Shown here in pieces: positions 1 to 54,670 of a stretch of 54,670 bases of DNA. The DNA is from Alistipes sp. Lineage in GTDB: Bacteria > Bacteroidota > Bacteroidia > Bacteroidales > Rikenellaceae. Under the pieces are notes generated by a model. That model searched no databases. It worked only from the letters and a program-made list of their open reading frames with translations, and was not told where the DNA came from. The first letter of the stretch is position 1. The number at the start of each line of letters is the position of its first letter. The DNA lies in NCBI GenBank assembly GCA_017531305.1, contig JAFXLG010000012.1, forward strand, positions 1-54,670, in the 5' to 3' direction. Made by a program: the position numbers and the translations under genes.

Positions 1-238
1 GAGTGTGTATTTTCCTCACGACTGCTTCGCAGTTTGTTTTTGTGAGTTAAATGTGCCGAAATGTTCAAAATCAGTACAAAATAAAGGCTTTTATTGCCTA
101 TTTGCCGAGAAAAAACTTTTGTTTTGCCAGAAAATCACTATATTTGCAGTAAGTAAAAGTTTTCGCGCTCATGCTTGGAGCCTCAATGAATCTTCGTTTT
201 GCATGAATTATGCGTCACAAAGCACAAAACCTAATACT
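1..238. other. Upstream region of the GH2-like gene
   Basis: No gene is visible here. The open frame of the GH2-like gene runs back into this stretch, but the translation before position 239 is not protein-like, and the good start is the ATG at 239, which begins a signal peptide. The useful content is a promoter-like element at 117-146. No terminator or RNA gene was recognised. Confidence 0.6.
117..146 (+). promoter_or_regulatory. Bacteroidota-type promoter for GH2-like gene
   Basis: TTTTG at 117-121 and TATATTTG at 139-146 fit the Bacteroidota -33/-7 consensus (TTG ... TAnnTTTG), with a slightly short 17-nt spacer. Transcription would start near 153, giving an 85-nt leader to the ATG at 239. 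Confidence 0.5.
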
Positions 239-2236
239 ATGAAACGAATCATTTTTTCACTCATATTTTTATTCGTTAGCCTCTCTGTTTCGGGTAGAGA
301 GATATACTCGCTGAACGAAAATTGGCAATTCTTCTATAAGTTGGAGACCAGCTCCGACTACGCCCGCAATATCTCGTTGCCTCATACTTGGAATCTCGAT
401 GCTTTGGCAGGTCAGGGCAACTACCTGCAGACCATAGGTAACTACTCTCGCTCGATATATATCCCTGCTGAGTGGAGTACCAAACGTCTTTTTCTGAAGT
501 TCTACGGCGTGCAGACCATCGCCGATGTCTTTGTCAACGGACACCACGCAGGTGAGCATCGTGGCGGATTCACAGCCTTCACATTCGAGATCACCTCTCA
601 TGTCAAGTTCGGTACCGACAACTCGCTTGTGGTGGTAGTGAACAACTCTTATCAGAATGATATTCTGCCAACCTCTTCGGAGATTAATCAATATGGCGGT
701 ATATATCGCGAGGTGGAGCTTATCGTAACAGAGCAGACCACCATATCGCCACTTTATTACGGCTCGGATGGCGTACTTATCCACCAAAACAGCATAGTGG
801 GCAATACCGTCAACGCCACAGCCTCAGTTTGGGTAACAGCCACATTAGATAAGTCTTGCGACCTATCCATCACGGTACGTGCCCCGACAGGAGATGTGGT
901 ACACTCGCGTTTCTTGAAAGGACGCATCGAAAAGGATACACCTATCGACATTCCGTTCACTCTGGAAGAGCCTCTGTTATGGAGTCCAAGCGAGCCGAAT
1001 CTCTACACCATAACCATCGGTATTGGTCACAGGCAAGAAGATGAGGTGACCGTCACCACAGGATTCCGCAAGATCGAAGCAGCGAGCAAAAGCGGACTCA
1101 AGATTAACGGTAAACGCATACAGATTCAGGGCGTTACGCTCTATCACGACCGTGCTGCCATCGGTAGCGCACTCCGCACCCGCCACTATGACGAGGATTT
1201 GGAGCATATTCAGGATATTGGAGCCAATGCCATACGCTCGGCAACGGCTCCACACTCGCAATATCTCTACAACTGTTGCGACCAGAACGGGCTCTTGGTA
1301 TGGATCGACACCCCATTTACCAGAGCTCCATATTTAAGCGACTTTTTCTACTATCCTACCGATAAGTTCAAGCAGAACGGTTTGCAGCAGCTCCGCGAGA
1401 TCATTGCCCAGAACATCAACCACCCATCGGTAGTGATGTGGGGTATCTACTCTTTGGCATGGCTCAGAGGCGACAACATCTTGGATTTTGTCAAGGATCT
1501 GAACAACACTGCCAAGCAGATGGACCCTTCACGTCCTACAGTTGCCTGCAGTAATCAAGATGGTGAGATCAACTTCGTTACAGATCTTATCGTTTGGCAA
1601 CAGAATCTGGGCTGGGAGCGAGGAAACATCAGCGATATCAAGGTATGGAGCGACAAGCTACACACCGAGTGGGCTCACTTGCGCTCTGCCGTAGCCTATG
1701 GCGAGGCTGGCTCTATCGACCAGCAGACGGACAACAGCGTTAAGCCTGCGCAGATTGACCAGCGTTGGTTGCCTGAGCGTTGGCAGACCGAATTCCACGA
1801 GGGATATGCTCAGCAACTGGCTCAGGATTCACTCTTCTGGGGTATCTGGATCAATAATATGTTTGAATTTGGTTCGGTACGCCACAACGATGGCATATCG
1901 CGCACAGGATTGGTAACTTTCGACCGCAAAGATCAGAAAGACCCATACTACCTCTATCGCGCACTATGGAACAAGAAGAAGCCTACGCTTCACCTTTCGG
2001 AGAAACGCCGCAACATACGTCAGGACTCATTGCAGCAGATTAAGTTCTACGCTTCGATGGATAAAGTGCCTGTGCTGGTGGTAAATAAAGATACGATCAA
2101 GGTCAACAAATATGCCCCTTGCCAATATATCTCTGATCCGATAATTATGCGTGGCAGAAACCACGTCAAGCTCACCTCAGGCGATATCTCGGATGATCAG
2201 ATCATCACAATCGACAACGCATTAAGACAGCATTAA
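239..2236 (+). CDS. GH2-fold secreted protein, probably catalytically dead
   Basis: Member of glycoside hydrolase family 2 (beta-galactosidase/beta-glucuronidase fold), 665 aa from the ATG at 239. An N-terminal signal peptide (MKRIIFSLIF and following) implies export. The order is a sugar-binding jelly roll (LPHTWN and NGHHAGEHRGGFTAF), an Ig-like domain, then a TIM barrel with RNATAPHSQY-like and NHPSVVMWG (about 394-402) motifs. The family normally reads W-G-x-x-N-E after NHPS; here the corresponding residues are S405-L406. The family nucleophile motif S-E-Y-G-A-G-x-S-I aligns with V-A486-Y-G-E-A-G-S-I, so that Glu is also missing. The barrel C-terminus (NMFEFGS, GLVTFDR, YYLYRALW) is intact. 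E489 could in principle substitute, but its register is wrong. I infer a carbohydrate-binding pseudoenzyme. Its last 32 bp overlap the convergent wbqC-like gene. Confidence 0.85.
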   Translation: MKRIIFSLIFLFVSLSVSGREIYSLNENWQFFYKLETSSDYARNISLPHTWNLDALAGQGNYLQTIGNYSRSIYIPAEWSTKRLFLKFYGVQTIADVFVNGHHAGEHRGGFTAFTFEITSHVKFGTDNSLVVVVNNSYQNDILPTSSEINQYGGIYREVELIVTEQTTISPLYYGSDGVLIHQNSIVGNTVNATASVWVTATLDKSCDLSITVRAPTGDVVHSRFLKGRIEKDTPIDIPFTLEEPLLWSPSEPNLYTITIGIGHRQEDEVTVTTGFRKIEAASKSGLKINGKRIQIQGVTLYHDRAAIGSALRTRHYDEDLEHIQDIGANAIRSATAPHSQYLYNCCDQNGLLVWIDTPFTRAPYLSDFFYYPTDKFKQNGLQQLREIIAQNINHPSVVMWGIYSLAWLRGDNILDFVKDLNNTAKQMDPSRPTVACSNQDGEINFVTDLIVWQQNLGWERGNISDIKVWSDKLHTEWAHLRSAVAYGEAGSIDQQTDNSVKPAQIDQRWLPERWQTEFHEGYAQQLAQDSLFWGIWINNMFEFGSVRHNDGISRTGLVTFDRKDQKDPYYLYRALWNKKKPTLHLSEKRRNIRQDSLQQIKFYASMDKVPVLVVNKDTIKVNKYAPCQYISDPIIMRGRNHVKLTSGDISDDQIITIDNALRQH

Positions 2237-2810
2237 CGGCTTGTGGTCCTTCGCACATTATAAGATCTAAAATAGACAAATTCGCCTCGAAAGGCATGCG
2301 GTCAGAGAAGACCTGAAAATAGGGCTCGGCTACAAAGGTCGAGTTCTCTTTGTGTTTGGGTCTAAGGTCAAGATCATCGGGCTGCGCCTCATAATAACTC
2401 TGAGACAGTGGCAATTCTCGATTCACACCCAAGAGCGAGAGTAGCGTAGAGGTATATTCCAGATTATAATCCACAAGATACTTCCACTCCTTACGATAAA
2501 ATGGCTCGATGCGGTGAGCAAAATGGTCGAAATATGGCGATGACTTATATGCCGAAAATATCGACACCCAATGCTGATGTTGCCAACGCTTCGAGTAATC
2601 TATCTTCACATCGCGCATCTTCTGGCGTGGGCGATTGGCATTCTCCACGTTTACCGTAAGAGCCATCACACCATTTGCCGAGAGAATATGAGCGCGGTTA
2701 CGCTCCGAACGCTTGATGAAATTCTCCCCCAGATCTATCACACACTCCTCACGCAAGAGGCGCGCAACATACTCCACCGAGGGCATATATGCTAAAGGAA
2801 GTATTACCAT
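2205..2810 (-). CDS. WbqC-like family protein
   Basis: 201-aa cytoplasmic protein that looks like the WbqC-like family (common in Bacteroidota, some members linked to O-antigen gene clusters). It opens with LPLAYMPSVEYVARLL and contains NRAHILSANGVMALTVNVEN and a RWQHQHWVSIFSAYKSSPYFDHF segment typical of the family. No signal peptide or membrane segment is present. It starts 2 nt after the prmA stop, so the two are surely co-transcribed in the order prmA then wbqC-like. Its 3' end overlaps the convergent GH2-like gene by 32 bp, leaving no room for a separate terminator. Biochemical role is unknown. Confidence 0.8.
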   Translation of the reverse strand: MVILPLAYMPSVEYVARLLREECVIDLGENFIKRSERNRAHILSANGVMALTVNVENANRPRQKMRDVKIDYSKRWQHQHWVSIFSAYKSSPYFDHFAHRIEPFYRKEWKYLVDYNLEYTSTLLSLLGVNRELPLSQSYYEAQPDDLDLRPKHKENSTFVAEPYFQVFSDRMPFEANLSILDLIMCEGPQAVNAVLMRCRL

Positions 2811-2812
2811 CT

Positions 2813-3643
2813 CTACTCTTTTCTACAAACCATCACAACCCACTCATCACGCTCCTTGACCTGCTCCACGGCAAAGCCACACTCCAAAGCAGAAGCTGTG
2901 ATATGAACAATATCTTCACCAAGGAAACCACTCATCAAGAGTTGACCTCCCTCGCTGATTCGCTGCGCGAAGTGCGGTAGCATCATCTGCAATATGTTGC
3001 GGTTGATATTTGCCAACACAAAATCGAACTGCTCGCGCCTAAGCACATCGGTCGAGCCACAACGAACCTCAACCTTATGCTCCACGCCACTCAGGCTCAC
3101 GCTGTCGCGACAACTGTCGCAAGCCCAATCGTCAATATCGACACAGACCATCTTCTCGGCTCCGCACTTCAACGCTACGATCGCCAGCACTCCCGTACCG
3201 CAACCCATATCGAGACCACGTCCTTTAAGACTCAATTCGGCGATTGTCTGCGACATAAGAGCAGTAGTGGTATGATGTCCCGTACCGAACGACATACGAG
3301 GAGCTATGACAACATCCACCGCACCCTCTTTAGCCTCATGGTGTGGCGCACGGATACGGATAGGGGTTGCACCTTCGACATCGACAGGCTCGAAATCACT
3401 CTCCCACTGTTGATTCCAATTCTGCTGCTCCACCTCGCTGAAGGCATAATCCGAGATATCCCACTCCTCAAGCAGCGTACTGACCTGACGGCGACACAAT
3501 TCATGCTCGGTGGTGGGGATATATGCTCTGAGAGAACTTGCATCGGACTCAAAAGCCTCGAAGGGATAATCCGATAACATGGCAGTCAGGATATCAGCCT
3601 GCTCCTCATCCTTGACATTTATATTTAGTTCAACGTATTGCAT
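2813..3643 (-). CDS. prmA: Ribosomal protein L11 methyltransferase
   Basis: SAM-dependent methyltransferase that methylates lysines and the N-terminus of ribosomal protein L11. The 276-aa length is normal for the Bacteroidota form. Visible motifs are TGHHTT (121-126), which is characteristic of PrmA, the SAM-binding [12 protein letters not shown] (motif GCGTG at 147-151), the acidic end VCVDIDD, and NINRNIL, the substrate-side motif. Cytoplasmic. First gene of a two-gene unit with the wbqC-like gene; it is divergent from xerD with a 52-bp gap. Confidence 0.93.
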
Positions 3644-3663
3644 AATATTATGTAAAATTTTCG

Positions 3664-3671
3664 TATCTTCG
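3664..3671 (+). promoter_or_regulatory. Probable -7 element for xerD
   Basis: TATCTTCG matches the Bacteroidota TAnnTTTG box with one mismatch and lies 24 nt before the xerD ATG. A TTG is present at 3638-3640, but the spacer (23 nt) is longer than ideal. Confidence 0.35.
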
Positions 3672-3695
3672 CAACGCTACAAAGTTAAAAATAAT

Positions 3696-4592
3696 ATGGC
3701 AGAATATCTCAAAAAGTGGAACGAAATTACGCGTAGCTACCGCACATATATACGTTTGGAGAAGCAGCTGTCGCCCAACTCCATAGAATCCTATATGCGC
3801 GACTTGGAGCAGTTCAAGCACTTCATCCTACGTATGTACGATGTGCCACCACGCAAAGTGGAGCAGCAGATGATCGACAATTATATGCAGTGGTTGTATG
3901 AGCGCGGACGCGAAAAGAGTTCTCAGGCGCGTTACCTTAGCGGCATAAAGAGTTTCTTCAACTTCATGCTTCTGGAGGAGATGATCGACACATCGCCTGC
4001 CGAGCTGGTCGAAGCACCTAAGGCATCGCGACAACTCCCCGACACGCTCTCCACTCAGGAGATTGAGACCATGATAGGGTTGATAGATCAATCGACCACC
4101 AAAGGTCTTAGGGATCGCGCCATATTGGAACTACTCTACTCCTGCGGATTGCGCGTAACGGAGCTATGTGATCTGAAGCTCGGAGATCTCTTTTTCGCAG
4201 AGGGTTACATTCGCATCATCGGCAAGGGCGACAAACAACGCCTTGTACCCATCGGCTCGGTAGCACGCAGCCGCATACAACTCTACATGGAGCAGACGCA
4301 GGAGCAGCACAAAAAGGAGGATACCCTGTTTCTCAACAACCGTGGCAAACGCCTTACTCGCGTAATGATATTCAACATCATCAAGCAGGCTGCCCAACGC
4401 GCTGGAATAGAGAAAAACATCAGCCCTCACACTCTGCGTCACTCCTTCGCCACGCATCTTTTGCAAGGTGGAGCCAACATCCGTCAGGTACAGGAGTTAC
4501 TCGGTCATGAAAACATCCTCACCACCGAAATATACACCCATCTGGACAACAAATATCTGAGCCAGAAGATGGAGGAGTATATGGACCTATGA
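3696..4592 (+). CDS. xerD: Tyrosine recombinase XerD
   Basis: Site-specific tyrosine recombinase that resolves chromosome dimers at dif, probably with a XerC partner encoded elsewhere. 298 aa from the ATG at 3696. The open frame extends upstream, but that part overlaps the prmA start and lacks family similarity. The SAM-like core-binding domain (about 1-105) is followed by the catalytic domain with the full residue set: R153 (GLRVTEL), K177 (IGKGDKQR), H245 and R248 ([12 protein letters not shown]), H271 (LLGHEN) and Y280 (TEIYTHLD). I prefer XerD to a phage integrase because of the length, the conserved motifs and the core-gene context. XerC is the nearest alternative. Confidence 0.92.
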
Positions 4593-4598
4593 CAATTC

Positions 4599-4620
4599 AA
4601 AATTCAGAATTCAGAATTTT
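4599..4620. terminator. Short AT-rich hairpin between convergent genes
   Basis: AAAATTC and GAATTTT arms (7 bp) surround AGAATTCA. The hairpin lies between the xerD stop and the stop of the minus-strand small protein, so it may serve both. It is built of AATTCA units that recur at 28372-28400. Confidence 0.4.
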
Positions 4621-4628
4621 AGTCGGGG

Positions 4629-5042
4629 CTATCTTGGTTTAGGTACGGGGAACGACAAGACCGATGCATCCTGCTCATTCTGCGCAGGATATGGAGCAAA
4701 CGGAGATGGTTGCCCCGTAGAGAAGGTTATGCCCCAAAGCCTTATCGAACGGCGATAGACGCTCCAAAGAGGTATCTCATACTCAAACTTCACCCTCTGC
4801 GGAGTAGCCTCCACAAGGGAGTGATACGATTGGTCATGATGTCCAATGTCGATGGGTGGTTCCCACCGAAAGAGCGATGTATCTTGATGATGAGGCTCAA
4901 AATCGGTCATAGAATCAATCTCAAACCACAGAGTATCGCCACCCATCCACCTTCTTGGCTCCTGAGCCGAAGAGGGAGTCCTACACATGACAAAAGTCAT
5001 GAGAAACAACAAAGAAACTATTAATGCTTTAAACCATCTCAA
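4629..5042 (-). CDS. Small secreted protein of unknown function
   Basis: 137 aa, not recognised. An N-terminal hydrophobic signal (LIVSLLFLMTFVMC) followed by a PSSAQ-type cleavage region suggests export to the periplasm or envelope. The mature part is polar, rich in Trp, Pro and His, and has no repeats or metal motif that I can assign. It starts directly after the recO stop (no spacer), so it is translated as the last gene of ispG-recO-this gene. The tight packing suggests a conserved lineage gene rather than a chance frame. Confidence 0.7.
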   Translation of the reverse strand: MRWFKALIVSLLFLMTFVMCRTPSSAQEPRRWMGGDTLWFEIDSMTDFEPHHQDTSLFRWEPPIDIGHHDQSYHSLVEATPQRVKFEYEIPLWSVYRRSIRLWGITFSTGQPSPFAPYPAQNEQDASVLSFPVPKPR

Positions 5043-5780
5043 TCAGAACACCTCCTGCAAAATTCTTATCGATTGCACGGAGTGGATGGTATCAAGATGA
5101 AATGCATAGTAGGACATCAACGCCGCAAGGAACTCGACCCTTTGCTTGCGATTCAATCCCACCTCTGCCAAATAACGCACATCGCACTCCAACATATCGC
5201 GGAGAATGAGTGCGTTCTCTTGACTCATAAAATATTCCTTCGGGGGTTTAGTCAAGGTATAGAGTCCTTCGGCGATATTAAACCACGCATCAGGCATATA
5301 TTCATTACCGGGCGAAAAACCCAGAAAACGGCACATCTGCGAGAGAAACCAGAGGTGGAAATTCGCCACACCCTCCTGCATATCGTCCAAAGCCTCAACC
5401 GATCCCCACACAAAGTCAAAGAGCATCTCGTTAGGCTCACTCTCCTTAACGAGACGGTGCAAAACCTCTGCCATAAAGAGAGCTATGGTCGATTTTTTCA
5501 CATCAAAGGGGATAGTTTGCAACACCAGACCATTGTGTACCTCGCCAAAGCGGTGGAGCTGCATTTTGGGCGAGAGCAGTCCTTCATATTCAAGCGCAAA
5601 CATCGGCTGAAAGAGTGCCAGCTTGCCCTTTCCACGCCCCGTACCGAGTCCCTGCACGATATAGCTTTGGCGACCATGTGTCGAGGTGAGCATCTGTACC
5701 ACAACGCCCTTATCGCCATATTTGACCTTGCCCAAGACAATGCCTCGCGCCGTATATCGCTTAATCGCACCCGCCGCCAT
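5043..5780 (-). CDS. recO: DNA repair protein RecO
   Basis: Recombination mediator that works with RecR to load RecA on SSB-coated single-stranded DNA. 245 aa, usual length. The N-terminal OB-fold is visible in YTARGIVLGKVKYGDKGVVVQMLTSTHGRQSYIVQG. The helical C-terminal half follows; the four-Cys zinc site found in some RecO proteins is not evident, as is common in Bacteroidota. It lies 27 bp downstream of ispG on the minus strand and abuts the small secreted protein. Confidence 0.88.
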   Translation of the reverse strand: MAAGAIKRYTARGIVLGKVKYGDKGVVVQMLTSTHGRQSYIVQGLGTGRGKGKLALFQPMFALEYEGLLSPKMQLHRFGEVHNGLVLQTIPFDVKKSTIALFMAEVLHRLVKESEPNEMLFDFVWGSVEALDDMQEGVANFHLWFLSQMCRFLGFSPGNEYMPDAWFNIAEGLYTLTKPPKEYFMSQENALILRDMLECDVRYLAEVGLNRKQRVEFLAALMSYYAFHLDTIHSVQSIRILQEVF

Positions 5781-5807
5781 CTTTTAGTAGCTTCAACCTT
5801 AAACTCT

Positions 5808-7289
5808 TTAGGCTTCGATCCAATCGCCGTTGCGCTTAATCAACTCGATAAGATGCTCGATAGCCTCCTCCTGCGGGATATTGCGCTCGACAACTTCGCG
5901 TCCCTTATAGAGCGTGATACGTCCTGCGGCAGCACCCACATAACCATAGTCGGCATCCGCCATCTCGCCAGGACCATTCACCACACAACCCATGACACCG
6001 ATCTTGAGATTCTTCAGGTGATTTGTGCGGCTCTTGATGTCTGCCAAAGTCTTTTCAATATCGTAAAGCGTACGTCCGCAACTTGGACAAGCTATATATT
6101 CGGTATGGGAGAAACGTACACGCGCCGCCTGCAGGATCATAAGCTCGATCTGGAGTACCTGCTCCTGACTCAGATTGGGAGCATCGACCCATATTCCGTC
6201 TGCCAAACCATCGAGGAACAAAACTCCCAGATCTGCCGCAGCCTTAACTCCAACCTCCTCTGCCGAGGTCTGCTCATAACGGCACTTTACTACAACAGGC
6301 TGGCTATCATCCATATTAAGAATTGCAGCACGCAACTCAGCTGTCGGATTCTTGCTCTGAGCCTCTACCACGCGGAACTCCTCGGTCAACTCATCGTGTG
6401 TTATGGGCGTCATCACATCGCTACGGCGGCGATATGCTGTCGAAGAGTAACGCTCTGGGTGTTTTACTTCGAACAATCCCTCACGCTCGGCATAGTGTTC
6501 AACCAGCATCTGCGCCACGGGGACCTCGTTTTCGGGAGCCTCGGTAAGCGAGACACGGATCGTATCGCCAATGCCATCCGAAAGAAGCGCACCGATACCC
6601 ACGGCACTCTTGATTCTGCCCTCCAATCCGTTACCAGCCTCAGTCACGCCAAGGTGGATCGGATAGGTCATACCCTCACGCTCCATAGCCTCCACAAGCA
6701 AGCGGTAGGCATGCACCATAACGCGCGTATTGCTCGACTTCATAGAGACTACCACCTGATCGAAATTCTCCTCTCGGCAAACCTTCAAAAACTCCATAGC
6801 CGAGATGACCATACCCTCGGGCGTGTCGCCATACTCATCGAAAATTCGCTTCGCCAACGAGCCATGATTAACACCTATACGCAGAGCCACACCTCGCTCG
6901 CGGCACTGTGCGATGAGCGATTGCAACTCGCCATTCGAGGTACGATAGTTACCAGGATTGATACGCACCTTATCTACATACTGAGCCGCAATGGCTGCCA
7001 CCTCGGGCACAAAATGGATGTCGGCAACGATAGCCGCACGGCAACCATCCTCCTTTAGGCGAAGCATGATATTCTGCAGATTCTCGCCCTCCTTTCTGCC
7101 CTGCGCCGTAAGACGTACGATGGGAGCTCCCGCCTGAGCTATACGCTCAACCTGAGCCACACTCTTTTCGGTATCGGCAGTGGCGGTATTGGTCATAGAT
7201 TGCACCGCAATGGGATGAGCCGAACCAATCTTCACCTCTCCGATGCGCACCTCATGAGCCTTGCGTCTTTTATAAGTAGTCAGATCCAT
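5808..7289 (-). CDS. ispG: 4-hydroxy-3-methylbut-2-enyl diphosphate synthase
   Basis: Fe-S enzyme of the MEP isoprenoid pathway that converts MEcPP to HMBPP. The N-terminal TIM barrel begins YKRRKAHEVRIGEVKIGSAHPIAVQSMTNT. The C-terminal [4Fe-4S] domain carries CPSCGRTLYD and MGCVVNGPGE. An insertion (about residues 285-375) separates them, as in plant, Chlamydia and Bacteroidota enzymes, but at 493 aa it looks shorter than the ~600-aa enzymes I expect in Bacteroides. The ATG at 7289 is chosen: the longer frame would begin at a TTG inside the -7 promoter box (7323-7330). First gene of the unit ispG-recO-small secreted protein. Confidence 0.93.
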   Translation of the reverse strand: MDLTTYKRRKAHEVRIGEVKIGSAHPIAVQSMTNTATADTEKSVAQVERIAQAGAPIVRLTAQGRKEGENLQNIMLRLKEDGCRAAIVADIHFVPEVAAIAAQYVDKVRINPGNYRTSNGELQSLIAQCRERGVALRIGVNHGSLAKRIFDEYGDTPEGMVISAMEFLKVCREENFDQVVVSMKSSNTRVMVHAYRLLVEAMEREGMTYPIHLGVTEAGNGLEGRIKSAVGIGALLSDGIGDTIRVSLTEAPENEVPVAQMLVEHYAEREGLFEVKHPERYSSTAYRRRSDVMTPITHDELTEEFRVVEAQSKNPTAELRAAILNMDDSQPVVVKCRYEQTSAEEVGVKAAADLGVLFLDGLADGIWVDAPNLSQEQVLQIELMILQAARVRFSHTEYIACPSCGRTLYDIEKTLADIKSRTNHLKNLKIGVMGCVVNGPGEMADADYGYVGAAAGRITLYKGREVVERNIPQEEAIEHLIELIKRNGDWIEA

Positions 7290-7322
7290 ATCAATATTCA
7301 AATATAAATTTATACTTTTATG

Positions 7323-7330
7323 CAAATATA
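7323..7330 (-). promoter_or_regulatory. -7 promoter element for ispG
   Basis: Read on the minus strand this is TATATTTG, an exact TAnnTTTG box, 33 nt before the ispG ATG at 7289. A clear -33 TTG is not seen; that position is instead close to the palindrome at 7342-7362. Confidence 0.55.
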
Positions 7331-7341
7331 ATGATTCGCCC

Positions 7342-7362
7342 CGAGAAAATTACATTTTCTCG
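7342..7362. promoter_or_regulatory. Perfect palindrome, operator candidate
   Basis: Nine-base arms CGAGAAAAT and ATTTTCTCG flank TAC. A second overlapping repeat (ACATTTT at 7352-7358 and AAAATGT at 7367-7373) extends it. It sits where the -33 region of the ispG promoter should be and upstream of the GH125 gene, so a regulator bound here could act on either. It could also form a hairpin, but no U-tract follows. Confidence 0.45.
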
Positions 7363-7406
7363 ATGTAAAATGTCTCTACGAGAGTGCTTATCTTGCGTTT
7401 TTTGTT

Positions 7407-7414
7407 TACCTTTG
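7407..7414 (+). promoter_or_regulatory. -7 promoter element for the GH125 gene
   Basis: TACCTTTG matches TAnnTTTG and lies 40 nt upstream of the ATG at 7455. No good -33 TTG at the expected 19-21 nt distance was seen. Confidence 0.45.
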
Positions 7415-7454
7415 GACCGTAAACACTTTAGAAACCAATAAAAAACAATTTTTC

Positions 7455-8954
7455 ATGAGACTACTTTTTACCCTCACATTGGCTTGCGCAGCAACCCTGC
7501 TCTGGTCATGTGATTGCTCAAAGACACGACAGATTGCCGACATCGAGAAGGCTAAAGCCGAGGCAAGTGCATCAAACTACACCTTAAAGGCAGAGCCTGT
7601 GGCTGAGTTCAAGAGCCAGCGTCCTGCCGCCGAGGATCGCCTCTTCTCTTCGAAGGCTATCGAGGCTGAGATCGAGAAGGTTTGCAAGCAGCTCACCAAC
7701 CCTCGTTTGGCTTGGATGTTTGCCAACTGCTTCCCTAACACTTTGGACACTACAGTACACTACCGCAAGGATGCCAACGGCAAGGATGATACCTTTGTAT
7801 ATACAGGCGATATCCACGCCATGTGGTTGCGCGATTCGGGTGCGCAGGTATGGCCATACGTTCAGTTCGCTAACTCAGATCCTGAGCTTAAGGCTATGTT
7901 GGCAGGTGTGATCAACCGTCAGTTCTACTCTATCAACATCGACCCTTATGCCAACGCATTCAACGATGGTCCTACGGGAGGTGACTGGATGTCAGATTAT
8001 ACAGACATGAAGCCTGAGCTTCACGAGCGCAAGTACGAGATCGACTCACTCTGCTACCCTATCCGCTTGGCTTACTACTATTGGGTAGTTACGGGCGACA
8101 CATCGGTTTTCGGCGAAGAGTGGTTGAAGGCTATTGCCAACGTACTTAAGACCTTCAAGGAGCAGCAGCGTAAGGATGGCGTAGGTCCATACTCATTCCG
8201 CCGTAAGACAGACCGTCAGTTCGATACACTCTCAAACAACGGTTTGGGTGCGCCTGTAAATCCTGTTGGCTTGATCGTATCGAGCTTCCGCCCATCGGAC
8301 GATGCTACTGTGCTTCAGTTCCTCGTACCAGCCAACTTCTTCGCAGTTTCGGCATTGCAGAAGGCTGAGGAGATCTTGACTAAGGTAAATAAGAACACTG
8401 AGCTTGCTAAGCAGTGCCGCGCATTGGCTGACGAGGTGAGCGAGGCTTTGAAGAAGTACGCTATCTATGATCACCCTATCTATGGCAAGATCTACGCATT
8501 CGAGGTTGACGGCTTCGGCAACTACCACTTGATGGATGATGCCAACGTGCCAAGCCTTTTGGCTATGAAGTACCTCAACCCTGAGGTTATCGACATGGAT
8601 ATCTACGCCAACACTCGCGAGTTTGTATGGAGCAAGAATAACCCATACTTCTTCACAGGTAAGGCTGGTGAGGGTATCGGCGGTCCACACATCGGCTACG
8701 ACATGGCATGGCCTATGAGTATCATGATGAAGGCATTCACAAGCGATGATGATGCCGAGATCAAGCACTGCATCGAGATGTTGATGTGTACCGATGCTGG
8801 CACAGGTTTCATGCACGAGTCATTCAACGTGGATAATCCAAAGGACTTCACCCGTAAGTGGTTTGCTTGGCAGAACACTCTCTTTGGCGAGTTGATCATC
8901 AAGCAGATCAACGATGGTCGTCTGGATGTTTTGAACTCAATCCAGATCAAGTAA
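7455..8954 (+). CDS. GH125 exo-alpha-1,6-mannosidase-like lipoprotein
   Basis: Glycoside hydrolase family 125, metal-independent exo-alpha-1,6-mannosidase fold, 499 aa, likely acting on host or yeast mannan/N-glycans at the cell envelope. A lipoprotein signal ends at L-W-S-C19, so it should be anchored to a membrane. Family segments visible are DIHAMWLRDSGAQVWPY, the acidic GPTGGDWMSDYTDMKPELHERKYEIDSLCYP stretch with the conserved Asp/Glu residues, FVPANFFAVSAL-like and KAGEGIGGPHIGYDMAWPMSIMMKA. Length and motifs look complete. Transcribed alone, with its own -7 box and a strong terminator at 8977. Confidence 0.88.
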   Translation: MRLLFTLTLACAATLLWSCDCSKTRQIADIEKAKAEASASNYTLKAEPVAEFKSQRPAAEDRLFSSKAIEAEIEKVCKQLTNPRLAWMFANCFPNTLDTTVHYRKDANGKDDTFVYTGDIHAMWLRDSGAQVWPYVQFANSDPELKAMLAGVINRQFYSINIDPYANAFNDGPTGGDWMSDYTDMKPELHERKYEIDSLCYPIRLAYYYWVVTGDTSVFGEEWLKAIANVLKTFKEQQRKDGVGPYSFRRKTDRQFDTLSNNGLGAPVNPVGLIVSSFRPSDDATVLQFLVPANFFAVSALQKAEEILTKVNKNTELAKQCRALADEVSEALKKYAIYDHPIYGKIYAFEVDGFGNYHLMDDANVPSLLAMKYLNPEVIDMDIYANTREFVWSKNNPYFFTGKAGEGIGGPHIGYDMAWPMSIMMKAFTSDDDAEIKHCIEMLMCTDAGTGFMHESFNVDNPKDFTRKWFAWQNTLFGELIIKQINDGRLDVLNSIQIK

Positions 8955-8976
8955 CGAAGATACAGACAAAAAAGTT

Positions 8977-9009
8977 AAAGGCATATTCCCACTCAAGGAA
9001 TATGCCTTT
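8977..9009. terminator. Bidirectional terminator between GH125 gene and upp
   Basis: A perfect 13-bp stem (AAAGGCATATTCC with GGAATATGCCTTT), a 7-nt loop and T-rich flanks. It lies between two convergent genes and can serve both strands. Confidence 0.8.
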
Positions 9010-9029
9010 ATTTATTTCAGCTCCTAACG

Positions 9030-9680
9030 CTACAACTTCTTGCCGAAACACAAATCGCCTGCATCGCCTATTCCAGGCACGATATAACACTTCGAAGTAA
9101 GCTCCGAATCCACAGCACCCAACCACAGCGAAGTCGATTTAGGCATATGATTTACTGCATAATCCACACCTTGCTCACTTGCAATGACCAATGCCACGAT
9201 GGTTCGCGCTGGGCGACCACACTTCTCGCACAACGCCTCATAGGTCTTCACAAGCGAAGCTCCAGTAGCCAACATCGGATCGACCAAAATCAGAGTCTTA
9301 CCCTCCAGATCACACGATGAGATATACTCCACCACGATCTTAAACTCGTTGCTCTTCGAGTGATGACGATAAGCCGACACAAAGGCATTCTGAGCATCAT
9401 CAAAGTAGTTCAGAAAACCTTGATGAAGTGGTAATCCAGCTCGTAACACGGTAGCCAAGACCACCTTATCCTCGATCATCTCCACCTCGGCTTCACCCAG
9501 CGGAGTCTCCACCGTCTGACTCTTGTAATCCAAAGTTTTCGAGATCTCGTATGCCAAAATCTCGCCTATGCGCTCTATATTGCGGCGAAAACGCATTGAA
9601 TCCTGCTGAATCACCTTATCGCGAATCTGCGCAAGGAATTTATTGAGGATCGAATTTTGCTCGTTAAGAATATGAATCAT
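9030..9680 (-). CDS. upp: Uracil phosphoribosyltransferase
   Basis: Salvages uracil with PRPP to give UMP. 216 aa, usual length, cytoplasmic. It has the PRPP-binding loop LILVDPMLATGASL, the active-site region LRAGLPLHQGFLNYFDDA, and the C-terminal uracil-binding GIGDAGDLCFG. Lies 17 bp downstream of hflX on the same strand, so it is probably the last gene of the hflX-upp unit, ending at the bidirectional terminator. Confidence 0.95.
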   Translation of the reverse strand: MIHILNEQNSILNKFLAQIRDKVIQQDSMRFRRNIERIGEILAYEISKTLDYKSQTVETPLGEAEVEMIEDKVVLATVLRAGLPLHQGFLNYFDDAQNAFVSAYRHHSKSNEFKIVVEYISSCDLEGKTLILVDPMLATGASLVKTYEALCEKCGRPARTIVALVIASEQGVDYAVNHMPKSTSLWLGAVDSELTSKCYIVPGIGDAGDLCFGKKL

Positions 9681-9697
9681 AATGAGTTGTTTTAGCT

Positions 9698-10921
9698 TTA
9701 GTACAAGAAATTATTAAACGGATAACGACCTGCATGAATCTCACGAACCATACCATAAAGGTCGCCCCTGAGTTTTTCTATATTCATGCGTTCCACCGCC
9801 GAGATAAAGATACAAGGTGTATTTGCCTTGGCAATCCAGCTCTGCTTGAGATCTTCGAGCGAGAGATTTTTGCGCGTTGCGGGCGTCAAATCATCCTCAT
9901 CCTTCTTCTCGTAGGTGTAGGCATCAATTTTATTAAACACCAGATATACAGGCTTATCACCCGCACCGATATCCTGCAAGGTCTGCTTCACCACATCAAT
10001 CTGCTCCTCAAAATTAGGATGCGAGATATCCACCACATGCACCAGCAGATCCGCCTCGCGCACCTCGTCCAAAGTCGATTTAAATGACTCGATAAGCTGA
10101 GTAGGCAACTTACGGATAAAACCTACGGTATCGGAAAGCAGGAATGGCAGATTGTCGAAGACTACCTTACGCACCGTAGTATCCAACGTAGCGAAGAGTT
10201 TATTCTCGGCAAAGACCTCGCTCTTCGAGATCAGATTCATCAGCGTTGACTTACCCACATTGGTATAACCCACCAATGCCACACGCACCATGTGACCACG
10301 GTTGGAGCGTTGCACAGCCATCTGGCGATCAATCTTCTGCAAATCCTCCTTGAGCTTCGAGATGCGGTTGCGCACAATACGGCGGTCGGTCTCGATCTCG
10401 CGCTCACCTGCTCCACCACGAGTACCTGTACCACCTCGCTGACGCTCAAGGTGAGTCCACATACCTGTCAGGCGAGGCAAGAGGTATTCATATTGAGCCA
10501 GCTGCACCTGAGTTTTGGCGTATGCTGTACGGGCGCGAGACATGAAAATGTCGAGGATCAGACGCGTACGATCCAGCACTTTACAAGGCATAGCCTGCTC
10601 AATATTGCGGGTCTGCGATGGAGAGAGCTCATCATCGAAGATCACCACATCAATCTCATTTGCCTCGGCATATTGCGCAATCTCCTCCAGCTTACCCGGT
10701 CCCACGTATATGCGAGACGAAGGTTGTGGCAGTCGCTGAGTGAATCGGCGAACGGTCACAATGTCGGCAGTCTCAGCCAGAAACTCCAATTCAGCCAAAA
10801 ACTCCTCAGCCTGCTCGATGGGTTGCTGATCGCGGATAACAGCCACGACCACAGCTCTTTGACGCAGATCCTGAGGCTCCTCTACCTGTGGTTTATTATT
10901 CTCATTCTTGGGTTTTACCAT
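9698..10921 (-). CDS. hflX: Ribosome-associated GTPase HflX
   Basis: Obg-family GTPase that binds the 50S subunit and rescues or splits stalled ribosomes. 407 aa from the ATG at 10921 (MVKPKNENN). A longer GTG start at 10960 would fall inside the terminator hairpin of tonB and is rejected. The N-terminal HflX domain includes the glycine-rich linker with ERQRGGTGTRGGAGEREIETDRR. The G domain has GYTNVGKST (G1), DTVGFIRKLP (G3) and NKID (G4). Only about 10 nt separate the ATG from the U-tract of the preceding terminator. Confidence 0.93.
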   Translation of the reverse strand: MVKPKNENNKPQVEEPQDLRQRAVVVAVIRDQQPIEQAEEFLAELEFLAETADIVTVRRFTQRLPQPSSRIYVGPGKLEEIAQYAEANEIDVVIFDDELSPSQTRNIEQAMPCKVLDRTRLILDIFMSRARTAYAKTQVQLAQYEYLLPRLTGMWTHLERQRGGTGTRGGAGEREIETDRRIVRNRISKLKEDLQKIDRQMAVQRSNRGHMVRVALVGYTNVGKSTLMNLISKSEVFAENKLFATLDTTVRKVVFDNLPFLLSDTVGFIRKLPTQLIESFKSTLDEVREADLLVHVVDISHPNFEEQIDVVKQTLQDIGAGDKPVYLVFNKIDAYTYEKKDEDDLTPATRKNLSLEDLKQSWIAKANTPCIFISAVERMNIEKLRGDLYGMVREIHAGRYPFNNFLY

Positions 10922-10931
10922 ACTATAGAGC

Positions 10932-10964
10932 AAAAAAAAAGGAATCCCGCAACGAATCACGGGA
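10932..10964 (-). terminator. Terminator between tonB and hflX
   Basis: On the minus strand an 8-bp stem closed by a TTCG tetraloop (10945-10964; two G-T wobbles), then TTCC and nine Ts (10940-10932). This is a good intrinsic terminator just after tonB and just before the hflX start codon, so hflX must have its own promoter or rely on read-through. Confidence 0.75.
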
Positions 10965-10980
10965 CACCTTACATAAGTAA

Positions 10981-11670
10981 TTAGTTCTTAATCTGGAATA
11001 CAACAGGCAATGTGTACTTAACACGTACAGGCTGCTGACGCTGCATACCTGGCTCCCATTTTGGAGAGCTATTCACAACACGTGTAGCCTCCTCTGCCAA
11101 AGAACGGTCTGGAGTCTGGAGAACCTCAATGTTAGTCAAAGTACCATCCTTCTCGATCACGAAAGACAAGATAACACGACCTGAGATACCGTTCTCCTGT
11201 GCGATCTGTGGGTAACGAAGCTTACCCTGTACCCAGTTACGGAACTTATTCAAATCACCGCCCTGGAATGTAGGCATCTTCTCTACCTTGATGAAAGGAG
11301 CATCATCTTCAACGTCCTCCTCTTCCTCAACCTCTACGACCTGAGTGGTAATCTCCATACCCTCCTCAAACTCATCGAAAGAGATATCGGTAGTGATCTT
11401 GGTATCGTTAGTTACGATATCGAGGATATCGTTGAATACCTGAATCTCGATCTTCTTTGGTGGCTCTGGTGGTTTCTGCTCGTTACGAGTGATCTCTGTG
11501 ATTTCCTCCTCAATAGGACCATAGTTCAAATCGACCTGCTCAATACGATACTCCTTTGGAGCGTAGCTAAACGCCAACACCACAAGAAGCAATGAGATAA
11601 TTAAGCCAATCTCAAGGAAAAGACCCTTACGATTTTGAAGGTCTACCTTTGGTGATTTTTTAATTTCCAT
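10981..11670 (-). CDS. TonB-family energy transducer
   Basis: Links the inner-membrane proton motive force to outer-membrane TonB-dependent transporters. 229 aa. One N-terminal membrane anchor (LFLEIGLIISLLLVVLAFSY, about 16-35), an acidic linker (EEEITEITR, VEVEEEEDVEDD) where classical TonB has Pro-Lys repeats, and a C-terminal TonB domain (YPQIAQENGISGRVILSFVIEKDGTL, RVKYTLPVVF). No exbB/exbD is adjacent. It is monocistronic if the terminator at 10932-10964 is efficient. Confidence 0.85.
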   Translation of the reverse strand: MEIKKSPKVDLQNRKGLFLEIGLIISLLLVVLAFSYAPKEYRIEQVDLNYGPIEEEITEITRNEQKPPEPPKKIEIQVFNDILDIVTNDTKITTDISFDEFEEGMEITTQVVEVEEEEDVEDDAPFIKVEKMPTFQGGDLNKFRNWVQGKLRYPQIAQENGISGRVILSFVIEKDGTLTNIEVLQTPDRSLAEEATRVVNSSPKWEPGMQRQQPVRVKYTLPVVFQIKN

Positions 11671-11950
11671 ACTTTAAAGTTTATTTTTTAATTTAATTTG
11701 TTGCTTCCAAAATGCGACATAAACCACCTAATCGCATAATAATCACCGCATTACAACCACCCAATCATCCACTCCAAACAACTCCGCAACACCCATCGGC
11801 GCAACTTCGCTCCTCGAAATATGACTCCAAAAGTAGCTATAACTGCAGTTCTCAGGGCAAATATAATCATAAAAAATCAAAAAAACACCTATGCTGAACA
11901 AAAATATTCATTTTTTTTTTACTTTTGTTCTCGAAGTAAAATTTTAAACC
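11671..11950. promoter_or_regulatory. Divergent promoter region tonB / rlmN
   Basis: 280 bp with no gene. Plus strand: TACTTTTG at 11920-11927, 24 nt before the rlmN ATG. Minus strand: TACTTTTG at 11835-11828 with TTTG 22 nt upstream (11861-11858), and a further TATATTTG at 11865-11858. These would leave a tonB leader of about 150 nt. A perfect 10-bp palindrome AACTGCAGTT sits at 11841-11850, between the minus-strand elements, and could be an operator. Confidence 0.45.
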
Positions 11951-12988
11951 ATGTCTGAGAGTAAAAAAGAGAGCCTCTACGGCAAAACATTACCCCAACT
12001 GCAAGAGCTCTGCGCAAAGGAGTCTTTGCCCCGTTTTGCGGCAGGGCAAATTGCGCGTTGGCTCTATGTAAACAGGGTGGATGACATAGAGCAGATGACC
12101 AACATTTCGGTGGCTGCGCGTAAGCTCCTCAAAGAGAAATACACTTTGGGGTTGGATGCACCTCTGAAGGAGAGTATTTCGCAGGATGGCACAAAAAAAT
12201 ACCTTTTCCGCACCTCTCAGGGGCAGTTCATCGAGTCGGCATACATTCCCGATGGAGATCGCGCCACGTTGTGCGTCTCATCGCAGGCGGGATGTAGAAT
12301 GGGTTGCCGATTCTGTGCTACGGGACGACAGGGGTTGCAACATTCGCTCTCGCCAACAGAGATCTTGAATCAGATTCTCTCGATTCCTGAGAGTAAAAAT
12401 CTGACAAATCTGGTATTTATGGGCATGGGAGAGCCTCTGGACAATACCGACAACGTATTACAGACGCTCCAGATAATAACCTCGCCTTGGGGTATGGGTT
12501 GGTCACCCACACGCATCACACTCTCTACGGCTGGCGTAGCTCGCAATCTGAAGCGATTTTTGGACGAGAGCAAGGTGCATTTGGCGATAAGTCTGCACAA
12601 CCCATTCCACGAGGAGCGACAGGAGATAATGCCTATCGAAAAGAGCTATCCGATATGGGAGATTGCCGATATTTTGCGCCAATATGACTTTACGGGGCAA
12701 CGCAGAGTCTCGTTTGAGTATATCGTAATGGAGGGGTTGAACGACTCGCCACGCCATATCAAGGAGCTGTGTCGTCTGCTCAATGGCATGAAGTGCAGAA
12801 TCAACCTTATCCGTTTCCACAAAATACCCGATTCGCCATACTATTCGCCTTCGGACGAGAAGATGATCCGCTTCCGCGACTCACTCACCGCCAAAGGCAT
12901 ACAGACCACCATCAGAGCTTCGCGTGGCGAAGATATACAGGCGGCTTGCGGATTGCTCTCGACAGCCGAAAACAAGAAAAACCAATAG
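11951..12988 (+). CDS. rlmN: 23S rRNA A2503 / tRNA A37 C2-methyltransferase
   Basis: Radical-SAM enzyme that methylates C2 of A2503 in 23S rRNA and A37 of some tRNAs. 345 aa, usual length. The radical-SAM cysteines are C115, C119 and C122 (CRMGCRFCATG). MGMGEPLDN, the STAG and SLHNP SAM-contact motifs and the C-terminal methylation Cys (AACGLL) are present. The family's internal Cys (QAGC) is part of the cluster motif. The rsmG start follows by 5 nt, making an rRNA-modification operon ended by a strong hairpin. Confidence 0.95.
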   Translation: MSESKKESLYGKTLPQLQELCAKESLPRFAAGQIARWLYVNRVDDIEQMTNISVAARKLLKEKYTLGLDAPLKESISQDGTKKYLFRTSQGQFIESAYIPDGDRATLCVSSQAGCRMGCRFCATGRQGLQHSLSPTEILNQILSIPESKNLTNLVFMGMGEPLDNTDNVLQTLQIITSPWGMGWSPTRITLSTAGVARNLKRFLDESKVHLAISLHNPFHEERQEIMPIEKSYPIWEIADILRQYDFTGQRRVSFEYIVMEGLNDSPRHIKELCRLLNGMKCRINLIRFHKIPDSPYYSPSDEKMIRFRDSLTAKGIQTTIRASRGEDIQAACGLLSTAENKKNQ

Positions 12989-12993
12989 AGAAG

Positions 12994-13617
12994 ATGATAA
13001 CACTTTTAGAAAAATATTTCCCCACGCTCTCGGAGCAACAGAAAACGCAATACAGAGCGTTGTATGATTTATATGCCGACTGGAATTCGAAGATCAACGT
13101 CATCTCGCGCAAGGATTTCGATCAGCTCTATCTGCGTCATGTGCTTCATTCGTTGGCAATAGCGAAAGTGTGCCAATTTCATGCAGGAGCAAGGGTGTTG
13201 GATGTGGGTTGCGGAGGAGGATTTCCGAGCGTGCCGCTGGCTATCATGTTCCCCGAGGTGAGTTTTGTTTCGGCAGACTCGATAGGCAAGAAAATCACTG
13301 TGGTAAAGGGGGTATGTGAGGGTGCCCAGATCAAAAACATAGATGCTCGCCACACCCGTGTGGAGCAGATTCCAGAGCATTTTGACTATGTGATCTCGCG
13401 CGCCGTTACCGAGATGCCGACCTTCGTAAAGTGGATTTGGGGCAAAATTGAGAAGGGACAGCGTGGCACCTTGCCCAACGGCATACTCTATCTCAAGGGT
13501 GGCGATTTGAGCGAGGAGCTTGCTGCCACACGCATGAAATGGACGGAGTACAATATCTCGGAGTTCTTCGAGGAGGAGTTTTTCCAGACAAAGAAAGTTG
13601 TTTATACCAAGAAATAA
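12994..13617 (+). CDS. rsmG: 16S rRNA G527 N7-methyltransferase
   Basis: SAM-dependent methyltransferase (GidB family) acting on G527 of 16S rRNA. 207 aa from the ATG at 12994; the open frame extends back into rlmN in another frame, but that extension is not protein-like. Visible motifs are NVISRKDFDQLYLRHVLHSLA, which is typical of the family, and the SAM site VLDVGCGGGFPS (68-79). The ending RAVTEMP and LKGG segments fit. Translationally close to rlmN. Confidence 0.94.
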   Translation: MITLLEKYFPTLSEQQKTQYRALYDLYADWNSKINVISRKDFDQLYLRHVLHSLAIAKVCQFHAGARVLDVGCGGGFPSVPLAIMFPEVSFVSADSIGKKITVVKGVCEGAQIKNIDARHTRVEQIPEHFDYVISRAVTEMPTFVKWIWGKIEKGQRGTLPNGILYLKGGDLSEELAATRMKWTEYNISEFFEEEFFQTKKVVYTKK

Positions 13618-13636
13618 GAACGGATATTATAAAAGG

Positions 13637-13669
13637 ATAGGGTGTTGGCAGAATCTGCCGACACCCTAT
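13637..13669 (+). terminator. Terminator of rlmN-rsmG
   Basis: A 15-bp stem with one G-T pair (ATAGGGTGTTGGCAG with CTGCCGACACCCTAT), loop AAT, followed by TTTGCTT. Very stable; the tail is only modestly T-rich. Confidence 0.75.
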
Positions 13670-13724
13670 TTGCTTCTAAAAGCCGCATGACGAGCTTTCA
13701 CCTTGCGAGCTTCCTTTCGCGAGC

Positions 13725-15155
13725 TTATCTCTTTATCTCCTGAATCGGGGTATTCGAGAAGTCTATTGGAGAGTTCTCTGCCAAGTGATTCATCAGCACA
13801 TCGGTCAGCAACACATCTGTTCGCTGCAGATCACGACACTCTATATCTTTATAATTATTAAACATATAGTCGCCCATTGCTACAGTATATTCCGCATCCT
13901 TCTGCAAATTTTTAAACTCTACACTCAGCGCATCGCCCGACTCCCCGACATGAATCGTATAGGGTTCGGTAGAAAAGATATCCAGACGGTGCGACTCGCG
14001 CATATTTTCCCGATCATTATACTTTGCCAGAATCATACGCTCGATCTGAGCCCCTGTCATGACCATAGTGTAGAGCTTAGAAGAGAATGGCTCCACGCCA
14101 AAGATCATTCCCGTGCTTATATCTTGGCTCGGCATCTCATCGAAACGGATTCCGCCATAGTGATAAAACGCTACATCTACGCCAAAATGGGACTTCATGG
14201 CTGTGGTCTCCCACGCTGCAATTCCAACTTTATCCATAATCTTTTCGCTACGACCGATAGGGCGATTCAGCACCTCATTATCATATATGCGTTCGATCCA
14301 CTGCTTCATCTTGGCATCCTCTTCGTAAGGAGCAAGCTCCACGATCCGATAATCCAACGCCTTGACCTTGCATCCTTTAATCGTGATACGGCTCACACCA
14401 ACACGCTTCGAGCCACTACCCGACTGACCGAGCTGGGTCTTACGGATGAGAGTGTCCAACTTATTATGGGTATGACCGCAGAGTATCAGATCGTAGCAAT
14501 CGCTCTGGGCAGCCAACTCTCGATCCACATCATCGCCAATGTGCGAAAGCAGTACCAGCAAATCACACTCCGCACGCAGTTGCTCGCCATAACGCTTGGC
14601 TGCCTGCTTGGGATCATCAAAGCGCAGCCCCACATAACTCTCAGCCTTGCCCGAAGGATGACCGTTATCGTAATTATTCACCGCCCCGACAAAGCCTATT
14701 TTCTTGCCCTTGCGGCGAAGGATCTTATAGGCATCGGGCTGAGGGAACGAGATGGTATCGCTCTGGCAATTAGCACATACCATATCGAACTTAGCCACCG
14801 AAGTGTTTATATATCCCAAAAATGGATGACCCGCATCCCACTCATGATTGCCGAGCGTGGCGATATCATAGCCCAGCGAATTCATCATGTCGATTATCGG
14901 ACGGCGAGGCTCGGTAGCCATATCCACATAGGCATTACCCGTCCAGCGATCGCCCGAATCAACCAACAGAGTCTCTACCGTATCTCGACACAACTCCACA
15001 GCAGTAGCCAATCGAGCAAAGTTGTTGATATCGGAATGTAGATCGGTCGTTGATATAATCACCAACTCCTGCTCGGAGATATAACGCTCCCAAAATTTAT
15101 AGCCAGCATAGGCAACAAGAGCTACGGCTACGCAATATAAAAAGATTTTTTTCAT
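13725..15155 (-). CDS. UshA/5'-nucleotidase-type metallophosphoesterase
   Basis: Calcineurin-like metallophosphoesterase of the UshA/CpdB family, 476 aa from the ATG at 15155 (MKKIFLYC). It has an uncleaved-looking signal or N-terminal anchor (about 3-20) and probably acts in the periplasm on nucleotides or related phosphoesters. Metal ligands are visible: TTDLHSD (D38, H40), DSGDR (66-70), TLGNHEWD (GNHE 102-105), LLSHIGDD and CGHTHN. The C-terminal nucleotide-binding domain has FYHYGGIRFD and VTGAQIERMI-like features. Monocistronic. Confidence 0.85.
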   Translation of the reverse strand: MKKIFLYCVAVALVAYAGYKFWERYISEQELVIISTTDLHSDINNFARLATAVELCRDTVETLLVDSGDRWTGNAYVDMATEPRRPIIDMMNSLGYDIATLGNHEWDAGHPFLGYINTSVAKFDMVCANCQSDTISFPQPDAYKILRRKGKKIGFVGAVNNYDNGHPSGKAESYVGLRFDDPKQAAKRYGEQLRAECDLLVLLSHIGDDVDRELAAQSDCYDLILCGHTHNKLDTLIRKTQLGQSGSGSKRVGVSRITIKGCKVKALDYRIVELAPYEEDAKMKQWIERIYDNEVLNRPIGRSEKIMDKVGIAAWETTAMKSHFGVDVAFYHYGGIRFDEMPSQDISTGMIFGVEPFSSKLYTMVMTGAQIERMILAKYNDRENMRESHRLDIFSTEPYTIHVGESGDALSVEFKNLQKDAEYTVAMGDYMFNNYKDIECRDLQRTDVLLTDVLMNHLAENSPIDFSNTPIQEIKR

Positions 15156-15304
15156 ACACATCTTAGCTTTGGCATAGTTCTCACCCCTCATCGGATGAAA
15201 AATATACCACTTTTAGCACCACGAAATATATTATTTTATTTTTCCGAGCGTCAAAGTTACGAATAAATTGTTTATCTTTACGCAGATTAATATCTATTTT
15301 ATTT

Positions 15305-16975
15305 ATGCACGAGAAAGTAAAAGTCATCTGCCTGAACAACGACCAAAGTTTGGAGGTCGAGATGGGAACATCCCTGCTGGGGTTGCTCTCCGAGATAAAT
15401 CTTGAGTGTAAGTACCCCATCTTGGCAGCATTTGTCAACAACCGCATCAAGGAGCTTAATTACAAGATATACAAGCCCCTGACACTGCGTTTTATAGATA
15501 TCACTCACTTCGAGGGTTACAGAGTATATCAACGCACCATATCATTTATCGTGCAAAAGGCGGTCAGAGACCTCTACGGCTCACGCAAATTCTTCATTCG
15601 TCACACTTTGGGACGGGGTCTTTATTGCGAGTTTGCCGATGAGCAGACTTTGGACACTACTCAGATCGAGGCTCTGCGTCAGCAGATTCAGAGCATCATA
15701 TCAGCCCGCTACCCTATCCATCGCCAGAAGCTCCTGACCGAGGAGGTCGAGAAGATCTATCAGGAGTATGGTTTCGATGATAAAATCGCCCTACTCAACT
15801 CGCGCAAGCGTCTTTATAGCGACATTCACCGCATGGACGACATGGTGGGATATTTCTACGGCGCATTGACGCCCGATACGGGTTACATACATCTGTTCGA
15901 CATCAGACAATACTACAACGGATTCTACATCGCTCTGCCTACGCTTGGCGACCCGATGAAGCTCGACCTTAATGTGCATTGGGAAAAGATGTTCGATGTA
16001 TTCAAGGAGTATCACCGCTGGGTGGATATCATGGGTGTACCTACGGTTGGTCGTCTGAACGAGAAATTCTTGGCTAACGACACCAGCGAGCTGATCAAAA
16101 TAGCCGAAGCCTTCCACGAGAAGAAAATTGCCGCCATGGCAGATCAGATAGATCTTGCCAACTCCACTCAAGGCTCGCGCGTGGTGTTGATTTCGGGACC
16201 TTCATCGAGTGGTAAGACCACCACATCGAAGCGTCTGGGCATACAACTGCGCATACTCGGATTGGATCCTGTTTTGATCTCGCTCGATGACTACTTTGTG
16301 GATCGCACAAAGACCCCTCTGGATGAGAATGGAGAGTATGATTTCGAGGCGTTGGAGGCTATTGATCTGGAGTTGCTGAACAGCGACCTAAAGCGATTGA
16401 TGGATGGCGAGAGTGTCGAGGTGCCACGTTACGACTTTATCAGCGGCACACGCCAATGGCACGACAAACCACTCAAGCTCAGCGAGCGTTCGATCCTCAT
16501 TATGGAGGGCATACACGGACTCAATCCTCGCCTCACGCCAAGTATTCCACGCGACAAGAAGATCTGCATCTATGTTTCGTGTCTGACCTCGGTGGCTATG
16601 GATTCGCTGACTCGCATTCCGACCTCCGACAACAGACTCTTAAGACGTCTGACCAGAGACTATGCTACACGCGGTTGTGATGCTTTGGCAACGCTGCAAC
16701 GCTGGCCAAGCGTAAGACGTGGCGAGGAGAAACATATATTCCCATATCAGGAGAATGCCGACATTATCTTCAACTCTTCGCTCTTTTATGAGATCTCCAT
16801 CCTACGTTCGAAGGTGGAGCCTATACTCCGCGAGGTGCCCGATACGGTACCAGAGTATGGCGAGGCGAAGCGTCTGCTGAAGTTCCTGCAAAACTTTATC
16901 TCCATCTCGAGCGAGGAGATTCCACCAACCTCCATCCTCAGAGAGTTTATCGGAGGCAGCAGCTTCAACTATTAA
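15305..16975 (+). CDS. TGS-domain nucleoside (uridine-type) kinase
   Basis: Fusion of an N-terminal TGS and threonyl-tRNA-synthetase-like second domain (VKVICLNNDQSLEVEMGTSLLGLL; HTLGRGLYCEF) with a C-terminal uridine kinase/phosphoribulokinase-type P-loop kinase. The Walker A is GPSSSGKTTTS (G298 to S307), followed by LISLDDYFVDR, YDFEALEAIDL and MEGIHGLNP. This architecture is known in Bacteroidota, Clostridia and Thermotoga and is annotated as nucleoside kinase; the exact substrate is uncertain. 556 aa, full length. A TATCTTTA box in the 15270s could be its promoter. gcvP follows after 57 bp. Confidence 0.88.
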   Translation: MHEKVKVICLNNDQSLEVEMGTSLLGLLSEINLECKYPILAAFVNNRIKELNYKIYKPLTLRFIDITHFEGYRVYQRTISFIVQKAVRDLYGSRKFFIRHTLGRGLYCEFADEQTLDTTQIEALRQQIQSIISARYPIHRQKLLTEEVEKIYQEYGFDDKIALLNSRKRLYSDIHRMDDMVGYFYGALTPDTGYIHLFDIRQYYNGFYIALPTLGDPMKLDLNVHWEKMFDVFKEYHRWVDIMGVPTVGRLNEKFLANDTSELIKIAEAFHEKKIAAMADQIDLANSTQGSRVVLISGPSSSGKTTTSKRLGIQLRILGLDPVLISLDDYFVDRTKTPLDENGEYDFEALEAIDLELLNSDLKRLMDGESVEVPRYDFISGTRQWHDKPLKLSERSILIMEGIHGLNPRLTPSIPRDKKICIYVSCLTSVAMDSLTRIPTSDNRLLRRLTRDYATRGCDALATLQRWPSVRRGEEKHIFPYQENADIIFNSSLFYEISILRSKVEPILREVPDTVPEYGEAKRLLKFLQNFISISSEEIPPTSILREFIGGSSFNY

Positions 16976-17032
16976 ACAACCAAGATTTTCAACCAGATTA
17001 TCAAAACAAAAACTAAATAAAACTACCTAAAA

Positions 17033-19861
17033 ATGTTTGACAACTTTATGAATCGCCACATAGGTGTGGCAAATCAGGAGGATCTCAGCCAGATGCTCCA
17101 AGTTATAGGTGTGGAGTCTGTCGAGGAGCTTATCTCGCAGGTTATACCCGCTTCAATACGTCTGAAGAAGCCTATCGCCATAGGCAAAGGCATGAGCGAA
17201 TATGAGTTCTCATCGCACGTGGCATCGCTCGCCGCAAAGAACCAGCAACTGCGCTCGTTTATCGGCATGGGCTACTACCCTACGGCTGTTCCAGCGGTGG
17301 TGAGTCGCAATGTGTTTGAGAACCCTGCATGGTACACCTCATACACCCCTTATCAGGCGGAGATCTCTCAGGGACGTTTGGAGGCGTTGCTCAATTACCA
17401 GACCGCAATCCTCTCGCTCACAGGCATGCAGATTGCCAACTGTTCACTGCTGGACGAAGCTACAGCTGCTGCCGAGTCGATGTTGATGATGTATGCTTTG
17501 CGTTCACGCGAAGCCATCAAGCAGGGGCGCAACCAACTCTTCGTAGATAAGGATATATTCCCTCAGACACTCGATTTGCTGCTCACACGTTCAGAGCCTT
17601 TCGGCATCGAGCTTATCGTGGATGACTACGCCACATATAATTTCACAGACATGGAGTTCGGTGCTATCGTGCAGTACCCTTCTGCTTCGGGCGAGATTCG
17701 CGACTACAAGGCATTTGCCGAGGCGACACACGCAGCGGGCGCACTCCTGACTGCTCAGGCTGATATTCTTTCGTTGGCACTGCTTACACCTCCAGCCGAG
17801 TGGGGCGCAGATATCGCCGTAGGCTCTACTCAGCGTCTGGGTTGCCCTATGGGATTCGGAGGTCCATCGGCAGGCTATATGGCTTGCCGCGAGGCTTACA
17901 AGCGTAATATCCCTGGACGTATCATCGGCGTATCGGAAGATCGTCTGGGCAATAAGGCTTTGCGTATGTCGCTCCAGATGCGCGAGCAGCATATCAAGCG
18001 CGAGAAGGCTACTTCGAACATCTGTACCGCATCGGCTTTGATGGCTTCGATGGCGGGATTCTACTGTATATATAATGGACCTGAGGGTCTGAAGCGTGCC
18101 GCTATGACGGCTCATACTTCGGCTGTTTCTGTAGCGCAGGCTTTGGAGGCATTGGGCTATAACCTCTCTTCGAAGAGCATCTTCGACACATTGGAGGTAG
18201 AGGCTGAGGCTGCCGTAATTCAAGATATCGCTTTGGAGCGTGGCATCAACTTCTACTACCCTACCGAGGGCAAGGTACACCTCTCATTCGATGAGGTCAC
18301 AATGCCCGAAGAGTTGCAGAGCGTAGTGGAGATCTTTGCCGAGGCTAAGGGACGCAAGGCTAAGGCTGTGAAACTCTCTAATGAGCCATCAATCGCTCCT
18401 CAGATGCTTCGCCAAAGCCCAATTTTGGCAGAGCCAATATTCAATAAGTATCACTCTGAGAGTGACATGATGCGTTACATCAAGCGTCTGGAGCTTCGCG
18501 ATATCTCGCTTGCCAACTCGATGATTTCGCTCGGATCGTGTACCATGAAGCTCAACGCCGCAGCCATCATGCAGCCACTCTCACTCGCTGGCTTCCAGAA
18601 TATGCACCCATTTGCGCCAGAGGATCAAGCTGAGGGTTATCGCGAGCTTATCGCCGAACTGGAGAAGGATCTCTCTACAATCACAGGCTTCGCCGCTTGC
18701 TCTTTGCAGCCTAATTCGGGCGCGGCAGGCGAGTACACAGGCTTGATGGTTATCCGTGCATATCACCAGAGTCGCGGTCAGGGCTATCGTAACATTATCC
18801 TTATCCCTGCTTCGGCACACGGTACAAACCCTGCTTCGGCAGCTATGGCTGGTATGAAGATCGTAACGGTAGCATGCGACCAGAACGGTAACATTGACGT
18901 AGAGGATCTCAAGGCTAAGGCTGAGGAGTATAGCTCAGAGCTTTGCGGTTTGATGGTAACTTACCCATCGACACACGGTGTCTTCGAGAGCCGTATCCGC
19001 GAGATTGTCGATGCAGTACACGATGCGGGCGGTCAGGTATATATGGACGGTGCGAATATGAACGCACAGGTGGGCTTGACAAACCCTGGATATATCGGAG
19101 CCGATGTCTGCCACCTCAACCTCCACAAGACATTTGCCATGCCTCATGGCGGTGGTGGTCCTGGCGTAGGTCCTATCTGCGTGACTGAGCATCTCAAGCC
19201 ATTCCTGCCATCGCACCCAATCGTAGCCACAGGCGGCGAGGATGGTATTACAGCCGTTGCTTCGGCTCCTTGGGGCTCGGCAATGCTTCTGCCAATCACA
19301 TACGGCTACATCAAGCTCCTCGGCGAGGAGGGCTTGCGTCACGCAACCGAGATGGCGATCGTAAATGCCAACTATATGTCATCTGCTCTGAAGAACGAGT
19401 ATCGCACATACTATTCGGGCGAGACAGGCAGAGTAGGTCACGAGATGATTCTCGACTTGACAAACTTCAAGAAGGATTACGGCATCGACTGTGGCGATAT
19501 TGCTCACCGATTGATGGATTATGGCTTCCACGCCCCAACACTCTCGTTCCCTGTGCATGAGACTTTGATGGTCGAGCCAACAGAGTCGGAGCCTAAGGCT
19601 GAGATGGATCGCTTTATGGAGGCACTCGTTCAGATCAAGCGCGAGTGCGAGGCAGCAGCCGCTTCGGGCGAAAAGGATAATGTGGTGGCGAATGCTCCTC
19701 ACACAGCCGTAGAGCTTGCGGGCGAGTGGTCACACCCATACTCTCGCTCAGAGGCAGCCTTCCCATTGGAGTGGGTCAAGGAGTCGAAGTTCTTCCCTTA
19801 TGTTTCGAAAATCGACAACGGCTACGGCGATAGAAATTTGGTCTGCTGTAACGCTGACTAA
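17033..19861 (+). CDS. gcvP: Glycine dehydrogenase (decarboxylating), P-protein
   Basis: PLP enzyme of the glycine cleavage system that decarboxylates glycine and passes the aminomethyl group to H-protein. 942 aa, the single-chain form. The N-terminal half begins FMNRHIGVANQEDLSQMLQVIG, and the PLP lysine is K699 in NLHKTFAMPHGGGGPG. SLGSCTMKLNA and HGTNPASAAMAGMK are typical. gcvT and gcvH are not in the window, so the complex is encoded at scattered loci. Ends at a good terminator. Confidence 0.95.
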   Translation: MFDNFMNRHIGVANQEDLSQMLQVIGVESVEELISQVIPASIRLKKPIAIGKGMSEYEFSSHVASLAAKNQQLRSFIGMGYYPTAVPAVVSRNVFENPAWYTSYTPYQAEISQGRLEALLNYQTAILSLTGMQIANCSLLDEATAAAESMLMMYALRSREAIKQGRNQLFVDKDIFPQTLDLLLTRSEPFGIELIVDDYATYNFTDMEFGAIVQYPSASGEIRDYKAFAEATHAAGALLTAQADILSLALLTPPAEWGADIAVGSTQRLGCPMGFGGPSAGYMACREAYKRNIPGRIIGVSEDRLGNKALRMSLQMREQHIKREKATSNICTASALMASMAGFYCIYNGPEGLKRAAMTAHTSAVSVAQALEALGYNLSSKSIFDTLEVEAEAAVIQDIALERGINFYYPTEGKVHLSFDEVTMPEELQSVVEIFAEAKGRKAKAVKLSNEPSIAPQMLRQSPILAEPIFNKYHSESDMMRYIKRLELRDISLANSMISLGSCTMKLNAAAIMQPLSLAGFQNMHPFAPEDQAEGYRELIAELEKDLSTITGFAACSLQPNSGAAGEYTGLMVIRAYHQSRGQGYRNIILIPASAHGTNPASAAMAGMKIVTVACDQNGNIDVEDLKAKAEEYSSELCGLMVTYPSTHGVFESRIREIVDAVHDAGGQVYMDGANMNAQVGLTNPGYIGADVCHLNLHKTFAMPHGGGGPGVGPICVTEHLKPFLPSHPIVATGGEDGITAVASAPWGSAMLLPITYGYIKLLGEEGLRHATEMAIVNANYMSSALKNEYRTYYSGETGRVGHEMILDLTNFKKDYGIDCGDIAHRLMDYGFHAPTLSFPVHETLMVEPTESEPKAEMDRFMEALVQIKRECEAAAASGEKDNVVANAPHTAVELAGEWSHPYSRSEAAFPLEWVKESKFFPYVSKIDNGYGDRNLVCCNAD

Positions 19862-19881
19862 TATCAAGGTAGAACAATAAA

Positions 19882-19913
19882 CAAACCGCATTCCCTTTTT
19901 GGAATGCGGTTTG
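19882..19913 (+). terminator. Terminator of gcvP
   Basis: A perfect 13-bp stem CAAACCGCATTCC / GGAATGCGGTTTG with a 6-nt loop, then TTTTG. Also usable for the convergent lipoprotein gene. Confidence 0.8.
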
Positions 19914-19924
19914 TTTTGTATAAA

Positions 19925-20320
19925 TTATTTCACACGTTTATAGTACGAAGTCTTTTCTTCATTACTTATAATCAGCTCCTTACTATTTATCGACTCCAAC
20001 CAATAAGCTTCATAACTATCAACATTCTCCCCCATAACTAAACGAAGTTGCTTATCAGTTACTACCCAATAAAATGGAGCTACTTCAATATGCGACTTAT
20101 AATAATTATTGAATTGACCTGACCCATCATCATAAAACTCCACTTCATGCAACTCGTCAATATCCTTTTCGGCATAATACCATCTGTCTTCTTGCGGAAA
20201 ATATATTTTACAAAGTTCCCACAAACCAACAAACTCATTAGTTGTAATTGCATCATCCTTTTTACATGATGTAAACACCAGTGGCAAGACCAACGCCACG
20301 ATAAAAAATAGTTTTTTCAT
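19925..20320 (-). CDS. Small lipoprotein, lipocalin-like
   Basis: 131 aa. A clear lipoprotein signal (LVFTSC19, then KKDD) indicates envelope anchoring. The mature part (FVGLWELCKIYFPQEDRW, VEFYDDGSGQFNN, PFYWVVTDKQLRLVM, YWLESINSKELIISNEEKTSYYKRVK) has the alternating-strand pattern of the Bacteroidota lipocalin-like families, in which a GLWE-type opening, a DGSG turn and an xYxKR ending are common. No ligand can be inferred. More AT-rich than its neighbours. Convergent with gcvP. Confidence 0.7.
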   Translation of the reverse strand: MKKLFFIVALVLPLVFTSCKKDDAITTNEFVGLWELCKIYFPQEDRWYYAEKDIDELHEVEFYDDGSGQFNNYYKSHIEVAPFYWVVTDKQLRLVMGENVDSYEAYWLESINSKELIISNEEKTSYYKRVK

Positions 20321-20444
20321 TTTAAGATAATTGTTAATAGTTAAACTTTCTGTAAAAATCCAACGAGGAGCAATGTAAATTTAAAATAAATCCTCTCATA
20401 ATAAATCAGAATTGGTTCATCCTAACCCCAACAGATGAATTACA

Positions 20445-20694
20445 AAAAATAAGAAAGTGTGGAGTCGATTAGTTTATCTGACTCGAGGTTCTGGAATACC
20501 TTTGCAACAAATAAACAATACCCCACACCCGTATTGGGCATGGAGCAAGAGTGCTGCCATAGACGTACCAATACAAGGTGACGAGTGTGTTGCTTACCCT
20601 TGTTGCAATGAAATTTTCCAGATTTCGAGTCAAGGAAAAAAGCTAATACACTTTCACTAAATATGTAAAATATGTTGCTATCAAAAAAACGATA
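20445..20694 (-). ncRNA. Long-range paired structured RNA, 6S-like architecture
   Basis: Four nested helices pair the two halves: 20453-20460 with 20648-20655 (8 bp), 20480-20486 with 20625-20631 (7 bp), 20490-20496 with 20616-20622 (7 bp) and 20502-20510 with 20600-20608 (9 bp). An apical hairpin pairs 20531-20537 with 20568-20574 (7 bp) around a smaller stem-loop. Thirty-one long-range pairs cannot be chance. The minus strand is preferred because a good promoter (TTTG, 19 nt, TATCTTTG) precedes it, and the closing helix is followed by TTATTTTTTG, like a terminator. A closing stem, large internal loop and long arm recall 6S RNA or the Bacteroidales-1 motif. Identity is not proven. The 5' hairpin at 20671-20690 may be part of the transcript. 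Confidence 0.65.
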
Positions 20695-20700
20695 GCATAA

Positions 20701-20731
20701 CAAAGATAGAGAAAACTTGTTGAAAAACAAA
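20701..20731 (-). promoter_or_regulatory. Promoter of the structured RNA
   Basis: On the minus strand TTTG (20731-20728), a 19-nt spacer, then TATCTTTG (20708-20701), an exact match to the Bacteroidota consensus. Predicted start near 20694. Confidence 0.65.
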
Positions 20732-20746
20732 AAAATCACATCGAAA

Positions 20747-20778
20747 TTTGGCTCTTAGTTTGGAAGTATGTACCTTTG
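20747..20778 (+). promoter_or_regulatory. Promoter of the SlyD-like gene
   Basis: TTTG at 20747-20750, a 20-nt spacer and TACCTTTG at 20771-20778, close to the ideal Bacteroidota promoter. Start expected near 20785, giving a 38-nt leader to the ATG at 20823. Confidence 0.75.
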
Positions 20779-20822
20779 TGTGTTTTAAACAAGGAAATGA
20801 ACAATAATTAAAAGCCGAAAAT

Positions 20823-21401
20823 ATGAAAGTAGAAAATAGCAAGATGGTGTCAGTACACTATACACTGACAGTCGATGGACAGATAGCAGACAAGTCTGCT
20901 GAGGGCAAGCCATTGCAGTTTATCTGTGGTGCAGGTATGCTTTTGCCTAAGTTCGAGGGTGCAATTTTGGGCAAGGAGCCAGGCGATAAGGTGTCGTTCA
21001 CATTGGAGCCAAAGGATGGCTACGGCGAGTTCAACCCAAATGATGTTATAGAGTTATCAAAGACTATCTTTATGATTGACGGTAAGCTTGCCGAGGATAT
21101 TCTTTTCGTAGGCAACACTATCCCTATGATGAAGGGAAATCAACCTACTTACGGCGTAGTGAAGGCTGTTGGCGAGGAGACTGTAACTATGGACTTCAAC
21201 CCACCTATGGCTGGCAAGACTTTAAACTTCGATGTAGAGGTTGTCGATGTACGCGACATGACTGCCGATGAGATCAAGGCTATGCAGCAGTGTGGCGGAT
21301 GCCACGGTGGCTGCGAGGGCGGATGCCACGGTGGCTGCGAGGGCGGCTGCGAAGGTGGCTGCGAGGGTGGCTGCGAAGGCGGTTGTGAGGGTTGCAACTA
21401 A
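20823..21401 (+). CDS. SlyD-type FKBP peptidyl-prolyl isomerase with Cys-rich tail
   Basis: Two-domain FKBP of the SlyD/FkpA-like type: the FKBP part (VSVHYTLTVDGQIADKSAEGKPLQFICGAGMLLPKFEGAILGKEPGD) is interrupted by the insert-in-flap chaperone domain and closes with NFDVEVVDVRDMT. It catalyses prolyl isomerisation and acts as a cytoplasmic chaperone; there is no signal peptide. The last ~37 residues are a four-residue repeat (CEGG/CHGG) with 10 cysteines and two histidines, encoded by 12-bp DNA repeats. E. coli SlyD has a His/Cys-rich Ni-binding tail, so I infer metal binding here, but with thiols dominating. 192 aa, own promoter and terminator. Confidence 0.88.
   Translation: MKVENSKMVSVHYTLTVDGQIADKSAEGKPLQFICGAGMLLPKFEGAILGKEPGDKVSFTLEPKDGYGEFNPNDVIELSKTIFMIDGKLAEDILFVGNTIPMMKGNQPTYGVVKAVGEETVTMDFNPPMAGKTLNFDVEVVDVRDMTADEIKAMQQCGGCHGGCEGGCHGGCEGGCEGGCEGGCEGGCEGCN
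21296..21396 (+). repeat. 12-bp tandem coding repeats (Cys-Gly tail)
   Basis: Roughly eight imperfect 12-bp units of the type GGCTGCGAGGGC / GGATGCCACGGT encode the C-x3-C tail of the SlyD-like protein. Units differ mostly at silent third positions and at the His/Glu position. Copy number is likely to vary between strains by slippage. Confidence 0.8.
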
Positions 21402-21419
21402 TTGGCACACAAATAATGC

Positions 21420-21467
21420 AGAATAAGAGGTTGTCCAACAAGTTTTTTTGAAGGGCAACCTTATTCT
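21420..21467 (+). terminator. Terminator of the SlyD-like gene
   Basis: Arms GAATAAG-A-GGTTGTCC and GGGCAACC-TTATTC pair with a 2-nt bulge and a 16-nt loop, followed by TTTA. Reasonable but with a weak U-tract, so partial read-through into the downstream kinase gene is possible. Confidence 0.55.
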
Positions 21468-21504
21468 TTAAAGTTGTATAGCAAGAGGATTTCTGATTTA
21501 TAGA

Positions 21505-22641
21505 TTGCAAGTGATACTTATCTCCCATATCGTTGACTCATTGGCAAGTCCATTCACCCTTTGGCGCACGCTCAAGGGTGTGGAGGTCGTATGCCACCAT
21601 GGACGACCCATATATTCGGCAGGCAATGCCTCGGTGGTCTTTCAGGTGTGGCACGAGGGTAGAAAAAAGACGTTGAAGTGTTACATCCGCACATCCAAGA
21701 ATCTGCCACACATCTACAAATCGGATTTCTACGCCAAGGAGCTTTGCGTATTCGACATCTCGGGCAGACGTCAATGGGTGGATTGCCTGCTTACACCCTA
21801 CACGGAAGGCATAACACTCGATGAGGCAATCTGCAATGCAGAGACCAAAGAGGAGTTTACGCTACTCGCCCACGAATTTGACCGCATGGCTCGGTGGCTT
21901 TTGGAAAAGCCTTTTGCGCATGGAGACCTAAAGCCCGAAAACATCATTGTCACAAACGAGGGCAAGATGCGAGCCATAGATTGGGATGCTGCCTTCCTAC
22001 CTGAGCTAAGACAAAATTCCGCCACAGAGTGCGGCACAGCAGCTTATCAACATCCGTAGCGCGACAAAGAGATGTACGATGAGCATATCGATGACTACTC
22101 GATAGCGATGATCTCCACCATGTTGCACACTTATGCTCTGCGACCCGAATTGAGCCTTCACTTCAAATCGCATCACGAGCCTGAGTTTCTGCCTAAAGCC
22201 TTCATCAGCGGGGCTGAGGGCTATGAGATGATTCTGGATGAATTTTCGCGCCGAGGCATGGCTCGAGAGTATAACGTAGCCAAGATGCTCCGCAGTCAAC
22301 ATCCTCAACTCTTTGATCTAAAGCGTGTGATGAGCATAAAATGCATCGTGGGCGAAGATCTGCGCGCCTCATTGGATGAGGAGCGTGGCATGTGGGGATA
22401 CCGCAATGAGCAAGGTTGGGTGGTGGCTCCACTTTATGACATGGGATTTGACGCGATAGATGGTGTGGCACTTGTACGGCTGGGCGAATATCAGCACTTC
22501 ATCACCATGCAAGGACAAAGCCTAAGAAGATTTCCTGCCCAGCTAAAGATCAAGCCCCTAAGAGAGCGCAAGGCTCTTATCCACACCGCAGAAGGAAAGG
22601 AGGAGATTATCACACTTGGGGAGTTGGTAAAATATGAATAA
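21505..22641 (+). pseudogene. Ser/Thr protein-kinase-fold protein, interrupted by in-frame TAG
   Basis: One reading frame, 378 codons, with TAG at 22057-22059. Before it: a glycine-loop-like YSAGNASVVFQV, K58 (TLKCY), the catalytic loop HGDLKPEN (139-146, D141 intact), a DFG equivalent D159-W-D, and the P+1 loop GTAAYQHP immediately before the stop. After it, in the same frame and without other damage: RDKEMYDEHIDDYSIAMI (kinase C-lobe) and a WG-like repeat (GMWGYRNEQGWVVAPLYD). No ATG precedes the domain; only TTG at 21505 or GTG at 21511 is available. Either a recent nonsense mutation or read-through. First gene of a trio with the vWA and pseudokinase genes. Base use is like the neighbours. 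Confidence 0.75.
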
Positions 22642-22699
22642 TTCTCTATCTTTGCCTAAAGTTAAGAATTAGAAGCCACTATACCCATTTAGCCAAAAG

Positions 22700-23554
22700 A
22701 TGTATTCGCAAGAGATCACACGCCGTCATCGTACCGCAATAGTCATTGCACTCGATCAATCCACATCGATGCAGGAGGAGTTGCGCTTTGGTCGTCTGAG
22801 GATGAGCAAAGCCGAAGCTGTGGCATATACGGCAAATATCTTGATTACGGAACTCATCGACCGTTCTCGCCGCAAGGATGGCGTACGCGACTACTATGAC
22901 GTGGCGGTAGTGGGCTACTCGAACGATGAGGTTCGGAATCTGCTTTCGGATGGGGGTTTTGTCTCAATAAAAAGGCTTGCAGAGCGTATGCCCGAGGTTG
23001 TAACACTTTCGTTTGAGGAGGTGATGCCCGACAAGAGTACGGCTCTTGTCAAGCACAACATACATCCTTGGATCGAGCCACTTGCCGAGGGAAACACCCC
23101 ACTATATGAGGCTTTGTTACGTATCAGAGAGATGGTAGAGGAGTGGTGTGAGCAGGAGCAGAACAGAGAGAGTTTTCCGCCCATTGTATTCAACATCACC
23201 GATGGTGAGGCTTCGGATTGTGACGACAACGAGCTTCGCTACGCAGCCGACATGTTGCGCCGTACGGGAACAGATGATGGAGATACGCTATTGATAAACA
23301 TACATCTTTCGACCGATATTTCGCAACCCTCGATGATATTTCCGATGGCGGAGGAGCTTTTATCGGCAAACCGCTACGCACGTCTGTTGGCAGAGTGTTC
23401 GAGTATAATGCCTGAGAGTTTTAATTCGGAGATCTCGGCTTTGAAGAGTATGGCGGCTACGCCACCCTACTACGCTATGGGTTACAACTCTTTGCTCGTT
23501 GAGCTTCTCTCGATTATCAATATAGGATCACGCAGTATAACCAACATGGAGTAA
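22700..23554 (+). CDS. vWA-domain protein with complete MIDAS
   Basis: 284 aa, cytoplasmic, a single von Willebrand factor A domain. The metal-ion-dependent adhesion site is complete: D19-Q-S21-T-S23 (IALDQSTSMQ), T133 (EGNTPLYEAL) and D168 (NITDGEASD). It therefore probably binds a divalent metal and a protein partner. It resembles TerY-type vWA proteins that travel with protein kinases. It starts 58 nt after the kinase frame and its stop overlaps the next start by 1 nt (TAATG), so it is translationally coupled to the pseudokinase gene. Confidence 0.85.
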   Translation: MYSQEITRRHRTAIVIALDQSTSMQEELRFGRLRMSKAEAVAYTANILITELIDRSRRKDGVRDYYDVAVVGYSNDEVRNLLSDGGFVSIKRLAERMPEVVTLSFEEVMPDKSTALVKHNIHPWIEPLAEGNTPLYEALLRIREMVEEWCEQEQNRESFPPIVFNITDGEASDCDDNELRYAADMLRRTGTDDGDTLLINIHLSTDISQPSMIFPMAEELLSANRYARLLAECSSIMPESFNSEISALKSMAATPPYYAMGYNSLLVELLSIINIGSRSITNME

Positions 23555-24525
23555 TGGCTACGACAATTTCATCACTACGCAGAGCCCTGAATGAGCCACA
23601 AAGCCATTTCTCTATGCTCTCATCGATTCAAAAAGTCGAAGGAAACATCATACGTTCCACCCACTTTGCTGAAGTCCAGATCGAGTGGCAAAATGAGGCG
23701 TGGCTTTTGCTTATGCCCCTTACGCCATGCGCCATGCGCCGCATAGAGCGTCTGGAGCCTAAAAAACGGCACCTATCTTCGGACATAATGCCCGAGATCC
23801 GCATCCTAAAGAATGAGATGCTTTATGAGTGTTGTGCCGAGCAATTCAGATGTGACATCGTTTTGGAGAAGCTACCCGAAGCACTTGCCCTAAAGGACGC
23901 TATTGCTTCGCTCTCAAGTCATGCGGAAGCTGAAAAACTGATTGCGGCATTAGAGCATTTGGAGCAAGAGTTGAGCCGACTTGGCATTTCGCACAATAAT
24001 CTGCGCGAGGAAAATTTACTCATAGATTCAGACGATAAACTCTACCCCATACGTTGGTATTATGCCACCGCCAATCGTCACTGCGATGATGACAACATCG
24101 GACAACTAAAGGATAAGATCCGCGAGCAGGCACAAAATATGGAGTTTCACGAGAGCTACGCCTCATACTCCACTCCTGAGCCTGAAAAGGCGGAGTATAA
24201 GGATATACGTTTCCTGCATGAAGGATTGATTGCCTTCGAGACGGAGTGCGGTTGGGGATATATGGATGCCCAGCGAAGGATTATCATCGAGCCGCACTAT
24301 TTATGGGTTAACGACTTCAAGGAGGGACGCGCCGAGGTCGAGACCGAGCAAGGCATGGGACTCATTGACAGGCAAGGGCAGACGATAATACCTGCTATTT
24401 ACCAGATAGTGGATTACAACCCTGTGAGTGGAAATTCCGAAGTACGCCATGATGAGAAGTGGGCATTGTTTGATTATCAGGGCAAGCAACTCACCCCATG
24501 GGGAGAATATGAAATTGAGTTATAA
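23554..24525 (+). CDS. Pseudokinase with WG repeats
   Basis: 323 aa. The middle part aligns with the first gene of the trio: HNNLREENLLIDSDDKLYPIRWYYAT here against HGDLKPENIIV...AIDWDAAF there. The catalytic Asp is N149 and the DFG Asp is R167, so I infer a kinase fold without activity. The C-terminal ~110 residues contain two to three WG-type repeats (GWGYMDAQRRIIIEPHY, GMGLIDRQGQTIIPAIY, KWALFDYQGKQL). There is no signal peptide or membrane segment. Overlaps the vWA gene by 1 nt and is followed 21 nt later by trxB. Likely an adaptor or regulator in the trio. Confidence 0.7.
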   Translation: MATTISSLRRALNEPQSHFSMLSSIQKVEGNIIRSTHFAEVQIEWQNEAWLLLMPLTPCAMRRIERLEPKKRHLSSDIMPEIRILKNEMLYECCAEQFRCDIVLEKLPEALALKDAIASLSSHAEAEKLIAALEHLEQELSRLGISHNNLREENLLIDSDDKLYPIRWYYATANRHCDDDNIGQLKDKIREQAQNMEFHESYASYSTPEPEKAEYKDIRFLHEGLIAFETECGWGYMDAQRRIIIEPHYLWVNDFKEGRAEVETEQGMGLIDRQGQTIIPAIYQIVDYNPVSGNSEVRHDEKWALFDYQGKQLTPWGEYEIEL

Positions 24526-24546
24526 ACGATTAAAACTAAATAGATT

Positions 24547-25470
24547 ATGGAAAGAACAAAATGCCTTATTATAGGTAGTGGTCCTGCAGGATTCACAGCA
24601 GCTATCTATGCTTCACGCGCCAACCTCGCTCCTATCCTTTATGAGGGTATCGAACCCGGAGGTCAGCTTACTACAACAACCGAGATAGAGAACTTCCCTG
24701 GTTATCCTGAGGGTATTACAGGTACTGCCATGATGGCTGATCTGAAGAAGCAGGCTCAGCGTTTCGGCGCAGATGTACGTTTCGGTATCGTCACTGCCAT
24801 CGACTTCGATGTACGTCCTTTCGTGGTGACAATTGATGGCGAGAAGCAGATCGAGGCAGACTCTTTGATCGTTGCCACAGGTGCTTCGGCAAAGTATTTG
24901 GGTTTGGAGTCTGAGGCTAAGTTCAGAGGCATGGGCGTGAGTGCCTGCGCAACATGTGACGGATTCTTCTATCGCAAGCAAGATGTGGCAGTGGTAGGTG
25001 GTGGCGACACCGCTTGCGAGGAGGCTACCTATCTGGCATCTATCTGCCGTCAGGTATATCTTATCGTGCGTAAGCCATTCCTGCGCGCATCGAAGGCTAT
25101 GCAGGAGAGAGTATTCAACACACCAAACATCAAGGTGATGTTCGAGTACAATACAGTCGAGGTTTTGGGTGATGAGGACGGCGTTACGGGAGCACGTCTG
25201 CGCCACACATCGGGTGAGGAGACTACAATCGACATCATGGGATTCTTCCTCGCTATCGGTCACCATCCTAACACCGAACTCTTCAAGGGTAAATTGGAGC
25301 TCGATGAGGAGGGTTACATCAAGACCATCCCAGGCACATCGAAGACCAACATCGAGGGAGTCTTTGCTGCGGGCGATGTGAAAGATCCTCACTACCGTCA
25401 GGCAATCACAGCAGCTGGTTCGGGATGTATAGCAGCTCTGGATTGCGAGCGTTACCTTTTGAGCAAATAA
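24547..25470 (+). CDS. trxB: Thioredoxin reductase
   Basis: FAD/NADPH enzyme that reduces thioredoxin. 307 aa, standard low-molecular-weight form. FAD motif CLIIGSGPAGFTAAIYASRA, redox pair C134-A-T-C137 in CATCDGFF, NADPH motif VVGGGDTACEEA, and C-terminal GVFAAGDVKDPHYRQAITAAGSGCIAALD. Sits 21 nt after the pseudokinase gene and 4 nt before rnz, so it may be co-transcribed with both. Confidence 0.96.
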   Translation: MERTKCLIIGSGPAGFTAAIYASRANLAPILYEGIEPGGQLTTTTEIENFPGYPEGITGTAMMADLKKQAQRFGADVRFGIVTAIDFDVRPFVVTIDGEKQIEADSLIVATGASAKYLGLESEAKFRGMGVSACATCDGFFYRKQDVAVVGGGDTACEEATYLASICRQVYLIVRKPFLRASKAMQERVFNTPNIKVMFEYNTVEVLGDEDGVTGARLRHTSGEETTIDIMGFFLAIGHHPNTELFKGKLELDEEGYIKTIPGTSKTNIEGVFAAGDVKDPHYRQAITAAGSGCIAALDCERYLLSK

Positions 25471-25474
25471 TCCG

Positions 25475-26404
25475 ATGTCGATAGCAGTAACCATACTCGG
25501 CAACTCCTCGGCAAAGCCCACCACCAAAGGACACCCTTCGGCTCAGGTGGTCAATATCAACGAGCAGTTGTTTCTGGTAGATGCAGGCGAGGGCGTGCAG
25601 AGGCGGATGGCACAATGTGGCATCTCGCCCCTCAAGCTACGCGCTGTATTCATCTCACATCTGCATGGGGATCATGTCTTTGGACTATTCCCTTTGCTCT
25701 CGACTTTGGGACTTTACGGCAGACGCACTCCACTGAAGATATATGCTCCGCGACCCTTTGGAGAGATTCTGGAGGCTCACTTGCGATTCTTCGATAAGGA
25801 TCTGCCCTATACGCCCGAATGGGTGGAGGTGGATACCACCAAGCACCATATAATTTTCGAGAACGACACCACCGAGGTATGGTCTCTGCCACTCCGACAC
25901 CGAATCCCCACAGCGGGTTATCTGTTCCGTCAAAAAGAGCCGCCACTCAATGTCAGCAAGTTTGCCATAGAGCGTTATTCGCTCTCGCTGGCTCAGATCG
26001 TGGCAGCCAAACGAGGCGAGGATATTGAGCAGGATGGAGAGATAATCCCCAACGATAGGATCACCTACCGCCCCTATCCACCACTTGCCTACGCCTACTG
26101 CTCCGACACCAACTATTCGGCGCGGCTGGCGACTATGGTCGAGGGGGTTGACCTGCTATATCACGAAGCTACATACGAAGCTGCGGAGCGCAAAACTGCC
26201 AAAGAGCGAGGTCACTCCACCACTGCCGATGCTGCCAACGTGGCTGCGAAAGCGGGTGTCGGGCGACTTATCATAGGACACTTCTCGTCACGATATCGTG
26301 ATCTTGAGCCGCTATTAAATGAGACGCGTGAGATCTTCCCACAAAGCGATATTGCACGCGAGGGAGAGACATTTGTGGTAGAAGAAAAGAGAGAAAAACA
26401 ATGA
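25475..26404 (+). CDS. rnz: Ribonuclease Z
   Basis: Metallo-beta-lactamase-fold endonuclease that trims tRNA 3' ends. 309 aa, the bacterial short form. Zinc ligands are in SHLHGDH (H62, H64, D66, H67), YCSDTNYS, YHEATY, ERGHSTTADAA and IIGHFSSRY. Starts 4 nt after trxB and overlaps the next gene by 4 nt (ATGA), forming trxB-rnz-RNA methyltransferase. Confidence 0.94.
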   Translation: MSIAVTILGNSSAKPTTKGHPSAQVVNINEQLFLVDAGEGVQRRMAQCGISPLKLRAVFISHLHGDHVFGLFPLLSTLGLYGRRTPLKIYAPRPFGEILEAHLRFFDKDLPYTPEWVEVDTTKHHIIFENDTTEVWSLPLRHRIPTAGYLFRQKEPPLNVSKFAIERYSLSLAQIVAAKRGEDIEQDGEIIPNDRITYRPYPPLAYAYCSDTNYSARLATMVEGVDLLYHEATYEAAERKTAKERGHSTTADAANVAAKAGVGRLIIGHFSSRYRDLEPLLNETREIFPQSDIAREGETFVVEEKREKQ

Positions 26405-27138
26405 CAAAAGCCGAGATACAATTTGTGCGTTCACTATCGGACAAACGCACCAGAGATGAGCATGGAGTATTCATTGCCGAGGGAGATAAACTCATCGGCG
26501 AGATACTCTCTTCGCACCTGAAAATACACAAAATATATGCTCTGGCAGGTCATTTGGAGCCTCATGCCGAGATCGTGAGCGAGAAGGAGATGGAGCGCAT
26601 ATCCCAACTCAAAAGCGCATCCTCTTCGCTTGCCATCGTGGAGCAACCACGCCACACGACTCCTCACACAGCACCAAGCGATGCCTTGACTTTGGCATTA
26701 GACGGAGTGCAGAATCCTGGCAATCTTGGCACTATAATACGTCTTGCCGACTGGTTTGGCATAAGCGATATATTCTGCTCTACGGATTGTGCCGACTGCT
26801 ATAACCCCAAGGTCATACAAGCCACCATGGGAGCAATACTACGAGTCAGAGTCCACTATCTGCCACTCGCCCAATTCCTCGATAGGACGAAGCAGCGCGG
26901 GGTGGCGATTTATGGCACGATGCTCGATGGCGAGAATATCTACTCCGCCGAGCTTAAGAGTGAGGGCGTAATCGTAATGGGCAACGAGGGCAAGGGCGTA
27001 AGCAAAGAGTGCCAGCGAAGTTTCACCCATTCGCTCCTCATTCCATCATTCCCGCCCGAAAGACAAGGTTCGGAATCACTCAACGTGGCGATGGCTACAG
27101 GCATCGTCTGCGCCGAATTCCGCCGCAGGAATTTTTAA
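26401..27138 (+). CDS. TrmH/SpoU-family RNA 2'-O-methyltransferase
   Basis: SPOUT-fold methyltransferase acting on rRNA or tRNA ribose. 245 aa. An N-terminal substrate-binding domain (KAEIQFVRSLSDKRTRDEHGVFIAEGDKLIGE) is followed by motif 1 LDGVQNPGNLGTIIRLADWFG, motif 2 VIVMGNEGKGVS and motif 3 ERQGSESLNVAMATGIVCAEF. The target nucleotide cannot be deduced. Overlaps rnz by ATGA, ends at a strong terminator. Confidence 0.9.
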   Translation: MTKAEIQFVRSLSDKRTRDEHGVFIAEGDKLIGEILSSHLKIHKIYALAGHLEPHAEIVSEKEMERISQLKSASSSLAIVEQPRHTTPHTAPSDALTLALDGVQNPGNLGTIIRLADWFGISDIFCSTDCADCYNPKVIQATMGAILRVRVHYLPLAQFLDRTKQRGVAIYGTMLDGENIYSAELKSEGVIVMGNEGKGVSKECQRSFTHSLLIPSFPPERQGSESLNVAMATGIVCAEFRRRNF

Positions 27139-27159
27139 TTCGGATCACAAATTGCAGAT

Positions 27160-27187
27160 AAAACGACTCTTTTAGGGTCGTTTTTTT
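27160..27187 (+). terminator. Terminator of the trxB-rnz-methyltransferase unit
   Basis: AAAACGACTC pairs with GGGTCGTTTT (one T-G pair), loop TTTTA, then a run of Ts. Confidence 0.85.
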
Positions 27188-27219
27188 ATCGCCACATCTG
27201 CAAAAAATTTGCTGAAGGA

Positions 27220-27248
27220 CTAATAATTAGAAATTATTAGTATATTTG
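27220..27248 (+). promoter_or_regulatory. pdxA promoter with perfect palindrome
   Basis: Nine-base arms CTAATAATT and AATTATTAG around AGA (27220-27240) abut TATATTTG (27241-27248), an exact -7 box, 25 nt before the pdxA ATG. The palindrome fills the -12 to -33 interval and no -33 TTG is seen, so it looks like an operator. Confidence 0.55.
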
Positions 27249-27272
27249 TAGCTTGAAATAGAATCGATTACT

Positions 27273-28364
27273 ATGTCAGAATATAGACTCAAGATAGGAA
27301 TTACTCAAGGTGACACCAACGGTATTGGTTGGGAGGTGATACTCCGCACCTTGGTCGATCAGCGCATGACAGAGCTTTTTACTCCTGTGGTATATGGCTC
27401 TAAGCAGGCGGCTGATTTTTACTCAAAGCTCCTCGACAAGGAGGATGGCACAGTGCAGTGGAATGTGATCTCTTCAGCCGAAGAGTGCCGCCGCGGCAAG
27501 TTAAATCTGGTGGAGTGTGGCGATGCCAAGCCACAGCCTGGTGTAGCATCAGCCGAGGCAGGCAAGGCTGCGGTAGAGGCATTGGAGAGAGCTATGGCAG
27601 ACCTGAAGGCTGGCTCGATAGATGCTATGGTGACTGCGCCAATCATGAAGGAGACCGTTCAGAGCGAGACTTTCCACTTCACAGGTCACACCGAGTTCGT
27701 GGCGTCTCACTTGGAGGGAGAGCCTATGATGATCATGTGTAGTGACCGACTGAGAGTAGGTTTAGTTACGATCCACATCCCTGTGGCTGAGGTTAGCCAA
27801 AGCATCTCGAAAGAGAAGATCATCTCTTCGCTCACTACCCTGCGTCAGAGCTTGAAGGCAGATTTTGGCATTGTAGAGCCACGCATCGCAGTTCTCTCGC
27901 TCAACCCACACGCTGGCGAGGGTGGAATGCTCGGCACGGAGGAGCAGGAGATTATCAAGCCCGCCATCGAGGAGGCATTCCAAGAGGGTACATTGGCATT
28001 CGGTCCATTCCCAGCCGATGGATTGTTCGCTACGGGAGCGTACGCCAAGTATGATGCCATCTTGGCGATGTATCACGATCAGGGACTCACTCCATTCAAG
28101 ACTCTCTCGCCCGATGGTGTAAACTTCACAGCAGGACTTTCGGAGGTACGCACCTCACCCGACCATGGCACAGCATTCGACATTGCGGGCAAGGGTGAAG
28201 CCGATCCACAGTCGATGCGTAACGCCATTTATGCCGCCATCGACATCGTGCGCAACCGCCGCAATTGGTCACATTGGAACCGTAACCCATTGCAGCGTTT
28301 CGAGCGTGAGAAGGGACGTGACGTGTCGGTCAAGGATTTGAAGTTGCCTGAGGTAGAGGAGTAG
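27273..28364 (+). CDS. pdxA: 4-hydroxythreonine-4-phosphate dehydrogenase
   Basis: NAD-dependent enzyme of the DXP-dependent pyridoxal phosphate pathway. 363 aa. Visible family segments are IGITQGDTNGIGWEVILRTL, TAPIMKETVQSETFHFTGHTEF with the metal His, LSLNPHAGEGGMLGTEEQEII, MYHDQGLTPFKTL, and LSEVRTSPDHGTAFDIAGKG. A full-length, ordinary enzyme. Preceded by a palindrome and -7 box, suggesting specific regulation. pdxJ is not in the window. Confidence 0.95.
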   Translation: MSEYRLKIGITQGDTNGIGWEVILRTLVDQRMTELFTPVVYGSKQAADFYSKLLDKEDGTVQWNVISSAEECRRGKLNLVECGDAKPQPGVASAEAGKAAVEALERAMADLKAGSIDAMVTAPIMKETVQSETFHFTGHTEFVASHLEGEPMMIMCSDRLRVGLVTIHIPVAEVSQSISKEKIISSLTTLRQSLKADFGIVEPRIAVLSLNPHAGEGGMLGTEEQEIIKPAIEEAFQEGTLAFGPFPADGLFATGAYAKYDAILAMYHDQGLTPFKTLSPDGVNFTAGLSEVRTSPDHGTAFDIAGKGEADPQSMRNAIYAAIDIVRNRRNWSHWNRNPLQRFEREKGRDVSVKDLKLPEVEE

Positions 28365-28371
28365 GCAAGGG

Positions 28372-28400
28372 AAATTCAAAATTAAGAATTCAAAATTGAG
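28372..28400. repeat. AATTCAAAATT-type short repeat
   Basis: Sequence made of AATTCAAAATT and AAGAATTCAAAATTGAG units after pdxA. Closely resembles 4592-4621 (AATTCAAAATTCAGAATTCAG), also just after a stop codon. Possibly a small dispersed intergenic element. Confidence 0.35.
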
Positions 28401-28438
28401 AACTTGGTTTTGAGATTTAAGTTTAAGAGAGAAGAGTT

Positions 28439-28645
28439 ATGGAGAGAAAGAAGCAGTGGAAGATTACCCTTTGGATGCAATACTTAGTATTGGTTTTGGC
28501 GATAGTGCTTTTGAGTATTTACATTTGCGATTATTGCACCACAAAACAAGTTAACTGGTTTTATGTCGGCTTGGGTATAGCAATGATTTTTAACTCCGTA
28601 TTCAGCATTAGAACCGCCAAACGCGAAATACGCAAGGAGGAGTAA
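28439..28645 (+). CDS. Tiny two-helix membrane protein
   Basis: 68 aa, not recognised. Two hydrophobic segments (about 11-31, MQYLVLVLAIVLLSIYI; about 39-57, WFYVGLGIAMIFNSVFSI) separated by a short polar loop with two Cys residues, and basic ends. Sits between pdxA and a second tiny membrane protein with 27 nt between them. ATG with GAGAAGAG upstream. Coding status rests on the membrane pattern and good start. Confidence 0.6.
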   Translation: MERKKQWKITLWMQYLVLVLAIVLLSIYICDYCTTKQVNWFYVGLGIAMIFNSVFSIRTAKREIRKEE

Positions 28646-28672
28646 TTGGGAATGTAGAAACTACGAGCGACA

Positions 28673-28870
28673 ATGAAAAAGAGTAGTGTTCAAATTCTAC
28701 TGGGTATTGCGACCTGCCTATGTTCAGGGGTGGGACTATGTAGCGCAATAGTGGATTTCCATACTAAGGTAGAAGCTACGCCCAAATTTATAACCTTTAA
28801 CTCCTTGGGACTCTTGTTCGGAGCTTTACTGATAGCTAAAGCGCTAAGAGAGAGAGAGAAGAAAAGATAG
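28673..28870 (+). CDS. Tiny two-helix membrane protein
   Basis: 65 aa, not recognised. Two hydrophobic segments (about 7-27, QILLGIATCLCSGVGLCSAIV; about 42-56, SLGLLFGALLIAKAL) and a basic tail REREKKR. Same size and layout as the gene before it, so possibly an old paralogue or partner, though sequence identity is low. Upstream of thrS by 95 nt. Confidence 0.6.
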   Translation: MKKSSVQILLGIATCLCSGVGLCSAIVDFHTKVEATPKFITFNSLGLLFGALLIAKALREREKKR

Positions 28871-28965
28871 AGAATAAATAACGTATTAACCGAGCCAAGG
28901 GCGTATTCCGTCTCGTAATTGTGGAAGCGCAGTAAGACTCAAAACATAAAAACTAAATTAACATT

Positions 28966-30909
28966 ATGATTAAAATCACTTTTCCTGATGGCAACGCAAA
29001 GGAGTTTGCCAAAGGAACAACTGCTTACCAAGTAGCAGAGAGCATCAGCCCTCGTTTAGCTGCCGACTGTCTGGCTGCTTCGGTAAATGGCACTACTGTT
29101 GACATGATGAGTGCCATCAACGAGGACGCAACAATTAAGTTTTACAAGTGGGACGATGCCGAGGGCAAGCACGCCTTCTGGCACACATCATCGCACCTCT
29201 TGGCTGAGGCATTGCAGGAGCTTTATCCTGGTATCAAGTTTGGTATCGGTCCAGCTATCGAGAGCGGATTCTACTACGATGTAGATTCTCCAACCCCTAT
29301 CACCGAGGGTGATCTGCCAAAGATCGAGCAGAAGATGCAGGAGTTGGCTCGTCAGAAGGAGGAGGTTATCCGTACAGAGGTTTCGAAGGAGGAGGCTCTG
29401 AAGACCTTCACCGAGAAGGGCGATCAGTATAAGGTTGAGTTGATTCAGGATCTGGAGGATGGTACTATCTCATTCTATACCAACGGATCATTCACTGACC
29501 TGTGCCGCGGTCCACATATCCCAAATACAGGTGTAATCAAGGCAGTTAAGCTCACATCGGTAGCAGGTGCTTACTGGCGTGGAAACGAGAAGAACAAGAT
29601 GCTCACACGTATCTATGGTATCTCATTCCCTAAGAAGTCTATGCTCGATGAGTATTTGGCAATGATCGAGGAGGCTAAGAAGCGCGACCACCGTAAGTTG
29701 GGTAAGGACTTGGAGCTCTTCATGTTCTCTCAGCGTGTCGGTCAGGGCTTGCCTATGTGGTTGCCAAAGGGTGCAGAGTTGCGCGACCGTTTGGAGCGTT
29801 TCTTGCGCCAGATCCAGAAGGAGCATGGCTACCAGCAGGTTATCACTCCTCACATCGGCGACAAGGACCTCTACGTTACATCGGGTCACTACGCTAAGTA
29901 TGGCAAGGATTCATTCCAGCCTATCCACACCCCATTCGAGGGCGAGGAGTATCTGTTGAAGCCTATGAACTGTCCTCACCACTGCGAGATTTTCCGTTCT
30001 AAGCCACGCTCATACAAGGATCTTCCTATCCGTTTGGCTGAGTTCGGTACTGTATATCGTTACGAGCAGTCGGGCGAGTTGCACGGTTTAACACGTGTAC
30101 GTAGCTTTACTCAGGATGATGCTCACCTCTTCGTACGTCCAGACCAGCTGCTGGAGGAGTTCGAGAAGGTAATCGACATCGTACTCTACATCTTCCGCAC
30201 ACTCAAATTCGACAACTACACAGCTCAGATCTCTTTGCGCGATCCTAACAACACCGAGAAGTACATCGGCTCGGATGAAAATTGGGAGAAGGCAGAGTCA
30301 GCTATCGTGAAGGCATGCGAGGAGAAGGGTCTTAAGACCACCGTAGAGACAGGCGAGGCTGCATTCTATGGTCCTAAGTTGGACTTCATGGTCAAGGATG
30401 CTTTGGGTCGTAGCTGGCAGTTGGGTACTATTCAGGTGGATTACAACCTCCCTGAGCGTTTCGACCTCACATACAAGGGTGCTGATGACAAACCACACCG
30501 CCCTATCATGATCCACCGTGCACCATTCGGCTCTATGGAGCGTTTCGTGGCTGTATTGTTGGAGCATACGGCAGGTAAGTTCCCATTGTGGCTCACACCA
30601 GATCAGGCTGTGGTATTGCCTATCTCGGAGAAGTTCAACGACTACGCTGCAGAGGTAGCCAAAAAGCTGGGCTTGGAGGATGTACGTGTGCAGGTTGATG
30701 AGCGCAACGAGAAGATCGGTCGTAAGATCCGCGACAACGAGCTTAAGCGTATCCCATTCCTCTTGATCGTAGGTGAGAAGGAGGCTGCCGAGGGCAAGGT
30801 TTCGGTTCGTGTTCAGGGCGAGGGAGACAAGGGTGCGATGACTGTGGAGGAGTTCGCAGCACACATCAACTCGTTGGTTAAGGCTGAGATCGCAGCAAAC
30901 AAGATGTAA
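28966..30909 (+). CDS. thrS: Threonyl-tRNA synthetase
   Basis: Class II synthetase charging tRNA-Thr. 647 aa, complete. Order: TGS domain ([25 protein letters not shown]), editing domain with HxxxH ([13 protein letters not shown]) and the Cys-containing LCRGPHI, then the catalytic core with the zinc Cys in [10 protein letters not shown], motif 2 [24 protein letters not shown], motif 3 and the anticodon-binding domain. The gap to infC is 56 nt, so it is co-transcribed with infC. Confidence 0.96.
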
Positions 30910-30965
30910 TCGGGGCAACCCATACATCACTAAATAAACAGAAAGTAACTAAACTAAAGACTAAT

Positions 30966-31568
30966 TTGGCAATTACACAAAAACCGTTTGCACCACGTCC
31001 TCAGGGCGGAGCAAACAACAAACCTCAGCAGGGTATGCGAGGACGAGTAGAGAAGGAGAATCCTAATCGAATCAACAACGAGATTACAGCACCTATGGTG
31101 CGCTTGGTGGGCGAGAACGTAGAGCCTAACTTGGTGGTACCTATCCGCCAAGCTTTGGCTATGGCAGATGAGATGGAGTTGGATTTGATCGAGATTTCGC
31201 CAAAGGCGGAGCCTCCTGTATGCCGTATCGCCGACTATCAGAAGTTCCTCTATCAGCAGAAGCGTAAGGCTAAGGAGATCAAGGCTAAGCAGGTGAAGGT
31301 AGTGGTTAAGGAGATCCGTTTCGGACCTCAGACCGATGACCACGACTACAACTTCAAGCTCAAGCACGCCGAGAACTTTATCAAGGAGGGTGCTAAGGTG
31401 AAGGCTTCGGTATTCTTCCGCGGACGCTCTATCGTCTTCAAGGAGCAGGGAGAGATCCTTTTGTTGCGCTTTGCTACCGATTTGGAGGAGATCGCCAAGG
31501 TGGAGATGATGCCTAAGTTGGACGGTAAGAAGATGAATATGATGCTTGCCCCTAAGGGTAAGAAGTAG
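30966..31568 (+). CDS. infC: Translation initiation factor IF-3 (non-ATG start)
   Basis: Prevents premature 50S joining and monitors the initiation codon. 200 aa. N-domain [57 protein letters not shown] and C-domain [32 protein letters not shown] are typical. There is no ATG before the domain; the frame starts at TTG 30966, with ATT at 30972 as an alternative. A rare start codon is the known basis of infC autoregulation in E. coli. The usual downstream rpmI and rplT are absent: a terminator follows. Confidence 0.93.
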
Positions 31569-31619
31569 GCTCCTTCCGCATCAGACTAAGACTCAGGCTC
31601 TTAGCCAAAGTATAATTGT

Positions 31620-31666
31620 AAAATCCGACACGGAGGTCGATTATTCGGCTTCCATGTCGGATTTTT
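31620..31666 (+). terminator. Terminator of thrS-infC
   Basis: An 11-bp stem (AAAATCCGACA / TGTCGGATTTT) with an inner GGAG/TTCC stem, followed by T-rich sequence. Confidence 0.8.
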
Positions 31667-31699
31667 GTGTAAAAAAGAGTAATATCCGAACGAAATTCT

Positions 31700-31707
31700 T
31701 AACTTTG
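31700..31707 (+). promoter_or_regulatory. -7 element close to cytidylyltransferase start
   Basis: TAACTTTG matches TAnnTTTG but ends only 5 nt before the ATG at 31713, so a transcript from it would be leaderless or nearly so. No good -33 TTG was found. Confidence 0.35.
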
Positions 31708-31712
31708 CACTT

Positions 31713-32363
31713 ATGAAAAGAGTAGCATTTGTCCCTATCAGGCTCAATAGTCAGCGCGTGGAGCGAAAAAACCTCAGAGAGTTGGGATCTCGCCCGATGA
31801 TGACCTACCTGCTGGAGAGTTTGGCAGCCGCCAAGAATATAGACGAGATATATGTCTTTTGTAGTAATCCCGAAGTGGAGAAGTATCTCCCCGAAGGGGT
31901 GAAATTCCTGCGCCGTAGCGAAAAGTTGGATCAAAACACAACGCTCGGCAGAGAGATCTACGATGCCTTTACTCAGGAGGTCGATGCCGATATCTACATC
32001 TTGGCTCACACCACTTCGCCATTTATCCGCACCTCAACCATCGAGCAGGCGGTAAGTACGGTAGAGAGTGGTGAGTATGACTCAGCCTTCAGTGCCGAGC
32101 GCATACAAACCTTCACATGGTGGCAGGGTAAGCCGCTGAACTACGCTTTGGAGTCGGTGCCTCGCACTCAAGATCTGGAGCCGATATATGTCGAGACCTC
32201 TGCATTCTTCATCTTCAGAAAGGAGCTTTGGCTCAATCACCACCGCCGCATAGGCTTTAAGCCATATATTGCAGTTACGGACCGTGTGGAGAGCATGGAT
32301 ATAGATAATCCCGATGACTTCACATTGGCGGAAGCTATCGTTAAGGCAGGACTAAATAAATAA
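31713..32363 (+). CDS. Acylneuraminate-type cytidylyltransferase
   Basis: 216-aa nucleotidyltransferase of the CMP-sialic acid/CMP-Kdo synthetase superfamily. The N-terminal signature RVAFVPIRLNSQRVERKNLRELGSRPMM binds CTP; ILAHTTSPFIRTSTIEQAV and the C-terminal D-N-P-D-D metal motif (MDIDNPDDFTLAEAI) are present. It should make a CMP-activated acidic sugar for surface glycans, but the sugar cannot be named. The nearby GT2 and DUF115-like genes support a glycan role. Confidence 0.85.
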   Translation: MKRVAFVPIRLNSQRVERKNLRELGSRPMMTYLLESLAAAKNIDEIYVFCSNPEVEKYLPEGVKFLRRSEKLDQNTTLGREIYDAFTQEVDADIYILAHTTSPFIRTSTIEQAVSTVESGEYDSAFSAERIQTFTWWQGKPLNYALESVPRTQDLEPIYVETSAFFIFRKELWLNHHRRIGFKPYIAVTDRVESMDIDNPDDFTLAEAIVKAGLNK

Positions 32364-32384
32364 CCCCACATAACTTTAACCCAA

Positions 32385-33683
32385 ATGAGACGCTTATTTT
32401 TGTTTCTGATTGCCTTAGTGGCAACATTCAGCCTCTATGCTCAACCCAAGCAGACAATCATTTCGGTGGCGGTAGCACCCGAAAATGCCGATTGGCAGTA
32501 TGAGTGTGGCGATGATGTAACTTTTACGCTATCGGTTAACAAGGCTGGAATCCCGATGAAGGATGCCCAAATATATTATGAGATATCGGAGGATATGCAG
32601 ACACCTCACAAAAAGGGCAACATGACAATCGAGGATGGCACGATGAAGATCAATGCTGGCTCGATGAAACGTCCAGGATTCCTACGTCTCAGAGTATGGG
32701 CTACGCACGAAGGCAAGCGATATGTCGGCACAGCAACCGCAGGCTTCGACATCGACAAGATTGAGCCTACGACCACCATGCCTAAGGATTTCGATCAGTT
32801 CTGGGCTAAGGCTTTGGCTGACAACAATAAATTGGCGATGCTGCCAGAGTTGGAGCTTGTCCCCGAAAAGTGTACTCCAAAGGTCAAGGTCTATTCGGCA
32901 AGTTTTCAGAATCTGCGCAACGGCTGCCGCATGTATGGTACTATGTGTGTGCCTGCCTCGATGAAGCAGGGCGATAAATTGCCTGCAATTTTGATTGTCC
33001 CAGGAGCTGGCTGCCGCGCTCGCACAGGTTTCTACACTGAGGCAGAGCAGGGATTCGTCACATTGGAGTTGGGAATCAACCACATTCCTACTGTGATGGA
33101 TGATGAGATCTACGCCCAGCTCAAGGCGGGAATGATGTACGAATACCAATACTACAACATGGACGACAAGGATAAATATGTCTATAAAGGTATATATGTC
33201 GGTTGCGCCCGTGCCGTAGATTTCTTGGCAGGATTGGATTTTGTTGACGAGAACCGCATCGGCGTTACGGGAGGCTCACAAGGTGGAGCATTGTCTATCA
33301 CCACTGCCGTATTGAATCCCAAAGTAAAGTGTCTGGCTGCCTTCTACCCTGCACTTGCCGATCTGACAGGTCATCTGCATGGTCGTGGCGGAGGTTGGCC
33401 TCATCCATTCCGCAACGGTTATATGGCAACCAAAGAGCGTATCGAGACATCACGTTACTACGATGTGGCAAATTTTGCCCGCAAGGTTAATGTTCCTGTA
33501 TTCTACTCTTACGGTTTTAACGATATGACGTGTTGTCCGACCTCGACAACGGCGGCATACAACGCAATCCCTACTGCAGACAAGGAGCGTTGGATTGTTC
33601 CCGAAATTGAGCATTGGACCTATCCTGAGCAAAATGCGGCTCGCTCGAAGTGGATGATGGAGCAGCTTAGGAAGATTAAGTAA
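32385..33683 (+). CDS. Secreted CE7-like acetyl xylan esterase
   Basis: 432 aa with signal peptide (LFLFLIALVATFSLYAQ). An N-terminal ~110-residue beta domain (VAPENADWQYECGDDVTFTLSV...) precedes an alpha/beta-hydrolase of the acetyl xylan esterase/cephalosporin-C deacetylase type (PKDFDQFWAKALADN, CRMYGTMCVPA, ILIVPGAGCRAR). Nucleophile Ser in VTGGSQGGALS, and a C-terminal catalytic His in EIEHWTYP. Probably removes acetyl groups from glycans in the periplasm. It follows the cytidylyltransferase by 21 nt and ends at a perfect terminator. Confidence 0.82.
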   Translation: MRRLFLFLIALVATFSLYAQPKQTIISVAVAPENADWQYECGDDVTFTLSVNKAGIPMKDAQIYYEISEDMQTPHKKGNMTIEDGTMKINAGSMKRPGFLRLRVWATHEGKRYVGTATAGFDIDKIEPTTTMPKDFDQFWAKALADNNKLAMLPELELVPEKCTPKVKVYSASFQNLRNGCRMYGTMCVPASMKQGDKLPAILIVPGAGCRARTGFYTEAEQGFVTLELGINHIPTVMDDEIYAQLKAGMMYEYQYYNMDDKDKYVYKGIYVGCARAVDFLAGLDFVDENRIGVTGGSQGGALSITTAVLNPKVKCLAAFYPALADLTGHLHGRGGGWPHPFRNGYMATKERIETSRYYDVANFARKVNVPVFYSYGFNDMTCCPTSTTAAYNAIPTADKERWIVPEIEHWTYPEQNAARSKWMMEQLRKIK

Positions 33684-33690
33684 GCAGATG

Positions 33691-33735
33691 ATATAAATAA
33701 AATGCAGACCTAAAAAGTCTGCATTTTATTTATAT
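33691..33735. terminator. Perfect 19-bp bidirectional terminator
   Basis: Arms 33691-33709 and 33717-33735 are exact reverse complements with a 7-nt loop, AT-rich at the base. The TAA stop of the minus-strand GT2 gene (33730-33732) lies inside the stem. Confidence 0.85.
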
Positions 33736-34650
33736 CCCCTTGCGCGCTATCGCCCACGCCAACCAATTATAGAGTGCCAACGCTTTGGGACGCAACCATA
33801 CGGGCAGGGCATTCAACACTCGCACCTTACGCGCAAGTCGCCCCGACAAACGATTATATGAGAAAAACTCCAACGCTCGGCGTGCCTGCGCCGTACCGCC
33901 ACGCGAAGACTCTACCAACGCCTTACCCAAAGCCACTCGCGCCACATACTCGTTACTTATATCCGATGCCGACTCTTCGTACAGATCCTCCAACGAAAAG
34001 TCGCTCACCTCAGGGCGAAAAATCGCAGCCGAGCGATTCTCTGCCGCACGCGAATAGATCACCAAAGGCTTCGGCGAAAAGGCAATTTTAGCCGCGCGAG
34101 CCACCTTTGTCCAAAGGTATTGATCCTCTCCCATACGCATCCCCACGGGAAATCCACCTAATCGCAGTACCAGCTCACGTTTAATCACCGTAGCCGAAGG
34201 GATCATCACATAGCGGTGCATAGACTCAGCGAAAAAATCAACCACACCCTCCTTCTGAGGCGTATTTGCTACCACCTCACGCTTGCCATCATCGACCTTG
34301 AACGCCGTAGCATAGGCTCCGCATTCGGGATAACGCTCAATCATACGCAACTGCTCGCCGAGGTAATCCTCATGCCAACGATCATCGGCATCCAACAAGG
34401 CTATCCACTCGCCCTGAGCCTCAGCGATGGCGCGATTGCGGGCAGCACTTACACCTTGATTGGTCTGCGAGAAGAGCTTGATGAGTGGCGACTTGAACCC
34501 TCGCACCACCTCCAGACTACGATCCGTAGAGCCGTCATCCACGATGATAATCTCATCGGGCAGGGTGCGCTGCGCCAACAGGGAGCGCAAGGTTCGCTCC
34601 ACCTCGCGGGCTTTATTATATAGCGGTATGATTACAGATATAGTGGTCAT
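33730..34650 (-). CDS. GT2-family glycosyltransferase
   Basis: 306 aa, GT-A fold. ISVIIPLYNKAREVERTLRSLLAQRTLPDEIIIVDDGSTDRSLEVV carries the nucleotide-binding Asp residues, WIALLDADDRWHEDYL is the DxD-type metal motif, and GMRMGEDQYLWTKVARAAKI contains the usual ED catalytic base. The basic C-terminus (RLARKVRVLNALPVWLRPKAL) may contact the inner membrane. It faces the DUF115-like gene across interleaved promoters. Probably works on surface polysaccharide or glycoprotein; donor and acceptor unknown. Confidence 0.88.
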   Translation of the reverse strand: MTTISVIIPLYNKAREVERTLRSLLAQRTLPDEIIIVDDGSTDRSLEVVRGFKSPLIKLFSQTNQGVSAARNRAIAEAQGEWIALLDADDRWHEDYLGEQLRMIERYPECGAYATAFKVDDGKREVVANTPQKEGVVDFFAESMHRYVMIPSATVIKRELVLRLGGFPVGMRMGEDQYLWTKVARAAKIAFSPKPLVIYSRAAENRSAAIFRPEVSDFSLEDLYEESASDISNEYVARVALGKALVESSRGGTAQARRALEFFSYNRLSGRLARKVRVLNALPVWLRPKALALYNWLAWAIARKGI

Positions 34651-34663
34651 AATGTGGTTATAA

Positions 34664-34697
34664 TTGCAAATGTAACGATATTTTATTAGTTTTGCAA
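34664..34697. promoter_or_regulatory. Two fully interleaved divergent promoters
   Basis: Plus strand: TTG 34664-34666, 20-nt spacer, TAGTTTTG 34687-34694 (for the DUF115-like gene). Minus strand: TTG 34697-34695, 20-nt spacer, TACATTTG 34674-34667 (for the GT2 gene). Each -33 directly abuts the other promoter's -7 within 34 bp, so polymerase could occupy only one at a time. Confidence 0.7.
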
Positions 34698-34729
34698 AAG
34701 AGCAACAGTATAAACCTCATACCGCAACA

Positions 34730-35626
34730 ATGCGCATTACAGAGAAGATAATATCAGCTTTTAGAGATAGCTTCGAAACAATACTCTTTTTCGCCACAAT
34801 GGTGCTAAAAGAGGATTTTCACAACTACATTAAACGCTCAGGAGCTATAGACTTGGCTCAAAGCCGTTGCATGGCTATTCTGGGCAATGGTCCTTCGCTA
34901 AAGAGGGAGCTACCTCAACTCATCGCTCAACGGGCTTGGGAAGAGAAGGATATATTGGCGGTAAATTTCTTTGCCTTAAGCGAGGAGTTCACTACGGTCA
35001 AGCCCAAATATTACGTCATATCGGACCCTATGTTCTTCCGCAGGGCAGGATACAGCCCGCGCATTGAGTCGCTATATGAGGCTCTCAAGGAGAAGGTCGA
35101 TTGGAAGATGAAACTCTATGTGCAGTATTACAACCCCGAACATTTTGACTACCGCACTGCCATCGGACATAATCCCAACATCGAGATTGTACCATTCCAC
35201 TCCACCGTTTTTCGCGGCTTCCGCAGCGTGGAGTTCTGGTGCTACCGCAGGGGCTTGGGATCGGGAAATTTCGGCACGGTGATTCAGAATGGCGAATTTA
35301 TCGCTCTGCAACTCGGATACCGCAGAATTGAGCTTTACGGTGTGGATCACACGTTGTTGGATGGCTTGACAGTAGATGAAAATAATCGTGTCTGCCGCCG
35401 AAAGAGCCACTACTACGATAGTGAGCAGTCGTACGCCGAGCCGATATACTACAACGCCACCAATCCGCCACGTCCATACACCATGTCGGAGTATCTGAGC
35501 GAAACGGCAGAGCTATTCCGCGGGCATGAGGTGTTAAGGGATTTCGCCCATGAGTGTGGAGCCGAGATTGTCAACCGCACCGCAGGTTCGATGATTGATG
35601 CCTACAAGCGAGAGGCGATGCTATAA
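34730..35626 (+). CDS. DUF115/MptE-like protein, surface-glycan context
   Basis: 298 aa, cytoplasmic. The segment CMAILGNGPSLKRELPQL (about 46-63) is the signature of the DUF115/MptE-like family (6-hydroxymethylpterin pyrophosphokinase-like; also found in flagellin glycosylation factors). YYVISDPMFFR, LGSGNFGTVIQNGEFIALQLGYRRIELYGVDHTLLDG and a Tyr-rich C-terminal half follow. Such proteins often transfer or handle sugars in polysaccharide loci. It is divergent from the GT2 gene, so I infer a glycan role; a sialyltransferase-like fold is an alternative. Confidence 0.65.
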   Translation: MRITEKIISAFRDSFETILFFATMVLKEDFHNYIKRSGAIDLAQSRCMAILGNGPSLKRELPQLIAQRAWEEKDILAVNFFALSEEFTTVKPKYYVISDPMFFRRAGYSPRIESLYEALKEKVDWKMKLYVQYYNPEHFDYRTAIGHNPNIEIVPFHSTVFRGFRSVEFWCYRRGLGSGNFGTVIQNGEFIALQLGYRRIELYGVDHTLLDGLTVDENNRVCRRKSHYYDSEQSYAEPIYYNATNPPRPYTMSEYLSETAELFRGHEVLRDFAHECGAEIVNRTAGSMIDAYKREAML

Positions 35627-35631
35627 AACAG

Positions 35632-35672
35632 TGATGGAGTGCCTTACTTTAAGCACTCCATCATTATTTATA
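35632..35672. terminator. Bidirectional terminator
   Basis: An 11-bp perfect stem (TGATGGAGTGC / GCACTCCATCA) followed by TTATTTATA, between the convergent DUF115-like and DUF5106 genes. Confidence 0.8.
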
Positions 35673-35684
35673 CACTCTTCAGGA

Positions 35685-36641
35685 TTACTCCGCCTTCTCT
35701 TCAGTCTTTGCTGCCTCGCCAGCCTGCTTGGCTGCTACGCTCTGCATTACGCTCGACAGATACTGCTCCACCTGCTCGGCTGAGGCATTCTTGAGCAAGA
35801 CATTCTTCTTGTCGTCCAGAAGATAGATGCGTGGCAAAACTCGCAGGTCGTAGAGATTATCCTTAAGAATCGCGCCCGTAGCATCGTAGGCATTTACCCA
35901 CGAGGAAGAGATCTCGCTCTTGTACTTATCCCACAACTCCTTGTCTCCAGATGGCGAGATAGCCACAATCTTCAAACCTCCAGCACGCTCCAGATACGAA
36001 ATCAGGCGAGCCTGCGAAAGGCGAAAACGCTCCAAACGACAATTCATATCGCCCGGGGTATAGAAGTAGAGAATCGTTGCGGCTGAGTTTATCTCCGAGA
36101 GTTTGGCTTTTGTGCCGTCAATCAACGTCAAGTCCAAATCTACGGCAGGAGTACCAGGCTTATTCATCTCAAGCATCACGAGTTGCGCCTGATATGGGGC
36201 TTTGGCATCCTTCTTTATCTTCTTCGACACCAATGCCTTCTGCAGCAATGCGCTATATGCCATCTCGTTATAGAGTGGAGAGCTGATGCTGTAAAGATGC
36301 TTGTCGGCTACCGCCAACAGACGCGCAACGCCTGTCTTGCAGGACTCGGCACGCTTCACGGCTGCAGCCCAACTCTTATCCAACTGCTCGGCATTAAGCA
36401 ACGAAATGAGCGAAACCATATTGGTAAAGCCCTCCTCCAACTGTTGATCGGTCAACGTGTTGAAATCAGCCTTCTCCCAATAGTGCTCACTAAGATATGC
36501 GGCACGCTCCAGAGGGGCTGTGATGCTCTCAGGGATGGTTATCATAGGGAAGCTCTCGCTGGCAGCCTGCTCCTGAGCCATCGCTCCAGAGAGGGAGAGA
36601 GTCGCAAAAAAGAGTGTTAATAAAATTATAGTTCTTTTCAT
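35685..36641 (-). CDS. DUF5106 thioredoxin-like secreted protein
   Basis: 318 aa from the ATG at 36641 (MKRTIILL). The signal peptide ends near SGAMAQ. The N-terminal helical part (LERAAYLSEHYWEKADFNTL) is typical of the Bacteroidota DUF5106 family; the C-terminal half is a thioredoxin/TlpA-like fold (ATILYFYTPGDMNCRLERF, LRVLPRIYLLDDKKNVLLKNA). Only one Cys remains where a CxxC would be (GDMNC), so it is unlikely to be a simple disulfide reductase. Last gene of the minus-strand series, 87 nt after the GH43-like gene. Confidence 0.75.
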   Translation of the reverse strand: MKRTIILLTLFFATLSLSGAMAQEQAASESFPMITIPESITAPLERAAYLSEHYWEKADFNTLTDQQLEEGFTNMVSLISLLNAEQLDKSWAAAVKRAESCKTGVARLLAVADKHLYSISSPLYNEMAYSALLQKALVSKKIKKDAKAPYQAQLVMLEMNKPGTPAVDLDLTLIDGTKAKLSEINSAATILYFYTPGDMNCRLERFRLSQARLISYLERAGGLKIVAISPSGDKELWDKYKSEISSSWVNAYDATGAILKDNLYDLRVLPRIYLLDDKKNVLLKNASAEQVEQYLSSVMQSVAAKQAGEAAKTEEKAE

Positions 36642-36728
36642 ATCCAAAATCAATTTATTTCTGGGGCAAAGATATACCTTTATTTGCTATAGCGCAACTT
36701 ATAACCTCATTCTTTCCGCCACCATGCG

Positions 36729-37664
36729 TTACAACGCCTCGATCTTATCCACCACAGACTTCTTAACCTTGAAGATTGTGCCGTGACGCAGACCTTTAGG
36801 GATAGAGATCTCATCCGAGATATCCACCCAATTCTTTAGATCCAGAGAGCGCACAGCACCATATTTACCTTCGCTGTATTTATCAAAATAGACCACCCAC
36901 GAGCCGTCAGCCTCACGAAGTGTGGTAGGACCTTCAGCCCAATAATTTCCAGTGATAGGCTCCGAAGGTGCGGTGTATGGACCTTGCAGACGCTCAGCAT
37001 AAGCCACTCGGATATTCTTCTGAGCCACAGGCGACCGAGTCTCATCCTTCAGGAACATCACAAATCGACCCGCATCGGGGATAATTGTCGAGTCAATCAC
37101 GCTAAAGCCATGATCATAGAGAAGGAATGTAGGCGAGAAGGTCTTGAAATCCTTGGTCGTAGTGGCATACATGCGATGCGATAGGTTGCTTTCGCGAGGC
37201 TCGGCAGTCTCCGCGAAACGACCATCAATGGTAGCTGCCCAATAGATCATATATTCGCCACTCTGCTTATCATAAGTGATCTCAGGTGCCCAGCAATTAC
37301 GCACACCCTCTTCGTGCGCCATAACAGGGATAAATTTCTGCTCGGACCATGTGATAAGATCCTTGCTCGAAGCGTAGCCAATGCCATTCTCGGTCCAGCT
37401 GACAGTCCACACCATGTGGAAGAGTCCGTCACCGCCAATAATGATACATGGGTCGCGCATCAGCTTATCGCGGCTCAACTCTGGCTGCAGAAACGAAGCA
37501 TCGTCCTTGAGTGAAGTCCAATTACGACCATCCTCGCTCTTAGCCAGATGCAGACCATCTTCGCCATTACCCTTAAAGTATGAGAACAGATATACCTCCT
37601 GCTCGCTGCAGCCTATAAAAAGAGCCGACATGAGCAACATCACAAAAAGAGACAACTTTTTCAT
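36729..37664 (-). CDS. GH43-like beta-propeller lipoprotein
   Basis: 311 aa from the ATG at 37664 (MKKLSLF); the longer frame lies inside the preceding gene. Lipobox LFIGC19. Five-bladed propeller features of GH43-like hydrolases: LMRDPCIIIGGDGLFHMVWT (base Asp), CWAPEITYDKQSGEYMIYW, and WAEGPTTLREADGSW (acid Glu). Likely an arabinofuranosidase/xylosidase-type or galactosidase-type activity on the cell surface; related families (GH117, GH32-like) cannot be excluded. Starts 10 nt after the NapH-like gene. Confidence 0.8.
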   Translation of the reverse strand: MKKLSLFVMLLMSALFIGCSEQEVYLFSYFKGNGEDGLHLAKSEDGRNWTSLKDDASFLQPELSRDKLMRDPCIIIGGDGLFHMVWTVSWTENGIGYASSKDLITWSEQKFIPVMAHEEGVRNCWAPEITYDKQSGEYMIYWAATIDGRFAETAEPRESNLSHRMYATTTKDFKTFSPTFLLYDHGFSVIDSTIIPDAGRFVMFLKDETRSPVAQKNIRVAYAERLQGPYTAPSEPITGNYWAEGPTTLREADGSWVVYFDKYSEGKYGAVRSLDLKNWVDISDEISIPKGLRHGTIFKVKKSVVDKIEAL

Positions 37665-37674
37665 TTTTCTAAAA

Positions 37675-39231
37675 TCACTTATGTTGATTAAAACCCTTGA
37701 CCACAATAGCCTTTTCGGGCTTGGCAGGGCATAGATATTCACACTTTCCACAACCGATACACAAAGCCTTCTCGATCTGAGGATACTTCTTGCGATCCAC
37801 CGCCGAACGCACCATCTTGATAGCCTCGGCAGGACAATGCTCGGCGCAATTTCCGCACTCACGGTTATCAGTGGTAATCACGCAACGATCCTTCAAAAAT
37901 ACGGCATGTCCCAGACGCGTCATCTTCTTCTGCTCGCGCCCCAGCAACTCTATGGCTCCCGTAGGACAAACCTCACCACGAAGAGTGCAGTCATATAGGC
38001 AATAACCCTTATCGAATTTGAGCGTTGGTTGCATGATTCCCTGCAGACCATACTCCCAAATGGCTGGTTGCAAGACCTGAGTCGGACACTTCGAGATGCA
38101 GAGGTTGCACGCCGTACACTTGGCTTGCAGATTCTCGATGCTTCCCACCCCAGGAGGAGCTATGGGTCGCGGACCTCGCTTGTGCGCACCACCATTTTGC
38201 CCGCCATGACCGCCATGCTCTCCATGAGAGCCATGTTGCATAGCCCGACCTGCCGCCTCGCCACGTCTTTGAGCCTGCATAACAGGCACTGACGCAAATG
38301 CCGCCACAGTCGATAGAAAGGCTTTACGAGAAACGCCACTCTGCTTATCTATTTTTACTTGATGCTCAGCCACTTTACTTCGAGACGATGCACCTCCCAC
38401 GCCAAACGATATTGCCCCTTGCGAGCAATCATCTATACAATCGAAGCAAACCACGCAACGCGAAGGATCGACCCGATGATTGGCTGTGTCTATAGCCTCA
38501 GCCTTACATTTGCGACCACACACGCCACACGAAGTACATTTTTCGGTATTGATGTCAATCTTGACAAGCGAGAATCGACTCACCTCGCCCAGCAGAGTTC
38601 CCACAGGACACCACGCTGTACAATATCGGCGACCCTTAAGCCATGCCAACACCCCAATCAAAAGCATCATCACCAGAGCCACGACAAAGCTCAACCACGA
38701 CACAGTGATAGGCTCACGACCAAACCAATCGCCCACAAACACCGCAAGCACATTATTTATCGCCTGCACTATAGGGCGGAAACCCTGATAGATGATTCTG
38801 CCAAAGATGCTGTAGGGATCTATCAAAGCTACGCCAACGCCAACTCCCGCAGCGATAAAACCTACCGACACCAAAAGCACTCCATAGCGTAGCCATTTGT
38901 TTGGCTTATGGAATCCAAAACGCAACGCAGCCTTCTTATCCCTGCGCTTATGCAGCCAATTCACACCATCCTGCATCGTACCCAAAGGACAAAGTGTAGA
39001 GCAATAGATTCTGCCAAAGAGCAGAGTCAGGACCAAAATCCCCACCACAACGCCCATGCTGACACTCAACAGGGCGGGAATGAATTGCAGCGAAGTGAGC
39101 TTCATGCCCAATCTACGCAACGAGTCAATCTCAATCAGATCATTGCCCCAATCCGAGAATGTGGCAACAAGCAATAGCAGGCAAAGCAACGAGACTGCAT
39201 ATCTTATCCTTCTATATATATTCTTTCTCAT
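37675..39231 (-). CDS. NapH/CcoG-like polyferredoxin membrane protein
   Basis: 518 aa. Four to five membrane segments in the first 215 residues carry two CxxxCP motifs (CSTLCPLGTMQDG, CTAWCPVGTLLGE) characteristic of NapH/NosR/CcoG-type proteins. Then a two-cluster ferredoxin (CTSCGVCGRKC, CVVCFDCIDDC), a signal-like segment and a His/Gly-rich linker (GSHGEHGGHGGQNGG), and a second ferredoxin block (CTACNLCISKCP, CYLYDC-like CLYDC...CP, CGNCAEHCP, CIGCGKCEYLCP). It should move electrons between quinol or cytoplasmic donors and partner redox proteins. The stop is followed by the GH43-like gene; it starts 4 nt after the aldo-keto reductase. Confidence 0.85.
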   Translation of the reverse strand: MRKNIYRRIRYAVSLLCLLLLVATFSDWGNDLIEIDSLRRLGMKLTSLQFIPALLSVSMGVVVGILVLTLLFGRIYCSTLCPLGTMQDGVNWLHKRRDKKAALRFGFHKPNKWLRYGVLLVSVGFIAAGVGVGVALIDPYSIFGRIIYQGFRPIVQAINNVLAVFVGDWFGREPITVSWLSFVVALVMMLLIGVLAWLKGRRYCTAWCPVGTLLGEVSRFSLVKIDINTEKCTSCGVCGRKCKAEAIDTANHRVDPSRCVVCFDCIDDCSQGAISFGVGGASSRSKVAEHQVKIDKQSGVSRKAFLSTVAAFASVPVMQAQRRGEAAGRAMQHGSHGEHGGHGGQNGGAHKRGPRPIAPPGVGSIENLQAKCTACNLCISKCPTQVLQPAIWEYGLQGIMQPTLKFDKGYCLYDCTLRGEVCPTGAIELLGREQKKMTRLGHAVFLKDRCVITTDNRECGNCAEHCPAEAIKMVRSAVDRKKYPQIEKALCIGCGKCEYLCPAKPEKAIVVKGFNQHK

Positions 39232-39235
39232 GGCA

Positions 39236-40606
39236 CTACTCTATTACGCTACGTCTTAGCTCTTCAACCAATTTATCTATGCGCTCCATCTGATGTGGGA
39301 TCATCAACCCTTGAGGGCATTTTGGAGAACACTCGTCACACCCCACGCAGTGATCGGCACGTGCTGACTCCTTCACATTGTTGCGATAGCGATTCAGGAA
39401 GATACGTCTGCGGCGCAAATACTCCTCATCGTGACGCATATTTGGATTTGGCAGAGTCATATCCGCCACACACTTGTTATATACCCTCAAGATACCTGCA
39501 ATATCCACCCCATAGGGGCATGGCATACAATAGAGGCAATCGGTGCAATCTATGCGGCGACCCATCTTATAGAGATCCGCCGCTTGATGCAGAAGCTCAA
39601 TCTGCTCCTCACTCAGAGGCTTGAAGTCGATGAATGTTTGGCAGTTTTCCACCACATGATCCATCAGCGTCATACCGCTTAAAACTGATAAGACATAAGG
39701 ATACGATGCGCAGAACTTCAACGCCCATTCGGCAGCCGTCATCTCGGGATCGTTTGCCGAAAGCAACTCCTCAACCTGCGGCGGCAGATCAATGAGTGAG
39801 CCGCCACGTATAGGCTCCATCACGATGACTGGGATCTTACGCTCCGCCAGACGATTATACAACTCCTCGGCGATACGTTTTTCGTCTCGCCAATCGAGCC
39901 AATTCATCTGAATCTGCACAAAATCCCACTCCACGGGCTGACTCAAGAGCCACTCGAAAAGTGGCAGATCGCCATGAAACGAGAAGCCCAACTGGCGTAT
40001 CCGCCCCTGACGTTTCTGCTCCAAAAGGAAATCCAGCACGCCTTGATCAATATAGAGATTCTGGAATACATATTGGCGCGAAATACTATGGCAAAGGTAG
40101 TAATCGAAATACTCCACTCCGCAACGCTCCAGCTGTGTAGAGAAGATCTCCTTAGCCTCCTGCAGAGTCTTTGCCGAAGGTGGCATCTTGTCTGCCAAGA
40201 AGAAACTTTCGCGTGGATATTGCTTCAGAATCGAGCCGATCATCGCCTCGCTCTCGCCCTTATGATACATCCACGCCGTATCAAAATAGTTCACTCCACG
40301 CGAGTAGGCATACTCCACCATCTTGCGTGTAGGCTCCTCATCTATACTTCCCGTATAACGATCGCCCCCGATGGTCGGGAAACGCATACAACCAAAGCCC
40401 AACAACGAGATCTGATCGCCATTTTTAGGATTACGGCGACAAGTCACCTTGCCATGCACCTGCTCCACGTCAGCCATCGGCTCCGACTTTTTTGCATTGC
40501 CACACGCCGAGAGCCCCAATGCTCCCGCCACAACGCCCGCAGCCATAGAGCCCAAAGCCTCGCGGCGAGTCATCAGCCGAGAAAGCAAACTATTTTTTTG
40601 TTCCAT
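39236..40606 (-). CDS. Exported aldo-keto reductase with ferredoxin domain
   Basis: 456 aa from the ATG at 40606 (MEQKNSLL). The N-terminus has a Tat-type motif (MTRREALGSMAAG, R14-R15) and a lipobox-like LSAC, so it is probably exported folded and perhaps lipidated. The aldo-keto reductase barrel keeps the tetrad D, Y (FDTAWMYHKGE), K (LADKMPP) and H (YLCHSIS). The C-terminal ferredoxin has CTDCLYCMPCP and CVGCDECSPKCP. Paired with the NapH-like polyferredoxin 4 nt downstream, which could feed it electrons. Substrate unknown. Confidence 0.85.
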   Translation of the reverse strand: MEQKNSLLSRLMTRREALGSMAAGVVAGALGLSACGNAKKSEPMADVEQVHGKVTCRRNPKNGDQISLLGFGCMRFPTIGGDRYTGSIDEEPTRKMVEYAYSRGVNYFDTAWMYHKGESEAMIGSILKQYPRESFFLADKMPPSAKTLQEAKEIFSTQLERCGVEYFDYYLCHSISRQYVFQNLYIDQGVLDFLLEQKRQGRIRQLGFSFHGDLPLFEWLLSQPVEWDFVQIQMNWLDWRDEKRIAEELYNRLAERKIPVIVMEPIRGGSLIDLPPQVEELLSANDPEMTAAEWALKFCASYPYVLSVLSGMTLMDHVVENCQTFIDFKPLSEEQIELLHQAADLYKMGRRIDCTDCLYCMPCPYGVDIAGILRVYNKCVADMTLPNPNMRHDEEYLRRRRIFLNRYRNNVKESARADHCVGCDECSPKCPQGLMIPHQMERIDKLVEELRRSVIE

Positions 40607-40607
40607 G

Positions 40608-41405
40608 TTATCTCTTTTCTTCGTGTTCACGAATAAACTTAAGCATCAGGGCATACGCCGGGTCACACATATTGTGACCATAGCCATCCAACTCATACAG
40701 CGTCACATCCTTATGCCCTACCAAACGTAGCATACGCCACATATAGGCATTCTCCTCGTATCTGCCCAACATCTCCAGCTCCCTATCGCCCGACAAGATC
40801 AAGATAGGAGGAGCATCGGCTCTGACATGATACATCGGAGCAAGGCTATCCACGATTGGCTGCTTGTCTGAAATACCCCTTGAGCGTCTCTCCTCGAAGT
40901 GGGTGATGGCTTGACCGCTGAATGGGATCACACCCGCCAACTTATCGGCATCGAGACAATACTTCGCCAAATAGCTCTTATCCAGAGCGACCATGCTCAC
41001 CAGATAACCGCCAGCCGAATGACCTGCCAGATATATCTTTTCGCGACTGCCGCCATACTGCTCGATATTATTGAATACCCACTCCACAGCCTTCGCCGCA
41101 TCGTCTATAATCTGCCGAACCTTGACATGAGGCGAGAAACGATAGCCCACACCTACTACCACTGCTCCATCCTGAAGCGTGGGCTGTGGAATATCTCTGC
41201 CACCACCGGTAAGACCGCCACCATGGAACCACACGATAACGGGGCGATCCTTAGCTCCCTTCTCGTAGCTCACATCCACGCGACACATCTTCTGCGAATA
41301 CTCATCATCGGCACGGTAATTAATACCATTTACTCTCTCTCGCTCGGCACCATACAGCGACACTACGCCAACGAGTGCCACCACCAACAACATTACCCTC
41401 TTCAT
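40608..41405 (-). CDS. Secreted alpha/beta-hydrolase (esterase/lipase)
   Basis: 265 aa from the ATG at 41405 (MKRVMLLVVALVGVVSLYGAE signal peptide). BD-FAE/hormone-sensitive-lipase-like: oxyanion-hole HGGGLTGG, nucleophile elbow GHSAGGYL, Asp in ILSGDRELEM, and His in YGHNMCDP. Probably a periplasmic carbohydrate or small-molecule esterase. Its stop is 1 nt from the aldo-keto reductase ATG, and its start overlaps the end of the upstream gene region closely. Confidence 0.82.
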   Translation of the reverse strand: MKRVMLLVVALVGVVSLYGAERERVNGINYRADDEYSQKMCRVDVSYEKGAKDRPVIVWFHGGGLTGGGRDIPQPTLQDGAVVVGVGYRFSPHVKVRQIIDDAAKAVEWVFNNIEQYGGSREKIYLAGHSAGGYLVSMVALDKSYLAKYCLDADKLAGVIPFSGQAITHFEERRSRGISDKQPIVDSLAPMYHVRADAPPILILSGDRELEMLGRYEENAYMWRMLRLVGHKDVTLYELDGYGHNMCDPAYALMLKFIREHEEKR

Positions 41406-41410
41406 ATAAA

Positions 41411-42088
41411 TCAACTTTTTCTAATCTTTTCGATAAACTCTACATGCATCTCCCACAAAGGCTCTGTGGCAAACCAAAACTCGCGTGCTTCGGTCTTTTT
41501 ATTAGGATGCTCCGAACGACAATCTGCCCGATATGCCTCATCGACAGGGTGCTGCTCGGCGATAAACTCCTCCCACCACTCTCTGTGGCGAGAACTCAGC
41601 TCCTGCAAAACCCCCTTCTCAAGCTCGCCGCTACGCATATAACTCTCCCACAACGTCAGGAGATGATACTCTGGAGTCTTGGGCGAGATCGAAAAACGAG
41701 CCGACTCCAGACAATCCCAATCCTCCAACGACACGTAACTAAAGGCAAGCATCACGTTGGCTTCGAAATGATCCTCCTCGTCAAAATCCGTCACACACTC
41801 CCACAATGCCACAGCCATCTCGACCTCACCGATCTGCAGATGATCCGAAGCCGAGCGATAGAATAGCTCGATCAACGCCCGCGAGTTCTTATCTTCCCAA
41901 TCTAAGGTCAAAGGCTCCTCGCCTGCCAGATCCAGAAATTTTTGTACCGCATCGAAACGCAATTCGCAAGCTACAGCATACCGTCCTTTAAGCTCTTTCT
42001 CCTCGACTTGGCGCAACAAGCGGGTATAATCTACACCCTCGACTCGCATCACGCCACCACCTAGGGGCTTAATTTCGACTCTTGCCAT
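41411..42088 (-). CDS. Helical-repeat (TPR-like) protein of unknown function
   Basis: 225 aa from the ATG at 42088. Not recognised as a named family. Predicted mostly helical, with TPR-like pairs (DHLQIGEVEMAVALWECVTDF, HFEANVMLAFSYVSLEDWDCLESA, HLLTLWESYMRSGELEKGV) and a conserved-looking end (HPVDEAYRADCRSEHPNKKTEAREFWFATEPLWEMHVEFI). Acidic, no signal peptide. The start overlaps the cstA 3' end by 20 bp and it precedes the esterase, so it is embedded in the operon. Confidence 0.65.
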   Translation of the reverse strand: MARVEIKPLGGGVMRVEGVDYTRLLRQVEEKELKGRYAVACELRFDAVQKFLDLAGEEPLTLDWEDKNSRALIELFYRSASDHLQIGEVEMAVALWECVTDFDEEDHFEANVMLAFSYVSLEDWDCLESARFSISPKTPEYHLLTLWESYMRSGELEKGVLQELSSRHREWWEEFIAEQHPVDEAYRADCRSEHPNKKTEAREFWFATEPLWEMHVEFIEKIRKS

Positions 42089-43502
42089 CACGCTTGAGCT
42101 TTATGCACATCGCAACACCGACCACAAATGTCAACACACCTGCCAAACCGTATGCCAATGGAGTTGAACCCATACCGACAAACTGGTTTGATGTAAAGAC
42201 AAAGCATGAGACGATATAGGTCATAAACAGAGCAGGCAACAGAGCTACCCAATAGTTACGCTTACGCAGGTAGAGGTAACATACGATTACCCACAATACC
42301 ACCGCCGCCAAAGTCTGATTTGACCATGCGAAGTAACGCCAGATAACATCAAAATCGACAAGCGTGATACCTACACCTACTGCAAACAATGGGATGGAGA
42401 TCATCAAGCGGCGAGCGATGCTCTTCTGCTCGATGTTGAAGATATCGGCAATAATCAATCGAGCCGAACGGAAAGCAGTATCGCCCGAAGTGATAGGAGC
42501 TGCCACAACTCCCAACATAGCCAAAATACCACCCACAATGCCAAGTGTAGTGACCGAGATATTATTCACTGCCCATCCAGCATCACCACCATGCTCGGCA
42601 AGAGTTGCCGCCAAGCTATCAGGACCATGGAAAAATGCCATGGCGATAGCAGCCCAAATCAGAGCGATGATAGACTCGGTGATCATCGAGCCATAGAACA
42701 CCTTGCGGCACTCCTTCTCATTATTCACACAACGCGCCATTAGCGGAGACTGTGTAGCGTGGAAACCCGAGATAGCACCACAGGCGATAGAGATAAACAA
42801 GGTTGGCATGATAGGCATCTTATCGGCATTGGGCTGATAATTCTTCAACGTGTCGAATGTAAGGTCAGGCACAGTATAATCTCCCGTAAGGATTACCCAC
42901 AACAAACCTGCTGCCATAAAGATCAATGCCGCGCCGAACAGAGGATAGATCTTAGCAATGACCTTATCTACAGGCAGGAGCGTAGCTATGAAGTAATATA
43001 TAATAATCAAAATCACCCAGCCTATACGAGGCACCGCAGGGGCAAGATTTGCAAGGATTCCCGCAGGCGAGAGGATAAATACAGCACCCACCAGCACCAA
43101 CAGGAAGATAGAGAATACTCGCATCACCTGACGGACATTGTTGCCAAGGTAGTGACCTATGATCTCTGGCAAGCTCAAGCCATCGTGACGCAAGACAATC
43201 ACACCTGAGATATAGTCGTGCATGGCACCCATGAAGATACCACCCAACGTAATCCACAAAAATGCCACAGGACCGAAACAAGCTCCCATGATAGCACCGA
43301 AGATAGGACCCACACCCGCGATATTCAACAGCTGGATGAGGAAGGTACGCCAACGTGGCAATGGGATATAATCTACGCCGTCATAAAGACGCTTAGATGG
43401 CACCTCCGCCTTAGAATCGATTTGGCATACATGCTCCAGATAGCGACCATAGAAGATATACGCCAAAACCAAAAGCGATAAACAAATCAAAAAAGTAATC
43501 AT
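42069..43502 (-). CDS. cstA: Carbon starvation protein CstA-family transporter
   Basis: 477 aa from the ATG at 43502 (MITFLICLS). Polytopic inner-membrane protein of the CstA family (peptide or pyruvate uptake in E. coli). Family hallmarks: GVDYIPLPRWRTFLIQLLNIAGVGPIFGAIMGACFGP, GAMHDYISGVIVLRHDG, ISGFHATQSPLMARC, PITSGDTAFRSARL and WRYFAWSNQTLAAVVLW. Shorter than the ~700-aa E. coli protein but normal for Bacteroidota. First gene of a tightly packed minus-strand operon, with a palindrome in its promoter. Confidence 0.92.
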   Translation of the reverse strand: MITFLICLSLLVLAYIFYGRYLEHVCQIDSKAEVPSKRLYDGVDYIPLPRWRTFLIQLLNIAGVGPIFGAIMGACFGPVAFLWITLGGIFMGAMHDYISGVIVLRHDGLSLPEIIGHYLGNNVRQVMRVFSIFLLVLVGAVFILSPAGILANLAPAVPRIGWVILIIIYYFIATLLPVDKVIAKIYPLFGAALIFMAAGLLWVILTGDYTVPDLTFDTLKNYQPNADKMPIMPTLFISIACGAISGFHATQSPLMARCVNNEKECRKVFYGSMITESIIALIWAAIAMAFFHGPDSLAATLAEHGGDAGWAVNNISVTTLGIVGGILAMLGVVAAPITSGDTAFRSARLIIADIFNIEQKSIARRLMISIPLFAVGVGITLVDFDVIWRYFAWSNQTLAAVVLWVIVCYLYLRKRNYWVALLPALFMTYIVSCFVFTSNQFVGMGSTPLAYGLAGVLTFVVGVAMCIKLKRDGKSRN

Positions 43503-43544
43503 ATGTGTAGTAGTTTTAATTATCATTCTTCTCTATGCCTCAAC

Positions 43545-43573
43545 TTAGGAGACAACTCCTAACTTAGGCAAAA
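43545..43573 (-). promoter_or_regulatory. cstA promoter with operator-like palindromes
   Basis: Seven-base arms TTAGGAG and CTCCTAA around ACAA (43545-43562), overlapping a second repeat CCTAAcTTAGG (43558-43568). On the minus strand TTTTG (43573-43569) is followed after 21 nt by TAAGTTGA, a poor -7 box, so the palindromes would sit between the promoter elements. Confidence 0.45.
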
Positions 43574-43613
43574 CGATACGCGAATTTAATGAAAAATCCG
43601 CAAAAAAAGGCTA

Positions 43614-44006
43614 TTAAATCCCGATAATATCGCGCCACGCCGCAGGCACTTCGCGGCTTTCGCCACGCGACTTATCGAAACAGACCATCACCGAGTGGCT
43701 CTCACTGCAACATTGCTCACCACGCATCAGACGCTGGCAGAGCGTAAGGCTCTTATGCCCAATAGCTTCGACTTGAGTTGTAACTTCTAACTCATCGCCA
43801 AAGAATACTTGAGCCATGAAATCTGTCTTAACGGAGACCGTAACGGCTGGAACTCGCTCAATCTCGCCCGAAAGGAGCCACAGCTCGCGAAATAGATCGG
43901 TCTTGCCAAGATCGAAATATACTTGTTGCGCCACATTGCTCACATGAGAAAATGAATCGACATCCGAAAAGCGCATCTGAATCGGAGTCTTGATCAAAAG
44001 TGCCAT
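43614..44006 (-). CDS. Hotdog-fold acyl-CoA thioesterase
   Basis: 130 aa, 4-hydroxybenzoyl-CoA thioesterase/YbgC-like hotdog protein. IQMRFSDVDSFSHVSNVAQQVYFDLGKTDLF carries the catalytic Asp (DVDSFSHV), followed by AVTVSVKTDFMAQVFFGDELEV. Cytoplasmic. It starts 4 nt after the tsaC-like gene on the same strand, so the two are co-transcribed. Confidence 0.85.
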   Translation of the reverse strand: MALLIKTPIQMRFSDVDSFSHVSNVAQQVYFDLGKTDLFRELWLLSGEIERVPAVTVSVKTDFMAQVFFGDELEVTTQVEAIGHKSLTLCQRLMRGEQCCSESHSVMVCFDKSRGESREVPAAWRDIIGI

Positions 44007-44010
44007 CTCT

Positions 44011-44577
44011 CTACTGACGGATTATCTTCACCTCGCCATGCTCGCCAAACGACATGATAGAGCTTGGCTTGCAAGTAGGTTTGCCCTGAAAACGAGGATT
44101 AACCACAAAATCCACCCCCTCGACAATCTCGCGGCTCACCTCCTGCAAACCCTTCATGGGGGTCTGCTCTCCTGAGATGTTTGCCGAGGTCGAGACGATA
44201 GGTTTGCCGAAACGGCGCAGGAGCTGATAACAGAAATCATGGCGTGGGACACGTACGCCGAGTGTACCCTCCTCGGGGATGAGATTCTTTGCCACACCTG
44301 TAGCTCCCTCCAAAATCAGCGTAAGAGGTTTTTCGCTCAACTCCATAACCTCGAAAGCTATGCCAGGAGCTTTATTGACATATCTTACGACCATGTCGGC
44401 ATCGCGACACAGCACAATCATCGAAGTCTTGTTCTCGCTGCGCTTTAGTTTATAGATTTTCTCAACTGCTTCGGCATTGGTTGCATCACAACCCACACCC
44501 CAGACTGTATCTGTCGGATAGAGAATTAGTCCGCCATCACGTAGCACCTCAAGTGCCGCTTGAAGTTCCTTTTCCAT
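44011..44577 (-). CDS. Threonylcarbamoyl-AMP synthase (TsaC/Sua5/YrdC)
   Basis: 188 aa, the short YrdC-type form. Makes threonylcarbamoyl-AMP for the t6A37 tRNA modification. LRDGGLILYPTDTVWGVGCDATN, KIYKLKRSENKTSMIVLC (the KxR...SxxN region), and LGVRVPRHDFCYQLLRRFGKPIVSTSANISGEQTP are diagnostic. YciO is a paralogue that cannot be fully excluded. A TATTTTTG -7 box lies upstream at 44607-44600 (minus). Confidence 0.88.
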   Translation of the reverse strand: MEKELQAALEVLRDGGLILYPTDTVWGVGCDATNAEAVEKIYKLKRSENKTSMIVLCRDADMVVRYVNKAPGIAFEVMELSEKPLTLILEGATGVAKNLIPEEGTLGVRVPRHDFCYQLLRRFGKPIVSTSANISGEQTPMKGLQEVSREIVEGVDFVVNPRFQGKPTCKPSSIMSFGEHGEVKIIRQ

Positions 44578-44660
44578 ATAAAATAGTTTAATTATAGTGC
44601 AAAAATAGTGATTTTTCCATAGAGCAGAGGTTTAGATATAGAGTTTTTTGACAATACGGG

Positions 44661-44691
44661 TTGCTTGTTGACAATTATTTTCGTAATTTTG
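44661..44691 (+). promoter_or_regulatory. Promoter of the yebC gene
   Basis: TTG at 44661-44663, 20-nt spacer, TAATTTTG at 44684-44691; matches the Bacteroidota consensus well. Leader about 31 nt. Confidence 0.7.
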
Positions 44692-44728
44692 CGACCATCT
44701 GAGAAAATAATAACAAAAATATAATACT

Positions 44729-45457
44729 ATGGGAAGAGCTTTTGAGTATCGTAAAGCAAGAAAAATGAAGCGTTGGGGTCACATGGCTCGCGTCTTCACC
44801 AAGATCGGTAAGGAGATTGAGATCGCTGTTAAGGCATCGGGTTCAGATCCTTCTTCAAACACTCGTTTGCGTATCTTGATCCAGAACGCCAAGGCTGAGA
44901 ATATGCCTAAGGAGAATATCGAGCGCGCCATCAAGCGTGCTACCGATAAGGATGCGGCAGACTACAAGGAGATGATCTATGAGGGATACGGTCCTCACGG
45001 TGTAGCATTTTTGGTAGAGACTGCTACCGACAACACCAACCGTACTGTTGCCAGCGTGCGTATGTACTTCAACAAGTGCGGTGGCTCATTGGGTAACTCA
45101 GGATCTGTGGCATTTATGTTTGAGCATAAGTGTATCTTCAAGTTCAAGCCTGCGGAGGGCGTTGACTTCGAGGAGATGGAGTTGGAGATGATCGACTTGG
45201 GTGTTGACGAGTTCTTCCACGAGGAGGGCGAGGTAACAGTGAGCGCACCTTACGAGTCATTCGGTGCTGTCCAGAAGTGGATCGAGGATATGGGCTACGA
45301 GCTTGTATCGGGTGAGGGTGTACGCATCCCTACCGACACCAAGGAGCTTACTGCAGAGCAGCGTGCCGATGTAGAGAAGTTGCAGGAGAAGTTGGAGGAG
45401 GACGATGACGTAGTGAACGTATATACCACTATGGCAGAGTCTGAGGACGAGGAGTAA
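44729..45457 (+). CDS. YebC/PmpR-family protein
   Basis: 242 aa. GRAFEYRKARKMKRWGHMARVFTKIGKEIEIAVKASGSDPSSNTRLRILIQNAKAENMPKENIERAIKRA is the family N-terminus, followed by YEGYGPHGVAFLVETATDNTNRTVASVR. Traditionally described as a DNA-binding transcriptional regulator; recent work on the family links some members to relief of ribosome stalling at proline stretches. Acidic C-terminal tail. Monocistronic with its own promoter and terminator. Confidence 0.92.
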   Translation: MGRAFEYRKARKMKRWGHMARVFTKIGKEIEIAVKASGSDPSSNTRLRILIQNAKAENMPKENIERAIKRATDKDAADYKEMIYEGYGPHGVAFLVETATDNTNRTVASVRMYFNKCGGSLGNSGSVAFMFEHKCIFKFKPAEGVDFEEMELEMIDLGVDEFFHEEGEVTVSAPYESFGAVQKWIEDMGYELVSGEGVRIPTDTKELTAEQRADVEKLQEKLEEDDDVVNVYTTMAESEDEE

Positions 45458-45477
45458 AATCTCCCGCACAGAAATAG

Positions 45478-45527
45478 AATCAGGGTTGTCCGAGTTTTTC
45501 TCGTGACAACCCTGATTTTTTATTTTT
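45478..45527. terminator. Terminator of yebC
   Basis: A perfect 13-bp stem (AATCAGGGTTGTC / GACAACCCTGATT) with an inner CGAG/CTCG hairpin, followed by TTTTTATTTTT. Lies between convergent genes. Confidence 0.85.
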
Positions 45528-45589
45528 CCTCCGAATATGGCTCACCTTATTTACTAATAGCCACCATCAGCCCAAAGCAAAATTTTGAA

Positions 45590-46240
45590 TTATATCTCTA
45601 CCAATCCATACTTGATGGCATAGACCACCAAGCTGGCGGTATTTTTCGAACCACTTTTTTCTAAGATATTGGCGCGATGTTTATCCACCGTACGCTTCGA
45701 GATATAGAGTTTATCGGCAATCTCCTGAGTGGACAGACCTTGACAGATACCCACCAGAATCTCAACCTCGCGCTCCGAGAGCCTATCCTCCTCGGCAATC
45801 TCGCCACCCACAGAATAGGGATCGGAGGTCTTGGCAAACGAGATTGACTCCATGAGCTGAGGACTGAAATATGTGCCACCCTCAAAGACTGTCTTTACGG
45901 CAAGCAACACCTCGTCAAACTCCGAGTCCTTAAGCAGGAATCCCTTTGCACCACTCTCCACCATCTTCGAGTAGTAGGCATTATCGCCAAACATCGAGAG
46001 CGAGATGACCTTGAGCTGAGGATCCAAAGCCAACGCCCTTTGGGTGGTTTCGGCACCATTGATCCCTGGCATAGAGTAATCCATAAAGACCACATCTACC
46101 CCACACTCAGCCAGAGAGTGCAGAAACTCCTCTCCGCTACCCGCCTCCAAGACTACTTCAAGATCTTGTTGCGATGAGAGCAACATCCGCATCCCGCGCC
46201 TAAAGAGCGAGTGATCATCTACCAGAGCTATGCGAATCAT
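45590..46240 (-). CDS. NarL/LuxR-type response regulator
   Basis: 216 aa. Receiver domain with D8-D9, phospho-acceptor D54 (VVFMDYSMPGING) and the conserved Lys in FLLKDSEFDE. C-terminal LuxR-type HTH: LSEREVEILVGICQGLSTQEIADKLYISKRTVDKHRANILEKSG. Overlaps its histidine kinase by 4 nt. Target genes are not evident from the window. Confidence 0.93.
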   Translation of the reverse strand: MIRIALVDDHSLFRRGMRMLLSSQQDLEVVLEAGSGEEFLHSLAECGVDVVFMDYSMPGINGAETTQRALALDPQLKVISLSMFGDNAYYSKMVESGAKGFLLKDSEFDEVLLAVKTVFEGGTYFSPQLMESISFAKTSDPYSVGGEIAEEDRLSEREVEILVGICQGLSTQEIADKLYISKRTVDKHRANILEKSGSKNTASLVVYAIKYGLVEI

Positions 46241-47250
46241 CTCTTCTGCTTGTTTTTATGGCGGCGCTCGTGACTCTGCTTATCTATGGTCGAAGGAGTT
46301 GCCTCAAGGCTTCGTGCGCCACGCACGTTCACCTTTACCGAAGCTCGCATACCCTTGCCCTTTGATGATGAGATCTGGAATTGACCATTCAGGCTGTTGA
46401 CTCTCGAATTGATGTTCGATAGTCCCATGCCGCAATCCATCATCGCCTGAGGGTCGAAACCCCGACCATTGTCGCTATACTGCAACTCCAGCTCATCGCC
46501 CGAAGTCGAGAGCGATAGACGTATCTCACTGCATCCCGAATGTTTGAGCGAATTGGTGATCAACTCACACACCACTCGATACATGATAACCTCGATATCG
46601 GTATCGTAACGATCCGAACGCAGATTGGTGGCAAAGGCGATCTTCACCTTATGCAACGAGGATGAACGGTCGATAAAATTCTGCACGCCGCGCGCCAGAC
46701 CGAAATCTGCCAAGACGTGTGGCGAGAGATTGTTGGAGATCTCACGAAGTGAACGCACCGCCTCCTCCACTACATAGAGCGTGTTATTGAGAATCTCGCG
46801 ACTTGAGGGATCCATCTGACTCTTCGAGAGAGACGAGAGCGAGATCTTCGCCGAAGAGAGCAGAGGACCCAAGCCATCGTGCAACTCCTTGGAGAAATTG
46901 GCGCGGCTCTTCTCCTCAGCACGCAACACCGCAGTGAGGATACGCTTATCGGTAAGCTGGCGATGGTGATTCAGACGGTCTATATAAATTATCAACTTAT
47001 CGAGCAACACCACACCTGCCGAGATACATATCGAAACTATGATATCGAACCACACCATGGTAACCACAGGCATAGGATGACCATAGCTCATCCATAGCTG
47101 CAACAAGCGTTGACCTGCCAGCAAGATAAATCCGATGATGAACAGAATCCATATCGAGTTATATTTGGTAGCACGCACCAATCGTACGGCATAATACATG
47201 GCAATGAACTGAACTATGATTGCCACATATAACAAAAAGCGGATAGTCAT
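46237..47250 (-). CDS. Sensor histidine kinase, HisKA_3 type
   Basis: 337 aa. Membrane segments in the first ~90 residues (FLLYVAIIVQFIAMYYAV, SIWILFIIGFILLAGQRLL, MVWFDIIVSICISAGVVLL) without a large extracytoplasmic domain, so it probably senses within or near the membrane. Phospho-acceptor H124 in KELHDGLGPLLSSAKISL, then an HATPase with ELITNSLKHSG, DNGRGFDP and GMGLSNI. Partner of the adjacent response regulator. It is 42 nt downstream of surE, so possibly co-transcribed with it. Confidence 0.92.
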   Translation of the reverse strand: MTIRFLLYVAIIVQFIAMYYAVRLVRATKYNSIWILFIIGFILLAGQRLLQLWMSYGHPMPVVTMVWFDIIVSICISAGVVLLDKLIIYIDRLNHHRQLTDKRILTAVLRAEEKSRANFSKELHDGLGPLLSSAKISLSSLSKSQMDPSSREILNNTLYVVEEAVRSLREISNNLSPHVLADFGLARGVQNFIDRSSSLHKVKIAFATNLRSDRYDTDIEVIMYRVVCELITNSLKHSGCSEIRLSLSTSGDELELQYSDNGRGFDPQAMMDCGMGLSNINSRVNSLNGQFQISSSKGKGMRASVKVNVRGARSLEATPSTIDKQSHERRHKNKQKR

Positions 47251-47292
47251 AGGTTTATTGTTTTTGGTGATTATTCATTCTACCGACAGAGC

Positions 47293-48066
47293 TTATCCGA
47301 TCATTCGCTCCAGATACTCCATCTGCTTATAGTGTGTCATATCAATCTGCACAGGCACTATCGACACATAGCCATTCGCCAAAGCCCATTCATCGGTATC
47401 TTGGGCTTCGGGCTCCTCATTGGAGAATGCTCCGCTGATCATGTAGCCACGCTTATTATCCTGCTGTGGCATGGGGGCAAACTCATCGAGCCAAATTCCT
47501 CGACATTGACGACATATCCTCATACCCTTAATCTCCGAAAGAGGGATATTAGGAACATTGACGTTCAGGCAGAGATTTTCGCCCGCAGGGTTATTCAACA
47601 CCCACGAGATAATCTCTCGCGCATAGTGCTTCGCTGCCTCGAAATCGGCTTCGGCATCGTGATCCGTCAGCGACAAGCCCACCGCAGGACATCCATAGAA
47701 ACTACCCTCGATGGCGGCTCCCATAGTACCCGAATAGAGGACATTGGTACCAGCATTAGAGCCATGATTTATACCCGAAATGACCAAATCGACCTTTTGC
47801 CCACGGAACATATGGTCAAAGGCAAACTTGGCGCAATCGACAGGAGTACCCGACAAGGAGTAAATCTCCACACCTTCACTCTCATGGCGAGGCTCAAGGT
47901 ACAAAGGGTCGTATATGGTGATGGCTTGGCTCTTGCCACTCTGCACCGATTCGGGAGCTACGGCAACAACCCTTCCAAATTCGCGAGCCACCTCTATGGC
48001 AGCAGCAAAGCCTTTGGCTCGAAAGCTGTCATCGTTGGTTACAAATATCAATCTCTCTTTATTCAT
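47293..48066 (-). CDS. surE: 5'/3'-nucleotidase SurE
   Basis: 257 aa, metal-dependent nucleotidase/exopolyphosphatase linked to stationary-phase survival. FVTNDDSFRAKGFAAAIEVA supplies the Asp pair, AVAPESVQSGKSQAIT, SLSGTPVDCAKFA, and DLVISGINHGSNAGTNVLYSGTMGAA with the Asn metal ligand are diagnostic. Cytoplasmic. A TACCTTTG box at 48142-48135 (minus) may be its promoter. Confidence 0.95.
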   Translation of the reverse strand: MNKERLIFVTNDDSFRAKGFAAAIEVAREFGRVVAVAPESVQSGKSQAITIYDPLYLEPRHESEGVEIYSLSGTPVDCAKFAFDHMFRGQKVDLVISGINHGSNAGTNVLYSGTMGAAIEGSFYGCPAVGLSLTDHDAEADFEAAKHYAREIISWVLNNPAGENLCLNVNVPNIPLSEIKGMRICRQCRGIWLDEFAPMPQQDNKRGYMISGAFSNEEPEAQDTDEWALANGYVSIVPVQIDMTHYKQMEYLERMIG

Positions 48067-48165
48067 CTTAAAAAACTTCTATGGCAGAGTCTCGGCGTCT
48101 GCCCAAATTATCCTAATAAACGCTTACCTTACCACAAAGGTAAAAAAATATTCTTTTCCTGCCTG

Positions 48166-48196
48166 TTGCGATTCACATTTTTTCATCGTAACTTTG
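48166..48196 (+). promoter_or_regulatory. Promoter of the VOC-protein gene
   Basis: TTG at 48166-48168, 20-nt spacer, TAACTTTG at 48189-48196. A strong match; leader about 33 nt. Confidence 0.7.
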
Positions 48197-48235
48197 TTTA
48201 TCAACGTAAACAAAAACCCTAAAAATTTCAGAACA

Positions 48236-48550
48236 ATGAGAAAATTTAATCACGTGGGTATTCCACTCAAGGAGAAGATGGAGGGCATGATCTATGCCGA
48301 GCCTTTGAAGGTATATATCACCGACTGCTCGCAGAGCCCCAATAAAATAGAATTTCTCTATTTCGAGCCAGACACACCGCTGCCACAGTTGATGATCGAT
48401 CAGGCTCACATCGCATACGAGGTGGAGAATCTCGATGAGGCTATCAAGGACGCAAAGCTACTCTTCGGTCCATTCGATATGGGACATATGCTCTTGGCTT
48501 TTGTCGAAGAGGAGGGCATTGCCATCGAGTTCAACGAGTTTAAGAAGTAA
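48236..48550 (+). CDS. Small VOC (glyoxalase-fold) protein
   Basis: 104 aa from the ATG at 48236; the longer frame runs through the surE promoter region and is rejected. MRKFNHVGIPLKEKMEG, NKIEFLYFEPDTPLP, IDQAHIAYEVENLDEAIKDA and GIAIEFNEF match the metal-binding beta-alpha-beta-beta-beta modules of the vicinal oxygen chelate superfamily, with candidate ligands H6, H55-region His and the final Glu. Substrate unknown; it resembles short lactoylglutathione-lyase or epimerase-like proteins. Convergent with rnhB (6-bp gap). Confidence 0.75.
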   Translation: MRKFNHVGIPLKEKMEGMIYAEPLKVYITDCSQSPNKIEFLYFEPDTPLPQLMIDQAHIAYEVENLDEAIKDAKLLFGPFDMGHMLLAFVEEEGIAIEFNEFKK

Positions 48551-48556
48551 CGAAGT

Positions 48557-49153
48557 CTAAAAAAGCTCCAACTGTTCGGGAGCGCAGTTAAACGTCTTGC
48601 GGTGATAGGGTGTCAAGCCATACTCTCTGACCGCAAGGCGATGTTTTTTGGTGGGATAACCCTTATTCCCATCCCAACCATATTGAGGATACTCCTCATG
48701 CAGGCGCATCATATATTCATCGCGGTGAGTCTTAGCCAAGACCGATGCCGCCGCGATATTGGCATACTTGCCATCGCCTTTGACTATGCACTTATAGGGG
48801 ATATCGCTCGCTGGGTAGAAACGATTGCCGTCAATAGCCAAAAACTCAGGCTTTACCTTAAGACGGCTGACCGCTATATTCATACCCTCGAAGGATGCCT
48901 TGAGGATATTGATCTGATCAATACGCTCCGCCGTAACCTCCGCCACAGCCCACGCCACAGCCTCGCGCTCGATGATGGGGCGCAGCTCATTGCGCTGACG
49001 CTCGGTCATCTGCTTCGAGTCGTTGAGCAGCGGGTGAAAAAAGTCGGGAGGCAGAATAACCGCCGCCGCAAAGACACTGCCCGCCAAGCAACCGCGTCCC
49101 GCCTCATCACAGCCTGCCTCAAGAAGTGAGGTTTGGAAAGAGTTTTCAAGCAT
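48557..49153 (-). CDS. rnhB: Ribonuclease HII
   Basis: Removes ribonucleotides misincorporated in DNA. 198 aa, usual length. Active-site carboxylates in EAGCDEAGRGCLAG (D16, E17), LLNDSKQMT, and SVLAKTHRDEYM, with the family tyrosine region YPQYGWDGNKGYPTKKH. Cytoplasmic. Confidence 0.95.
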   Translation of the reverse strand: MLENSFQTSLLEAGCDEAGRGCLAGSVFAAAVILPPDFFHPLLNDSKQMTERQRNELRPIIEREAVAWAVAEVTAERIDQINILKASFEGMNIAVSRLKVKPEFLAIDGNRFYPASDIPYKCIVKGDGKYANIAAASVLAKTHRDEYMMRLHEEYPQYGWDGNKGYPTKKHRLAVREYGLTPYHRKTFNCAPEQLELF

Positions 49154-49241
49154 ATAAGCAAAGATACGAGAAAGATTTTAGAAGTTGCTTGATTTTGGCA
49201 GCAAAAATTATTTTATCGAGGGTTTTGTTGCATTTTTTTGC

Positions 49242-49278
49242 TATTTTTGTGGAGAGTTAACGAGGCATGGTCGCCTCG
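49242..49278 (+). promoter_or_regulatory. -7 box and leader hairpin of the membrane-protein gene
   Basis: TATTTTTG at 49242-49249 fits the -7 consensus; transcription should start near 49256. A 6-bp perfect hairpin CGAGGC-ATGGTC-GCCTCG at 49261-49278 would lie at the very 5' end of the mRNA. Confidence 0.45.
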
Positions 49279-49304
49279 CTTGTCACCTTTTTTCACTACG
49301 ACTT

Positions 49305-50297
49305 ATGGCTAAACACGCAGTACAACATAGAGTTTTCGATCTCTCGATCACACTTCTGCTCATCGCAACGATCACTACCCTGAGATCCATCTATTTCCCC
49401 TCGGGAGATGAGACCATACCCAATGTGGCAACACCCATCGGAGCATGGTTGCAACAATTGCAGAGCATGATACCTACATTCTCGGCTTTGATCTGGGGAG
49501 CATTCATCATGATGGCAGGTATGATGGTGGGACGATTTGGAGCAAGATACTCGATTTACCCTGCCTACACGCTTATGGCTATTCCGATCTTCGGAGCTGT
49601 GGCTTCGTGCATTATGATCAGCAAGGATTACCTGCTCTCGATGTGCGTTGCGCTGGTGATGCTCTTGGCGACCAAGTATATACACCGTTGCGTGATGCGC
49701 TCAAAGAGCTTTAGCGACCTCTCGCTTTCGATGTTGGCATTCGGAATTCTACCGCTGATTTATGCTCCGACAGCCATTTTGCTCGCTGTGTTGCCCGTAA
49801 TAATTTTCTTGGTGCGTAACACTTGGCGAGATTTGGTAGTGACGCTTGCCAGCCTACTGTTGCCTACAGCGGCATTGTGTTATTGGAGCTGGTGCGCTGG
49901 TAATGGTTTTCTGACTCCTGCCGAGAATATATATGAAACACTGCTAACGCCAAGCGAGTTCAGCCTATTCAGCACACTCAACCCTGCAAGTGTGTTGCTT
50001 TTGGGTGTGATTCTGCTGATGATACTCTGCTCTATTTCGCTCATCATCTCGGATAAATACTCGCTGAAGGTCAAGTCGCGTGCAATCATGCGTTTTAATT
50101 CGCTGTTGCTCATCGCTACGATTTCGATGTTGCTCATGCCAAGCTCCACCGCCACAACATTCGCCATCATCGCCACACCTGCGGCTATGCTTATACCTCT
50201 GATTTTCGTACGTTTGGGCGTAGGATTCACCGAGATTCTTTACCGCGCGATGTTACTCTTGGCGGCAATCAACTGCGTAGCATTAGCTATTTTCTAA
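49305..50297 (+). CDS. Polytopic membrane protein of unknown function
   Basis: 330 aa from the ATG at 49305; upstream frame is non-coding. About eight to nine hydrophobic helices (ITLLLIATITTL, LIWGAFIMMAGMMVG, IFGAVASCIMI, LLSMCVALVMLLATKY, ILPLIYAPTAILLAVLPVIIFLV, LVVTLASLLLPTAALCYWSW, VLLLGVILLMILCSISLII, LLIATISMLLMP, MLLLAAINCVALAIF). No catalytic motif. The size and layout resemble the Bacteroidota DUF6427-type membrane proteins, but I cannot confirm this. Confidence 0.75.
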   Translation: MAKHAVQHRVFDLSITLLLIATITTLRSIYFPSGDETIPNVATPIGAWLQQLQSMIPTFSALIWGAFIMMAGMMVGRFGARYSIYPAYTLMAIPIFGAVASCIMISKDYLLSMCVALVMLLATKYIHRCVMRSKSFSDLSLSMLAFGILPLIYAPTAILLAVLPVIIFLVRNTWRDLVVTLASLLLPTAALCYWSWCAGNGFLTPAENIYETLLTPSEFSLFSTLNPASVLLLGVILLMILCSISLIISDKYSLKVKSRAIMRFNSLLLIATISMLLMPSSTATTFAIIATPAAMLIPLIFVRLGVGFTEILYRAMLLLAAINCVALAIF

Positions 50298-50399
50298 AGA
50301 GGAATTTTAGACGCACAGGCACGCGAGACTTGAGAATCCGCAGTTTACCTCTGCGTAAATGAGGATTTTGAAAGTGAGCGTAACACCAAAATCACTATG
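50298..50399. repeat. Nested inverted-repeat element between convergent genes
   Basis: AATCC-CGCAG ... CTGCG ... GGATT form a nested hairpin around 50334-50370, preceded by GGCACGCGAGACTTGAG. No U-tract. The arrangement looks like a dispersed intergenic repeat or weak terminator; only one copy is in this window. Confidence 0.3.
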
Positions 50400-51083
50400 T
50401 TAGACAGCTTTTTTCCGCCAGATGTAGATAGCATTGACAGCATTTATAGTATAGAAAGCATACTTGACAACCATTAAGGCTGCGTGAGGCTCGCCATTGA
50501 TGGTCGCTACGGTCCAGAGAGTCACACTCAGCAGGTTAATCGCCAGCCACAGGAACCACTGCTCCCAATAGGCACAAGTCATAAGATACTGAGCCACAAC
50601 GGCTATAACGGTAATCGCGGCATCTTTCAGGGGTTGCGAATCATCGGTATAGGTAGCCAAAATCCACCACAAAACAGCCGAAGCAACAACTGTCACTACA
50701 CCCCAGAGAGCCATCTGACGGCGTGTCATGCTGCGCGACTGTACCTTCGATTCATCGCCCGCGTCCTTACGCCTGCGCCATGCCCAATAGCCCACAAACT
50801 GCATCGGAACATAGTACAAAAGATGCAATGCCGCACCGCCATAATACTGCGACTTGAGGGCGATATAACCATAGAGTCCTACATTGATCAGTCCGAAAAA
50901 GAAGTTTAAAATACTGCGATTGGCACTCAGCACCACGCCCATTACACCCGCCACCAAGACGATGAATCCCAACGCATCAAACTCGCCCGTCAGGAGAGTA
51001 TATGCTGTAGCTGTGGCAATCGGACCAACGATAAGGATATAGTCCAATGGGCGTAAAGTCGATATCGAAAAGAGTTTAGCCAT
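50400..51083 (-). CDS. PnuC-family vitamin transporter
   Basis: 227 aa with about seven membrane helices. VLSANRSILNFFFGLINVGLYGYIALKSQYYGGAALHLLYYVPMQFVGYWAWRRR and MTCAYWEQWFLWLAINLLSVTLW are typical of PnuC/PnuT-type facilitators for nicotinamide riboside or thiamine. No TPP riboswitch is visible upstream and no kinase gene (nadR/tnr3) is adjacent, so the substrate is open. A TAATTTTG box lies just upstream on the minus strand. Confidence 0.88.
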   Translation of the reverse strand: MAKLFSISTLRPLDYILIVGPIATATAYTLLTGEFDALGFIVLVAGVMGVVLSANRSILNFFFGLINVGLYGYIALKSQYYGGAALHLLYYVPMQFVGYWAWRRRKDAGDESKVQSRSMTRRQMALWGVVTVVASAVLWWILATYTDDSQPLKDAAITVIAVVAQYLMTCAYWEQWFLWLAINLLSVTLWTVATINGEPHAALMVVKYAFYTINAVNAIYIWRKKAV

Positions 51084-51187
51084 AGTGAATTATATGTTTT
51101 GTTGCACAAAATTACAACAAATTGACATTTTTGACTCTCCGAGGGGCGTTTTTTTATGCTATAAAGTATTTTTTGCACAAAAATATC

Positions 51188-51195
51188 TATCTTTG
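51188..51195 (+). promoter_or_regulatory. -7 element of the rplS promoter
   Basis: TATCTTTG, exact -7 consensus. Start near 51202, leaving a leader of about 150 nt before rplS. A -33 element is not obvious. Confidence 0.6.
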
Positions 51196-51201
51196 CAATC
51201 C

Positions 51202-51351
51202 GTATCAACCTCTTATATAGGGCGTAAGGTTAGATAAGCGGTCTATGCCGTGAGGCAGCATCCGCTTGGGATTACGAGCCAATGGGCAGTATGGTAGACC
51301 TATCGCAGCGATAATGTTGAACGATTTAACTTTTTATATTTTGTTGCAACA
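51202..51351 (+). promoter_or_regulatory. Structured leader of rplS, possible r-protein autoregulation
   Basis: About 150 nt of transcribed leader without a gene. A hairpin pairs AAGCGG (51236-51241) with CCGCTT (51262-51267) and is capped by TGCC-GTGA-GGCA (51246-51257), a GNRA-type loop. GGTCTA (51240-51245) can instead pair with TAGACC (51295-51300), an alternative that disrupts the first helix. Mutually exclusive pairings next to an r-protein gene suggest feedback by L19; L19 leaders are described in Flavobacteria, so an equivalent here is plausible but not proven. Confidence 0.5.
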
Positions 51352-51720
51352 ATGAACAAGGATGCAATCATTAAGCTCGTGAACGAGCAGATGTGGACAA
51401 AGAGCGAGGCAGATGTGCCTCAGTTCGCTGCTGGTGATACTATCACCGTAACTTATCGTATTGTAGAGGGTAACAAGGAGCGTTTGCAGAGCTTCCGTGG
51501 TGTAGTTATCCAGATCAAGGGTACAGGCAAGACTAAGATGTTTACAATCCGTAAGATCTCTAACGGTGTAGGCGTTGAGCGTATCTTCCCACTCTACTCT
51601 CCACACATCGACCACATCGAGGTAAACAAGTATGGTGTTGTGCGCCGTGCACGTATCTACTACTTGCGTAACCTCACAGGTAAGAAGGCTCGTATCAAGG
51701 AGCGTCGCGTTTCAAAGTAG
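51352..51720 (+). CDS. rplS: 50S ribosomal protein L19
   Basis: 122 aa, usual length. [98 protein letters not shown] is a textbook L19. It is alone here, without the rpsP-rimM-trmD genes that precede it in many bacteria. Long structured leader before it and a good terminator after it. Confidence 0.97.
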
Positions 51721-51747
51721 TACGCGTTACTACTGCGTTCAAAGCAC

Positions 51748-51772
51748 AAGGCCACCCCGCAAGGGTGGTCTT
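51748..51772 (+). terminator. Terminator of rplS
   Basis: A 10-bp stem (AAGGCCACCC / GGGTGGTCTT, one G-T pair), 5-nt loop, then TTGTTATTAG. Confidence 0.75.
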
Positions 51773-51823
51773 TGTTATTAGTGGATATGTATGTGGTAGT
51801 AAATGATAGATATAGACAAAACA

Positions 51824-51851
51824 TAGGCGGGAGTTGTGAAACTCCCGCCTA
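51824..51851 (-). terminator. Perfect 12-bp hairpin after the GIY-YIG operon
   Basis: TAGGCGGGAGTT and AACTCCCGCCTA pair exactly around a 4-nt loop. On the minus strand it lies 43 nt past the GIY-YIG stop and is followed by TGTTTTGTC, so it probably ends that operon. Confidence 0.65.
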
Positions 51852-51893
51852 CTGACAAAAAAACATTTTGAAATTGGTAATAAAGGCTATTAT

Positions 51894-52427
51894 CTACCCT
51901 TTTTTTGAGCGCAATAAAGATAACTCCTTACGAAAACTTTGGTTACCATCGCATGGAACACCTTGTATATTTAAAGGTGGAGAATAGAAATGAATCAATT
52001 TATACTCCTCGTCATCTATATTCGATGATATTGGCACATAATATACTATCAAATTCTTTTTCATCCACTCACTCAACTTAGATTCATCTGATTTTTCAAA
52101 GGTTGTCTTACCATCATTAGGGTTACGTTTACTACGAGGAATAAGAGGAAAACCTAATAAGCAACCTATACTTTTACGCAATGTAGAACTTCCTCCTGTT
52201 CCATTAAAATGCTTTTTACCTATGCGAGAATATAACCCATCTTTTGTCTGACCTACATATATAACTCTTAAATTCTCATAAAGTTGGAATATTGGTTGAT
52301 ACATAGTCTTAGGCAAATTGCATCCTTCTCGCAAAACAACGATGTAAATACCATTTTGTCCACTAATACTATTAAATGAATCTATAATTGGATCAAATTT
52401 AATAAACCGTAAATTATTCATACTCAT
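51894..52427 (-). CDS. GIY-YIG nuclease-domain protein
   Basis: 177 aa. The GIY-YIG core is visible as NGIYIVVLREG (about 26-36) and RVIYVGQTKDGLYSRIGKKHFNGTGGSSTLRKSIG (about 54-88), with the catalytic Tyr and Arg; the later E in DDEEYKLIHFYSPPLNIQG fits the family metal-binding Glu followed by PPLNxQG. Stand-alone GIY-YIG proteins of this type occur in restriction or DNA-processing contexts. Last gene of the AT-rich WYL operon. Base composition is unlike the flanking core genes, suggesting transfer. An internal ATG at 52421 is an alternative start. Confidence 0.78.
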   Translation of the reverse strand: MSMNNLRFIKFDPIIDSFNSISGQNGIYIVVLREGCNLPKTMYQPIFQLYENLRVIYVGQTKDGLYSRIGKKHFNGTGGSSTLRKSIGCLLGFPLIPRSKRNPNDGKTTFEKSDESKLSEWMKKNLIVYYVPISSNIDDEEYKLIHFYSPPLNIQGVPCDGNQSFRKELSLLRSKKG

Positions 52428-52431
52428 TATT

Positions 52432-52743
52432 TTACTTTAATATTATCCACTCTATTGTTAAGTTGTCGCAATACTCATCTAATTCCAACTCATCAAAAAT
52501 ATCCATTAATCTCGCAGATTGTGCTACAAAATTAATTGCATTATAGCCACCAGAGCGAGCCTTTTGAAGAGCATAGCGCATATAACTCTCACAATGCGTA
52601 AATTCCTCAATAAGAGTTACAAACAAAACCTTCTCGCCATCTTTAACGGTTTCTAAATTCAAGTTAATTGTATCAGCCATCTTGACATCCTTATATCCAA
52701 TGGTGGCTAATACGTTGTAGATTTTTTGTTTAAGTGTGTCCAT
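52432..52743 (-). CDS. Small protein of unknown function (WYL operon)
   Basis: 103 aa, not recognised. Alternating helix/strand pattern (LKQKIYNVLATIGY, TINLNLETVKDGEKVLFVTLIEEF, YMRYALQKARSGGYNAINFVAQSARLMDIFDELELDE, NLTIEWIIL) suggests a compact alpha/beta domain; acidic, no signal peptide. It sits 12 nt after the one-TM gene and 4 nt before the GIY-YIG gene, so it belongs to the same transcript. Confidence 0.65.
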   Translation of the reverse strand: MDTLKQKIYNVLATIGYKDVKMADTINLNLETVKDGEKVLFVTLIEEFTHCESYMRYALQKARSGGYNAINFVAQSARLMDIFDELELDEYCDNLTIEWIILK

Positions 52744-52755
52744 AGTTTATAGATT

Positions 52756-53118
52756 TTAGTCGTGATAATACTCGTATAAATCGTAGTAGTCCGATACATC
52801 ATACCAATCAATGTAATCTCCAACGTCAATAAATACTTTTGGATCAATCCTATTTATTTCATCTTTTTCATTCTCTCGGAGATATATTCGATAACGAATC
52901 AACCTACTCTCATAGTCCAACTCTGCAACATCCTCCGCTCGTTTAGTGGGGTCATAATTTAGCCAATGCGACTCTTGCGTTTGTGGCAAAGGTTGCAGCC
53001 GAGACCACTCATCATAGGCAACTGCAACAACAGCATACAACATCACCACATAGAAAAATGGCTTTGCGAAATACAACGAAAAAGATATTAGGTCTTGCAA
53101 ATCTGTTCTCTCCTCCAT
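52756..53118 (-). CDS. One-TM protein with acidic Tyr-rich tail (WYL operon)
   Basis: 120 aa, not recognised. One membrane segment (about 12-35, SFSLYFAKPFFYVVMLYAVVAVAY), then a polar, acidic domain ending in a run of Asp/Tyr (about 104-120: DWYDVSDYYDLYEYYHD). The start follows the WYL stop by 3 nt. The positive-inside rule does not give a clear topology. The acidic tail might bind a partner or mimic nucleic acid; this is speculation. Confidence 0.6.
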   Translation of the reverse strand: MEERTDLQDLISFSLYFAKPFFYVVMLYAVVAVAYDEWSRLQPLPQTQESHWLNYDPTKRAEDVAELDYESRLIRYRIYLRENEKDEINRIDPKVFIDVGDYIDWYDVSDYYDLYEYYHD

Positions 53119-53121
53119 AAT

Positions 53122-54027
53122 CTAAACTCTATTTCTCTCAACCGCATCACACAGAGTATTATATACGCGCTGTCGCAGAGATATTGGTTTTATAATCTCT
53201 ATCGAGCGACTACGTGCAAGCAACGCCATTACAAAATCATTCGTAATTCTCAGTTGCAATCCAATAGTTACCGAGTTTTCATCCTCCGCCAAGACTCGTT
53301 GGGTGAGATGCAGTGGGAGGCTCTTTACAAATGAACCATCAAGTTTATCATATTTAATAACGATATCTTCAACCTCCTGCTTATTATCAACCCAAATTCC
53401 GAAACTTTCTGTAAACAATTGCTTTATCTCCTCTATTGGTTTGGACTTGAATTTGCGATGTTCCAAGATATTAACACCTTTTATTCGCTCCAAAGCATAT
53501 ACTCTTAATTCTTCTACTTCATTATACCCAATAACATACCACCGATGTTGAGACTCCTTCAAAAGGTGAGGTGATAATATATGAATCATAGACTTATTTG
53601 CATTACGATAATGCTCGTAAGCAATTTCTATCATCCTTCTATTTCTAATTGCAGATAATATTTCATGGAATGAATCACCAATGGGTGGCAATCGATGTTC
53701 CGACTGCACGCAACTCACCAAAGCATTATCATCTATACGGCTTAATAGTTCAAAACTTTGTAGTAACCTTTCATATTCATGAGCCATTATACCCTTATCC
53801 AAAACACAGTAGCCTTTGCGTTTTCTACAATATCCAATTCTTATCTGGAATATATCATATATTACATCAAAATCTCGTTGTAATGTTCGAAGCGTAATTC
53901 CCTTACTATTACCCCCAAGACCTTGTGCCATATATTTCAATAGTTCATCCTTGTCCAATTTAGTATTTGGAGAACTGAACTTATTGGTAAGTCTAACTAT
54001 CCTTTTAATCAATGCTACTATGTCCAT
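53122..54027 (-). CDS. WYL-domain transcriptional regulator
   Basis: 301 aa. N-terminal winged-HTH (about 1-70; GITLRTLQRDFDVIYDIF is the recognition-helix region) and a WYL domain (about 135-205: NRRMIEIAYEHY...HILSPHLLKESQHRWYVIGYNE..LRVYALERIKGV), with W-Y-V in place of W-Y-L, then a C-terminal WCX-like extension. WYL regulators sense nucleic-acid or nucleotide ligands and often control phage-defence and CRISPR loci. First gene of the AT-rich operon, with inverted repeats over its promoter, so autoregulation is likely. Confidence 0.85.
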   Translation of the reverse strand: MDIVALIKRIVRLTNKFSSPNTKLDKDELLKYMAQGLGGNSKGITLRTLQRDFDVIYDIFQIRIGYCRKRKGYCVLDKGIMAHEYERLLQSFELLSRIDDNALVSCVQSEHRLPPIGDSFHEILSAIRNRRMIEIAYEHYRNANKSMIHILSPHLLKESQHRWYVIGYNEVEELRVYALERIKGVNILEHRKFKSKPIEEIKQLFTESFGIWVDNKQEVEDIVIKYDKLDGSFVKSLPLHLTQRVLAEDENSVTIGLQLRITNDFVMALLARSRSIEIIKPISLRQRVYNTLCDAVERNRV

Positions 54028-54042
54028 TTGTATTATTTTCTA

Positions 54043-54077
54043 CAAAGATAGTACACTATCACGACAAAATATGTCGT
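54043..54077 (-). promoter_or_regulatory. WYL operon promoter with two inverted repeats
   Basis: On the minus strand TATCTTTG (54050-54043) is the -7 box, 16 nt before the ATG. GATAGT/ACTATC (54047-54060, 2-nt spacer) overlaps it, and ACGACA/TGTCGT (54061-54077, 5-nt spacer) lies directly upstream. This is the layout of a repressor operator. Confidence 0.6.
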
Positions 54078-54547
54078 CAATATATATATTTATATATTAT
54101 AGGTATTTATTTTCGGTTAAATTATTTCCACATAAAAATATACAATAAATCAAATTCTCGGCTTCGATTGGCGTGCCTCAGCATAGGAGATAAATTTACA
54201 TATAATATATATAAGGTATATAGCACCAAGATTTATAGCTCCCCTTTGTCAAGACTGCGAGTAAGTGAGGGCAGAGGCAAATTTATTTTGACTTTGCCGA
54301 ACGAGAGCAGGCAAGGGAAGACCTTGTGTCTTCCCAAATGGAGAGACAGAGGGGAGGGAATGTCAATATCGGTGCGGCTTGCCGCCTCTTCAAGCGGGTT
54401 GAGATTTTCCGACTCGGCAAAACAAAAGTCCTCCCTCACAGGAGGGAGGATTTAGGAGGGTGGGTAACATAAAAGTCGGCGGCTGCCGCCGATTCAAGCC
54501 GCCTCGCAAAAGAGATTACGCCCCAGAGACAATTGACATATATATGC
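54078..54547. other. Gene-poor region between WYL operon and rRNA
   Basis: About 470 bp with no convincing gene; the open frame across 54012-54455 has no family features. It switches from very AT-rich (54078-54240) to GC-rich hairpins: TCCTCCCT/AGGGAGGA near 54432-54453 and TCGGCGG/CCGCCGA near 54476-54492. Positions 54381-54395 repeat, in inverted orientation, 15 nt of the 5S 3' flank at 54575-54589. It looks like debris around an rRNA operon end. Confidence 0.45.
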
Positions 54548-54575
54548 AAAAAAACCGAGCCCTTATAGGACTCGG
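54548..54575 (-). terminator. rRNA operon terminator
   Basis: Minus strand: CCGAG/CTCGG stem extended by CCT/AGG with one internal mismatch, then seven Ts (54554-54548). It immediately follows the 5S rRNA 3' end. Confidence 0.8.
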
Positions 54576-54579
54576 CTTG

Positions 54580-54670
<91 letters not shown>

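Follow-up and report, generated by a model that had tools for sequence, protein, structure and literature searches.

A possible TerY-P-derived phospho-signalling trio with a predicted pseudokinase in the operon position of PP2C

The TerY-P triad combines a TerY vWA protein, a PP2C phosphatase and a Ser/Thr kinase carrying a zinc ribbon or an OB fold. According to a passage of PMC11090510 that cites Gao et al. 2020, TerY-P-like modules whose kinase carries an OB fold act as stand-alone antiphage systems. Variants are found in DarT-TerY loci (L141, L142, and L143) from other families of the order to which the window's genome belongs, and in locus L170 (genome G758), from another family of the same class. 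In L141, L142, and L143, the TerY vWA is fused to DarT, a DUF6939 gene lies upstream and a PP2C gene directly 3' of the vWA gene. L170 encodes a Ser/Thr kinase with 9 WG matches and a TerY vWA, again with PP2C directly 3' of the vWA gene and with the kinase gene divergently oriented; no separate pseudokinase was found in the 14 kb examined.

The window, the whole 54,670-nucleotide stretch of Alistipes sp. DNA analysed here, contains 3 genes (Table 1) that we compared with these systems. As in the TerY-P triad, the genes are linked, the vWA protein matches TerY over almost its entire length, the kinase domain of the first gene product (K1) is closest to STK_OB, and the kinase C-terminus bears a repeat or binding region. 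Unlike in the triad, PP2C was not detected and a pseudokinase paralogue (K2) is encoded instead, WG repeats replace the OB fold or zinc ribbon in the kinase, and the trio occurs in most genomes of a single family. L141, L142, and L143 share with the trio a close TerY vWA, and L141 and L143 also a TerY-P kinase, but differ in the DarT fusion, the DUF6939 gene, the adjacent PP2C and the kinase repeats, which are LRR_5 in L141 and Sel1 in L143 rather than WG (the end of the L142 kinase is cut off by the contig start). L170, which lies near the host family in both the kinase and the vWA trees, is an intermediate, with a WG kinase, TerY and PP2C.

Table 1. Positions of the trio and of the interruption of its first gene within the window.
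Feature	Position	Strand	Description	Support
Gene 1 (K1)	21505..22641	+	TerY-P-type Ser/Thr kinase, C-terminal WG-type region, interrupted	
Gene 1, first piece	21505-22059	+	184 aa	
In-frame TAG	22057-22059	+	in the kinase domain of gene 1 (activation segment)	
Gene 1, second piece	22060-22641	+	in frame	
Gene 2	22700..23554	+	TerY-family vWA, complete MIDAS	PADLOC TerY PDLC02224, 1.5e-46
Gene 3 (K2)	23554..24525	+	predicted pseudokinase paralogue of gene 1, WG repeats	

Gene 1 had been read in the preliminary description as one continuous gene, and its in-frame TAG was overlooked. The first piece, in which the start codon of relatives aligns to a GTG at 21511, indeed has the active-looking kinase site described there, HGDLKPEN and IDWD, with both the catalytic and the metal Asp kept, and matches Pfam Pkinase at 1e-6 (28.8 bits, short of the curated 31.7-bit cut-off). 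The K1 profile matches both pieces, the first at 4e-77 and the second at 1e-55 (model positions 187-379), and all 15 near-invariant K1 positions 3' of the TAG are intact. Of the 43 other non-overlapping, mechanically called ORFs in the window that reach 150 aa, 11 end in TAG; it is therefore an ordinary stop here, and its reading as a sense codon was ruled out on the same count. Recurrent nonsense in K1 was rejected as well: the stop signals in genomes G006, G021, G176, G199, and G134, where K1 proteins terminate at model positions 208 to 374 (pieces scored separately), are ordinary protein ends. Among the window and 58 further loci (L031-L088), the window's K1 is the sole split, L033 being scored as whole despite a frame change near the C-terminal end of its K1. 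Profile coverage and the intact downstream positions point to a recent lesion, a strain variant or an assembly error. Because K1 is truncated within its kinase domain, the module in the window's genome is probably crippled, unless the TAG is one of the latter 2.

Intact K1 proteins of relatives have STK_OB as their best PADLOC match (5e-17 in L032, 9.3e-27 in L116, and 1.5e-35 in L127) and carry WG_beta_rep (4.2e-10 in L042, 2.3e-42 in L116, and 2.1e-27 in L127); Pfam found no OB fold or zinc ribbon family at the K1 C-terminus in L042, L116, or L127. In the K1 alignment, built from 32 rows spanning 340 model positions or more, together with the 2 pieces of the window, and leaving L031 and L033 outside, the catalytic Asp is conserved in 32/33 host-genus rows and the metal-binding Asn and DFG Asp in 33/33 (the window's first piece included). 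All 3 residues are present in the 16 readable rows from other genera, a count that excludes L120, the slice of which ended before the motif, and L129, which is not a K1. The beta-3 Lys is replaced by Arg in 21/33 host-genus rows, a change that often kills kinases. By its catalytic residues, the K1 family is predicted to have an active-type kinase fold.

The TerY match of gene 2 extends over residues 2-279 of 284 (model positions 3-273 of 277), and Pfam VWA_2 is sub-threshold (E 0.047). The MIDAS was rightly described as complete: it comprises D19-x-S21-x-S23, T133, and D168, which in 59 aligned vWA rows are conserved in 58 (D19), 59 (S21), 59 (S23), 55 (T133), and 58 (D168). The gene 3 product carries HNNLREEN and IRWY, with the catalytic Asp changed to Asn and the DFG Asp to Arg, and profile-profile comparison of K1 with K2 (hhalign, probability 99.6%, E 2.4e-24) bears out the claim that the 2 kinase families are paralogous. 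WG-type ends had been assigned to both proteins; this holds for gene 3 (WG_beta_rep, 1.5e-14), whereas that of gene 1 lies entirely past the stop and a Pfam search of the second piece found no family. None of the 43 host-genus K2 rows (of 44 passing; L049, in one frame with TrxB, was left out) has the catalytic or the DFG Asp. In other genera, the catalytic Asp is found in 0/20 K2 rows and a DFG-type Asp in 1/20 (L130), with L110, L113, and L131 aligning poorly. Thus, as judged from these residues, the gene 3 family comprises putative pseudokinases, that is, kinase homologues without the catalytic and DFG Asp, and the proposed combination of an active kinase with an inactive paralogue is common to the host-family rows examined.

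Apart from the interruption of gene 1 in the window's genome, the trio is genuine and conserved. The stop codon of gene 2 (TAA, 23552-23554) shares 1 nucleotide with the ATG of gene 3 (23554), as noted before, and the linkage on which the preliminary description proposed to test the module is conserved: a gene 3 match lies -5 to +41 nucleotides from the vWA stop in 48/59 host-genus loci and -2 to +25 nucleotides from it in 18/21 loci of other genera. K1 is found upstream of the vWA gene in 34/59 host-genus loci (directly in 16 and at a distance of about 1.8-2 kb in 18; the interrupted K1 of the window is left out) and in 17/21 loci of other genera. In many relatives, the gene between the two encodes a DUF4954-DUF6819 protein, as established with Pfam at 2 inspected loci, so that it was rejected as a hidden PP2C, no phosphatase being encoded; where K1 is non-adjacent, the upstream genes at the loci inspected are unrelated (MFS, glycosyltransferase, amidohydrolase and others). 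The vWA profile identified 182 positive genomes among 200 of the host family, representing 22/22 genera, and 103 among the 109 with at least 90% completeness and at most 5% contamination. K1 is present in 63/67 vWA-positive versus 6/20 vWA-negative host-family genomes, and, in genomes at least 90% complete, in 39/40 versus 1/6 (Fisher p 2.6e-5), a test that overstates independence because the genomes are related; vWA-negative assemblies may also miss linked genes jointly, an effect that the completeness threshold lessens but does not abolish. With K1 unmatched in 4/67 vWA-positive genomes and broken in the window, it is the more dispensable part of the trio.

TerY-P PP2C was not found with the PADLOC model in any of 120 host-family genomes, including that of the window, or with a local profile at any of 79 host-family loci (the window standing outside this set), in agreement with the earlier report that none is seen. 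The PADLOC model was also silent in 14 control genomes and matched 5/6 outgroup genomes serving as positive control, and the local profile was positive at 8/10 phylum loci; in outgroup loci, the gene directly 3' of the vWA gene encodes PP2C. PF13672, a weak model for TerY-P PP2Cs, matched in 6/37 host-genus genomes on contigs other than that of the vWA gene, and in G011 a PF13672 protein is encoded about 8.4 kb from a relocated K1. The searches covered TerY-P-type models and PF13672, and other phosphatases, such as SpoIIE-type PP2Cs, could act in trans.

Trees were built from chosen subsets (41 kinase rows and 38 vWA rows). In the kinase tree, K1 (support 97/92), K2 (100/99) and the 2 together (99/93) form groups, and the joint group is united with the kinases of PP2C-bearing L170, L141, and L143 at 100/99. 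An earlier kinase tree with a smaller outgroup (52 chosen kinase rows) left K1 unresolved as one group and supported K1 with K2 at only 85. The 41-row tree places one kinase duplication before the diversification of the host family. The TerY and STK_OB matches and the PP2C-bearing tree neighbours indicate a derived TerY-P set, not a wholly new module; of the proposal of a new signalling module, the distinctness from an ordinary TerY-P set stands and the novelty of origin does not. We give an even chance to the reading of the trio as a phospho-signalling module derived from TerY-P, with a dead kinase paralogue in the operon position of PP2C.

In a rival reading, the trio still serves defence. 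An ordinary TerY-P triad minus PP2C, in which the kinase triggers arrest or death upon infection, would fit the antiphage activity noted above for OB-fold-kinase modules, the PADLOC matches of the trio proteins and the DarT fusion of some outgroup TerY genes. The trio has also moved within the host genus, as about half of the loci there have neighbours differing from those of the window, which would suit a mobile set. However, the presence of vWA in most family genomes is unlike that of patchy defence islands, as are the single clade that the window's genus forms in the vWA tree (support 91, 47 of 85 vWA rows) and the shared neighbours. In clusters computed over 79 loci, a TrxB cluster recurs in 30/58 and an FKBP cluster in 26/58 host-genus loci, and one upstream cluster set in 15/21 loci of other genera. 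The minority of neighbours with annotation are mostly biosynthetic or housekeeping genes, although an effector could have gone unnoticed because just 7 proteins, from 2 other-genus loci, were annotated after clustering. We regard an antiphage role as unlikely. Wide retention suggests resident signalling, and because most host-family genomes keep the module, often at shared loci, stress or envelope signalling appears the likeliest use, rather than mobile defence.

Two further readings concern the proteins themselves. Pseudokinases such as SelO and SidJ perform other transfer reactions through an altered active site, and many K2 rows from other genera retain the beta-3 Lys, alpha-C Glu and metal-binding Asn, so that nucleotide binding is possible there. 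A catalytically alive K2 is nevertheless improbable, given that the residue replacing the catalytic Asp differs among genera (Asn, Ala, Arg, His, and Gly) with no fixed alternative catalytic residue in the aligned rows, that K2 branches are long in the kinase tree, and that the beta-3 Lys is missing in all 7 host-genus rows of the cross-genus alignment. We take more seriously, though still as the lesser possibility, that the window's locus is a decaying, functionless remnant, as the used stop inside the gene 1 kinase domain and a single TAG in gene 3 of the nearest relative, G010, would suggest; against this, genes 2 and 3 of the window are intact, the conserved K1 positions beyond the TAG have not eroded, and the source assembly is a draft (72 contigs, 86.76% complete), in which an error or strain variant is possible.

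Under the TerY-P-derived signalling reading, the vWA protein, with Mg2+ at its MIDAS, would bridge K1 and K2 in one complex, the dead kinase fold of K2 may tune K1 activity allosterically, and the WG repeats of both, at the site of the OB fold, zinc ribbon, LRR or Sel1 in other TerY-P kinases, would dock the target. In place of a dedicated PP2C, restraint by K2 or a general phosphatase would provide the off-switch. More tentatively, an ancestor of the host family (probably Rikenellaceae) may have converted a phosphatase-reset TerY-P defence triad to resident signalling by swapping PP2C for a pseudokinase derived from its own kinase, turning a reversible kinase/phosphatase switch into a kinase gated by its inactive twin and by a vWA bridge that depends on metal.

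The trio is not described in titles or abstract openings among the matches listed for the WG-repeat, TerY-P, DarT and pseudokinase literature, and, to our knowledge, few descriptions exist of bacterial pseudokinases that have a conserved partner. Here, one family of gut bacteria retains an active/inactive kinase pair and a TerY adaptor, and PP2C-bearing relatives are available for comparison, so that both the role of TerY vWA proteins in kinase signalling and the passage from defence cassette to resident gene set become testable. The trio also places WG repeats in a defined setting and, if such a domestication did occur, would represent a bacterial pseudokinase standing in for a phosphatase.

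The trio comprises a Ser/Thr kinase of TerY-P type with a WG-type end (K1), a TerY-family vWA protein and a pseudokinase paralogue of K1 carrying WG repeats (K2), encoded on a single contig from a 2.05-Mb draft assembly with a completeness of 86.76%. The first piece of gene 1 matches Pfam Pkinase at 1e-6, under the curated cut-off, and the K1 family profile matched kinases among solved structures (best 4.5e-8); for an intact relative of gene 1, at locus L032, the best PADLOC match is STK_OB, the OB-fold TerY-P kinase model (5e-17). WG_beta_rep is the sole Pfam family above cut-off in gene 3, which matched none of the PADLOC models, and profile-profile alignment relates it to gene 1 with 99.6% probability. 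Gene 2 matched nothing above the cut-offs of the Pfam vWA families, and a sequence-based comparison of its profile with known structures found no vWA; its match to PADLOC TerY is nearly full-length (1.5e-46). The window's genome encodes another protein with many WG-type repeat matches (G000:C6:30032-31408, in a 652-aa frame).

Trio genes and their immediate neighbours in the window
Feature	Position	Strand	Remark
Gene 1 (K1)	21505-22641	+	in-frame TAG at 22057-22059 interrupts the frame
Gene 2 (vWA)	22700-23554	+	TerY match
Gene 3 (K2)	23554-24525	+	Pfam WG_beta_rep
FKBP-type isomerase gene	20823-21401		upstream flank of the trio
Thioredoxin-reductase-like gene (TrxB)	24547-25470		downstream flank of the trio

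The TAG within gene 1 is an ordinary stop here, because TAG also terminates 11 of the window's 43 other non-overlapping ORFs with a length of 150 aa or more. Near-invariant K1 positions are intact both before (35/35) and after it (15/15), which argues for a recent lesion, a variant or an assembly error. Across the window and the related loci L031-L088, K1 is whole in 33 cases and split only in the window, gene 3 is whole in 44 and split once by a single TAG (L031), and vWA is whole in 59/59; five neighbouring genes taken as controls gave 146 whole copies and no split one, further partial matches being located at contig ends or weakly paralogous. The split gene 3 (L031:1562-2497), likewise with one in-frame TAG, belongs to the nearest relative, G010. 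The K1 of L033, scored here as whole, has a frame change close to its C-terminal end.

Catalytic residues separate the two paralogues. Within the genus, K1 retains the catalytic Asp in 32 of 33 rows (Gly in L049) and the metal-binding Asn and DFG Asp in all 33, the beta-3 residue being Lys in 12 of them and Arg in the other 21, whereas all 43 gene 3 rows are without the catalytic Asp and without the DFG Asp. In other genera of the family, HGD..N, DxD and the beta-3 Lys are kept in all 16 readable K1 rows, and the catalytic Asp is absent from K2 in 20/20, replaced by Asn, Ala, Arg, His or Gly; a DFG-type Asp occurs in 1 of these 20 rows (L130), three of which align poorly.

With the window's vWA as single query, 57 of 60 same-genus relatives and none of 40 genomes of other families were matched, and a vWA profile matched 182 of 200 family genomes, covering 22/22 genera, with one match per positive genome save two each in G134, G174 and G190. 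The 57 relatives, the window and L088 (Alistipes sp.), whose vWA is 61% identical to the window's, give 59 genus loci. NCBI assigns Alistipes sp. to Rikenellaceae, which is thus probably the window's family as well. In 48 of these, the N-terminal match of gene 3 starts between -5 and +41 nt from the vWA stop, and K1 lies upstream of vWA in 34 (leaving out the window's interrupted copy), 16 directly and 18 with approximately 1.8-2 kb between. Among 21 loci from other genera, gene 3 is downstream of vWA in 18 and K1 upstream in 17. A K1 not adjacent to vWA can be sited elsewhere: of 37 genus genomes, 31 have K1, and in 10 of the 31 it is on a different contig from vWA. By both K1 searches, K1 is present in 63/67 vWA-positive versus 6/20 vWA-negative family genomes, and at completeness of at least 90% in 39/40 versus 1/6, the lone vWA-negative case being a fragment (113/380 positions); gene 3 at E<1e-30 occurs in 32/34 vWA-positive versus 0/3 vWA-negative genus genomes, all these co-occurrence statistics being indicative because the genomes are related. 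G003 and G029 have no K1 match at 1e-8, and their lineage (L085, L087) shows the longest inner vWA branch in the tree (1.87), a pattern that would follow if vWA and K1 worked together, although long branches can have other causes.

TrxB follows the trio in 30/58 genus loci and FKBP precedes it in 26/58, as judged by neighbour clusters; the remaining loci have other neighbours, so the trio has also moved within the genus. The FKBP-type isomerase beside gene 1 carries a tail of Cys/Gly/His repeats resembling a metal-binding tail, and in L049 (7929-9857) a single unbroken frame of 643 codons spans gene 3 and thioredoxin reductase, in the genome whose K1 has Gly at the catalytic Asp. A DUF4954-DUF6819 gene stands immediately upstream of vWA in L042 (5274-7001) and L041 (5147-6874); the K1-vWA gap in the 18 spaced loci is about the size of this gene, its Pfam identity coming from these two loci only. 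In L116 (1241-5198) and L127 (856-4825), genes for aromatic amino acid synthesis stand upstream of the trio, encoding prephenate dehydratase, prephenate dehydrogenase and DAHP synthase/chorismate mutase, plus an aminotransferase in L127.

TerY-P triads, as outlined in PMC11090510, combine a TerY vWA with a PP2C and a zinc-ribbon Ser/Thr kinase. The local PP2C profile matched 0/79 family loci, and the PADLOC PP2C model was positive in 0/120 family genomes and 5/6 outgroup genomes. For other PP2C types, PF13672, the sole model used, matched in 6/37 genus genomes, on contigs other than that of vWA and once (G011) approximately 8.4 kb from a relocated K1. The strongest PP2C_2 matches among the 37 are in G003, G028 and G029. 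In wider draws, the vWA profile matched 9 of 295 genomes taken order-wide, 3 of them family members, and 18 of 395 drawn phylum-wide, one being the window's own. The gene after vWA is a PP2C in L141, L143 and L144 (PADLOC PP2C 1.8e-9, 3.2e-11 and 2.6e-23) and, via genomes G494 and G357, in L142 and L145; none was seen in L140, on a 4.3-kb contig. By the local profile, PP2C follows vWA in 8/10 phylum loci, all 8 with a kinase, and L178 and L179 showed neither this PP2C nor a kinase. In loci from other families of the order (L141:5710-8762, L142:1244-4280, L143:5771-8667), a DarT domain precedes the TerY vWA in one fused protein, and this fusion gene stands between an upstream DUF6939 gene and a downstream PP2C; the kinase repeats are LRR_5 in L141 and Sel1 in L143, and in L140 DarT, DUF6939 and vWA are three separate genes.

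As a working scheme, vWA would be a metal-dependent bridge, K2 would gate K1 and the WG repeats may provide a docking surface. Against this stand the absence or, as in the window, breakage of K1 in some cases and the frequent Arg in place of the beta-3 Lys in the genus. The trio could also be a defence set; OB-fold TerY-P versions are described as antiphage systems in the account of PMC11090510.

L170, which comes from a different family in the same class, resembles the trio in its WG kinase and TerY but differs by its PP2C: this TerY-P triad (L170:3376-8072), with nine WG-repeat matches in the kinase, looks intermediate between an ordinary triad and the trio of the window. In a quick kinase tree built earlier, with three rows as outgroup, K2 formed one group (100) and K1 was unresolved; the careful tree supports K1 (97/92), K2 (100/99) and K1+K2 (99/93), and separates K1+K2, together with L170, L141 and L143, from the remaining triad kinases (100/99). 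In the quick vWA tree, the family forms one group (96), and L170 and the DarT loci lie closer to it than the classical triads do (97). The window's genus is one vWA clade (91), and upstream neighbour clusters, annotated from L116 and L127, are common to up to 15 of the 21 other-genus loci, suggesting that the set was largely passed down. In the simplest history, the family ancestor would have had a TerY-P triad whose kinase bore repeats; this kinase would have duplicated, one copy losing catalysis and coming into the operon place of the PP2C, and the set would afterwards have been mostly inherited vertically.
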